Shown here: positions 1 to 41,542 of the stretch, one piece after another
Position numbering within the stretch: position 1 is the stretch's first letter
Layout of the letters: every line of letters starts with the position of its first letter
Assembly: GCA_944323165.1 (NCBI GenBank)
Contig: CALURK010000015.1
Span: 1-41,542 of the forward strand
Length of the DNA: 41,542 nucleotides
Direction of reading: 5' to 3'
Origin: Candidatus Gastranaerophilales bacterium
GTDB lineage: Bacteria > Cyanobacteriota > Vampirovibrionia > Gastranaerophilales > Gastranaerophilaceae
Program-made: the position numbers and the translations under genes
The notes under the pieces: model-generated
What the model was told of the DNA's origin: nothing
The model's database searches: none
Seen by the model: only the letters and a program-made list of their open reading frames with translations

Positions 1-200
1 GAGGGAACGTTATAAAAATCACCCCATCCCATCCCTCCCCTTCCAAGGGAGGGAACGTTATAAAAATCACCCCACCCTAACCCTCCCCTTCCAAGGGAGG
101 GAACGTTATAAAAATCACCCCATCCCATCCCTCCCCTTCCAAGGGAGGGAACGTTATAAAAATCACCCCACCCCATCCCTCCCCTATCAAGGGAGGGTAT
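1..200. repeat. 48-bp tandem GC-rich palindromic repeat array
   Basis: Four near-identical units with an exact 48-bp period; the word GGGAACGTTA begins at 3, 51, 99 and 147. Each unit carries an imperfect palindrome made of CCCTCCCCTT and AAGGGAGGG, followed by the AT-rich word AACGTTATAAAAATC. Units alternate between CCCATCCC and CCCTAACCC versions. Composition is far more GC-rich than the surrounding genes. The same palindrome reappears at 14.34-14.78 kb and 41.28-41.54 kb, so this is a dispersed family rather than a local accident. There is no unique spacer between units, so it is not a CRISPR array. Confidence 0.9.
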
Positions 201-210
201 AAGACATATT

Positions 211-236
211 GTCATTCCGAATTTATTTCGGAATCT
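211..236. repeat. TGTCATTCCGAA-type short palindrome
   Basis: Perfect 8-bp arms ATTCCGAA (214-221) and TTCGGAAT (227-234) enclose a 5-nt loop. The arms are preceded by GTC and followed by CT. The same design (8-bp arms, 5-nt loop) occurs at 14478-14498, 14666-14686 and 41321-41341, and with a different arm sequence at 14406-14426. It sits beside the GC-rich module at every locus, so the two form a composite repeat. Confidence 0.8.
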
Positions 237-272
237 TTTGATGGAGAAAACCTAACAGGCATTTATTTGTTA

Positions 273-278
273 TATAAT
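273..278 (+). promoter_or_regulatory. -10 box of the zinc-ribbon gene
   Basis: A perfect TATAAT lies 34 nt before the ATG at 313, with a GAAAGGA ribosome binding site at 301-307 between them. No convincing -35 hexamer is visible. The leader would be short but contain the binding site. Confidence 0.5.
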
Positions 279-312
279 ACTCTTAAGTTATAGATTATAA
301 GAAAGGATTTTT

Positions 313-627
313 ATGAAAAACAAAGAGGAAGTTGTTAAAGAAATGCAGCTTGTTGTTGAGCAAATGAGGCTTGATGATATTGAAGAAAATCCTGATTGTG
401 AAAATGAGTTTTTTACTTGTGATGCTTGCGGGGCAACCAAGTCTTTAGCCGGTTCGGTTCAATATGGTAATTATAGACTTTGTAATGATTGTGTTTTGTT
501 CGCAGAAGTTGGGTTTGAGCTTGGACAAATTAAGGATATTGAAGAGCTTATAAATGCTATGGAAGACAAAAGGCTCGAAGCTGATTGCGAGTTTCTTAAA
601 CAGGAACAGAAGAGATTAGAGAACTGA
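313..627 (+). CDS. Small zinc-ribbon protein, function unknown
   Basis: This 104-residue protein has an acidic, helical N-terminus, then two CxxC pairs (Cys36/Cys39 and Cys57/Cys60) about 18 residues apart that would form a single zinc-ribbon site, then a charged helical C-terminus likely to be coiled coil. Start: ATG at 313 with GAAAGGA six nt upstream and TATAAT at 273-278. It is a stand-alone gene about 100 nt ahead of nifU on the same strand, but nifU has its own upstream region, so a functional link is not shown. I do not recognise the family. The fold suggests nucleic-acid or protein binding; no catalytic motif is visible. Confidence 0.75.
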   Translation: MKNKEEVVKEMQLVVEQMRLDDIEENPDCENEFFTCDACGATKSLAGSVQYGNYRLCNDCVLFAEVGFELGQIKDIEELINAMEDKRLEADCEFLKQEQKRLEN

Positions 628-671
628 TTTTTTTTAATTTATTCTTTTTTCTGATATTTTCTTTACTCTTT

Positions 672-706
672 TTGTAGTAAAATGTTGTTGTAAAATTCAA
701 CTACAA
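672..706. promoter_or_regulatory. Inverted repeat upstream of nifU
   Basis: TTGTAGT (672-678) and ACTACAA (700-706) are perfect inverted arms separated by 21 nt that contain TAAAAT-like boxes. They lie just before the AGAGGGAAA ribosome binding site of nifU. This could be an operator for a dimeric repressor or a weak 5-prime hairpin. No regulator can be named from sequence. Confidence 0.35.
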
Positions 707-723
707 GAAAAGAGGGAAATACA

Positions 724-1554
724 ATGTGGGAATATTCGGAGAAGGTTTTGGAGCACTATAGACATCCTAGAAATGTCGGCAAAATTGATGATGCTGATCT
801 GATAGGTGAAGCAGGTTCGCTTGCTTGTGGTGATTCCCTTAAATTATATATAAAATTAGACGGTAAAATAATAAAAGATGCCAAATTCCAAACTTTTGGC
901 TGCGGTTCCGCTGTTGCTTCATCAAGTATTTTGACTGAAATGATTATAGGAAAAACTCTTGAAGAAGCTAAAAAAATTACAAACAAGGATATCGCAGAAG
1001 AGTTAGGCGGGCTTCCGCAAGAAAAAATGCACTGCTCAGTTATGGGCCAGGAAGCTTTGGAAGATGCGCTTAAAAAATATTACGGTGAAGAAAAAATTGA
1101 AGAGGAAATTGGCGTTTCTCACAGTGGTGACAAGGTTGTATGTACTTGTTTTAATGTTACAGAAAACCAAATTTGGGAAGCTATAAAAGTTAACGGTTTA
1201 AAAACTGTTGAAGAGGTTACAAACTACACAAAAGCAGGGGGTGCTTGCGGTAGATGTAAAGGGCTTATTAAGGATATTATTGATACATACTATAAAAAAG
1301 AAGTAAAAAAAGAAGAATTAACTCCAACACAGAAAATTCTTAAAATAAGCAAAGTTATTGATCAGCAAATTTCTCCTCAGCTTCAAAAGGACGGTGGAGA
1401 TATTGAATTGGTTGATGTTGAAGGTAACAAGGTTAAGGTTAAATTAACCGGCATGTGCAGCGGATGTAAGAATGCTACAATGACTTTGAAGGCTTTTGTA
1501 GAGTCAGTTTTAAGAGATAAGGTAGATTCTTCTTTAGAGGTAGAACAAGTATGA
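724..1554 (+). CDS. nifU: NifU, three-domain Fe-S cluster scaffold
   Basis: NifU assembles [2Fe-2S]/[4Fe-4S] clusters from sulfur supplied by NifS and hands them to apoproteins. All three domains of the long form are present in 276 residues: an IscU-like N-terminus with Cys35, Cys60 and Cys104; a central BFD-like [2Fe-2S] domain with Cys140, Cys142, Cys175 and Cys178; and a C-terminal NifU domain with the CxxC Cys245/Cys248. Start: ATG at 724 behind GAGGGAAA. The last codons overlap nifS by ATGA, implying translational coupling. No nitrogenase gene is in the window. Full-length NifU also serves as a general Fe-S scaffold in anaerobes and epsilonproteobacteria, which is the likely role here. 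Confidence 0.95.
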   Translation: MWEYSEKVLEHYRHPRNVGKIDDADLIGEAGSLACGDSLKLYIKLDGKIIKDAKFQTFGCGSAVASSSILTEMIIGKTLEEAKKITNKDIAEELGGLPQEKMHCSVMGQEALEDALKKYYGEEKIEEEIGVSHSGDKVVCTCFNVTENQIWEAIKVNGLKTVEEVTNYTKAGGACGRCKGLIKDIIDTYYKKEVKKEELTPTQKILKISKVIDQQISPQLQKDGGDIELVDVEGNKVKVKLTGMCSGCKNATMTLKAFVESVLRDKVDSSLEVEQV

Positions 1555-2741
1555 TATATTTAGATAACAATGCAACAACAAAGGTAGATGAAAGAGTTTT
1601 GGATGCGATGCTTCCTTTTTTGAAGGAAGATTACGCAAATCCTTCCAGCATGTATGATTTTGCGAAAAAGCCTGCGGCTGCTATAAAGGAAGCAAGAGTT
1701 AAAGTAAGAGATTTGCTTGGCGCATCTAATGAAAAGGATATTTATTTTACATCTTGCGGTTCAGAATCTGCTAACACTGCGATAAAAGGGGTTTTAAACT
1801 GCAATAGAGAAAAGAAACACATTATTACGACCAAAGTAGAGCACCCTTGTGTTTTAAATACCTATAAAGAGTTAGAAAAAAACGGGTACGAAGTTGACTA
1901 TATAAGTGTTAATTCTCAAGGTGAGTTGGATATAGAAGAATTCAAACAAAAACTTAGAAAAGATACGGCTTTGGTTTCTATTATGTATGCCAACAATGAA
2001 ACGGGCGTTATTTATCCTGTAGAAGAAATCGGTGAGTACATAAAATCAAAATCCCCAGAGACAAGATTTTTTGTTGATGCAGTTCAAGCCGCTGGTAAAA
2101 TTCCTATAAACGTTAAAGATACTAATATTGATTTGTTGGGAATTTCCGGCCATAAATTCCATGCTCCAAAGGGTGTGGGAGTCTTATATGTAAAGCCTGA
2201 TGTTAGGTTTACGCCATTAATTAACGGCGGACATCAGGAAAGGGGACTTAGGGCAGGTACAGAGAATGTTCCGTATATTGTAGGTATTGGTAAAGCGGCT
2301 GAGCTTGCTAAAGATGCTTTGGATTATGAGTTAAAAGAAGTTAAAAGATTAAGAGATAAGCTTGAAGAAGGTATTTTGAAAAATGTATTCAATGCAAGAC
2401 TCAATTCTTCTATCAATAAGAGGGTGCCTAATACTTCTAATATAGGATTTGAATATGTTGAAGGAGAATTGATACTTTTACATTTAAGTGATATAGGAGT
2501 TTGTGCAAGTTCTGGAAGTGCTTGTACTTCAGGCTCTTTAGAGCCTAGTCATGTTCTAAGAGCTATGGGAGTTCCATTTACTGCTCTTCACGGCTCAATC
2601 AGGTTTAGTCTTTCAAGATTTACTAAAGAAAGTGATATTGATTTTGTAATAGAAAATATGCCTAAAATTATGGATAAATTGACTTCAATTTCTCCATTTC
2701 AAGATGAACTTATGGAATTAAGAAAAAGAAAAGGATTATAG
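1551..2741 (+). CDS. nifS: NifS/IscS-type cysteine desulfurase
   Basis: This PLP enzyme converts cysteine to alanine and delivers persulfide sulfur to NifU. It has 396 residues. The PLP lysine is Lys202 in the SGHK motif and the catalytic cysteine is Cys325 in SSGSACTSG, the same spacing as in the group I NifS family. His99 and the Asp/Gln pair of the DAVQAAG stretch (176-182) are also in place. The start codon overlaps the nifU stop (ATGA at 1551-1554), and mscS begins 3 nt after its stop, so nifU-nifS-mscS look co-transcribed. It probably supplies sulfur for PflA, IspH and other Fe-S enzymes of this anaerobe; that link is inference. Confidence 0.95.
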   Translation: MIYLDNNATTKVDERVLDAMLPFLKEDYANPSSMYDFAKKPAAAIKEARVKVRDLLGASNEKDIYFTSCGSESANTAIKGVLNCNREKKHIITTKVEHPCVLNTYKELEKNGYEVDYISVNSQGELDIEEFKQKLRKDTALVSIMYANNETGVIYPVEEIGEYIKSKSPETRFFVDAVQAAGKIPINVKDTNIDLLGISGHKFHAPKGVGVLYVKPDVRFTPLINGGHQERGLRAGTENVPYIVGIGKAAELAKDALDYELKEVKRLRDKLEEGILKNVFNARLNSSINKRVPNTSNIGFEYVEGELILLHLSDIGVCASSGSACTSGSLEPSHVLRAMGVPFTALHGSIRFSLSRFTKESDIDFVIENMPKIMDKLTSISPFQDELMELRKRKGL

Positions 2742-2744
2742 TAT

Positions 2745-3584
2745 ATGGATCGATTTTTTCATTTTTTAATAAAATTTGCGGAAACTCACATGAAATTTAT
2801 GATTGGTGTTTGCGTAAATATACTTTTAATATGGCTTGGGTGTAAAATTATTGATATTTTCCACGCAAAAATTGAAAAAAAATTAAGAAATAAAAATTCG
2901 GATTCAGCTTTATATAATTTGCTTCCTGTTTTATCTAGAATTCTAAAGGCAACTATTGTATTCATTTTGCTTGCAGGATTTTTACAAAGTTTTGGGTATA
3001 ATGTATCCTCTTTGATTGCTGGTTTTGGAATTACAGGTTTGGCAGTCGGTTTTGCGGCTAAAGAAGCTATTGGAAATATTTTCGGATCAGTTGGCCTTTT
3101 AGCTGATAGAGTTTACAAAATTGGCGATTACATAAAATTTAACGGTTATGAGGGTACTGTTGAAAATATTAATCTTCGTTCGACTTCTGTTAGGACTCTT
3201 GAAGGGTATTTGGTTAATGTTCCTAATAATCAATTAGCTAATGAAGAAATTATAAATGTTTCTCAGGCTAGCAAAAGAAGAATTGATCTTTATATTGATA
3301 TAGAATATGGTACTTCTAATGAAAAAATTGATAGAGCTATACAAATTCTAAGAGAAATAGCAATTGCAAATGAAACAATTCTTGATGGAGAATTGGCATT
3401 TATTGACAATATGTCACCTAGTTCTATTCAGGTAAGGATGGTTGCTTATACTACAAAATCTGATTGGGCTGAGTGGGCTCAGGTTAAGAGTGACGTTATT
3501 AGAGAGATTATTCACCGCTACAGAGAAGAAGGTATTGAATTTGCATTCCCTTCTACAAGTGTTTATATGGCTGGAAAAGATTAA
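2745..3584 (+). CDS. mscS: Small-conductance mechanosensitive channel, MscS family
   Basis: This inner-membrane channel releases solutes on hypo-osmotic shock. The 279-residue length is that of a minimal MscS. Hydrophobic helices lie at about 17-37, 61-83 and 88-118. The third is the Gly/Ala-rich pore helix (GFGITGLAVGFAAKEAIGN). It is followed by the conserved beta-domain signature with VYKIGDYI, GYEGTVENINLRST and VPNNQLA, then the alpha-beta cytoplasmic domain. The start lies 3 nt after the nifS stop. Its 3-prime end overlaps the convergent 641-residue gene by 4 nt. Location behind nifS is probably operon convenience rather than shared function. Confidence 0.93.
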   Translation: MDRFFHFLIKFAETHMKFMIGVCVNILLIWLGCKIIDIFHAKIEKKLRNKNSDSALYNLLPVLSRILKATIVFILLAGFLQSFGYNVSSLIAGFGITGLAVGFAAKEAIGNIFGSVGLLADRVYKIGDYIKFNGYEGTVENINLRSTSVRTLEGYLVNVPNNQLANEEIINVSQASKRRIDLYIDIEYGTSNEKIDRAIQILREIAIANETILDGELAFIDNMSPSSIQVRMVAYTTKSDWAEWAQVKSDVIREIIHRYREEGIEFAFPSTSVYMAGKD

Positions 3585-5506
3585 TAGAGCTCTTTATGGC
3601 GATTAGCAATGTATGCAATTGTTCTTGGGAAATATTGCTGTAAAAACATTGTTCTGGAACCAATATTTTCCCATTGTTGTGGGGCATTTACTATTAAATT
3701 AGCTTCAGCTGCGGTTTCTGACAGCCCATCTGACATAACGTTTCGCATAAAATAGCCGGCTTGCTGTGTTACTATATTGGGTAGGTTTGTTAAAAATAAA
3801 TCTTTTTCTTCATTGTATATTTTACTTAAGTTTTCATCTTGACAGAGTTTTAGTTGATTGAACTTTTCGTGTCCTATTTCGTGTTCCAGAGTAGAAAGTC
3901 TGATCTCGTCCGGACTAATCTGAATTCCTTTGCCCATACTGTGGGCAGTCTTCGTTTTTATGTCAGATATTAGTGTTAAAACATTTGAATTTGAAAGAGA
4001 GAACCATTCTGAACCTGATAAATTTTTTAAAATATTAACAAATTTTTTATCTACAGTGTATTTTTCAACAAGCCCTTTTTCTGCAGCAAGATCTCCTAGA
4101 AAAAGTTCTTTATCTAATAGTTTGGTTTCCTCTTTTCTTTTAGTATCTGTCAAAAATTTATTAAAATTTTTATAATCTTTAGGGGTATAATCTTTTATCT
4201 TGTATTCTATTTTTTTATTACTTCCGTCAAGTTTTGTAATGATAATCCTATCATTTTCAAATAAAATATCAAAATTTATTCCGTCAGTCGTTGATTGAAA
4301 ATGTTTTGGAGATAGAACTTTAAATTTTTTTTCGCTCTTGTATAAAATTTTATTGTCTTTGTCCGTAATTCTGTAATAAAAATATTGATTTCCTTTTTTA
4401 TCATCTGCATAGACATAATCCGTTTTTGTGCCATCGAGTGAGGTTAAATGCTTTTCTATATGTTTTCCCTTCTTCTTATCATATTCTGATAAACCGATTT
4501 TGTATTTATTACCGTTTGGTAAGGTTTCGTTGATTTCAAAATCACCTTTTATCTTACTTCTTTTAAAATCATATTGATGTTTAGAATTTCCATCAAAGGT
4601 TCTTATTTCAATAGTAGCTTCTAATAATTTATTGGAGTCTAAAAAGGCTTCGTTATCTTGTTTTATTAACCGTGGTGTAACAGTTGTTACTGTTTTATTT
4701 TTGAAGTTATGATTTTGGTTCTCTTTTTCCAGAGTAACGATTTCTCCCGTCTTTGGGTCAAATCTAAACAAAGAATTTTTGCTGCGGTATATTTTGTAAG
4801 GCTCATTATACGTATTTGCGCTTGTATAAAAATTTTGTAAATTTAGATTATATTTGTCTTTGATTTTTGCAAGTTCCTCTAGCATTCTTTCAGACGTATT
4901 TTTCCCGAATTCTTTTTCTAAATCATCTCTTTTAGAAGGCATAATACCGTATTTTTGGATATGTTCAAGCATTTTTTTTGCTTCGCCTATATTTTTTGCC
5001 TTATTAAGAATTTCTAAAAAATAAGCATTTTTACCGACCTCAGGATTTTTGAGTCCGTAATCTAAAAATGATTTTTTGAAATCTAGTTGTTCTTGTGTTT
5101 TAAGGTTATAAAATTCAGAATTAAGAATGAAATTTATTCCCAGTTTTTCATCTATTTCTTTTTTGAGCTGTAGTTCGTGTATGAAAAATTTAGCAGAATT
5201 AATGCTATCAATTTGTGATAATAAAGGATATAGAGTGTAAAAAGTTTTATTGTTATCCATCAAAGTATTTAAACATTGAATATTGTATTTGTTAGGTGAA
5301 AGGCATTGGAAAATAGAACGGTTATTCTTATCAAGTTTAGACTTTTTCTTGTTAATTTCTGCCTTCATTTGCTCAAATTCAGAATCATTAAGTTCTTTAA
5401 TCTGAGTGGGCGAATTTTTTACAGCAACAACACTAGCAGTGGTTAAAAGAGAACTGCCTAATATTGTTTTAAGTATTTTTTTCGAGGGGGTAAAATTTAT
5501 TTTCAT
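3581..5506 (-). CDS. Exported HExxH (HEIGH) putative metallopeptidase
   Basis: This 641-residue protein is of no family I can name. The N-terminus (MKINF, Lys-rich stretch, hydrophobic segment about 15-28 ending ASVVAV) resembles a signal peptide or anchor. Residues 30-250 are Lys/Glu-rich and helical; about 250-450 is rich in short beta-like segments. A zinc-protease motif HEIGH lies at 542-546, with a candidate third ligand and support glutamates at Glu597/Glu601 in SETAAEAN, an arrangement seen in gluzincins such as lethal-factor-like domains. Substrate is unknown. Its stop overlaps the mscS stop by 4 nt in convergent orientation. A perfect 10-bp palindrome AGGTTAACCT (5509-5518) overlaps the region just before the ATG and includes the only AAGG-like ribosome binding sequence. 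Confidence 0.7.
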   Translation of the reverse strand: MKINFTPSKKILKTILGSSLLTTASVVAVKNSPTQIKELNDSEFEQMKAEINKKKSKLDKNNRSIFQCLSPNKYNIQCLNTLMDNNKTFYTLYPLLSQIDSINSAKFFIHELQLKKEIDEKLGINFILNSEFYNLKTQEQLDFKKSFLDYGLKNPEVGKNAYFLEILNKAKNIGEAKKMLEHIQKYGIMPSKRDDLEKEFGKNTSERMLEELAKIKDKYNLNLQNFYTSANTYNEPYKIYRSKNSLFRFDPKTGEIVTLEKENQNHNFKNKTVTTVTPRLIKQDNEAFLDSNKLLEATIEIRTFDGNSKHQYDFKRSKIKGDFEINETLPNGNKYKIGLSEYDKKKGKHIEKHLTSLDGTKTDYVYADDKKGNQYFYYRITDKDNKILYKSEKKFKVLSPKHFQSTTDGINFDILFENDRIIITKLDGSNKKIEYKIKDYTPKDYKNFNKFLTDTKRKEETKLLDKELFLGDLAAEKGLVEKYTVDKKFVNILKNLSGSEWFSLSNSNVLTLISDIKTKTAHSMGKGIQISPDEIRLSTLEHEIGHEKFNQLKLCQDENLSKIYNEEKDLFLTNLPNIVTQQAGYFMRNVMSDGLSETAAEANLIVNAPQQWENIGSRTMFLQQYFPRTIAYIANRHKELY

Positions 5507-5607
5507 ACAGGTTAACCTTCTGCATATATAAGTTTTGAGAAGATGCTTTTTTGCTTGATTATTAAGAATTATTTACAAAATATTTTTGTTTTGTTTAAAT
5601 ATTTGTT

Positions 5608-6078
5608 ATGAAAATAAAAATAATTGCACTCGGAAAAATTAAAGAAAAATTCTTAAAAGACGGAATAGATGAATTCCTCAAACGTCTTACGCCTTATGCA
5701 TCTGTTGAAATAGTTGAACTTCAGCCTGTGGAAATAAAAGATGAAAACTTAACAGAGAAGGCTCTTTTATCGGAAGGTGAAAAAATTTTATCTCACATAA
5801 AAAGTGATTCTTATGTAATAACTCTGGAAATTTTAGGGAAACAGCTTTCTTCGGAGGAGTTTGCTTCTAAAATAGATGAAATTTCTAAATCAGGTATTAG
5901 CGAGTTAGTTTTTGTAATAGGCTCTTCCTGTGGGCTTGCAAAAACGGTTTCTGATAGGGCAAATTATAAGCTAAGTATGTCAAAAATGACGTTTTTACAC
6001 CAGTTTGCTCGTCTGCTCATTGTTGAACAGATTTATCGAGCATTTAAAATATTGAAAAATGAAACATATCATAAATAG
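5608..6078 (+). CDS. rlmH: RlmH, 23S rRNA pseudouridine-1915 N3-methyltransferase
   Basis: This SPOUT-class methyltransferase uses AdoMet to methylate pseudouridine 1915 of 23S rRNA in the assembled ribosome. It has 156 residues, the usual length. The C-terminal half carries the SPOUT knot motifs FVIGSSCGLA and LSMSKMTFLHQFARLLIVEQ, and the protein ends with the near-invariant family tail QIYRAFKI...YHK. Start: ATG at 5608; no Shine-Dalgarno sequence is visible in the AT-rich leader. It is followed 27 nt later by ispE, which has its own TATAAT box. Confidence 0.95.
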   Translation: MKIKIIALGKIKEKFLKDGIDEFLKRLTPYASVEIVELQPVEIKDENLTEKALLSEGEKILSHIKSDSYVITLEILGKQLSSEEFASKIDEISKSGISELVFVIGSSCGLAKTVSDRANYKLSMSKMTFLHQFARLLIVEQIYRAFKILKNETYHK

Positions 6079-6090
6079 ATTTATAGCTTA

Positions 6091-6099
6091 TGCTATAAT
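6091..6099 (+). promoter_or_regulatory. Extended -10 promoter of ispE, candidate leaderless start
   Basis: TGCTATAAT is an extended -10 element (TGn plus TATAAT at 6094-6099). Only 6 nt separate it from the ATG at 6106 and there is no Shine-Dalgarno sequence. Transcription would start at or next to the A of the start codon. No -35 hexamer is needed with an extended -10. Confidence 0.6.
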
Positions 6100-6105
6100 A
6101 AGGCT

Positions 6106-6963
6106 ATGAAAAAGGTTAAGGTGAAATGTCCCGCAAAAATTAATTTGACGCTGGAGATAGTTAATAAAAGGGATGATGGTTTTCATAACATAAAAAGCAT
6201 TATGCAAATGATAGATTTGTACGATACTTTGGATGTTTGTGTTTCGGAAAATAGTTCGCAAGAAATTATTTTGTCAGGCAATACCAAAGAAATTCCTTAT
6301 GATGAAAAGAATCTTGTATACAAAGCTGCTGATTTGTTTTTTAAAGAAACAGGAATTAGAAACAAAAAAGTAGAAATTTATATTGAAAAAAATATACCGA
6401 TAGCTGCAGGGCTTGCAGGAGGAAGTACGGATGCTGCAGGGACATTCTTTGCTCTTAATGAAATTTTTGAAAAACCTCTATCAAAAGAAAGACTTCATGA
6501 ACTCTGTGCAAAACTTGGCTCTGATTTGAATGTGTGTTTGGAAGGTGGATGTATTCTTGCAACTTCGAGAGGAGAAAAAATTGCTAAATTAAAATCTACA
6601 TCATACCCTGTAACGGTTATAAAACCAAGACATTTAGGGATTTCTGCAAAAGAAGCTTATACGAAATATTCTCAAAAAAAAGAAAAACCGCGTTATAACA
6701 TGACAGAAAAAATGATAGAAAAACTTGAATCCGGCGAAGATATTTCAAAATATTTATACAATGATTTAGAGTACGCTGTTTTTGACGATTATGGCGAGCT
6801 TCAAAAAATTAAATCAGCTTACAAAAACTCCATAATGTCAGGTTCAGGTTCTGCATACTTTGTATTGGCAGACGTGGAAGATGGTTTATTGGATGAAAAT
6901 GAATATAAAATCTTTCACAACCTACATTTTATTAATGAAGGTGTAAGTTTATGCTCTTTTTGA
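6106..6963 (+). CDS. ispE: IspE, CDP-ME kinase (MEP pathway)
   Basis: 4-diphosphocytidyl-2-C-methyl-D-erythritol kinase performs the ATP-dependent phosphorylation step of the MEP isoprenoid route, the same pathway that ends in IspH at 9.9-10.8 kb. It is a 285-residue GHMP-kinase: substrate-binding N-terminus with PAKINLTLEI and Lys11, ATP loop PIAAGLAGGSTDAAG at 98-112, and the third GHMP motif MSGSGSAYFV near residue 245. It lacks a Shine-Dalgarno sequence and has TATAAT 6 nt before the ATG. Its 3-prime end overlaps the convergent 255-residue gene by 15 nt. Confidence 0.95.
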   Translation: MKKVKVKCPAKINLTLEIVNKRDDGFHNIKSIMQMIDLYDTLDVCVSENSSQEIILSGNTKEIPYDEKNLVYKAADLFFKETGIRNKKVEIYIEKNIPIAAGLAGGSTDAAGTFFALNEIFEKPLSKERLHELCAKLGSDLNVCLEGGCILATSRGEKIAKLKSTSYPVTVIKPRHLGISAKEAYTKYSQKKEKPRYNMTEKMIEKLESGEDISKYLYNDLEYAVFDDYGELQKIKSAYKNSIMSGSGSAYFVLADVEDGLLDENEYKIFHNLHFINEGVSLCSF

Positions 6964-7716
6964 CGGCATTAACATCTTGTAACCGATAGTCAGTGCTCCC
7001 AATATACCTGCTGTTACACCACCATATTTTAAGGCTTTTTTCCACTGCCCGCTGTTTTTTGTATTCTTTATTATTTTGAAAAGTTTGCTATCCTTAAATT
7101 CAGAGGTTTTAATGAATTTTTTGGATTCACTATTCCAGCCTAGCTTAATAGCATTTTTAGTTTTTGTAATTTCGAAATTCATAATTCCCTCCAAAGCTTC
7201 TTTCAAACTTTTTTTGCTGTCTTTTAAGTTGGTTGAGTTTACGGCATTCAAAAGCGTATCTGAAGAAATTCCTTTGCATTGTTCCTCAATAATTCCTTTG
7301 TTTTCGTTTAATAAAGTTTTAAATTCTTCAGGTGTACTTACTTTATCAATTTTTTTCAAAATATTTTGCAGTTGTTTAAAGTATTTTTGAGAACTTTCTG
7401 GACGGTTTTTCTTGAGATTTTTTTCAAAAACCTCTTTTGCAAAAGAATCAGAAACATTTCCGTCTTTACCTACAGGATATCTGTTTTTGAAATATCCTAC
7501 AAGACCTCCTCCAAGAGCACCCAGTGACATCATTCCAATTGTTGATGGTCCGTTAGATTTTGCAGGATAAAGTGCTCTTCCTCCTGACTGATACATGTCA
7601 TTAGATGGAATTCCGCTAATCGGAACATTTCCTGAATAATTAGGGGAATAGTTATTTTGTTGATATGCTGCTGCATATGGATTCATGTTTGCAGACATTG
7701 CGTAAGGATTTGTCAT
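6949..7716 (-). CDS. Membrane-associated protein with two Gly-rich hydrophobic segments, unknown
   Basis: This 255-residue protein has no recognised family. The first 50 residues are Asn/Tyr/Pro/Ser-rich and low complexity. A Gly-rich hydrophobic segment at about 58-76 is followed by GYFKNR. A Lys-rich helical middle runs from 85 to 225, and a second hydrophobic segment (about 230-247) ends in IGYKMLMPSKRA. The two segments resemble each other and the C-terminal tails of the products at 23142-23444 and 24360-27017: small residues, then G-Y and a basic cluster. Start ATG at 7714-7716 has AGGAG 6 nt upstream. A promoter (TTGATA, 16 nt, TATACA) lies at 7742-7769. Its end overlaps ispE by 15 nt. 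Confidence 0.7.
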   Translation of the reverse strand: MTNPYAMSANMNPYAAAYQQNNYSPNYSGNVPISGIPSNDMYQSGGRALYPAKSNGPSTIGMMSLGALGGGLVGYFKNRYPVGKDGNVSDSFAKEVFEKNLKKNRPESSQKYFKQLQNILKKIDKVSTPEEFKTLLNENKGIIEEQCKGISSDTLLNAVNSTNLKDSKKSLKEALEGIMNFEITKTKNAIKLGWNSESKKFIKTSEFKDSKLFKIIKNTKNSGQWKKALKYGGVTAGILGALTIGYKMLMPSKRA

Positions 7717-7741
7717 ACAACGCTCCTATAGATTACTACAC

Positions 7742-7769
7742 TGTATATATAAAGTAAAAAGAATATCAA
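7742..7769 (-). promoter_or_regulatory. Promoter of the 255-residue membrane protein gene
   Basis: On the minus strand TTGATA (7764-7769) is followed after 16 nt by TATACA (7742-7747), then TGTAGTAA near the expected transcription start. The same order (TATA box, then TGTAGTAA, then Shine-Dalgarno) occurs upstream of the SprA-like gene at 16970-17013. Confidence 0.45.
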
Positions 7770-7839
7770 AAATTGCTTTTTCTTAACAAAGCGTTACATA
7801 ATAATATACCCAATTTTTTATTTTTTCTTGTCTTTATTG

Positions 7840-7845
7840 TATAAT
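7840..7845 (+). promoter_or_regulatory. -10 box of thrB
   Basis: A perfect TATAAT directly preceded by TG lies 32 nt before the thrB ATG. The predicted start near 7852 gives a leader of about 26 nt that contains the GAGGAGA ribosome binding site at 7860-7866. Unlike uvrA or ispE, this gene is not leaderless. Confidence 0.5.
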
Positions 7846-7877
7846 CTCCATATACTTTTGAGGAGAAAAATTTAGTA

Positions 7878-8819
7878 ATGAAAGTAAGTGTAAAAGTACC
7901 GGCAACGTCTGCAAATTTAGGACCAGGGTTTGATTCAATAGGTTTAGCCTTGCCGATTTATAATACAATTACAATAGAAGAAACCGTTCTTCCGGGAACT
8001 GGAATTGAGATAAATTTGATGTCGGAAGATGATGCTCTAGATGAGATAAGTTTTGAAAACATTCCGCGTGATGAAAATAATATAGTGTATAAAGCTGTGG
8101 AAATGTTGTATAATTCGATAGGTCAGGAACCATCTGAATTAAAGATAAATATACAATCACAAATCCCTATTACTCGTGGTTTGGGAAGTTCTGCTGCAGT
8201 TATTGTCGGGGGTTTAATTGCTGCAAATAAGCTTTTAGGCTCACCAGCCGATGAAACAGCATTGTTGTCTATTGCAACTGAAGTAGAAGGTCATCCTGAT
8301 AATGTTGCTCCGGCAATTTTGGGCGGATTTGTAATGGCATCACAAGAAGATGACGGATCAATTGTTTACAGGAAACTTAATTGGCCGGATGAGTGGGATA
8401 TAACTGTTTGTATCCCGGATTTTGAGCTATCTACGAGTATTGCGCGTTCAGTTTTGCCGGCACAAGTCCCTATGGCAGATGCGATTTTTAATGCAAAACA
8501 CATGGCGATGCTAATACACGCAATTGATACAAAAGATGAAAAGCTTATGCGAGTAGCTCTTCAAGACAAGCTTCATCAGCCGTACAGAGAAAAGCTTATT
8601 CCCGGCATGAGAGAAATAATGGAAGCATTTAAGCATGAAGATGGAGTTTTAGGTTGTGTTCTATCAGGTGCTGGGCCTGCAATGCTGGTTATTTCTCATA
8701 AGTATGATATTGATAAGATTAAATCTACAGTGAAAAATATCTGGGAAGGACAAAGTATAAAGGCTGAAATTAAAACTTTCAAAATTGAAGAAAATGGTGC
8801 TGAGATTATAGAGGGTTAG
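7878..8819 (+). CDS. thrB: Homoserine kinase
   Basis: ThrB phosphorylates homoserine with ATP on the way to threonine. It is a 313-residue GHMP kinase with the family-specific N-terminus VPATSANLGPGFDSIGLAL (residues 5-23), the ATP loop PITRGLGSSAAVIVGG near residue 97, and the C-terminal SGAGPAML motif. Start ATG at 7878 follows GAGGAGA by 11 nt. No other threonine gene is nearby. It is monocistronic, bounded by its own -10 box and by a bidirectional terminator shared with rpsA. Confidence 0.95.
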   Translation: MKVSVKVPATSANLGPGFDSIGLALPIYNTITIEETVLPGTGIEINLMSEDDALDEISFENIPRDENNIVYKAVEMLYNSIGQEPSELKINIQSQIPITRGLGSSAAVIVGGLIAANKLLGSPADETALLSIATEVEGHPDNVAPAILGGFVMASQEDDGSIVYRKLNWPDEWDITVCIPDFELSTSIARSVLPAQVPMADAIFNAKHMAMLIHAIDTKDEKLMRVALQDKLHQPYREKLIPGMREIMEAFKHEDGVLGCVLSGAGPAMLVISHKYDIDKIKSTVKNIWEGQSIKAEIKTFKIEENGAEIIEG

Positions 8820-8833
8820 TTTTACAATTATAG

Positions 8834-8873
8834 AAAAAAATGTCGGAATGAATAATCACTCCGACATTTTTTT
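8834..8873. terminator. Bidirectional terminator between thrB and rpsA
   Basis: A stem of ATGTCGGAATGA (8840-8851) with TCACTCCGACAT (8856-8867), one mismatch, 4-nt loop, is flanked by a run of A on the left and a run of T on the right. It therefore works as an intrinsic terminator for both converging genes. Confidence 0.85.
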
Positions 8874-8884
8874 GTTATGTTATC

Positions 8885-9937
8885 TTATTTTTGAATATCC
8901 TTAACGCTTAATGCGATTCTGTGTTCTTTCGGAGTGAATTTTTTGATTAAAACATCAACTTCAGAACCTACTTTGAACATGTTGAATGGATTAACATTTT
9001 CGTCAGACATTTCAGAAACAGGAAGAAGTGCTTCTACTCCAGGGAATATGTTAATGAAAGCACCAAATGTAGTTACTTTGTTAACAGTTCCCTTAACGAT
9101 TTGTCCTTCTTCAAATTGTCCTTCAATTTGTTGCCAAGGATTTTCACCCATTCTCTTTAGAGATAGAGAAATTCTCTTCAATTCGTGGTCAATTTTAATA
9201 ATTTTAACTTCGATAGTGTCGCCAAGAGTTAGAACATCTGATGGGTGTTTAATTCTTTGCCAAGAAATTTCTGAAATTGGAAGTAAACCATCGATACCGT
9301 TGATATCAACGAAAGCACCAAAATCAGTAATTCTAACAACATTACCTTTAACAACTTGATCTTCTTCAAGTGAAGAGAGAACGTTATCAACAACTTGATC
9401 TCTTTGCTCTGCAACAGCCTGTCTTTGAGAAAGGATAAGTTTGTTTTTCTTAGGATCTGCTTCAAGAACTTTAACTTCAATTTTTTGATCAATAAGACCG
9501 TCGAATGGAGTTCCAGTTCTAAGTTGAGATGATGGGATGAAGCCTTTAAGGTCAGCTACGTCAACCAATACACCGCCTTTAACTGTAGAAACAACTTTTG
9601 CAAGAATTGTATCGCCTTGGATTTTAGCATCATTTAATTGAGCCCAAGCTTGAGCGAATGCGATTCTCTTAAGTGATAATTGCATAGGTTCATCGTTGTT
9701 TTCTTCTTTTAAAACGTAGAATTCTCTTGTATCACCAACTTCTAATTCTTCTACGTCGCTTGAAAGTTCTCTGTTTGACAAGAATGCTTCCATTTTAGCA
9801 CCCTTAACGCTTACCAAATAACCTTCTGATTCTTTTTTAATTACTGTACCTTCAACGATATCAGCAACACTGTTAGTTTTAGCAAAGCTTTCTTCTAACA
9901 GCATTTCAAATTCGTCACGCACGTCAGTTGCTGTCAT
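8885..9937 (-). CDS. rpsA: Ribosomal protein S1 homologue, four S1 domains
   Basis: This protein binds mRNA and assists translation initiation on the 30S subunit. Its 350 residues hold four OB-fold S1 domains, at about 26-91, 106-172, 193-262 and 277-347. Domains 3 and 4 are the most canonical (DFGAFVDINGIDGLLP, TFGAFINI). E. coli S1 has six domains; four or fewer is usual outside proteobacteria. The ribosome binding site AAGGAGGA sits inside the 3-prime end of ispH, and the ATG begins 2 nt after the ispH stop, so the two are coupled. The gene is terminated by the hairpin at 8834-8873. Confidence 0.93.
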   Translation of the reverse strand: MTATDVRDEFEMLLEESFAKTNSVADIVEGTVIKKESEGYLVSVKGAKMEAFLSNRELSSDVEELEVGDTREFYVLKEENNDEPMQLSLKRIAFAQAWAQLNDAKIQGDTILAKVVSTVKGGVLVDVADLKGFIPSSQLRTGTPFDGLIDQKIEVKVLEADPKKNKLILSQRQAVAEQRDQVVDNVLSSLEEDQVVKGNVVRITDFGAFVDINGIDGLLPISEISWQRIKHPSDVLTLGDTIEVKIIKIDHELKRISLSLKRMGENPWQQIEGQFEEGQIVKGTVNKVTTFGAFINIFPGVEALLPVSEMSDENVNPFNMFKVGSEVDVLIKKFTPKEHRIALSVKDIQK

Positions 9938-9939
9938 AA

Positions 9940-10806
9940 TTAATATTCCTCCTTTATTTTTTCTATGACTTTATCTATTATAGATTGTGGTGTCGAAGCT
10001 CCGGCTGTTATGCCGATTGATTGAACACCTTTGAGTAATTCTTTATCTAGTTCTGTATCATTTTCGATATGAATTGTTTTGGTATAATCTTTCAAAATTT
10101 CTGCAAGATGTGTTGTGTTAGCACTTTTTTTAGAGCCGACAACAATCATAACATCAGTTTCTTTAGCAAGTTCTTTTGCTTCTTTTTGCCTCATGGCAGT
10201 AGATTGGCAAATTGTGTTATAAATTAAAACCTCTTTAGCGATTGTATTTAAGTAATTTACAATAAGATTAAGAGAAGAAACCATTTGAGTTGTCTGAACA
10301 ACAACTCCGACTTTTCTATGTGATTTAATTTCAGCTTCGTATGGTGCAAGTTCTTCTATCGTAGTTGCAACAACAACCTTATCAGAATACAAATCCGCAT
10401 TAGCTTTTATCGCCATAACTTCAGGGTGATTAGGTTTTCCGACAATTACGACAAAATAATCATTTTTAGCAAGCTCAACCGCACGTTGTTGAACTTTTTT
10501 AACGTCAGGGCAAGTTAAATCTACGAGTTCAAATCCTGCGTTTTTAATTTGTTCAAAAATTTCAGGAGCTGCGCCGTGGCTTCTTATTATGCAAATCCCC
10601 TCACCCTTGCTTGGAATTTCATAAATAGTTTTAATCCCCATTTTATCAAGCTCATTAATAACATCAGTGTTATGAATAAGTTCACCGAGGATATAAATAT
10701 TTTTTTCTGGATTTTCTTTCTTTAGCTTAACAGCAGTTTCAACGGCACGCTTAACTCCGTAACAAAATCCTGCAAATTTGGCTAGTTTGATATTTGGATT
10801 ACTCAA
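9940..10806 (-). CDS. ispH: IspH (LytB), HMBPP reductase
   Basis: The last MEP-pathway enzyme, a [4Fe-4S] protein that reduces HMBPP to IPP and DMAPP. Its 288 residues have the three cluster cysteines Cys15 (FCYGVKRA), Cys99 (LTCPDVKK) and Cys200 (TICQSTAMRQ), plus the SHGA, NHPE and SxT-type substrate motifs. It is a minimal IspH. It lies directly upstream of rpsA with a 2-nt gap. In many Clostridia the same two proteins are fused into one chain; here they are separate and out of frame. No clear Shine-Dalgarno sequence precedes the ATG at 10804-10806. Confidence 0.95.
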   Translation of the reverse strand: MSNPNIKLAKFAGFCYGVKRAVETAVKLKKENPEKNIYILGELIHNTDVINELDKMGIKTIYEIPSKGEGICIIRSHGAAPEIFEQIKNAGFELVDLTCPDVKKVQQRAVELAKNDYFVVIVGKPNHPEVMAIKANADLYSDKVVVATTIEELAPYEAEIKSHRKVGVVVQTTQMVSSLNLIVNYLNTIAKEVLIYNTICQSTAMRQKEAKELAKETDVMIVVGSKKSANTTHLAEILKDYTKTIHIENDTELDKELLKGVQSIGITAGASTPQSIIDKVIEKIKEEY

Positions 10807-10919
10807 ATATTTTGTAATTCACTTTCTAAAAGAACTAGAGGTTTCCCTCAGTAATTACATTAAACTATAAAAATATTTTAAAGTAAAGAAACCCTAAAAT
10901 ACTCCATTAAAATTATTGG

Positions 10920-10928
10920 TGATATAAT
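10920..10928 (+). promoter_or_regulatory. Extended -10 promoter of uvrA, candidate leaderless start
   Basis: TGATATAAT (TGn plus TATAAT at 10923-10928) lies 6 nt before the uvrA ATG at 10935, with no Shine-Dalgarno sequence. Transcription would begin at or beside the start codon. No LexA-type SOS box is recognisable here. Confidence 0.6.
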
Positions 10929-10934
10929 TTTGGT

Positions 10935-13760
10935 ATGGGAGATAAAATCGTTATAAAAGGTGCAAGAGAGCATAATTTAAAAAACGTTTCTCTTGAAATT
11001 CCCAAAAATGAATTGGTAGTATTTACCGGAGTGTCAGGTTCCGGCAAAAGCTCGTTAGCGTTTGATACGATTTTTGCAGAAGGGCAGAGAAGGTATATAG
11101 AAAGCCTTTCGACTTATGCAAGACAATTCTTGGGACAGATGGATAAGCCTGACGTTGATTATATAGACGGGCTTACACCTGCGATTTCTATCGACCAAAA
11201 ATCAACAAGTAATAATCCGCGATCAACCGTTGGAACGGTGACGGAAATTTATGATTACTTGAGGCTTTTGTACGCAAGGATAGGAACTCCGTTTTGTCCG
11301 AAATGCGGAAAACCGATTAAACCGCAGACGATTGATGAAATTGTGTCAAGCATTTTAAAATTGGAAGTCGGTACCAAAATCCAAATTCTGGCTCCGATAG
11401 TGAAGGGTAAGAAAGGCGAATTTCAATCTTTATTTGAAGAATTAAGACAAGAAGGTTTTGTTCGTGTAAAAGTTGACGGTGAGATTTATAATCTTGATGA
11501 AGACGAGATTAAACTTGCAAAAACTAAAGCTCATACAATTTCTGTTGTAATTGACCGTGTTGTAGTGAAGCCCGAAGCCCGTTCAAGAATAGCAGATAGT
11601 GTTCAGATTGCTCTAAAGAAAGCTGACGGAGTTACAACGATTGATGTTGTCGGTGGCGAAGAGATTATCTACAGCGAAAAACTTGCCTGTCCTGATTGTA
11701 ATTTAAGTTTTGAAGAATTAACCCCGAGAATTTTCTCATTTAATGCGCCTTACGGTGCTTGTGATAAATGCGGCGGTATCGGTGTTGATTTCAAAATCGA
11801 CCCTGATTTAGTCGTACCTGATAGAAACAAATCCATCGATGAAGGATGTATTTATCCCTGGAGTAAGTCCTCTACAGGGTATTATGAAGATGTTTTAAAT
11901 GCCGTAAAAGCTTCTTACAATATAGATTTTGATATTCCATTTAAGGATTTACCGATAGAACATCAAAATATAATATTATACGGTTCAGAAGATAGAATTC
12001 CTATGAGAATAAGAGAGTTTGGCTCTAAAAGATACAGAACGACTCTTCAAAAATTTATCGGTGTAATTCCGTTTTTGATGAAGCATTACAATATCGAAAG
12101 TGAATATTGGAAGGCAGAAATTGAAAAATATATGGTGACTACGCCTTGCGAAAAATGCGGTGGAGCGAGGTTAAAGCCTTTTCCTTTGGCGGTTAGAATA
12201 AACGGCAAAAATATTTATGAATTTTGCTTAATGCCTGTAGATAAAGCGTATGAATTTGTAAGCGAACTTTATCTTACACTTTCAGATTTTCAGATGAAAA
12301 TAGGTAAGCAAATTCTTGATGAGGTGCGCGCAAGGTTGAAGTTCTTGTGCGATGTCGGATTGAATTATTTAAACCTTGCGCGCACCTCCGGAACTCTTTC
12401 AGGCGGCGAAGCGCAGAGAATTAGACTTGCGACTCAAATCGGAAGCGGACTTTCAGGAGTTTTATACGTTCTTGATGAACCTTCAATAGGTTTGCACCAA
12501 AGAGATAATGACAGACTTATCAAAACCCTTCTAAAACTCAGAAATATGGGCAATTCCCTAATTGTTGTAGAACACGACGAAGATACAATCAGAAATGCTG
12601 ATTATATAGTAGATATCGGACCAAAAGCAGGTGTTAACGGCGGTGAAGTTATCGCTCAAGGTGAAGTTGAAGATATAATCAAGGCAAAAGCTTCTATTAC
12701 AGGAAAATACTTAAGCGGAGAATATAATATTCCAATCCCGAAAACAATCAGAGAAGGTAACGGAAATTATTTGCAGATAAGAAATGCTCATCTTAATAAC
12801 CTCAAAAACATCGATTTAGATATTCCATTAGGTAAAATCGTTGTTTTAACAGGTGTTTCAGGTTCGGGTAAATCAACTCTTATGCAAGATTTGATTTATG
12901 AATACGCTGTACACAAACTCCGCAAAAACAGACCGAAACCGCAAGGCGTTGATGAGATTTTAGGATTTGAACACTTAGATAAAATTATCGATATAGATCA
13001 ATCTCCAATCGGGAGAACTCCTCGTTCTAATCCGGCAACCTATACTGATGTTTTCACTCCGATAAGAGAACTTTATGCAAAAACTAATGAAGCAAAAATG
13101 AGAGGATACAAACCTGGAAGATTTAGTTTTAACGTAAAAGGCGGAAGATGTGAAGCATGTTCAGGAGACGGCGTTCTAAAAATTGAGATGAATTTCCTCT
13201 CTGACGTTTATGTAAAATGCGATGTTTGTAAAGGGAAAAGATATAACAACGAAACTTTAGAGGTTAAATATAAAGGCAAAACAATTTCTGACGTCCTTGA
13301 AATGAGCGTGAAAGAAGCTTATGAATTTTTTGAAAATATTCCGCAAATTGCAAATAAATTAAAGACTCTAAATGATGTAGGTTTGGATTATATAAAATTA
13401 GGTCAAAGCGCTACAACCTTATCAGGCGGGGAGGCACAAAGAATTAAGCTTGCTGCTGAATTGAATAAACGTGCAACAGGAAAAACTCTTTACCTTCTAG
13501 ACGAACCTTCTGTGGGGCTTCACTGGCATGATTTGGATAAATTGATTAAAATTATTCAACAGCTTGCTGATAACGGTAACACTATTTTAATTATCGAACA
13601 CAATTTGGATTTGATAAAGATTGCCGATTATATAATTGATTTGGGGCCTGAAGGTGGAGAAGCAGGCGGTGAAGTTGTTGCTTGCGGAACTCCAAGGGAA
13701 GTTGCTAAAAATCCTAATTCTTATACGGGGCAATATTTAAAACAATTTTTTCAAGTTTAA
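10935..13760 (+). CDS. uvrA: UvrA, excinuclease ABC subunit A
   Basis: The damage-recognition ATPase of nucleotide excision repair; it loads UvrB, which then recruits UvrC. The 941-residue length is standard. Tandem ABC modules are visible: Walker [10 protein letters not shown] at 32-40 and a second GVSGSGKST near residue 640, two LSGGEAQRI signatures, and LDEPSIGLH / LDEPSVGLH Walker B motifs. Zinc-binding CxxC pairs occur near 118-121 (CPKCGK), in the CPDC and CDKCGG segment, and in the C-terminal [16 protein letters not shown] finger. It is leaderless-type, with TATAAT 6 nt before ATG. It overlaps the convergent 74-residue gene by 4 nt. uvrC lies 1.1 kb downstream but is separately transcribed. 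Confidence 0.97.
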
Positions 13761-13981
13761 TCAACTTTGAACAGATATTTGTACAAATCACAAGCAAATT
13801 TGTTGGAATCATCGAGAACTTTTTTCTGTTTCAAACTAACTTGTCTTAATAGTTCAGTGATATTTTTTAATGGTGACGATGGATTATTTTGGCAGTAAGA
13901 AACCAAAATTTCTAAATTGTTATTATTTTCAATAATATTATCACTCATTTCATCCAGCAGATCCAAACTTTCTTGCTTCAT
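13757..13981 (-). CDS. Small helical protein divergent from an HTH regulator, unknown
   Basis: This 74-residue acidic, all-helical protein starts at [12 protein letters not shown]; the ATG at 13979-13981 is preceded by AAGGAGG 5 nt upstream, so longer upstream starts are unlikely. No known domain is visible. It is transcribed divergently from the XRE-type regulator at 14072. The gene pair at 27662-28238 has the same layout, and its small protein shows weak similarity in the stretch around NN...SS...L, so the two may be distant relatives. The gene ends in a 4-nt overlap with uvrA. Confidence 0.65.
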
Positions 13982-13989
13982 AGCTTCCT

Positions 13990-14064
13990 CCTTTTTGACT
14001 ATTGTAGTATGCAACATGCTAATTGTAGTAGATTGATTGCAATATGTCAAGTGACTATTATAAT
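13990..14064. promoter_or_regulatory. Divergent promoter/operator region of the XRE gene pair
   Basis: A perfect 9-nt direct repeat ATTGTAGTA occurs at 14001 and 14022, exactly 21 nt apart (two helical turns), with GCAACATGC between. TTGCAA (14037-14042), 16 nt, TATAAT (14059-14064) form a good promoter for the HTH gene, with ATG only 7 nt downstream. The repeats lie where a repressor could control both divergent genes; autoregulation is inference. Confidence 0.5.
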
Positions 14065-14071
14065 AGGTATT

Positions 14072-14308
14072 ATGAATAATTCTAGCGGTTCTATAAACAA
14101 GAAGATATGTTTAAAGGTTAAGTTTGAGCGGATAAAAAAAGGACTTTCACAAGAACAACTTGCGTATGAAGCTGATTTAAACCGAAACACAATAGGAAAA
14201 ATTGAGCGCGGAGAGGTTTCACCGACAATAGAAACTCTTGAAAAACTTGCAGAGGCTTTTGGTATAGAGTTTTTGGAACTTGTAGATGTTTCGAAGGTTG
14301 ATTTGTAG
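14072..14308 (+). CDS. XRE-family helix-turn-helix transcriptional regulator
   Basis: This 78-residue single-domain regulator has the XRE/Cro HTH across residues 14-68: FERIKKGLSQEQLAYEADLNRNTIGKIERGEVSPTIETLEKLAEAFG, here given in pieces as GLSQEQLA (helix 2), NRNTIGKIERG (recognition helix) and SPTIETL. Start is chosen at the ATG at 14072, 7 nt after TATAAT; the longer in-frame start at 13973 would run through the promoter. It likely binds the ATTGTAGTA repeats upstream and controls itself and the divergent 74-residue gene. Confidence 0.85.
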   Translation: MNNSSGSINKKICLKVKFERIKKGLSQEQLAYEADLNRNTIGKIERGEVSPTIETLEKLAEAFGIEFLELVDVSKVDL

Positions 14309-14780
14309 TATTTAGCATTGTGTCCTGCAGAACTTTTTTCAGCATTTATCTAACCCCACCCTAACCCTCCCCTAAAAAAGGGAGGGAATGTATAAAGCTT
14401 GTGTCATGCTGAACTTGTTTCAGCATCTACCTTCCCCCTCCTTGAGGGAGGGGGTTAGGGGGTGGAGTGAAAAATAGATTCCGAAATAAATTCGGAATGA
14501 CATTAAGTTTATGTAGAATATGTCCTGCTGATTTTTCATCACCTTTATCACATTCTCCGCCCCTTGAAGGAGGAAATGTATAAAGCTTGTGTCATGCTGA
14601 ACTTGTTTCAGCATCTACCTTCCCCCTCCTTGAGGTAGGTGCTAGGGAGTGGAGTGAAAAATAGATTCCGAAATAAATTCGGAATGACATTAAGTTTATG
14701 TAGAATATGTCCTGCTGATTTTTCATCACCTTTATCACATCCCCCGCCCCTTGAGGGAGGGGGTTAGGGGGTGGGGTGAA
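14309..14780. repeat. Composite palindromic repeat block, including a 188-bp tandem duplication
   Basis: A gene-free block of about 470 nt. GC-rich modules built on CCCTCC...GGGAGGG with GGTTAGGGGGTGG occur at about 14351-14388, 14431-14466, 14620-14655 and 14738-14777. Short palindromes with 8-bp arms occur between them: ATGCTGAA/TTCAGCAT at 14406-14426 (and +188), ATTCCGAA/TTCGGAAT at 14478-14498 (and +188), and a decayed copy near 14321-14347. The 188-bp unit starting at 14391 is repeated at 14579 almost unchanged. Open frames through the block are artefacts of the repeats. Same family as the arrays at both window ends. Confidence 0.88.
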
Positions 14781-14827
14781 ATATATTATGAGAGGAAATC
14801 GTACTTAGCCAATAAGCAAAAATCGTG

Positions 14828-14833
14828 TATAAT
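14828..14833 (+). promoter_or_regulatory. -10 box of uvrC, candidate leaderless start
   Basis: TATAAT preceded by TG lies 7 nt before the ATG at 14841, with no Shine-Dalgarno sequence. It supports starting UvrC here rather than at the in-frame ATG at 14751, which lies in the repeat block. Confidence 0.6.
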
Positions 14834-14840
14834 ACTTATT

Positions 14841-16511
14841 ATGAATGAGACATTAAAAGAAACTATCAAGCTTGTTCCCGAACAGCCCGGATGCTATCTT
14901 TATTATGATAAAGATGGAGAAATTATCTATGTTGGAAAAGCTAAAAATCTTAAACGTCGTGTTTACAGCTATTTTCATAAACAACACGAGAGCGTAAAAA
15001 CCAATGTTTTAGTGTCCCAAATTGAAAAACTTGAATATATTATTACAGATTCCGAAGTAGAAGCTCTTATTCTGGAATCGCATTTAATCAAAAAACATAA
15101 GCCCAAATACAATATTCTTCTAAAAGACGATAAAAAATATCCTTATTTTCTAATAACAGACGAAGATTTTCCGCGCATTCAGGTTGTAAGGAAAAAGAAC
15201 CTTAATCCTGATAAAGGTAGATTTTACGGACCATATACAGATGTTGGTGCGATGTATGCGACTTTGGAATTTTTAAAAAAGATTTTTCCGCTTAAGCAAT
15301 GCAAAACTCCAAAATTTTCAAATCGTCCGTGCCTTTATTACCATATAGGGAAATGCCTTGCGCCTTGTCAGGGAAAAGTTACGCCAGAAGAATACCAAAA
15401 ACTTATTAAACAAGTAGAATTATTTTTGAGCGGTAAGCAAACCGAGCTTCTTAAACAAATCCAAATCCAGATGCAGAAGTATGCGGAAGCTGAGCAGTTT
15501 GAAAAGGCTGCAAAAATGCGTGATAGTTATCTCGATTTGCAAAAAACACTGGAAAGACAAAAAGTTGTGTATGAAAATACCAAACTCAATGAAGATATTA
15601 TAGCTGTTCTTTATGAGGATGGTATTCTTGCAATCGTAATTCTTATGGTAAGAGAGGGACGCTTAATAGACAAAAAAGATTTTACATATTTTGTGGACAA
15701 TATCGACAAAACCGAATATTTTGAAACGTTCTTTAGAGAGTATTATACGGGATTAAAATTGGAATTCCCGGATAAAATTATTTCAAAAGATTTGGAAGAA
15801 ATCGGCGATAAATCACTTTACGAAGATTGGCTGAAGGTTATATCAGGTAAAAAGATAACGATTAATTACGCAAAAGGAAAGTATAAAGAGCTTTATGATC
15901 TTGCAGTAAAAAATGCAACCAATGTTTTAGAAAATGCAAGAATTAAGAAAATGGCACAGATTAGAGATGATTTTAATGAAGTGGGCTCATATCTTGCAGA
16001 AAAACTACATCTTACAAATTTTCCAAATAGAATTGAATGCTATGATATTTCGCACATTCAGGGAACAAATACTGTAGCCTCGATGGTAGTATTCCAAAAC
16101 GGACTTCCGAAAAAAAGTGCGTATAGAAAGTTTAAGGTTCGTTCAACAGAGGGTAAACCTGATGATTTTTTATCTATGAAAGAAGTCCTCTCACGCAGAC
16201 TTTCGCGCCTTGGCGAACCTAAATGGGAAAAACCTGATTTGATAATCATAGATGGCGGTAAAGGGCAGCTCTCAAGCGTTATGCAAATCGTAGAAGATAT
16301 GGGAATAAAACTCGGAGAAGGAGGGATTGATTTTGTTTCTCTTGCAAAACGAGAAGAGGAAGTCTTTTTGCCGCATCAATCCGATTCAATACTTCTTCCA
16401 AGAGATTCCAACGCTTTATACCTTATTCAGAGAATAAGAGATGAAGCACATAGATTTGCGATAACTTTCCATAGAGAGCTGAGAAGTAAAAATGCCACTA
16501 AAAACGGCTAG
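14841..16511 (+). CDS. uvrC: UvrC, excinuclease ABC subunit C lacking the C-terminal HhH domain
   Basis: UvrC makes both incisions around a lesion held by UvrB. In order: GIY-YIG nuclease at about 10-95 (PGCYLYYDKDG, IIYVGKAKNLKRRVYSYF), a Cys-containing linker (CKTPKFSNRPCLYYHIGKC), a UVR domain with QFEKAAKMRD near 205-240, and the RNase H-like nuclease with ECYDISHIQG, IDGGKGQL and RDEAHRFAITFHR. Length is 556 residues, versus about 590-620 for the family: the protein stops about 8 residues after the FHRELRSK motif, where the (HhH)2 module normally begins. No frame after the stop encodes an HhH. The start at 14841 is supported by TATAAT at 14828 and by homology beginning there. Confidence 0.95.
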   Translation: MNETLKETIKLVPEQPGCYLYYDKDGEIIYVGKAKNLKRRVYSYFHKQHESVKTNVLVSQIEKLEYIITDSEVEALILESHLIKKHKPKYNILLKDDKKYPYFLITDEDFPRIQVVRKKNLNPDKGRFYGPYTDVGAMYATLEFLKKIFPLKQCKTPKFSNRPCLYYHIGKCLAPCQGKVTPEEYQKLIKQVELFLSGKQTELLKQIQIQMQKYAEAEQFEKAAKMRDSYLDLQKTLERQKVVYENTKLNEDIIAVLYEDGILAIVILMVREGRLIDKKDFTYFVDNIDKTEYFETFFREYYTGLKLEFPDKIISKDLEEIGDKSLYEDWLKVISGKKITINYAKGKYKELYDLAVKNATNVLENARIKKMAQIRDDFNEVGSYLAEKLHLTNFPNRIECYDISHIQGTNTVASMVVFQNGLPKKSAYRKFKVRSTEGKPDDFLSMKEVLSRRLSRLGEPKWEKPDLIIIDGGKGQLSSVMQIVEDMGIKLGEGGIDFVSLAKREEEVFLPHQSDSILLPRDSNALYLIQRIRDEAHRFAITFHRELRSKNATKNG

Positions 16512-16586
16512 TTTTCGTAATCATTTTTTATTGGAACATAACTAAATTGAGGATTTAGCAAATTATATATAAGGATAAAAAAGTTT

Positions 16587-16955
16587 TTAAGCATAATAAT
16601 CTACCTTCTTCTTTTGTCTGTTCTGTAAATTTATAGCTTGAGCTTTTACTGTTTTAGCCTGTGATGCAACTCTGTAATCCTGCTTTGAAGGATCAGACGG
16701 TGCCATAGCGGAATTTATAACAGTATTAGCATTATTAATAGTTTTTTGCGGATTTTTAGGGTTTAAGACAGGCATTTTTATAGAAACATGACCGCCAACC
16801 GGTATCCCTTGAGCATTTTTTTCAATAACTATAGCCCCTGCTAAAGCTCCTCCTGCTCTTTTGTGAGCCTTCTCGTGTGTCAAAATCTTTTGATAATTTT
16901 CGCTTATTAAAGTCTTTTGTTGGTTTCTAATAGCTGAAATATTCATGAAATTCAT
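16587..16955 (-). CDS. SprA-related putative metalloprotease-domain protein (HEKAH)
   Basis: This 122-residue protein contains the core of the SprA-related family: HExxH-type HEKAH at 27-31, followed by AGG...AGAIV, the VGGHVSI motif, an Ala-Pro-Ser stretch (MAPSDPSKQD) and a basic C-terminus. In longer relatives the pattern is HExAH, AGG, GGEVSID, and AxAPxxPSxQD, so the match is good though short. Whether it is catalytic is unknown. Start is taken at 16955 because AAGGAG precedes it by 10 nt; the upstream ATG lies inside the promoter. No signal peptide is seen. It is downstream of and convergent with uvrC, separated by 75 nt. Confidence 0.72.
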   Translation of the reverse strand: MNFMNISAIRNQQKTLISENYQKILTHEKAHKRAGGALAGAIVIEKNAQGIPVGGHVSIKMPVLNPKNPQKTINNANTVINSAMAPSDPSKQDYRVASQAKTVKAQAINLQNRQKKKVDYYA

Positions 16956-16985
16956 CAATACATATCTCCTTACTACATAGTGTAT

Positions 16986-17013
16986 ATTATACACGTTTTA
17001 AAAACAAATTCAA
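16986..17013 (-). promoter_or_regulatory. Promoter of the SprA-like gene with palindrome
   Basis: On the minus strand TTGAAT (17008-17013), 16 nt, TATAAT (16986-16991) gives a near-consensus promoter with a start near 16979. The -10 box sits in a perfect 15-nt palindrome, GTGTATA-T-TATACAC (16980-16994), a possible repressor site. TGTAGTAA follows at 16970-16977. Confidence 0.55.
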
Positions 17014-17126
17014 GAAGTAAATTTTAAATAAAATTTATATCATGATTTGCTGAAAGATATTGAAAATAGTCTTTTTGAGATAAAATATAAAAAAATCTGA
17101 GAATTCTTAATAAAATCTTAACAAAT

Positions 17127-17169
17127 GTTGTATAAACAACTGTACCATATTTTATTTACGGGGTATAAT
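17127..17169 (+). promoter_or_regulatory. pfl promoter with GT-N10-AC (CRP/FNR/NtcA-type) site
   Basis: GTTGT (17127-17131) and ACAAC (17136-17140) are inverted arms fitting GTT-N8-AAC, within the relaxed GT-N10-AC pattern known for NtcA. TATAAT lies at 17164-17169, 23 nt after the site, and no -35 hexamer is present. The site centre is about 42 nt upstream of the predicted start at about 17176, the position of class II activator sites of the CRP/FNR family. Activation under anaerobic or nutrient control is inference; no such regulator is in this window. Confidence 0.5.
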
Positions 17170-17230
17170 AATAATTAATTGATAGTACTAGCATGCCATT
17201 CAAAAAATGGCAAAGGATAAGGAGATTAAA

Positions 17231-19312
17231 ATGTCAGAATTAACATTAGAAAAACAATCTTCTACCACTGATTTTGTAGGCGGCAAATGGCAGTCAGAAA
17301 TCAATGTTAGAGATTTTATCCAGAGAAACTATACACCATACGATGGTGATTCAAGCTTCTTAGCTGGACCAACAGAAGCAACTACTAAATTGTGGCAAGA
17401 ATGCTGCGATTTGTTCAAAAAAGAACGTGAAAATGGCGGTGTTCTTGATATGGATACAAAAATTGTATCTACAATTACTTCTCACGGTGCAGGCTATATC
17501 GATAAAGACTTAGAAAAAATCGTTGGTCTTCAAACAGACAAACCTCTAAAAAGATCTTTACAACCATTCGGTGGTATCAGAATGGCTGAAACTTCTTGCA
17601 AATCTTATGGTTATGAAGTAGATCCTGAAATTACAGAAATCTTTACTAAATACAGAAAAACCCATAACCAAGGTGTGTTCGATGTTTACACTCCTGAAAT
17701 GAGAGCTGCAAGACATGCTGCTATTCTTACAGGACTTCCTGATGCTTACGGCAGAGGCCGTATCATTGGTGACTACAGAAGAATCGCTCTTTACGGTATC
17801 GACAGATTAATCGAAGATAAAAAAGAACAACACGCTTCTGTTGACGGAGAAATGACTCCTGATAAGATTCAATTGAAGGAAGAATTGGCTGAACAAATCA
17901 GAGCATTGGAAGAAATGAAAGTTCTCGGTCAAACTTATGGTTATGACATTTCTCAACCGGCTAAAAACGCTAAAGAAGCTATTCAATGGTTATACTTCGG
18001 CTACTTATCAGCAGTAAAAGAACAAAACGGTGCTGCAATGAGCTTGGGCAGAACTTCTACATTCCTTGATATCTTTATTGAAAGAGATTTGAGAAATGGT
18101 GTTATTACTGAATCTGAAGCTCAGGAAATGATTGACCACTTCATCATGAAGTTAAGATTAGTTAAGTTTGCAAGAACTCCTGAATACAATTCATTGTTCT
18201 CAGGCGACCCAACTTGGGTAACTGAATCAATCGGTGGTGTTGGTGTTGACGGACGTCACATGGTTACTAAAAACTCTTTCAGATACCTTCACACATTAGA
18301 AAACTTAGGTACAGCACCTGAACCAAATATGACAGTATTGTGGTCTAAGAGATTACCTCACAACTTCAAACAATATGCTGCTCATATTTCTATCAAAACT
18401 TCATCTATTCAATACGAAAACGATGATATGATGAGAGTTACTCACGGTGATGATTATGCTATCGCATGTTGTGTTTCATCAATGGTTGTTGGTAAAGAAA
18501 TGCAATTCTTCGGCGCTCGTGCTAACTTAGCTAAGTGCTTATTATACGCAATCAACGGTGGTGTTGATGAAAGATTAAAAACTCAAGTTGGACCAAGATT
18601 CAGACCAATTACTTCTGAATATCTTGACTTCGATGAAGTTATGGAAAGATACGAAGATATGATGGAATGGTTAGCTGGTCTTTACGTTAACACATTGAAT
18701 TGTATTCACTATATGCACGATAAATATTGTTATGAAAGATCTCAAATGGCTCTTCACGATAGAGATGTTAAGAGATATTTTGCAACAGGTATTGCAGGTC
18801 TTTCAGTTGTTGCTGACTCACTTTCTGCAATCAAGTATGCAAAAGTTAAGACAATCAGAGATGAAGACGGTATTGTAGTTGACTACGAAGTTGAAGGTGA
18901 TTATCCAAAATATGGTAACAACGATGACAGAGTAGACCAATTTGCAGTAAATATTGTTAAGAAATTCATGAACATGATTAGAAAACACTATACTTATAGA
19001 AATTCTATTCCTACAATGTCAATCTTAACAATTACATCTAACGTTGTATATGGTAAGAAAACAGGTAATACTCCAGATGGAAGAAAAGCTGGTGTTCCTC
19101 TAGCTCCTGGTGCTAACCCAATGCACGGTCGTGATTCTCACGGTGCTGTTGCATCTCTAGCTTCAGTTGCTAAGCTTCCGTTCAATGATGCTCAAGACGG
19201 TATCTCAAATACATTCTCAATTATCCCTAATGCTTTAGGTAAAGATGATGTATTTATGGGCGATCTTGATATTCAATTAGATTGCGGATGCTGCGAAGGT
19301 ACTTGCCAATAG
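17231..19312 (+). CDS. pflB: Pyruvate formate-lyase core subunit, lacking the glycyl-radical domain
   Basis: PFL converts pyruvate and CoA to acetyl-CoA and formate by a radical mechanism. The 693-residue chain carries the PFL barrel, including the catalytic cysteine pair Cys413-Cys414 in AIACCVSSM, the substrate motifs near [10 protein letters not shown] and the late motif [10 protein letters not shown]. It follows E. coli PflB to [12 protein letters not shown] and then stops. The last about 60 residues of the usual 760, with the RVSGYA radical loop, are replaced by a short tail ending [10 protein letters not shown] (four Cys). The missing domain is the next gene. Start at 17231 is set by AAGGAG 8 nt upstream; the in-frame ATG at 17207 lacks a site. 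Core and domain are co-directional, 67 nt apart. Confidence 0.95.
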
Positions 19313-19328
19313 TGGTAAATATAATTTT

Positions 19329-19353
19329 GACTGGTAGGTTTATCCTACCAGTC
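19329..19353 (+). promoter_or_regulatory. Intercistronic hairpin in the pfl operon
   Basis: A perfect 10-bp stem, GACTGGTAGG with CCTACCAGTC, 5-nt loop, lies between the core and radical-domain genes. No T-run follows; the next gene has its own AAAGGAA binding site. It could stabilise the upstream mRNA end, mark a processing site or attenuate, tuning the ratio of the two subunits. Confidence 0.75.
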
Positions 19354-19379
19354 TGAATATAATAGAAAGGAACAATAAA

Positions 19380-19640
19380 ATGACAACAACTCAACAAGAA
19401 GAAAATTTAATAAATCTTTTAGACGGTTATGTTGAAAAGGGTGGACACCACTTAAACGTAAACGTATTTAACAGAGAAACTTTGATTGATGCTCAAAATC
19501 ATCCTGAAAAGTATCCTCAACTTACTGTTAGAGTTTCAGGATATGCTGTAAACTTCATTAAGTTAACAAAAGAACAACAAGATGATGTTATTTCAAGAAC
19601 TTTCCACGCTTCTCTTGGTAACAACAGCTGTGGCTGCTAA
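19380..19640 (+). CDS. Stand-alone glycyl-radical domain of PFL (GrcA/YfiD-like)
   Basis: This 86-residue protein is the missing C-terminal domain of the preceding PFL core. It contains the PFL-specific segment [28 protein letters not shown] with the radical glycine Gly54, and [18 protein letters not shown], collinear with the end of E. coli PflB. It ends in NNSCGC, adding two cysteines absent from PflB. In E. coli, GrcA is a spare part for a full-length PFL; here the core has no domain of its own, so this subunit should be needed for any activity. It would be activated by PflA (28235-28984). Start ATG at 19380 has AAAGGAAC upstream. Confidence 0.93.
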
Positions 19641-19660
19641 TTGAATTTAAATAAATTATT

Positions 19661-19703
19661 TAGAAGGAGCGGGAAAAGCATTAAGCTTTTCCCGCTCCTT
19701 CTA
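19661..19703. terminator. Hairpin ending the pfl operon
   Basis: A 19-bp perfect stem (19661-19679 with 19685-19703; arms contain GAAGGAGCGGGAAAAGC) with a 5-nt ATTAA loop, 20 nt after the radical-domain stop. The T-run after it is weak on the plus strand, so it may serve as a transcript-end stabiliser as well as a terminator. Confidence 0.75.
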
Positions 19704-19716
19704 TTAGGTAAACAAA

Positions 19717-19754
19717 AATCAAGGCGGATTTTATTTGTAAAATCCGCCTTGATT
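19717..19754 (-). terminator. Intrinsic terminator of ahcY
   Basis: A 17-bp perfect stem, AATCAAGGCGGATTTTA with TAAAATCCGCCTTGATT, 4-nt loop. Read on the minus strand it starts 5 nt after the ahcY stop and is followed by TTTTTGTTT, a standard intrinsic terminator. It abuts the pfl hairpin and so insulates the two operons. Confidence 0.85.
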
Positions 19755-19758
19755 AATT

Positions 19759-21199
<1,441 letters not shown>

Positions 21200-21213
21200 A
21201 TAACTTTACTCAA

Positions 21214-23058
21214 TTATTCTACAGTAACAGATTTTGCTAAGTTTCTAGGTTGATCGACATCCTTACCCAAAAATTCCGCTATGTAATATGCAAGTAACTG
21301 CAATGGAACAACTGCCAATGCCGGTGATAAAATTTCTGAAATTTCAGGAATTCTTATAATATAATCAAATAATTCATTTAATTTTGTATCAGAAGAATCT
21401 GTAAGTGCAATCATTCTCGCATTTCTGGCTTTTGCTTCTTCTGAATTTGAAAGAATTTTATCATACACTTTACCCTTCATCAAAATTGATAAAACAGGCA
21501 TAGTTTCATCTAACATTGCAATAGGACCATGTTTAAGTTCTCCTGCCGTGTATCCGGTTGCATTTATGTAGCTTATTTCTTTTAGCTTCAGAGCACCTTC
21601 CAATGCTGTAGGATAATTTATACCACGAGCTATGAAGATAAAATCTTTAGAGCCTGAGAATGCTCTTGCACATTTTTGAATATCTTCTTTATGAGCTAAT
21701 ACTTTTTCAATCTTCTGAGGCAGAACTATTAATTCATGTTTTAAATCCTTCAATTCATTAACATCCATAGAACCTTTAATTTCAGCCATATAAATTGCAA
21801 GTAAGTAGAAAGAAATCAATTGTGCCATATATGATTTTGTAGCCGCAACCGAAACTTCAATTCCGGCATAAACGGGAACCAAGCTATCAGCTTCTCTTGC
21901 CATGGTTGAGTCAGGTCTGTTTGTAACGATTAAAATATGAGAACCTTTGGCTTTTGCTTGTCTAACAGCAGTAATTGTATCAGCAGTTTCCCCGGATTGT
22001 GAAACTCCTATAACCAAAGTGTTCTTGTCTGTAATTGTTTTTCTGTAAATGTATTCACTTGAAGGCTCAACATCAACAGAAATTCCGCAAAAATCTTCTA
22101 TGATGTATTTACCAACCATAGCTGCGTGCAGGGATGTTCCGCAAGCAACAATTTGAATACGGCTAAGATTTTTTAATTTTTCTTTATCAAGAGTTACTTC
22201 CTTTAATGTAATTGGCTCATCCATTGCTCTTAATTTTCCTGATAAAACATTCCTTACAACATCAGGTTGTTCGTGAATTTCTTTTAGCATGAAATGCTTG
22301 TATCCCATTTTGCTTAATGCAACAGGCTCCCACGGAAGTGTTTCAATTTTTCCTTGAATTGGATTGTTGTCAATATCTATTAATTTCATTGAACTAGGTG
22401 TGACTGTAACAATTTGATTATCATCAAGGTACATAGCTTTTTTTGTATATTGAATTATTGCAGGAACATCAGATGCTATATAATACTCATTTTCACCTAA
22501 ACCTACAAGTAGTGGAGCATTTCTTCTTGTTGCAACAATAGTGTCTTTAACATCTTGATGAATTACACAAAGAGCATAAGCACCTTCGATTTCTTTTGTA
22601 GCCAACCTTACAGCTTCTGTTAGATCTTTTGTTTTAGCAAACTTACTTGCAACCAAGTGCGCAACAGTTTCAGTATCAGTTTGAGAACGGAAAGTGCAAC
22701 CTTCTTTTTCTAATTTTTCTCTAAGTTCTTTAAAGTTCTCGATAATTCCATTATGAACAACTGCTACTTTTCCGCAATTGCAAGTGTGCGGGTGAGCGTT
22801 TATAATCGACGGAGCACCGTGAGTTGCCCAACGAATATGACCTATTCCTATTGTTGATTTCGAAATTTCTGCATAATTTTTTTCAACAACATCTTTCAAA
22901 TTTTGCAATTTACCTTCTGCTTTGTAGAGTTGAACTTTCCCATCAACATTTACAGCAACCCCTGCTGAATCATAACCTCTGTATTCAAGATTAGTTAGAC
23001 CTTCAAGCAAAATATCAATGGCCTTCTTACTCCCGACATATCCTACAATTCCGCACAT
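21214..23058 (-). CDS. glmS: GlmS, glutamine-fructose-6-phosphate aminotransferase
   Basis: GlmS makes glucosamine-6-phosphate from fructose-6-phosphate and glutamine, the first step to UDP-GlcNAc for peptidoglycan and lipid A. Its 614 residues contain the N-terminal Ntn glutaminase with catalytic Cys2 (MCGIVGY) and the GIGHIRWATHG and SQTDTE motifs, then two SIS isomerase domains (CGTSLHAA, SQSGETADT, ELKHGPIAML) and the terminal LAKSVTVE. Start has GAGAGG 7 nt upstream. No glmS ribozyme fold is apparent in the leader. It probably heads the operon with the 54-residue gene and ahcY. Confidence 0.97.
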   Translation of the reverse strand: MCGIVGYVGSKKAIDILLEGLTNLEYRGYDSAGVAVNVDGKVQLYKAEGKLQNLKDVVEKNYAEISKSTIGIGHIRWATHGAPSIINAHPHTCNCGKVAVVHNGIIENFKELREKLEKEGCTFRSQTDTETVAHLVASKFAKTKDLTEAVRLATKEIEGAYALCVIHQDVKDTIVATRRNAPLLVGLGENEYYIASDVPAIIQYTKKAMYLDDNQIVTVTPSSMKLIDIDNNPIQGKIETLPWEPVALSKMGYKHFMLKEIHEQPDVVRNVLSGKLRAMDEPITLKEVTLDKEKLKNLSRIQIVACGTSLHAAMVGKYIIEDFCGISVDVEPSSEYIYRKTITDKNTLVIGVSQSGETADTITAVRQAKAKGSHILIVTNRPDSTMAREADSLVPVYAGIEVSVAATKSYMAQLISFYLLAIYMAEIKGSMDVNELKDLKHELIVLPQKIEKVLAHKEDIQKCARAFSGSKDFIFIARGINYPTALEGALKLKEISYINATGYTAGELKHGPIAMLDETMPVLSILMKGKVYDKILSNSEEAKARNARMIALTDSSDTKLNELFDYIIRIPEISEILSPALAVVPLQLLAYYIAEFLGKDVDQPRNLAKSVTVE

Positions 23059-23089
23059 ATATACCTCTCTATATTTTCCAGTCTAAAAT

Positions 23090-23108
23090 GGGTATAATCC
23101 CATTACCC
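23090..23108. promoter_or_regulatory. Imperfect inverted repeat in the glmS leader
   Basis: GGGTATAAT and CATTACCC form an inverted repeat with one bulge, about 32 nt before the glmS ATG. It might be an operator or a small 5-prime hairpin. The region is otherwise AT-rich and no ribozyme-like structure was recognised. Confidence 0.25.
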
Positions 23109-23141
23109 AATAATATTAGCATAAAATTTTATTTTTTCTAA

Positions 23142-23444
23142 TTAAGATTTTCTAAAGAATTTTTTTATTTTGTCATACCCGGCAATTCCCGCTGTAAGAA
23201 GTGCTACACCTCCAAAAATTTTGAAGTATAAATTTCTGTTCAGGTCATGTTTTGTTTTTTCTTTTTGTGTTCCGACATAAATATCATTATTGATATTGTT
23301 AATTTTTTGATTTGCTTCTTTTTCCGAAAACAAATTATGCTTAGGCAGCGTAGCCGGCGGCTCGGCTACAGATAATTTTGGTCGCTTTACTTTTGATTGC
23401 GTAGTATAATGACTTTCTATAACACTATTTTGTACATCTGTCAT
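23142..23444 (-). CDS. Small protein with C-terminal membrane tail, unknown
   Basis: A 100-residue protein with a polar, Asn/Lys/Pro-rich N-terminal 70 residues and one hydrophobic segment at about 73-89 that ends in AGYDKIKKFFRKS. The single hydrophobic segment at the extreme C-terminus with a basic end gives a tail-anchored layout. The segment resembles the C-terminal tails of the products at 6949-7716 and 24360-27017. The ATG directly follows the stop of the GNAT gene (TAG-ATG, 0 nt gap), so the pair is translationally coupled. No known domain. Confidence 0.65.
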   Translation of the reverse strand: MTDVQNSVIESHYTTQSKVKRPKLSVAEPPATLPKHNLFSEKEANQKINNINNDIYVGTQKEKTKHDLNRNLYFKIFGGVALLTAGIAGYDKIKKFFRKS

Positions 23445-24068
23445 CTAGAATAATTCTCCATATCTTAAAAGTTTATGCAATCGGCTTTTAGGTAAATACA
23501 TCATCCCAATTTGCGCCGGAATATCTGGAATTTTCTTGTTAATGCATTCCTCCATATAATTGTTTGCCGCCTCACTGGTAAACCTAAACCCGAGTTTATA
23601 AAAGAATAACGCGGGTGACGACTCCTTCACAATTGGTGATGAAAATGTCACGATTCTACCCTGAGCTTTATTATCAAACATCGCTTTTTCTGCCAGATTT
23701 TTAACCGCTTCCGTACCCAGTCCGCATCTCTGCTTTGGAGATTGGATATAGTCAATTATGTAACAGTTTTTGAGATACTTAATTTTTCGCGTTGTAGGAG
23801 GGTTATATTCCATCGCAGAAAAGAAATTTCCTCCGGTATTGTCAAGCTTTTCTTCTACGATGTCAACATAATCATCGTCAATTTCGCCAGGAATAATTAT
23901 ATTATCTCCTCTTTTAATTTTTTTGACACGAATTTGCGCCTTTTCCTTGAGAGGAATTGATTTAAACCCTAAAATCGGGGGCATACTAAAGCTGGAGACC
24001 GATGGCGTAGGTTTAGCTACTGCCATCTGAGGACGCATGTCCACAGTCGTCGTAATATTATTAATCAT
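23445..24068 (-). CDS. GNAT-family acetyltransferase-like protein
   Basis: A 207-residue protein. After a polar N-terminal extension of about 30 residues and the motif LGFK (33-36), the GNAT fold is recognisable from the acetyl-CoA loop Q113-R-C-G-L-G118 followed by a helix, and from the C-terminal SPALFFYKLGF at 151-161. Substrate is unknown. It is the first gene of a two-gene unit with the membrane-tail protein, which suggests the two act together at the membrane. The start at 24066-24068 is preceded by GGTTAGGTAGG, an acceptable ribosome site. The N-terminal low-complexity stretch ending in F-K resembles that of the divergent GT5-like protein. Confidence 0.72.
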   Translation of the reverse strand: MINNITTTVDMRPQMAVAKPTPSVSSFSMPPILGFKSIPLKEKAQIRVKKIKRGDNIIIPGEIDDDYVDIVEEKLDNTGGNFFSAMEYNPPTTRKIKYLKNCYIIDYIQSPKQRCGLGTEAVKNLAEKAMFDNKAQGRIVTFSSPIVKESSPALFFYKLGFRFTSEAANNYMEECINKKIPDIPAQIGMMYLPKSRLHKLLRYGELF

Positions 24069-24359
24069 ACCTACCTAACCTATATTTATCTAACCTTACT
24101 TATATAAAGTATTGCTGCGTGAAAAAATTGCCTAAATATAAAAATGCTCTAAAATATTTGTAACAAAAATTTACAATTAAACGCCCCAAATAACCCACCT
24201 GTAACTATTGAAAACGGAATGTTTTTTTGTTATTTTGTGTATAGAAATTACTTAACAAAAATTTACTTAACATTTTGTAATATTTGGGCGTAAAAAGTTA
24301 AATTTTTTTGTGTGTGGTTTTTTATATATATAGAAATTATGTGTGAAGGAGTTCATTTT
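24069..24359. promoter_or_regulatory. Divergent regulatory region with long-spaced repeats
   Basis: About 290 nt of AT-rich intergenic DNA between the GNAT gene (minus) and the GT5-like gene (plus). It holds a perfect 14-nt direct repeat TAACAAAAATTTAC at 24161-24174 and 24253-24266 (92 nt apart), and an inverted pair ACGCCCCAAATA (24181-24192) with TATTTGGGCGT (24281-24291). The nesting of one pair with the other suggests binding sites for a regulator that loops DNA, or remnants of a small inserted element. No small frame was found here. Confidence 0.4.
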
Positions 24360-27017
24360 ATGAAGATTAATGCAATTAGTGCTGATTATTCTGCCTTAAG
24401 AGTTCAACCAAAAGGAATTAAAGAAACTGAAACTGTAAATCAAGGGACAATTCCGAAGGGTTTTTCTGTAATTTCATTTAAGGGCGGTAATAAAGACCAT
24501 GTGCTTCATGTCGTTGCTGAATGTAAACCTTTTAATCAGGCAGGTGGTGTTGCTACTGTAGTGCAAGATTATCAAAAATTAAACAATGTGTCACCGACTG
24601 AAAAAGGAAAAGCTGTTTTTGTAACTCCTTTTTATAACGGTGTTGTTAAATATGAATGTTCAGACAAAGCATCTGATTTTCAAAAAATAAAAGTGGATTT
24701 ACCTCGTGTACCGGAAGGTTTGCCGGCAGATCACCCTCTTAAAGGTAAGGAAGGACAGCCTGTATATGTAAAGGCTGATTTATCAAAAACCACGCTGAAA
24801 GAAGCTTTGGAAGCCAGAAAGGACTATTGGTTACTGGAAGAAGTTGCTGATAAAAAAATGAAATGGGGTATGCAGGAAGATGCGCCTGTAAAATTGCTTA
24901 AAGTTGTTTCTGATGCTCAAGGTAAACCATTTAGCGATGAAGTTTTTATGATTTTCACAGAAGCAACAGCTTATGATCCAAAGCCTTATTCTGCAAATCA
25001 GTATTCATCTCAGGTAAAAGATATTGTAAGATCTTGGAATGGCGATCCTTATGCAAAATTTGATAAAGCAGTTGTTGAATGTATGGAAGATATTAGTAAA
25101 AAAATGGGAAATTTTGATCCAGCTACTGTTGTATGTTCAGATTCTCAGGCTGCTTATGTAACTCATTATATGGCTCAAAAAAATGCATCTGGTGTTGAGT
25201 ATTTCAAAGGTAAAAAACCAATGCAGATAGGGCATAATTTAGGCGATGGGTATATTGGAATTACTTCTCCAAGAAACATGGTTGTAAATTTAAATATGTT
25301 TACTCCAGAAGAGCTAAAAGCTTTAACTAATTCTGAAGAGTTAAGAAATGCTATAGTTACAGGCGGAAAAGATGAAGATGTATTTTTCAGTAAATTGTTA
25401 GAAAGTATAAATGCAAAAAATAAATGCTCTGCTATGAGTATTCCGGTTCACTATGGAAAAACCGGTTATTTGCAAACATTTGGTGTAGTTTCTCAAGGAT
25501 ATTTAGATGAAATTGTTAAAAACAAAGAGATTGCTCCTTTCTTATATGAAGATTTGCAAGATTTAAAGTCAAGAGGGGTTGCTGTGGGATTAACAAATCC
25601 TCATAATGTCAACAATACAGCATTTACTAAAGTTGGGTTGCCAGGATATAATTCAGCGCAAAAGATTAAACTTGCCAATGGTGCTGAAGAAACTATTGAA
25701 CCTTTAAAAATGTTTACAGAAAAGGATAAATCTACTGTTACATTGGAAGATTTAAGGAAATTAAAACGAGAAAATAAAATAAACTTCTTGAATAGATTTT
25801 CTACAAAATACGATGGAGCTCAACTTTGGAACGGTGGAAAGAAGAGTTGGGATGCAGCAGGCAGTGGCAGCTCTTTTATAAGAAAAGGTATGGCTGGAAA
25901 TATGCCGATTGTTCAATGCATTGATGTAGATAAATATATAGAAAAGTTGAAAAAAGGTGAAGATGTAAAAGTTGTAGTTTCTTGGGGACGTGGTGATTTC
26001 CAAAAGGCTTTTGATGAAGCACTTAACGGATTTAAAAATTATGTGATGAAAACAGGTGATAAGGATACTCTGTTAATTGTAGGCGGTGACTTAAATAATG
26101 ATAAAGTCGAAGGGCAAAAAATAAAAGATATTGCAGAGTTATTGGTAAAAGACCCTATTTTTAACGGTAGAGTTATGTTATTAGATGATTTTGCACCAGG
26201 TGAACCGATGGCATTGATGGCAGATGCATCTATTGCAACATCAAGAACTGCACCTTGTGAGTTAATTGATCTTGAAGCAAAAAAAATGTTATGTACTCCA
26301 ATTGTTGCAAATGGTCAAGGTTTAGGACAAAAGAACTTTGATCCAAGAATTGACAATGAAGCTAATATGGCTGATGCATTCAAAACTAAACATCAATTCT
26401 TTGATTCAAGAGATGATATGTTAAAATCTGCCTCAGAAGATTCAAAAAATAGGTTTAATAAAGTTTATAATAAAGTAAAAAATGATATATCAACAAAATA
26501 CAAAGTTGTAATTGGAGGCGATATTCCTCAAGAAAAACTGGAACTATTCTTGGAAGCTAATGATGATTACAGGAATGCACTAAGAAAATTGCGTGATGAA
26601 GTTATGGCGGATGATATAGCTGAATGCTTAGAGGAATGCCTTGTAAAACATCGTAATGATGATGTTGCTAAAACAATATTGAAAAATCAGGCTAATATAA
26701 AAACCGGTTGGGAAAATAACCAAGCTATAACTCGTTCCAGTGTTCCTACTGGAGAATTGTACAGACAACAGTTTAAAAAGGATGCTCACGATATTTCTCC
26801 AGATAAGGTTATTGGTCATAATATAAAGAAACCTGAAGGAGTTACAAGAGGCGGACATAGGACAATCCATTTCAACGGTAAAACCAAGAAAATTGCAGTA
26901 GCTGCTCTTGGGGTTGCTGCTCTCGCAGGACTTGGTATTACAGGGTATAAGTTTGGATGGTTCTCGCCGAAGTTTGAAGAAGAAAAGCCTGCCGGACATC
27001 TCTCTTGTGTAGGATAG
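24360..27017 (+). CDS. Membrane-anchored glycogen-synthase-like (GT5/GT-B) protein, divergent
   Basis: An 885-residue protein. After a polar leader and ISFKGG (38-43), the GT5 N-domain appears: HVVAECKPFNQAGGVATVV (50-68), then VVCSDSQAAYV and IGHNLGDGYIG, matching the GlgA acceptor region. The C-domain shows VSWGRGDFQKAFDEAL, keeping the Arg and Lys that contact donor phosphates, LIVGGD, and ATSRTAPCELIDLEA. Compared with E. coli GlgA, KTGG reads QAGG and EPCGL reads APCEL, so the ADP-glucose lysine and catalytic glutamate are changed. A hydrophobic segment (about 844-866) precedes a GYKFGWF tail. Start at 24360: GAAGGAG 8 nt upstream. It may be a glycosyltransferase of altered donor, or a non-catalytic relative. 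Confidence 0.75.
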   Translation: MKINAISADYSALRVQPKGIKETETVNQGTIPKGFSVISFKGGNKDHVLHVVAECKPFNQAGGVATVVQDYQKLNNVSPTEKGKAVFVTPFYNGVVKYECSDKASDFQKIKVDLPRVPEGLPADHPLKGKEGQPVYVKADLSKTTLKEALEARKDYWLLEEVADKKMKWGMQEDAPVKLLKVVSDAQGKPFSDEVFMIFTEATAYDPKPYSANQYSSQVKDIVRSWNGDPYAKFDKAVVECMEDISKKMGNFDPATVVCSDSQAAYVTHYMAQKNASGVEYFKGKKPMQIGHNLGDGYIGITSPRNMVVNLNMFTPEELKALTNSEELRNAIVTGGKDEDVFFSKLLESINAKNKCSAMSIPVHYGKTGYLQTFGVVSQGYLDEIVKNKEIAPFLYEDLQDLKSRGVAVGLTNPHNVNNTAFTKVGLPGYNSAQKIKLANGAEETIEPLKMFTEKDKSTVTLEDLRKLKRENKINFLNRFSTKYDGAQLWNGGKKSWDAAGSGSSFIRKGMAGNMPIVQCIDVDKYIEKLKKGEDVKVVVSWGRGDFQKAFDEALNGFKNYVMKTGDKDTLLIVGGDLNNDKVEGQKIKDIAELLVKDPIFNGRVMLLDDFAPGEPMALMADASIATSRTAPCELIDLEAKKMLCTPIVANGQGLGQKNFDPRIDNEANMADAFKTKHQFFDSRDDMLKSASEDSKNRFNKVYNKVKNDISTKYKVVIGGDIPQEKLELFLEANDDYRNALRKLRDEVMADDIAECLEECLVKHRNDDVAKTILKNQANIKTGWENNQAITRSSVPTGELYRQQFKKDAHDISPDKVIGHNIKKPEGVTRGGHRTIHFNGKTKKIAVAALGVAALAGLGITGYKFGWFSPKFEEEKPAGHLSCVG

Positions 27018-27037
27018 TTGATACTAAAAGTTTTTAT

Positions 27038-27043
27038 TATAAA
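27038..27043 (+). promoter_or_regulatory. Possible -10 box of the MBL-fold gene
   Basis: TATAAA lies 8 nt before the ATG at 27052 and no Shine-Dalgarno sequence is visible, so this mRNA may also be leaderless. Weaker than the uvrA and ispE cases because the hexamer is imperfect. Confidence 0.35.
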
Positions 27044-27051
27044 ATTGTTGT

Positions 27052-27660
27052 ATGATTTTAAAAACTTTTATTGAACCACCAATTGATAATAATAATTATT
27101 TAATAATAGATGAACAATCCAAGGAGGCTGCTCTTGTGGATTGTTCTGCTGTTGATAAAGATATTGAAGATGCTTTAAAAAATGAGGGTGCAAAACTTAA
27201 ATATATTTTGCTTACACACGGTCACTTCGATCACGTTGCAGGGATTAGACCTAATCCTGATGTAAAAGTTGTTATGAACAAAGAAGATTTAGGATGGCTG
27301 AACAAGGCTAATCAATATCTTCCAATGTTTGGTATGCCTGAAATGACGATTCCTAATATTGATATTTTTGTAGAAGACGGTGATATTATTAAATTAGGCA
27401 ATCTTGAGATTAAAGTTCTTCATACCCCCGGACACACTCCGGGCGGAGTGTGCTACTACGTTGACGGGAAAGTGTTCTCGGGAGACACTATTTTTAGAGA
27501 AAGTGTCGGAAGATGCGACCTCGAAGGCGGTGATTTCAGCCAGATTGTTAAAAGTATTGAACAAAAGATTTATACCCTTCCTCCTGAAACTTTAATTTAT
27601 CCAGGACACGGTCGCATGACATCAGTTGAGTGGGAAAAATTGTATAACAGGTTCTTATAA
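27052..27660 (+). CDS. Metallo-beta-lactamase-fold hydrolase (glyoxalase II-like)
   Basis: A 202-residue binuclear-metal hydrolase of the glyoxalase II/YcbL type. The signature LTHGHFDHVAG supplies the HxHxDH ligands, HTPGHTPGG a third histidine, SGDTIF the bridging aspartate and YPGHG the last histidine. It lacks the C-terminal glutathione-binding extension of true glyoxalase II, so it is better called an MBL-fold thioesterase-like hydrolase of unknown substrate. It lies 34 nt after the GT5-like gene but has a TATAAA box, so it may be separately transcribed. Confidence 0.9.
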   Translation: MILKTFIEPPIDNNNYLIIDEQSKEAALVDCSAVDKDIEDALKNEGAKLKYILLTHGHFDHVAGIRPNPDVKVVMNKEDLGWLNKANQYLPMFGMPEMTIPNIDIFVEDGDIIKLGNLEIKVLHTPGHTPGGVCYYVDGKVFSGDTIFRESVGRCDLEGGDFSQIVKSIEQKIYTLPPETLIYPGHGRMTSVEWEKLYNRFL

Positions 27661-27661
27661 T

Positions 27662-27883
27662 TTATATCCCAAGTTTTCGTGATATTGTGTTCATTTGTTT
27701 ACAACTTCCTGCTATTGTTCTGTTGAGAATTTCTGACAAAGCACAAATTCCTGAAGAACAAATATTTCCGCTATTATTTTCTATAAGCTCGTTCAATATC
27801 AAGCCTAAGTGTTTTACATACCATAATTCAAGTCCGAGTTTATTCAATTTTCTACAAAGAATTTCATTCTCTTTTTCGTCCAT
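27662..27883 (-). CDS. Small helical protein divergent from an HTH protein, unknown
   Basis: A 73-residue, mostly helical protein with four cysteines. Start ATG at 27881-27883 is preceded by AAGGAGG 5 nt upstream, a strong ribosome site, supporting a real gene. No recognised domain. It is divergent from the small HTH protein at 28014 and its stop lies 1 nt after the convergent MBL gene. The size and arrangement match the 13757-13981 gene, and the central stretch (LILNELIENN...SS...LSEIL) can be aligned with that protein, so a shared family is possible. Confidence 0.62.
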   Translation of the reverse strand: MDEKENEILCRKLNKLGLELWYVKHLGLILNELIENNSGNICSSGICALSEILNRTIAGSCKQMNTISRKLGI

Positions 27884-27978
27884 AATTCCTCCTTTTGTAA
27901 AATTTTATGTAGCAAAATATTCCACTTTTCTCAACTACATTCCACATATGGCATACATGGTACGATAATAAGACATAT

Positions 27979-28007
27979 TTGTCAACTATTTGTCATAAAC
28001 GTATAAT
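27979..28007 (+). promoter_or_regulatory. Near-consensus promoter of the small HTH gene, leaderless
   Basis: TTGTCA (27979-27984), 17-nt spacer, TATAAT (28002-28007), then ATG only 6 nt later at 28014. This is the cleanest promoter in the window and predicts transcription starting at the initiation codon. TTGTCA also recurs at 27989-27994, and ATTCCAC is repeated further upstream, so an operator may overlap it. Confidence 0.75.
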
Positions 28008-28013
28008 GAATGT

Positions 28014-28238
28014 ATGGAGAATTATGTAAAAAAACAAATAAAAATTTTACTTTTACAAGAGGATATGTTGTTGAAGGAACTTGTTCCAATTTTGTCTGAA
28101 AAAACTGGCAAGCCATATTCTCCAGGTTCTTTGTCTCACAAGATTGCAAGGAACAGTCTTTCTTATAGTGAGATGGTGTGTATAGCTGAGATTTTGGGAT
28201 ATGAAGTTAAATTTGTAAAAAAACAAGAGGGCAATTAA
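28014..28238 (+). CDS. Small helix-turn-helix protein
   Basis: A 74-residue HTH protein: helices 1-2 LLLQEDMLLKELVPILSEKTG, then a turn and a recognition-like segment YSPGSLSHKIARNSL, then SYSEMVCIAEILGYEVKFV. This matches the XRE-like single-domain proteins frequent in Firmicutes and related anaerobes, with a longer helix 2-3 turn than classic Cro. The promoter at 27979-28007 places the transcription start at the ATG. It probably regulates itself and the divergent 73-residue gene. Its last codons lie in the stem of a bidirectional terminator shared with pflA, with which it overlaps by 4 nt. Confidence 0.78.
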   Translation: MENYVKKQIKILLLQEDMLLKELVPILSEKTGKPYSPGSLSHKIARNSLSYSEMVCIAEILGYEVKFVKKQEGN

Positions 28239-28258
28239 TTTTGCCCTCTTGCTTTTTT
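28224..28258. terminator. Bidirectional terminator spanning both stop codons
   Basis: An 11-bp perfect stem, CAAGAGGGCAA (28224-28234) and TTGCCCTCTTG (28241-28251), with the 6-nt loop TTAATT. It is preceded by a run of A and followed by CTTTTTT. The loop contains the end of both converging genes, so the hairpin is itself coding for the last residues of each. Confidence 0.88.
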
Positions 28259-28984
28259 ATAAGCTTTCATGATTATGTTTCTGGCTTCAATCGCCTGATC
28301 GTGAGTTAGTGGCGGAACGCCCTTTAGCGGATAATCAATTTTCAGATTTTCATATTTTGGAATTGCCAGATCGTGATACGGAAGAACGTCAAGAGCGGCG
28401 ATATTGTGTAATCCTGCCAAAAATTCGCCTAATCTTGTTAAGTATTCTTCTTTGAATGTTATTCCCGGAACTACAACGTGCCTTACCCACATAGGTTTTT
28501 TGTTATCAGAAAGATATTTTGCAAATTCAAGAATGTTTTTATTGGAGTGACCTGTTAATTTTTTATGTTCTTCATCGTCAATGTGTTTGATATCAAGAAG
28601 GACGACGCTTGTGTATTTTAACAATTCGTCTATTTTAGTTGTGTTATTTTTATTAAACAGTACTCCTGAGGTATCGAGAGCTGTATTAACGCCCATTGCG
28701 TTAGCTCTTTTGAATAATTCTGTAACAAATTCCATTTGACAAAGCGGTTCTCCGCCTGTTACAGTTATTCCGCCGCTACAAAATTCCTTTACGCCTTTGT
28801 ATTGTTCAAGAACGTCATCTACGGACATTTTGTGATTATCTCTAAATTCCCAAGTATCAGGATTATGGCAATATTGGCATCTTAGCGGGCATCCTTGAGT
28901 AAATACTACAAATCTTATTCCGGGACCGTCTACGGTTCCGCAGCTTTCTATTGAATGAATATTTCCATAAATTTGTTCTGTCAT
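28235..28984 (-). CDS. pflA: Pyruvate formate-lyase activating enzyme
   Basis: A radical-SAM enzyme that abstracts hydrogen from the PFL glycine to create the glycyl radical; here its target would be Gly54 of the small subunit at 19380. It has 249 residues. The [4Fe-4S] motif CxxxCxxC is Cys32, Cys36, Cys39 in TQGCPLRCQYCHNPDT. VTGGEP follows, plus the characteristic DTSG and VVLLDIKH segments and the C-terminal LPYHDLA. It lies 29 nt downstream of plsY and has GAGGTAA before the ATG. It is 9 kb from the pfl core but would be needed for its activity. Confidence 0.95.
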   Translation of the reverse strand: MTEQIYGNIHSIESCGTVDGPGIRFVVFTQGCPLRCQYCHNPDTWEFRDNHKMSVDDVLEQYKGVKEFCSGGITVTGGEPLCQMEFVTELFKRANAMGVNTALDTSGVLFNKNNTTKIDELLKYTSVVLLDIKHIDDEEHKKLTGHSNKNILEFAKYLSDNKKPMWVRHVVVPGITFKEEYLTRLGEFLAGLHNIAALDVLPYHDLAIPKYENLKIDYPLKGVPPLTHDQAIEARNIIMKAYKKARGQN

Positions 28985-29013
28985 TTTTATTTACCTCTTT
29001 TATCAAATTTTAT

Positions 29014-29622
29014 TTAGCGAACTTTGTTTTCATTTCCGTTTATCAAGCGCTTAATGTTTTCTCTGTGTAAGTAAACAATGTATATGGCTCCAAGTGCGCA
29101 ATAAGCAACATAGGCAATTGGTGAATGCAAGAAATACATTACGAATGGAGAAAGCAGAAGTGCTATAATTGAGCCCACTGATACGTATTTTGTAAAATAT
29201 GTTATAATTCCCCAAACTACTGCAATAATTAGTCCTGCAATCCAGTTAAGAGCAAGTATTGTACCGACTCCTGAGGCAACTGATTTTCCGCCTTGAAATT
29301 GAAGGAAAATAGATTTGCTGTGCCCAATAATTACACCTATAGCTGCAATAACTGGAATAAGTCCAAGAGTTATGCCAGTTGTTGCAAAAACTTTGGCTAA
29401 AATTACTGGTAGAGCGCCTTTTAGGGCGTCAAGCAACATTACTATAAAAAAGTATTTTTTACCCAATACTCTTTTAACATTCGTTGCTCCTGTAGAACCT
29501 GAACCTACTGTTCTTATGTCTTTGCCGGTCTTAACTTTTACTATTATATAGCCGGTTGGAATTGAGCCGATTAAGTACGCTATTATGGCTGCAAGAAATA
29601 TTTCTATCATTAAGTATGACAT
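29014..29622 (-). CDS. plsY: PlsY, acyl-phosphate:glycerol-3-phosphate acyltransferase
   Basis: PlsY transfers an acyl group from acyl-phosphate (made by PlsX) to glycerol-3-phosphate, giving lysophosphatidic acid, at the inner membrane. It is a 202-residue multispanning protein with the three family motifs: GSGSTGATNVKR, GHSKSIFLQFQGGKSVA and a C-terminal YLHRENIKRL. Five hydrophobic helices are visible. The start at 29622 follows GGAGG by 8 nt; the upstream in-frame ATG lacks such a site. It is in one transcription unit with pflA downstream. Divergent from the P-loop/TPR gene. Confidence 0.93.
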   Translation of the reverse strand: MSYLMIEIFLAAIIAYLIGSIPTGYIIVKVKTGKDIRTVGSGSTGATNVKRVLGKKYFFIVMLLDALKGALPVILAKVFATTGITLGLIPVIAAIGVIIGHSKSIFLQFQGGKSVASGVGTILALNWIAGLIIAVVWGIITYFTKYVSVGSIIALLLSPFVMYFLHSPIAYVAYCALGAIYIVYLHRENIKRLINGNENKVR

Positions 29623-29701
29623 ATAATTATCCTCCAAGTCATTATTATTATACTGCAAATTTTATTATACCAAAACATTTGCAAAATACATAAATATCAT
29701 T

Positions 29702-29707
29702 TAAAAT
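29702..29707 (+). promoter_or_regulatory. Possible -10 box of the P-loop/TPR gene
   Basis: TAAAAT lies 6 nt before the ATG at 29714, without a Shine-Dalgarno sequence, again in leaderless arrangement. The hexamer is one base off consensus. Confidence 0.4.
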
Positions 29708-29713
29708 CGAGTT

Positions 29714-31978
29714 ATGAATTATAATTTTTTAGATAGTTCGGTTGATCTTGGCAATATGAATTTGCCTGAATCTGCTTGTATTAATCCTTTCCTTTTGAGG
29801 AATAACCGTGATGATATAATTAAGGGTCTTGAATTTTTAAATTCTGACGGGACTTTTCTCTATGTTCACGGGTTTTTAGGTACAGGGAAACGACAATTTA
29901 TTAATTATTTATCCGAATTTTTTGACAAAGAAGTTATCAAACTGGAGTATTATTGCAAAGTTTCTACTGTTTGTGATGATATATTACTTTCTTTTATTGA
30001 TACTATTGAAAAGAATTCTATTTCTAAAGCGGTTAATCTTAATGCAAAAGTTACGACACTGACTGTAAAATTGCACCAATATATTACGTCTATTAAAAGA
30101 CCTTTTGTAATTATTCTGCATTCTTTTGATGATATATCGGAAAATAATAAACAGTTGGTTATTGATTGTTTGGAAAATGTTGCAAAAGAATCTAATATTA
30201 AAATTATAGCCTCGACAAGGGCCATGAAACCTGACGTTTTAGGAAATTTAAGATTTGATAAAAAGATATTTTTGAAGGCTTTATCAAAAGATGTGTTCAA
30301 AGACTTTATAAATTCTTATAACATAAGTTATACAGATACTGTGTTAGAAGATTTTTATAAATATACAAGAGGGTATTATTACTATACGGCACTTGCTTTG
30401 AAAATAGTTCAGGCTATGAAGATATCTTTGAGTGAATTTTTGGCGAAATTCAACGCTTCCGGGATGAATTTTGATTCTTATTTGGGATTAACATATATAA
30501 ATTTGATACCGACAACTATCAGGAATTTTTTCTGGTTTTTAAGAACAATAAGACACGGTATATCAATTAATGCGCTTGCTGTATTTGAATTATATGATGA
30601 ATTTTCAATAGAGTATTTAAAATCGAATTTGATGATATTTTTATCCGGTGAGATGGTTTATGTGCAGGATTATTTTCAACAAAATATAGATATTTCAATA
30701 CCGGCAAAAACAGAAATAAAGCTTCATAAATATATTATAAGTATATATGAAAAGCAGTTGAAAGAGCCATTACAGACTCGTGAAATCATGATTTCAAGGC
30801 AGGCATTAAGAGCCGAAATTGAGTATCATAACAAAAGGGTTGAAGAACTTGAAAGTGGAAAACACCAGCAAGAACAACAAATAGAGCCTACAAAAAATGT
30901 GGTTTCGCATGTTACAAAAGAAAGTTTTGAAAAATCACCTACTATTGATGAAAAGTTAAAAAAGGCAAGAAAACTCGCTGAAGAGAAGAAGAATACTGAT
31001 GCTATAGAAATTTATCTTGAGATATTAAATTCTCAGGAAACGGATTTACATACTTTAATTGAAGCAAGATTGTCGCTGGCAAGGTTGTATAAAGATATTG
31101 AAAATTATTCTATGGCACAACATTATTATGAGCTGGTTGAAAGTTTTTATAAAAAACATAATGAGGTTATAAATCTTAATTATTTGTATTATGAGCTTAC
31201 GGATTTGTACTATTTAATGTACAAAAACGAACGTGCAATTGAAACGATAAAAAAAGTTATTTATTCGGTTGATACTCCGCAATCTTTAATGGTATCTGCG
31301 TGTACTTTGTTAGGTAATATTTATTCTGATATGGATAATCCTGATGAAGCTTTCTCTTATTATCAAAAGGCTTTAGATTCTCTGGATGAAAATACGGATG
31401 AAGAAACTTTAGCGGAATTGTATTTTAAGTATGCGTTAGCAAATGATGATAAAAAGGATGAGAAAAAGGATGAGAAAAAGGCTTTAGAATATTATGCTAA
31501 GTGTATTACAATTGGCGGTAACAATCAATATAAAGCTTTAGCGTACTCGAATATGGGTTCTTGTTATTTTGATAGTGAAAATTATTCTGATGCCAGAGAT
31601 TGTTTCCAAAAGGCTTATAGTCTGGAAAAATCACGGAATAACTATGACGGAATTTTTTATACAGCTTCTTATTTAGCAAAAATTTGCCAAATAGAAAACG
31701 ATAAAAAAGCTTTGGACTACTTATTGGAAGCTAAACAGAGTGCTGAATTTATTAATGAGAATTTTTACATGCTCGAAGCAACATTAGCATTAGGTGACTA
31801 TTATTACAATAATATTTCAATGAATAAAAAAGCTTTAATAGAGTATTTTAAAGCAAGAAAGCTCGCAAGAGCTTTGGGTAATGCGGTTGATATGTCTAAA
31901 ATAGAAGCTAGAATAAAAGATATGCGGTTGCGTATGGCAAGTGAAGTTTTTGATGACATAGAGAAAAATTATGGATAG
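29714..31978 (+). CDS. P-loop (STAND/AAA-like) ATPase with C-terminal TPR array
   Basis: A 754-residue protein. The N-terminal NTPase has Walker A GFLGTGKRQ (53-61), a Walker B-like strand FVIILHSFDD (131-140) and a sensor-like IIASTR (164-169), followed by a helical, winged-helix-like segment (to about 340). A Lys/Glu/Gln linker at 355-410 leads to tetratricopeptide repeats from about 415 to 740 (motifs of the DAIEIYLEIL, DEAFSYYQKAL, SDARDCFQKAY kind). Residues KKDEKKDEKK near 580-590 look like a short in-frame repeat. The layout is that of STAND signalling proteins, with TPRs as sensor. Target is unknown. Its end overlaps rsmG by 8 nt. Confidence 0.75.
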   Translation: MNYNFLDSSVDLGNMNLPESACINPFLLRNNRDDIIKGLEFLNSDGTFLYVHGFLGTGKRQFINYLSEFFDKEVIKLEYYCKVSTVCDDILLSFIDTIEKNSISKAVNLNAKVTTLTVKLHQYITSIKRPFVIILHSFDDISENNKQLVIDCLENVAKESNIKIIASTRAMKPDVLGNLRFDKKIFLKALSKDVFKDFINSYNISYTDTVLEDFYKYTRGYYYYTALALKIVQAMKISLSEFLAKFNASGMNFDSYLGLTYINLIPTTIRNFFWFLRTIRHGISINALAVFELYDEFSIEYLKSNLMIFLSGEMVYVQDYFQQNIDISIPAKTEIKLHKYIISIYEKQLKEPLQTREIMISRQALRAEIEYHNKRVEELESGKHQQEQQIEPTKNVVSHVTKESFEKSPTIDEKLKKARKLAEEKKNTDAIEIYLEILNSQETDLHTLIEARLSLARLYKDIENYSMAQHYYELVESFYKKHNEVINLNYLYYELTDLYYLMYKNERAIETIKKVIYSVDTPQSLMVSACTLLGNIYSDMDNPDEAFSYYQKALDSLDENTDEETLAELYFKYALANDDKKDEKKDEKKALEYYAKCITIGGNNQYKALAYSNMGSCYFDSENYSDARDCFQKAYSLEKSRNNYDGIFYTASYLAKICQIENDKKALDYLLEAKQSAEFINENFYMLEATLALGDYYYNNISMNKKALIEYFKARKLARALGNAVDMSKIEARIKDMRLRMASEVFDDIEKNYG

Positions 31979-32579
31979 TACTGGTTTTGAGATAAAAGCA
32001 AATTTTGATGAGTATAAAAAAGTATTTCTGAAACAGAATGCTAAGTTAAATCTTATTTCTAAAAATGACGAAAAATTCCTTTTTGAAAAACATATTTATG
32101 ATTCTTTAGCGATAAAGTTGTTTTTTGAAAAGTACGGTATTAAAAGCGGAAAACTTTTGGATATCGGATGCGGCGGAGGGTTTCCTTGTGTTCCGATAGC
32201 TATTGAATTTCCTGATTTTGAAGTTGTGGGTATTGATAGTATAAGAAAAAAAGTTAACGCTATTGAAGAAATGAAAAAAGCTCTTAAACTTGAAAATTTG
32301 AGTGTAATATGCGACAGGGTTGAAAATGTTAAGGGTGAAAAATTCGATATTATAACCAGTCGTGCTGTCGCTGATTTGGGTAAGATTTGTGAATATGCTC
32401 TTCCATTACTCAAAAAAGACGGTTATTTTGTTGCGTATAAATCTAAAAAAGCTCTTGAAGAATTAGAAAATGCAAAGAAGATTTTGGTAAAATATAAAGC
32501 AAAGGTAAGAGAAATTATATCGTATCAACTACCTTTAAGCGAAGTGTATGAAAGAAATTTAATAATTATTTCATTTTAA
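31971..32579 (+). CDS. rsmG: RsmG, 16S rRNA G527 N7-methyltransferase
   Basis: RsmG methylates G527 of 16S rRNA with AdoMet. It has 202 residues, Rossmann class I, with the AdoMet loop LDIGCGGGFPCVPIA (near 60-74), the acidic VGIDS strand and the family motif ITSRAVADL (about 123-131). The start overlaps the end of the P-loop/TPR gene by 8 nt, so translation is probably coupled. Convergent with the NUDIX gene, overlapping by 14 nt. In many bacteria rsmG sits by the gidA/parA genes; here that context is absent. Confidence 0.93.
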   Translation: MDSTGFEIKANFDEYKKVFLKQNAKLNLISKNDEKFLFEKHIYDSLAIKLFFEKYGIKSGKLLDIGCGGGFPCVPIAIEFPDFEVVGIDSIRKKVNAIEEMKKALKLENLSVICDRVENVKGEKFDIITSRAVADLGKICEYALPLLKKDGYFVAYKSKKALEELENAKKILVKYKAKVREIISYQLPLSEVYERNLIIISF

Positions 32580-33081
32580 TTATTGAAGGAAGTTTCTTTA
32601 TTGCCTGATTTAGAAAATATTCCGCAAGGGAATTTGGCAAAATTTCTCTTTTAGCTTCTTCTATCTCGTACCATTTCCCATAATCAACTTCTTTTGATAA
32701 TTCAAAATTCTCATCTTTTGTTTGAACAATAAAATTATTTATTAGCGAATTCGATTTTTCAAAAAATTTACTTTCATTAAAATGGAAAAACTCAACTTCA
32801 AGATTTGTTTCTTCTTTCAATTCTCTCTTAACGGTTTCTTCCAAGCATTCGCCTCTGTTAACATATCCTGCAACCAAAATATTTTTATCCCGCCCATACT
32901 GTTTGATGAGAAGTATTTTAGAAAAATTTGGGTTAAAAACAATCATACTTACTGCAGAATTGAATATCGGAAATCTAAATTCCTGGCATTTTGGACAATA
33001 TGGCACCATCCCCTCGCTTATTCCGCAATTAAAACATTCCTTTTGTATGAGTTTTTCTCCGCATTTATAACAGTATTCCAT
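32566..33081 (-). CDS. Zinc-ribbon NUDIX hydrolase
   Basis: A 171-residue protein. Six cysteines in three CxxC pairs (4/7, 16/19, 29/32) form an N-terminal zinc ribbon. The NUDIX box is at 72-96: GYVNRGE, seven residues, RELKEETNLEV; it matches G-x5-E-x7-REUxEE except that the final Gly is Asn. The layout is NudC-like, but the NudC-specific SQPWPFPxS motif is absent, so a NAD(H) substrate is not supported and other nucleoside diphosphate derivatives are possible. ATG lies 2 nt after the waaA stop, which makes it the last gene of a three-gene minus-strand unit. Confidence 0.88.
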   Translation of the reverse strand: MEYCYKCGEKLIQKECFNCGISEGMVPYCPKCQEFRFPIFNSAVSMIVFNPNFSKILLIKQYGRDKNILVAGYVNRGECLEETVKRELKEETNLEVEFFHFNESKFFEKSNSLINNFIVQTKDENFELSKEVDYGKWYEIEEAKREILPNSLAEYFLNQAIKKLPSIIKMK

Positions 33082-33083
33082 TT

Positions 33084-34331
33084 TTATTCTTTACTTAAAA
33101 TATTATTTATCTTTGAAATAACAAAACTTATAGCACCTCTGTTTTTATCAAAAACATTTTTGCAGGCGTTCTTTGTATCAAGATAAACTTGTTGTTCGCT
33201 AAGAAGTTTATCTATGTACTCATAAAACTCTTCAGGAGTTTGTACTACTTTACCTGCACCTGATTTGCACAGTACTTCATAAATATCTTTGAAATTAAAT
33301 ACTGCAGGACCTGATACAACTGGTTTTTCAAAAATTGCAGCTTCTAGCGGATTATGACCACCTGTATTATTAAAACTTCCTCCAATAAACGCAATGTCAC
33401 ATATTGAATACATTTTCTTTAATTCGCCCAATGTGTCTAAAATAATTACGTCTATTGATGAAGAAAATTTGCAATCCTGAGAGCGCAAACCAAAAGATAA
33501 ATTATGTTTTTTGACAATATCCTTAATCTCCTCAACGCGTTCAAGATGTCTTGGAGCAATTAATAGTTTTAAGTCGCTATGTTTTTGTTTTAATTTTTCA
33601 TAAGTAGAAATTACAATTTCGTTTTCAGGTTTGTGTGTACTTCCTGCAAGAAAAATTCTATACCCGCTCTGGCCTATATCAACTTTTTCTTCTGTAGGTT
33701 CAATATCAAATTTTAAATTTCCCATAACATCAGCTTTGTTTTCATCAAGTCCGATTGAGATGAATTTGTTTTTATCTTCAATACTTTGAGAATAAACAGC
33801 TTTGTAATTTGCTAGAACTATTTTGAAAAATAATTTGGCACGCTTATATGAAGAATATGATAAATCAGAAATTCTTGCGTTAATTATGATAAGCGGAATA
33901 TTTCTTTTTTTGCAGCTGTAAGCAAAATACGGCCAGATTTCCGTTTCTGCAATAATAGATATTGCAGGTTTTATTTTTGATAAAAATTTGTTAACTGAAA
34001 TTGGTGTATCAAAAGGAAAATAGGTTACATAATCTGCAATATTTTCAAATTTCTTTTGCGCAATTTGCTGGCCTGCATAAGTAAAAGTTGTCACAACAAG
34101 CTTATGCTTTGGATATTTTGATTTAATTTCCTTTACCAAATTTTCAATAGCAAGTGCTTCTCCTACAGAACAGGCATGGATATGTATAACTTTGTCTTCT
34201 TTGCTGAATTCTCTTACATTACCAAATTTCTCTTTCCAACCGTGCGATTTTTTATGAATTACACGCTCAACAAAATAAAATGGTAAAAATAAATAAAATA
34301 AAATTGTTACAACTATTTCTAAAAGAAGCAT
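33084..34331 (-). CDS. waaA: WaaA (KdtA), Kdo transferase
   Basis: WaaA adds 3-deoxy-D-manno-oct-2-ulosonic acid to lipid IVA at the inner membrane, so the cell likely makes LPS. It has 415 residues: N-terminal membrane anchor (about 5-22), the segment WKEKFG with the expected catalytic glutamate Glu34, HACSVGEA, TFTYAGQQ, AETEIWP, NARISD, and the GT-B C-domain with LAGSTH, IAPRHLERV, GGSFNNTGGHNPLEA. Start at 34331 is an ATG with GGTGG 5 nt upstream; a TTG start 15 nt earlier would be possible but lies in that site. It is 27 nt downstream of a glycosyltransferase gene and 2 nt upstream of the NUDIX gene. Confidence 0.95.
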   Translation of the reverse strand: MLLLEIVVTILFYLFLPFYFVERVIHKKSHGWKEKFGNVREFSKEDKVIHIHACSVGEALAIENLVKEIKSKYPKHKLVVTTFTYAGQQIAQKKFENIADYVTYFPFDTPISVNKFLSKIKPAISIIAETEIWPYFAYSCKKRNIPLIIINARISDLSYSSYKRAKLFFKIVLANYKAVYSQSIEDKNKFISIGLDENKADVMGNLKFDIEPTEEKVDIGQSGYRIFLAGSTHKPENEIVISTYEKLKQKHSDLKLLIAPRHLERVEEIKDIVKKHNLSFGLRSQDCKFSSSIDVIILDTLGELKKMYSICDIAFIGGSFNNTGGHNPLEAAIFEKPVVSGPAVFNFKDIYEVLCKSGAGKVVQTPEEFYEYIDKLLSEQQVYLDTKNACKNVFDKNRGAISFVISKINNILSKE

Positions 34332-34358
34332 ACTTCCACCTTGCAAATTTTTTAATAA

Positions 34359-35084
34359 TTATCCCCAATATTTATCAAGCCACTTGGTTGGTTTAACGTA
34401 TCTTAGCCCGCCTTTACCCATAAAACCTTTATAAGCCTGCTCAGGTGTTGGTCTTCCGTGGAATACTATAATTTTTGCTTCTTGAGGATCTCTTGGCATC
34501 TTAAAGAAATTCAGCGGGAATGGCTGCAGGCAGTTTCTTTTAAAACTTACACACCAAGTTTTATCCCAATATTTCAAAATACCTTTTCTTTTCATTTCGT
34601 ATGATAGAAACGCTTGTTCGTTTTTATAGTCGTGTCTAATTTCGTTTCCCAATTTGTAGAAGTTTTCTAATACATCGGGGTGTTTTCCTACTTCAAAACG
34701 AAATACAGAGGAATTACCGATAATGTCGTCAGGGAAATCCCAATCTTTTACTATAAGAAACTCTCCTTCTGCTTCGAAAAACGGAGCTAAATCGCTTCTT
34801 ATTACAATATCTAAGTCTAAAAATAATGCTGTACCTTCTAAATCGGCAAGTTTTTCGTTGAAAAGTGATAATTTCCTCCAACCCTTATCACCAATATTAG
34901 GATTATCTTCGTAAGGAGGTAATTCTCTGGTTTCGATACCTTCCGCTAAACCTTCGCTATTGTCGGTAAAACAGATAAAACGATGTGGCAAAGAAAGATT
35001 TTTTTCTACCATCTTGTACAATCTGTTAACGTATTCTGGTCCGAATTTTGTACCCCATTTGATACAAATAACATTTTTTGTCAT
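34359..35084 (-). CDS. GT-A type glycosyltransferase (DxD)
   Basis: A 241-residue cytoplasmic protein with the GT-A fold signs: MTKNVICIKWGTKFG at the start, a RFICFTD strand, and the metal-binding DLD at 90-92 in FLDLDIVIRSDL. FHGRPTPE near the C-terminus resembles the late active-site histidine region of sugar transferases. Donor and acceptor are unknown. As first gene of the unit with waaA and the NUDIX hydrolase it may act on LPS core or another surface glycan; that is inference from order. A GGAG site precedes the ATG at 35082-35084. Confidence 0.78.
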   Translation of the reverse strand: MTKNVICIKWGTKFGPEYVNRLYKMVEKNLSLPHRFICFTDNSEGLAEGIETRELPPYEDNPNIGDKGWRKLSLFNEKLADLEGTALFLDLDIVIRSDLAPFFEAEGEFLIVKDWDFPDDIIGNSSVFRFEVGKHPDVLENFYKLGNEIRHDYKNEQAFLSYEMKRKGILKYWDKTWCVSFKRNCLQPFPLNFFKMPRDPQEAKIIVFHGRPTPEQAYKGFMGKGGLRYVKPTKWLDKYWG

Positions 35085-35164
35085 ACTCCCTCCGAAACTT
35101 CTATAGACACGTGTTTAATTATATGACAAATACTGTATTCCGTCAAACCAGATAAAGAAATTTT

Positions 35165-35205
35165 TAAAAGAAAAAACAAAAAAAGAAAGGACAAAAAATG
35201 TCCTT
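35165..35205 (-). terminator. Terminator of the flagellar operon
   Basis: On the minus strand the stem AAGGACA (arms 35199-35205 and 35187-35193, 5-nt loop) is followed by TTTCTTTTTTTTG and further T-rich sequence. It lies about 80 nt after flgL. Together with the hairpin at 35251-35280 this ends the flagellar transcript. The 200-nt gap to the next gene holds nothing else that I see. Confidence 0.7.
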
Positions 35206-35250
35206 AAAAATGGTAAGTATATTAAAATTGTAGACTATATTCTTTAGAAC

Positions 35251-35280
35251 CCCGCAATTTTCATCCGTGAAAAAAGCGGG
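35251..35280. terminator. Hairpin just after flgL
   Basis: CCCGC (35251-35255) and GCGGG (35276-35280) with a partly paired A/T interior form a stem. It sits 6 nt after the flgL stop; a T-run follows it only on the plus strand (AATTTTTT), so on the minus strand it may act as a transcript-stabilising hairpin ahead of the terminator at 35165-35205. Confidence 0.5.
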
Positions 35281-35286
35281 AATTTT

Positions 35287-36387
35287 TTATAGATAATTAA
35301 GCAAACTCATTCCCATAGAAGCAGATGATACCTGCAAGCTTGCTTGATAAGCGTATTGTGCCATATACCAATCAGTAATTGCTGTTGTAATATCTACATC
35401 TTGAATTTCTGATAAATAGGCTGTCAAATTTGTATTATTGGTATCAAGAGTAGATGTTGTCATCTCCAAACGGTTATATACACCGCCGAATTTAGTTTGT
35501 TCTTCGGTTATCATTTTCATCGAAGAGTCGAACATATCTAGTGTAGAATTCATTTGTTCATAACCTGCTTCTGTGTCGCCATCAAGAATCATTTGTATAG
35601 AATTACTTAGAAGTTTCATTGCACCTAAAACGCCGGAGTATTCTTCGTTTGCCACAGAAACTTTTAAGTCAGCGGTATCACCATTGTATGTTGTGCCGTC
35701 CTCATAAGCATAAGTTTTACTTCCATCAGCTTCTATTGTTTCTATAACTTTTTTACCGTCAGCATCTGTAAAAACATTTTTGCCGTCTGCAGTTTGTTCT
35801 TGAATTGCTTCATAATACCCAAAAACTCTATCACCGGTTGTATTTATAACTTCAAAAACTCCATCAGCTACTTCTGTTTGTCTTATGTAATCAGGATTGT
35901 CATAAGGAGTTCCGTTGTAAATTATATTTCCGTTTTCATCTATTGTATATGGTGTTGTTTTAGTATTTGCACCGCCAAAAATATAATTATCATTATATTC
36001 AGTATTGGCAAGATCCACCATTGTCTTTATAGTTTCGTCGATTTCGACTTTAATAGCTGCTAATGAATCATTTCCATAAGTTTGGTTGCTTGCCTGCACA
36101 GCTTTGTCCCAAGCTGAAGATAAGTAGCCGGTTGCCAAGCTCATTAAATCATCAAGTGCGCTTAATTCACTTTTTGCCATCTCAACATTGGTTGAAAACG
36201 TGTCGATTTGTCCCAATTGTCGGTTAGTATTTATGATGTTAACAGCTGCAATCGGATCGTCTGTTATATTCATAACCTTGTGACCGGATGTTAGCTGTGC
36301 TGTTATTTTATTGTAGTTTATAAGGTTTTGTTGCATATCGGCAACAAGTTGTGCATATTTACCGCTAGTTGAAATTCTATCTACCAT
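35287..36387 (-). CDS. flgL: FlgL, hook-filament junction protein (HAP3)
   Basis: FlgL caps the hook and links it to the filament through FlgK. Its 366 residues have the flagellin-like N-terminal coiled-coil segment (RISTSGKYAQLVADMQQNL, LTSGHKVMNITDDPIAAVN) and the matching C-terminal helix ending SASMGMSLLNYL, around a variable Asp/Gly/Thr-rich D2/D3 region. It begins 4 nt downstream of flgK. It is the last gene of the operon. No flagellin gene is in the window. Confidence 0.93.
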   Translation of the reverse strand: MVDRISTSGKYAQLVADMQQNLINYNKITAQLTSGHKVMNITDDPIAAVNIINTNRQLGQIDTFSTNVEMAKSELSALDDLMSLATGYLSSAWDKAVQASNQTYGNDSLAAIKVEIDETIKTMVDLANTEYNDNYIFGGANTKTTPYTIDENGNIIYNGTPYDNPDYIRQTEVADGVFEVINTTGDRVFGYYEAIQEQTADGKNVFTDADGKKVIETIEADGSKTYAYEDGTTYNGDTADLKVSVANEEYSGVLGAMKLLSNSIQMILDGDTEAGYEQMNSTLDMFDSSMKMITEEQTKFGGVYNRLEMTTSTLDTNNTNLTAYLSEIQDVDITTAITDWYMAQYAYQASLQVSSASMGMSLLNYL

Positions 36388-36391
36388 AAAA

Positions 36392-38002
36392 CTAACCTCC
36401 TAGTGTCATTAAAGTGTCTAAACATGCGTTACAAGTGTTGAATACCTGTGCTGCAGCTGAATAGGCAGTTTGATATTTAACCAAATCAACTAATTCTTCG
36501 TTTAAGTCAACTCCTGTAGCATCCTTAATTTTTGACTCTACTGAATCAAGGACTGATGATTGTGTGTCATAAAGAGTTTGTAAGCTGCTTCCTGCAGAAG
36601 CGATTTTACCAACCATTGATGTATAAAAGTCTTCTATAGACATTCCGTTTAAAGAATCTTGTTTAGTGTTTCTTGTGCCCAACATTGCCGCAACGTTTTG
36701 AGCATTACCGACGGCATTTTCATCAAAGTTTGCGCCATCTTCAAAATAAGCGCAAGATATATTCCAAATGCCGTCTTCTGTCAGCAATGAAGGATTGAGT
36801 TGAATATTACCGGCTGTAATTCCTGTGTTTACGATATTTCCGTCTGCATCTGTTGTTACAAATAAATAGTTATCATCCGGGCTGTCCATTAATTTCCCTG
36901 TATCATCAGGATTAATGCAATAAGCGCCTTCTCTTGTATTTAATTCATTAAATATATCAGCTACAGCTTGGGCCAGTGTATTAAGGCTTTTCATAACCGT
37001 TCCTGCATTTGTTTCCCCATCTACTGCTGTAGCTGAATGTAACATTCCTCCAAGAGTGCCTTCTGTAATAATTGAATTTGCATTTGACATTACTACAGCA
37101 CCGTCTTCCTCCGGATTTATAATGCTGATAACAGCATTTTCCCCATCCCAATCATCAGGATAAGCAATCGGCGGATTTTGTGATTCACAATAAGATTTTG
37201 CAGTCTGAATATCAAGCTCTCCAACAACTTTTGCACCTCTTACAAGATCAACATTTCCTATTGAAACTCTTACTGCACCATTGTGAATTTCTTCTACATC
37301 AATGTCTACAAATTGAGCAATATCGTTTAAAATTAAATCACGCTTGTCTAATAAATTATTTGCTTCTAATGTTCCTGTTTGTGTTACCATTAGAGCTCTG
37401 TTAACATCTGCCAATTCTGCTAATTTGTCATTTAATGCAGAATATTGAACATATATTTGCGAACTTTCTAAAGCACTTTGTGATTCGCCATCTCCAAGAA
37501 CTTTCGATGTTAACTGTTCTAACTCTATACTTTTAGAATTCATTGTAGAAACTAATGTCTTTGCTGTTTCTATAAAATTAGTTCTTGCTGTTGAACTTGC
37601 CGGGTATTCGTTTAAGTTATTTAGTGCTTCATAAAAGTCTGATAAGGCTGCGTCCAAACCTTCGCCTTCTAAATCGTCAAAAATATCCGCCAAATCTCCA
37701 ATTGCATCCAATTGTTGATCAAGAGTATTAAGGTGAGAAAGCTGATCTCTGTAATAATTGTTCAAGTATTCATCATTATAACGCATTACATTGGCTATCA
37801 TAACGCCGCCGTTTGCACGGATTTGGTTATTTACGTTATCACCGATGGCTCCTGCAATATTTCTTGTAGCTAAATTTACACGCTGCTTGTGATATCCTTC
37901 TGTATTCATATTTGCAACGTTATGGGATACAACACTTATTGCTTTCTCGTTTACAGAAAGTGTATTTGCAGTCATATTTAATGATGATAACAAACTTGCC
38001 AT
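36392..38002 (-). CDS. flgK: FlgK, hook-filament junction protein (HAP1)
   Basis: FlgK joins the hook to FlgL. It has 536 residues. The N-terminal rod/hook signature (ALSVNEKAISVVSHNVANMNTEGYHKQRV) and the C-terminal helix NEELVDLVKYQTAYSAAAQVFNT are canonical. The central region is variable. It is exported by the flagellar type III system without a cleaved signal. It sits 66 nt downstream of flgN, its chaperone, with a hairpin between them, and 4 nt upstream of flgL. Confidence 0.93.
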   Translation of the reverse strand: MASLLSSLNMTANTLSVNEKAISVVSHNVANMNTEGYHKQRVNLATRNIAGAIGDNVNNQIRANGGVMIANVMRYNDEYLNNYYRDQLSHLNTLDQQLDAIGDLADIFDDLEGEGLDAALSDFYEALNNLNEYPASSTARTNFIETAKTLVSTMNSKSIELEQLTSKVLGDGESQSALESSQIYVQYSALNDKLAELADVNRALMVTQTGTLEANNLLDKRDLILNDIAQFVDIDVEEIHNGAVRVSIGNVDLVRGAKVVGELDIQTAKSYCESQNPPIAYPDDWDGENAVISIINPEEDGAVVMSNANSIITEGTLGGMLHSATAVDGETNAGTVMKSLNTLAQAVADIFNELNTREGAYCINPDDTGKLMDSPDDNYLFVTTDADGNIVNTGITAGNIQLNPSLLTEDGIWNISCAYFEDGANFDENAVGNAQNVAAMLGTRNTKQDSLNGMSIEDFYTSMVGKIASAGSSLQTLYDTQSSVLDSVESKIKDATGVDLNEELVDLVKYQTAYSAAAQVFNTCNACLDTLMTLGG

Positions 38003-38037
38003 TGTTTACCTCTTTTTATCTTTGTGTGTAGAAATCC

Positions 38038-38072
38038 CTAAGAAACCAGAATATGTAGCTGGATTTTCTTAG
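38038..38072 (-). promoter_or_regulatory. Intercistronic hairpin between flgN and flgK
   Basis: Arms CTAAGAAACCAG (38038-38049) and CTGG-AT-TTTCTTAG (38059-38072) pair with a 2-nt bulge. The flgN stop codon is inside the stem. It might set differential expression of the chaperone and its substrate. Confidence 0.5.
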
Positions 38073-38566
38073 ACTTCTTCATTTATGGTCCACATGTCAT
38101 ATTCATGTGTGTCTGTCTTGCCTGCTCCGTTATAATTACATCCTTGAGGAGCAAATGCATCAATAATTGTTTCCAACATCTTGTTAGAAATTATGATGCC
38201 ATGTTTTAGTAATTCCACATTTTGATTATTTAATAACGTTAACTCAGGAATAATTTTACAAATCTTTACTTTTCTCTCTTTTAAAGCTTCCACATATTCA
38301 GGTGCTTCTTTAGTTGCAAACTCAATAAAACCAGACATGTTGGTGTCTTTGCCAACCATTTCAATTGCAAGATTTTTTCTTGACTCATTCAGTTTTGTTA
38401 TCTCATTATTGAGTGCCAAGATTTTGTTATCCAAAACTCCCAAATCATCAGGTTTTGATTTTTTCAAAGTTTCTTTTTTATCTTCGAAAAGCTCTTTTAA
38501 CTTTGTATATGCTCCGAGTTCCTTATCTAATACTTCTATTAAATTTTTAAAGAGTTTTTTATCCAT
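38069..38566 (-). CDS. flgN: FlgN-like flagellar export chaperone
   Basis: FlgN binds FlgK and FlgL and holds them unfolded for export. This 165-residue, strongly helical, coiled-coil protein fits by size, the NLIEVLDKELGAYTKLKELFEDK repeat type (shown in short form: KNLIEVLDKELGAY) and position directly before flgK. A C-terminal Cys/Gly stretch (PQGCNYNGAG) is unusual. Start at 38566 has AAAGGATAAA upstream; a longer frame to 38728 would overlap flgH. Sequence identity of the family is always low, so the call rests on context. Confidence 0.75.
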   Translation of the reverse strand: MDKKLFKNLIEVLDKELGAYTKLKELFEDKKETLKKSKPDDLGVLDNKILALNNEITKLNESRKNLAIEMVGKDTNMSGFIEFATKEAPEYVEALKERKVKICKIIPELTLLNNQNVELLKHGIIISNKMLETIIDAFAPQGCNYNGAGKTDTHEYDMWTINEEV

Positions 38567-38603
38567 TTTATCCTTTAATTTTCTTTTTATACTGTTAGTT
38601 ATA

Positions 38604-39212
38604 CTAGAACAGATATTTAACAAATCTGTTGAAGATACCTTCGTTCTGGTTTCTGGAGATTGCACCTCTGCCTGATAGAGCAAATTGTAAGTTAGAAACG
38701 TTGTATGAATAAATTTCTCCGTTAGCATTCAACCATCTAGGATCAACAACCCCTGTTACTATAAAATCCATTCTTTCATTACCGTTTACAAGAGTCTTTT
38801 TGCCTTGAACCGCTAAATTCCCGTTAGGAAGCTGTTGAACGACTTGAACTGCTATTTGATCGCCGAATGTTAAAGTTCGACCGCCTGTTGCAGAGTTGGC
38901 AACTTCATTTGATCCGCCAAAGCCGTCTGAGTCTTTCAATGAAAAACCAAACCACTTGTTAATAAATGAGGTGAACGTGTCAACTGTATTTGAAGATTTT
39001 TCTGATGAATAAGTTAAGCTATCATTTACGGAGATGTTTTCTTGCATAATTATTGATATTAAATCTCCGATTTGATGTGCTTGAACTCCTCCAAATAATG
39101 ATCTTGGAACGCCTGCATAATTTTGGGTTGCTCCAAGCGTGAACAATGATTCTGCATTTACGCAAACACTTGTCATCATTAATATAGCAATTATGGTTAA
39201 TACTTTTTTCAT
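38604..39212 (-). CDS. flgH: FlgH, flagellar L-ring protein
   Basis: FlgH forms the L ring in the outer membrane. It has 202 residues with the conserved central motifs HQIGDLISIIMQENISVND, GDQIAVQVVQQLPNGNLAVQGKK and IVTGVVDPRWL. FlgH is normally a lipoprotein; this one has a hydrophobic signal peptide (KVLTIIAILMMTSV) whose only cysteine sits in TSVC-VNAESL, which does not fit a normal lipobox, while VNA-ES fits signal peptidase I. Start at 39212 follows GAGGGGAA. The protein lies between the 92-residue gene and flgN. Confidence 0.93.
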   Translation of the reverse strand: MKKVLTIIAILMMTSVCVNAESLFTLGATQNYAGVPRSLFGGVQAHQIGDLISIIMQENISVNDSLTYSSEKSSNTVDTFTSFINKWFGFSLKDSDGFGGSNEVANSATGGRTLTFGDQIAVQVVQQLPNGNLAVQGKKTLVNGNERMDFIVTGVVDPRWLNANGEIYSYNVSNLQFALSGRGAISRNQNEGIFNRFVKYLF

Positions 39213-39271
39213 TTTTCCCCTCAAGTCTTTAATTGGCAAATTCCCCAAACTTTAATATACAGTCCCTTAGC

Positions 39272-39550
39272 TTAGCAAAGATACTCCGCTATAACACTTC
39301 TACCGTATAATAGACCATATTTTATGTCATCATCTGAAATATTGAATTCGCCTACTGTTTTTGCGCATTCTCTTACTTCATTGACATCAATCATTTCAAG
39401 AAGTGATTTCGCATTGTTGGATTCAGTACCCCCTGAAACTTCTTTTGTTTCAGCTCCTTCATTAGTTTTAGGAGGAGTTTGTGCTGATTTGAAAGCACTT
39501 AGCGCGCTGAATTGCTGTACTGAATTATTTTGTCCTATTGATGATAACAT
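39272..39550 (-). CDS. Unknown small protein of the flagellar operon
   Basis: A 92-residue protein with a polar, Ser/Thr/Glu-rich first half and a compact helical second half ending ISDDDIKYGLLYGRSVIAEYLC. No match to FlgA, FlgM or other known flagellar families that I can recognise. AGGAG 6 nt before ATG at 39548-39550 supports translation. It sits between flgJ and flgH in the same operon with 60-nt spacers on both sides, so a flagellar role (regulator, rod or assembly factor) is inferred only from position. The Asp/Glu-rich C-terminus could be an interaction helix. Confidence 0.72.
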   Translation of the reverse strand: MLSSIGQNNSVQQFSALSAFKSAQTPPKTNEGAETKEVSGGTESNNAKSLLEMIDVNEVRECAKTVGEFNISDDDIKYGLLYGRSVIAEYLC

Positions 39551-39610
39551 TATGGCTCCTATTTTTTTACTCTTGTGAGTTTGCTTTTTTTATTTCTCTT
39601 AAATATTTAT

Positions 39611-39964
39611 TTACCCGCCAACATATTTTTCCATTTGTCTGTAGATTTGGTCTGCAAATCCGAATGATGTTCTTGGATTGTTTGCAATATCTCGTCCCAT
39701 TTGTTGATAAACAATTGATTTAAAGGTATCAACATATTGGCTTTCTTTGCCGAACAGTCCGTTTTCTCTATCTACGGTTTTGTCCATTTCTGACAGCATT
39801 TTGGTTATGAATATTGATTCAAATTCTGTTGCGGCTTTTCTTAACTGCTCTTTGGAATCTCCGGATTCTTTGATTCTGTTATATAGAACTTGATCAGAGT
39901 TTACTGTCTGAGCATTGTCTAATCCGTGTTTTATTAAATCTATTGTAGGTGTTGAAAAATCCAT
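39611..39964 (-). CDS. flgJ: FlgJ-type rod-binding protein (short form)
   Basis: This is the N-terminal rod-binding (rod cap) domain of FlgJ alone, at 117 residues: KAATEFESIFITKMLSEMDKT, GKESQYVDTFKSIVYQQMGRDIA and a short tail. It lacks the C-terminal peptidoglycan hydrolase of the proteobacterial form, so a separate enzyme is needed to open the wall. Short forms are typical outside Beta- and Gammaproteobacteria. Start at 39964 has GAGGGAA 6 nt upstream; flgI ends 15 nt before it. Confidence 0.92.
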   Translation of the reverse strand: MDFSTPTIDLIKHGLDNAQTVNSDQVLYNRIKESGDSKEQLRKAATEFESIFITKMLSEMDKTVDRENGLFGKESQYVDTFKSIVYQQMGRDIANNPRTSFGFADQIYRQMEKYVGG

Positions 39965-39979
39965 TTTTTCGTTCCCTCT

Positions 39980-41083
39980 TTATATAATTACTAAATCAGC
40001 TTGTAAGCTTCCTGATTTTTTGAGTGCTTGAAGTATTGAAATCAAATCAACAGGTGCTACTCCGATTGCATTCAAGGCTCTTACTAAATCATTAAGGTTG
40101 CTGTTAGCAGGCATTGTAACTAAACTACCAGGTGTTTTATTTATCTCAATGTCTGCGTTTTCAAAACCAACAGTTGCACCGTTTGCGAAAGCATTTGGTT
40201 GAGAAACTGCATTTGTTGTAGAAACCGTAACAGTGATATTACCGTGTGCAACGGCTGCAGGAAGTAGTTTTACATCAGCTCCGATTACTACCGTTCCAGT
40301 TCTTTCATTTACTACAACTTTTGCTTTATCCATAGTAGGAGATACTTCTAAATTCTCTACAATTGATAAGAAGTTTACCCTATCATTCATAAATCTTGCA
40401 GGAATTTCTACTTTTACTGAGCTTCCGTCAATTGCTTGAGCGGGTGCTACTTGTGAAATTGTTTTTGCTATTCTTGAAACAAGTGTGTAGTCAGAACGAT
40501 CAATAGAAAGCGTGATCGAATTTTCATCTCCGATTTCTGTATAAATATCACGTTCGATTATTGCACCACCTGGAATTCTTCCTGTTGTAGTAATAGCTGT
40601 TCTTGCAGAAGAACCTCCTGCTGCTTTATTAATACCGCCTACCGATAACGGTCCTTGTGCTACTGCAACGGCTTCTCCGTTTGGAGCTTTAAGAATAGTT
40701 TGAACAAGAACACCGCCTTCTAAGCTCTTACAGTCTGCCATTGCTGAAACTGTTACATCGATTTTGTCACCGTTTTTGGCAAACGGAGGCACTGTTGCTG
40801 TAACAATTACTGCAGCTGAAGCACCTTTTTGAATGTAGTTTTCTTGTTCAATTACTGTACCGAGGTTTCTTAATAACATTTGGTTTGTAATCTGTGTTGA
40901 ACGGGAATTATCACCTGTTCCGGGTAGACCAACAACGACACCATATCCTACTAACTGGTTTTCTCTAACACCTTTTATATGTGTTAAATCGACGATTCTT
41001 ACTTTTGCATCAATAGCACTAGCAGGCAATAATCCCCCTATAATCAACATCATTATTAATAAAACCGATAATATTTTTTTCAT
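39980..41083 (-). CDS. flgI: FlgI, flagellar P-ring protein
   Basis: FlgI forms the P ring around the rod in the periplasm. It has 367 residues. A clear signal peptide (KKILSVLLIMMLIIGGLLPASA) is followed by VRIVDLTHIKGVRENQLVGYGVVVGLPGTGD, DVTVSAMADC, GALNAIG-type and the terminal LQALKKSGSLQADLVII, all characteristic. It is the first gene of the flgI-flgJ-orf-flgH-flgN-flgK-flgL unit. A 7-bp inverted repeat (AGGATTA with TAATCCT) sits 22 nt before the ATG in its leader. Confidence 0.97.
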   Translation of the reverse strand: MKKILSVLLIMMLIIGGLLPASAIDAKVRIVDLTHIKGVRENQLVGYGVVVGLPGTGDNSRSTQITNQMLLRNLGTVIEQENYIQKGASAAVIVTATVPPFAKNGDKIDVTVSAMADCKSLEGGVLVQTILKAPNGEAVAVAQGPLSVGGINKAAGGSSARTAITTTGRIPGGAIIERDIYTEIGDENSITLSIDRSDYTLVSRIAKTISQVAPAQAIDGSSVKVEIPARFMNDRVNFLSIVENLEVSPTMDKAKVVVNERTGTVVIGADVKLLPAAVAHGNITVTVSTTNAVSQPNAFANGATVGFENADIEINKTPGSLVTMPANSNLNDLVRALNAIGVAPVDLISILQALKKSGSLQADLVII

Positions 41084-41104
41084 AATACTTACCCGCTTTC
41101 TTTC

Positions 41105-41134
41105 AGGATTACATGAATAATCCTTAAGAATATA
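41105..41134 (-). promoter_or_regulatory. flg operon leader: inverted repeat and candidate -10 box
   Basis: AGGATTA (41105-41111) and TAATCCT (41118-41124) form a perfect 7-bp inverted repeat with a 6-nt loop between the promoter and the flgI start. On the minus strand TATATT (41129-41134) is a possible -10 box; no sigma-28 (TAAA/GCCGATAA) signature is visible. Operator or 5-prime hairpin cannot be distinguished. Confidence 0.4.
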
Positions 41135-41279
41135 CCTTCCCCATTAAAAGTCTACATTGTATAGTTTAAAGCATCGAGCAGGATAAAACATCAATCATAT
41201 GGAGGAAATCTTGCCGGGGTGGGTGTATTTGTTGTTTTCTCGGTATGTTTTAAAGAGAATTTATTCCCTCCCTTGAAAG

Positions 41280-41542
41280 TGGAGCGGATTTAAGACAGGG
41301 TTGGGGTGGGGTTAATAGAGATTCCGAAATGAATTCGGAATGACAAAAAATCCTTTTTAAGATACTTCAAACTATTTATATACAAGCTCCCCTCCCCTTG
41401 AGGGAGGGGGATTGGGGGTGGGGTTAATAAAGATTCCGAAATGGATTCAAAATGACAAAAAATCTTTTTTAAGATACTTCAAACTATTTATATACAAGCT
41501 CCCCTCCCCTTGAGGGAGGGGGATTGGGGGTGGGGTTAATAA
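41280..41542. repeat. 112-bp tandem composite repeat, cut by the window end
   Basis: About two and a third units with an exact 112-bp period: ATTCCGAAAT starts at 41321 and 41433, and ATTGGGGG at 41411 and 41523. Each unit joins the GC-rich palindrome (CCCCTCCCCTTGAGGGAGGGG with GGGTGGGGTTAATA, given in parts) to the short ATTCCGAA palindrome and an AT-rich stretch. In the first unit the short palindrome is intact (TTCGGAAT); in the second it has decayed. It is the same family as at 1-236 and 14.3-14.8 kb. The last copy is incomplete at the window end. The 140 nt upstream (41140-41280) shows no gene. Confidence 0.88.

Follow-up and report, generated by a model that had tools for sequence, protein, structure and literature searches.

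The closest described relatives of the protein analyzed here are the glycogen and starch synthases of family GT5, namely, GlgA of Escherichia coli (2qzs and its E377A mutant, 3cop) and starch synthase IV of Arabidopsis (AtSSIV; 6gne), whose crystal binds ADP and a glucan analogue. The E377A substitution affects the active site of E. coli GlgA and would be expected to cripple the enzyme. More distant are the retaining GT-B enzymes with an EX7E motif, such as MshA (3c4q) and BshA. In starch synthase structures, the Lys and Asp of the KxGGLxD motif contact the ribose and an Arg/Lys pair contacts the phosphates (PMC6086201). In the same structures, the catalytic Glu binds O3 of the donor, the backbone nitrogen of a Gly binds O4, and the His of the HN motif binds O6 (PMC6086201). 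A limited search of the open-access literature found no description of a system like the one reported below.

The window, a stretch of 41,542 nucleotides (contig CALURK010000015.1) from a Candidatus Gastranaerophilales genome of 1.93 Mb that is 99.8% complete, encodes P0001, a GT5-like, predicted tail-anchored protein of 885 residues. Its gene occupies 24360..27017 of the forward strand, as do all features below unless stated otherwise, with an ATG at 24360 behind a GGAG and a stop codon ending at 27017; the start is supported by relatives, which share the N-terminus MK/MR-I-N-A-I. P0001 matched the Pfam GT5 domain (PF08323) with an E value of 1.3e-7 and 32.0 bits against a gathering cutoff of 22.7, a membership that is marginal, since a six-frame search of the genome gave only 20.2 bits at this gene. 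An AF2 model built from 51 relatives had a pLDDT of 85.9 and a pTM of 0.83, with residues 41 to 827 folded and residues 1 to 40 and 828 to 885 disordered. The top Foldseek match of this model was 3cop. In a VIA comparison, model residues 44 to 810 matched E. coli GlgA (Z 24.1 over 463 residues) and AtSSIV (Z 24.2), with an rmsd of 2.9 to 3.3 Å over 463 to 475 residues, and both Rossmann-like domains of the GT-B fold aligned to GlgA over their full length. The EX7E enzymes were less similar in fold (Z of about 19) than the GT5 enzymes. The GlgA profile TIGR02095, however, gave P0001 only 27.9 bits against a cutoff of 328.45. By these profile and model comparisons, P0001 is a relative of GlgA and not a second GlgA under the usual definition.

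P0001 is longer than the GlgA of its own genome by about 300 residues within the aligned part: the spacing grows by 77 residues between the GG and HN motifs, by 114 from HN to the Arg, by 11 from the Arg to the catalytic Glu position, and by 101 from there to the end. Part of the last gain is a C-terminal helical extension (about residues 684 to 778; 26409..26693), seen as helices in the model; GlgA lacks about 100 residues in this region. Beyond these internal gains, P0001 has a 46-residue leader and a 58-residue tail, neither of which has a counterpart in GlgA or AtSSIV. The leader (MKINAI...ISFKGGNK; 24360..24497) is disordered, with a pLDDT below 50 for residues 1 to 40, and precedes the folded GT5-like body (residues 47 to 827; 24498..26840). 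The tail contains a predicted membrane helix (residues 843 to 865; 26886..26954), in which one 19-residue window (845 to 863) reaches a mean hydropathy of 1.89; the model has helices at 843 to 864 with low pLDDT. Among 64 relatives, 34 have a tail that reaches a hydropathy of 1.4, and in roughly half the hydrophobicity is modest. The protein closes with a short segment (26955..27014) ending in GHLSCVG; genus relatives mostly end in LSxxG/V, an ending found in none of 924 other open reading frames examined. The first 50 residues of P0001 reach a hydropathy of 0.11 at most, so that no hydrophobic N-terminal signal was found, and the net charge is +4 before the C-terminal segment and -1 after it. 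From these two features the body is predicted to lie in the cytoplasm. The coordinates, GT5 fold, and hydrophobic C-terminal tail claimed in a preliminary description of this DNA are thus all upheld; the insertions that it put at about 250 residues are present, and their size was set slightly too low.

Active-site positions were compared in an alignment (A2) of 47 APCEL-type rows and 4 outgroup rows. P0001 retains the GG of KxGG, the PC of EPCGL, the HN motif (His292-Asn293; 25233..25238), and the phosphate-binding pair (Arg544-Gly-Asp-Phe-Gln-Lys549; 25989..26006), and E54, D261, H292, N293, N413, R544, K549, E634, and E639 are invariant in all 47 APCEL rows. In the segment APCELIDLE (residues 631 to 639; 26250..26276), Ala631 is equivalent to Glu377 of GlgA, Glu634 is equivalent to Gly380, and Glu639 is the second Glu of EX7E, so that P0001 has Ala where EX7E enzymes have their first Glu. 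The catalytic Glu position was Ala in 45 APCEL rows and Met in 2, and the +3 Gly position was Glu in 47 of 47; the loss and the gain therefore co-occur throughout the group and in none of the 4 outgroup rows, all of which keep the Glu and Gly of EPCGL and the Lys of KxGG. At the place of KxGG, P0001 reads QAGG (residues 60 to 63; 24537..24548). The Lys position (Gln60) varies among relatives (Q, K, N, S, T, A, or G), the Asp position of KxGGLxD is Thr in all 47 rows (Thr66 in P0001), and the glucan-touching Trp and His of HDWH are lost. On a tree of 71 bodies, whose deep branching order is unsure because of long branches, the Glu changes 3 times and the Lys 10 times, as if the Lys became dispensable following the change of the Glu. 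The dN/dS ratio was 0.03 to 0.15 between close bodies within body types, indicating strong purifying selection, which excludes a decaying pseudogene. Read from this alignment, the whole family shares the altered motif and conserves it.

The preliminary description had noted QAGG for KTGG, APCEL for EPCGL with loss of the catalytic Glu, and a retained Arg/Lys pair, all of which we found. Loss of the donor-binding Lys, which it had also claimed, holds for P0001 but not for the family, since the position varies and includes Lys. Whether another Lys and Glu stand at the catalytic positions has a divided answer: there is no replacement Lys, but a Glu has been gained (E634) and E639 is invariant.

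We consider an altered-donor transferase most likely, followed by a glucan-binding pseudoenzyme as its main rival. With a probability of roughly 40%, P0001 would be a membrane-anchored glycosyltransferase at the cytoplasmic face with an altered donor sugar and a specificity domain exchanged between species. Such an enzyme would be a lineage-specific derivative of GT5, held by its C-terminal helix at the cell membrane. Its donor is probably other than the glucose of ADP-glucose, because the Arg/Lys pair, HN, and acceptor-side residues are kept, whereas substitutions have removed the GlgA residues that bind the donor ribose and the 3-OH of glucose, and a Glu has appeared at the position whose backbone binds the 4-OH. 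As the backbone at +3 holds the donor 4-OH in starch synthases, it is natural to suspect a changed preference at the 4-OH; by alignment Glu634 would sit at this site, and the shift of the Glu could change the accepted sugar, for instance to a 4-epimer such as galactose. The preliminary description had offered two readings, a membrane-located transferase that uses a different donor and a structural relative. These are partly borne out, in that the GT5 fold, the altered donor contacts, and the predicted anchor are supported. If the relocated Glu works, it constitutes a natural experiment on a central residue of retaining GT-B enzymes. Alternatively, P0001 could be a GlgA relative that has lost catalysis, in effect a natural E377A variant, but can still bind alpha-glucan and a phosphate ligand and anchors glycogen or a glycogen enzyme at the membrane. 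The expected effect of E377A in E. coli GlgA makes such a loss possible, and the Ala at the catalytic position, the best structural match to that very mutant, the invariant acceptor-side Glu54 and Asp261, and the availability of activity from the genome's own GlgA fit this alternative. A dead protein does not, however, readily explain why the donor-side R544, K549, H292, and N293 are invariant or why a Glu was gained in step with the loss; the glucan-touching Trp and His are gone, and a scaffold gives no obvious call for exchanging whole domains between species. On this evidence we regard a pseudoenzyme as somewhat unlikely.

A second GT5-like protein of the Gastranaerophilales, paralogue II (L098 to L102 and L176), resembles P0001 in having a leader and the same pair of changes, Glu to Ala and Gly to Glu. 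It differs in retaining KTGG and the Asp, in reading APFEL, in lacking LSxxG at its C-terminus, and in its genomic setting, and it is distant from the APCEL group on the tree. In all 6 loci read, a gene for a GalE-like epimerase precedes that of paralogue II; the L102 epimerase, which is full length, scored above the NCBI galE cutoff, and in genus members an amylase-like gene comes after paralogue II. This arrangement would make it straightforward to probe the stereochemistry of the donor, but the galE link counts against the altered-donor reading of P0001 insofar as it belongs to a different gene. Class-wide matches to an APxEL DNA pattern in far families were set aside: among the 9 regions read, only L176 held a true GT5 protein, L171 was unrelated, and the others contained no such protein.

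The P0001 gene lies in a slot between a GloB-like metallo-hydrolase gene (glyoxalase II-like, PF00753; 27052..27660), which is adjacent by coordinates in about 39 of 58 genus genomes, and, on the other side, an acetyltransferase-like gene on the reverse strand (23445..24068), so classified by eye and without a Pfam or NCBIfam match. In an alignment of 35 upstream regions, about 110 bp before the start were conserved even between nonhomologous flanks. This promoter and 5' untranslated block (24250..24359) consists of a 30-bp box, a GTTAA-T-rich run, TATATATATAG, and a GAAGGAG ribosome site. The box, TTAACAAAAATTTACTTAACATTTTGTAAT (24252..24281), is built from a direct tandem repeat with a unit of about 15 bp. 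It occurred once in the P0001 genome and not in the reversed control, and over 58 genomes it gave 42 matches compared with 1 in the reversed control. It was found in 40 of the 58 genus genomes, nearly always as a single copy just upstream of a P0001-type gene by coordinates; 2 of the 42 matches (G055:C4 and G046:C79) had no tie to the gene. Consensus sigma-70 sites were not enriched (15 found, 14 expected). High expression was considered as an explanation for promoter conservation and rejected: the gene had a codon adaptation of 0.60, in the upper middle of the range and under RpsA, PFL, and GroEL. Small open reading frames between the P0001-type and GloB-like genes were likewise rejected as cognate partners, being present in few loci and of mixed kinds (GT2, radical-SAM-like by eye, and short leader proteins). 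Small leader proteins that begin with F-K/T-G-L/I-W/F-G and contain a YYPF motif were also seen repeatedly near P0001-type genes (L050:12703-13104 and L109:1138-1903, and upstream in L035 and L059).

Comparison of loci from related species suggested that the body does not share the history of its surroundings. Between L057 and L063, identity was 99% for the GloB-like neighbor, 100% for the leader, and 93% for the tail but 46% for the body; between L034 and L050, the values were 91%, 79%, and 98% compared with 39%. In close species pairs, DNA identity fell just inside the leader and recovered in the tail; the breakpoints match the boundaries of the folded part. L057 and L063 are identical from the N-terminus up to residue 49. 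The reverse case was observed for L036 and L038, in which the body DNA was mostly 93 to 100% identical (81 to 90% near the 3' end) and the flanks did not align. Across 292 pairs with a GloB identity above 0.70, GloB identity correlated at 0.48 with leader identity and at 0.42 with tail identity but at only 0.15 with body identity. Trees that forced flank sisters together in the body were rejected in AU tests (p < 1e-50). The slot can hold a far more divergent GT body, of EPCGI type with K/CAGG, which lies beside the GloB-like gene in L107 to L109; in L110, a body of the EPCGI type has the leader and tail, and the GloB-like gene is on another contig. The 30-bp box is upstream in 3 of these 4 loci. 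Because bodies of the EPCGI type stand in the same kind of leader and tail, 3 with the box and 3 beside GloB, this setting does not require the Glu shift. The slot can also be empty: in L115 (2060-2184) and L116 (3008-3119), gene-free gaps of 124 and 111 bp separate the GloB-like and acetyltransferase-like genes. From these comparisons, the folded body (about residues 47 to 827) seems to be a cassette swapped between related species while the front and tail stay constant. The conserved family motif, the interspecies exchange, and the four EPCG bodies framed by a similar leader and tail, at least 3 of them with the box, all go beyond the preliminary description.

Whole-domain exchange within a constant leader, tail, and promoter suggests that the altered-donor transferase decorates a membrane-linked or surface glycan on which variation is selected. 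An exported, cell-surface, interbacterial, or phage-conflict protein, with the leader as a targeting signal and a body varying in an arms race, would also account for the body exchange and the two empty sites; leader-like N-termini do precede other enzyme domains, and paralogue II passes the cutoff of Pfam GT4-conflict. We consider this unlikely, however. P0001 has no hydrophobic signal in its first 50 residues, its charge distribution, by the positive-inside rule, puts the body on the cytoplasmic side, and nucleotide sugars would not be expected to occur extracellularly. PADLOC and PHROGs gave no match beyond chance (in PADLOC, only a chance-level E value of 0.026 to a Csx19 fragment), and no viral relative was found among the viral contigs searched.

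Leader-like N-termini of the form M-[KQNR]-[IV]-x-x-[IV]-N ... F-x-[GA] were observed before HAD, GT2, CheR, epimerase, and M3 peptidase domains (L038:4672-5712, L060:3011-4018, L069:13465-14322, L102:4765-5823, L108:5675-7405, and window 23445-24068). In crude counts with weak statistics, a strict start pattern had 4 matches in the P0001 genome and 0 in the control, and an FxG-type motif occurred in 36 N-terminal compared with 26 internal stretches of 452. Such N-termini might be a lineage-specific targeting signal.

Since the genomes, where their origin was checked, are metagenome assemblies or uncultured, we considered whether the apparent exchange is an assembly artifact in which contigs of co-occurring species were joined at conserved ends. 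An exact shared run of 137 nucleotides at the 5' junction of L057 and L063 is compatible with such joining, but in other pairs the exact runs were short (36 to 78 nucleotides near the 5' junction and 17 to 80 at the 3' end). The independent assemblies of L050 and L052 agree with each other against L034, and the pattern repeats in many pairs, including bodies as distant as the EPCGI type. We therefore judge an artifact to be highly unlikely and the exchange pattern likely to be real.

The preliminary description had raised the question of a normal GlgA elsewhere in the genome, and one was found (G000:C8:83966-84691, 479 residues, KAGG and EPCGL), together with a GlgC above its cutoff. It is extremely improbable that P0001 is an ordinary ADP-glucose-using GlgA isozyme altered by drift in sequence only: the full GT5 fold and the phosphate pair are kept, but the TIGR02095 score is far below the cutoff, the catalytic Glu and the ribose-contacting Lys and Asp are consistently replaced, and with a true GlgA and GlgC present there is no need of a second glycogen synthase. 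On the most likely reading, P0001 is a sugar transferase whose specificity has changed and can be exchanged, rather than another glycogen synthase. A tentative possibility, doubtful as a whole, is that a single gene slot with its own promoter forms a polymorphic glycosylation system, in which a GT5 domain cassette is exchanged between species within a constant leader and membrane tail and, in some of the exchanged domains, the catalytic Glu has in effect moved three residues, switching the sugar specificity. If the body exchange is real, a single gene would give these little-known, mostly uncultured gut relatives of cyanobacteria a means of varying a glycan or an activity bound to the membrane, with a logic comparable to antigen-type switching in which the variable part is an enzyme domain. 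The P0001 genome also encodes a third GT-B-like protein (L130:1477-3288, on G000:C8) of 603 residues with a NPCGYEHYLAMKYG motif, whose gene adjoins groEL.
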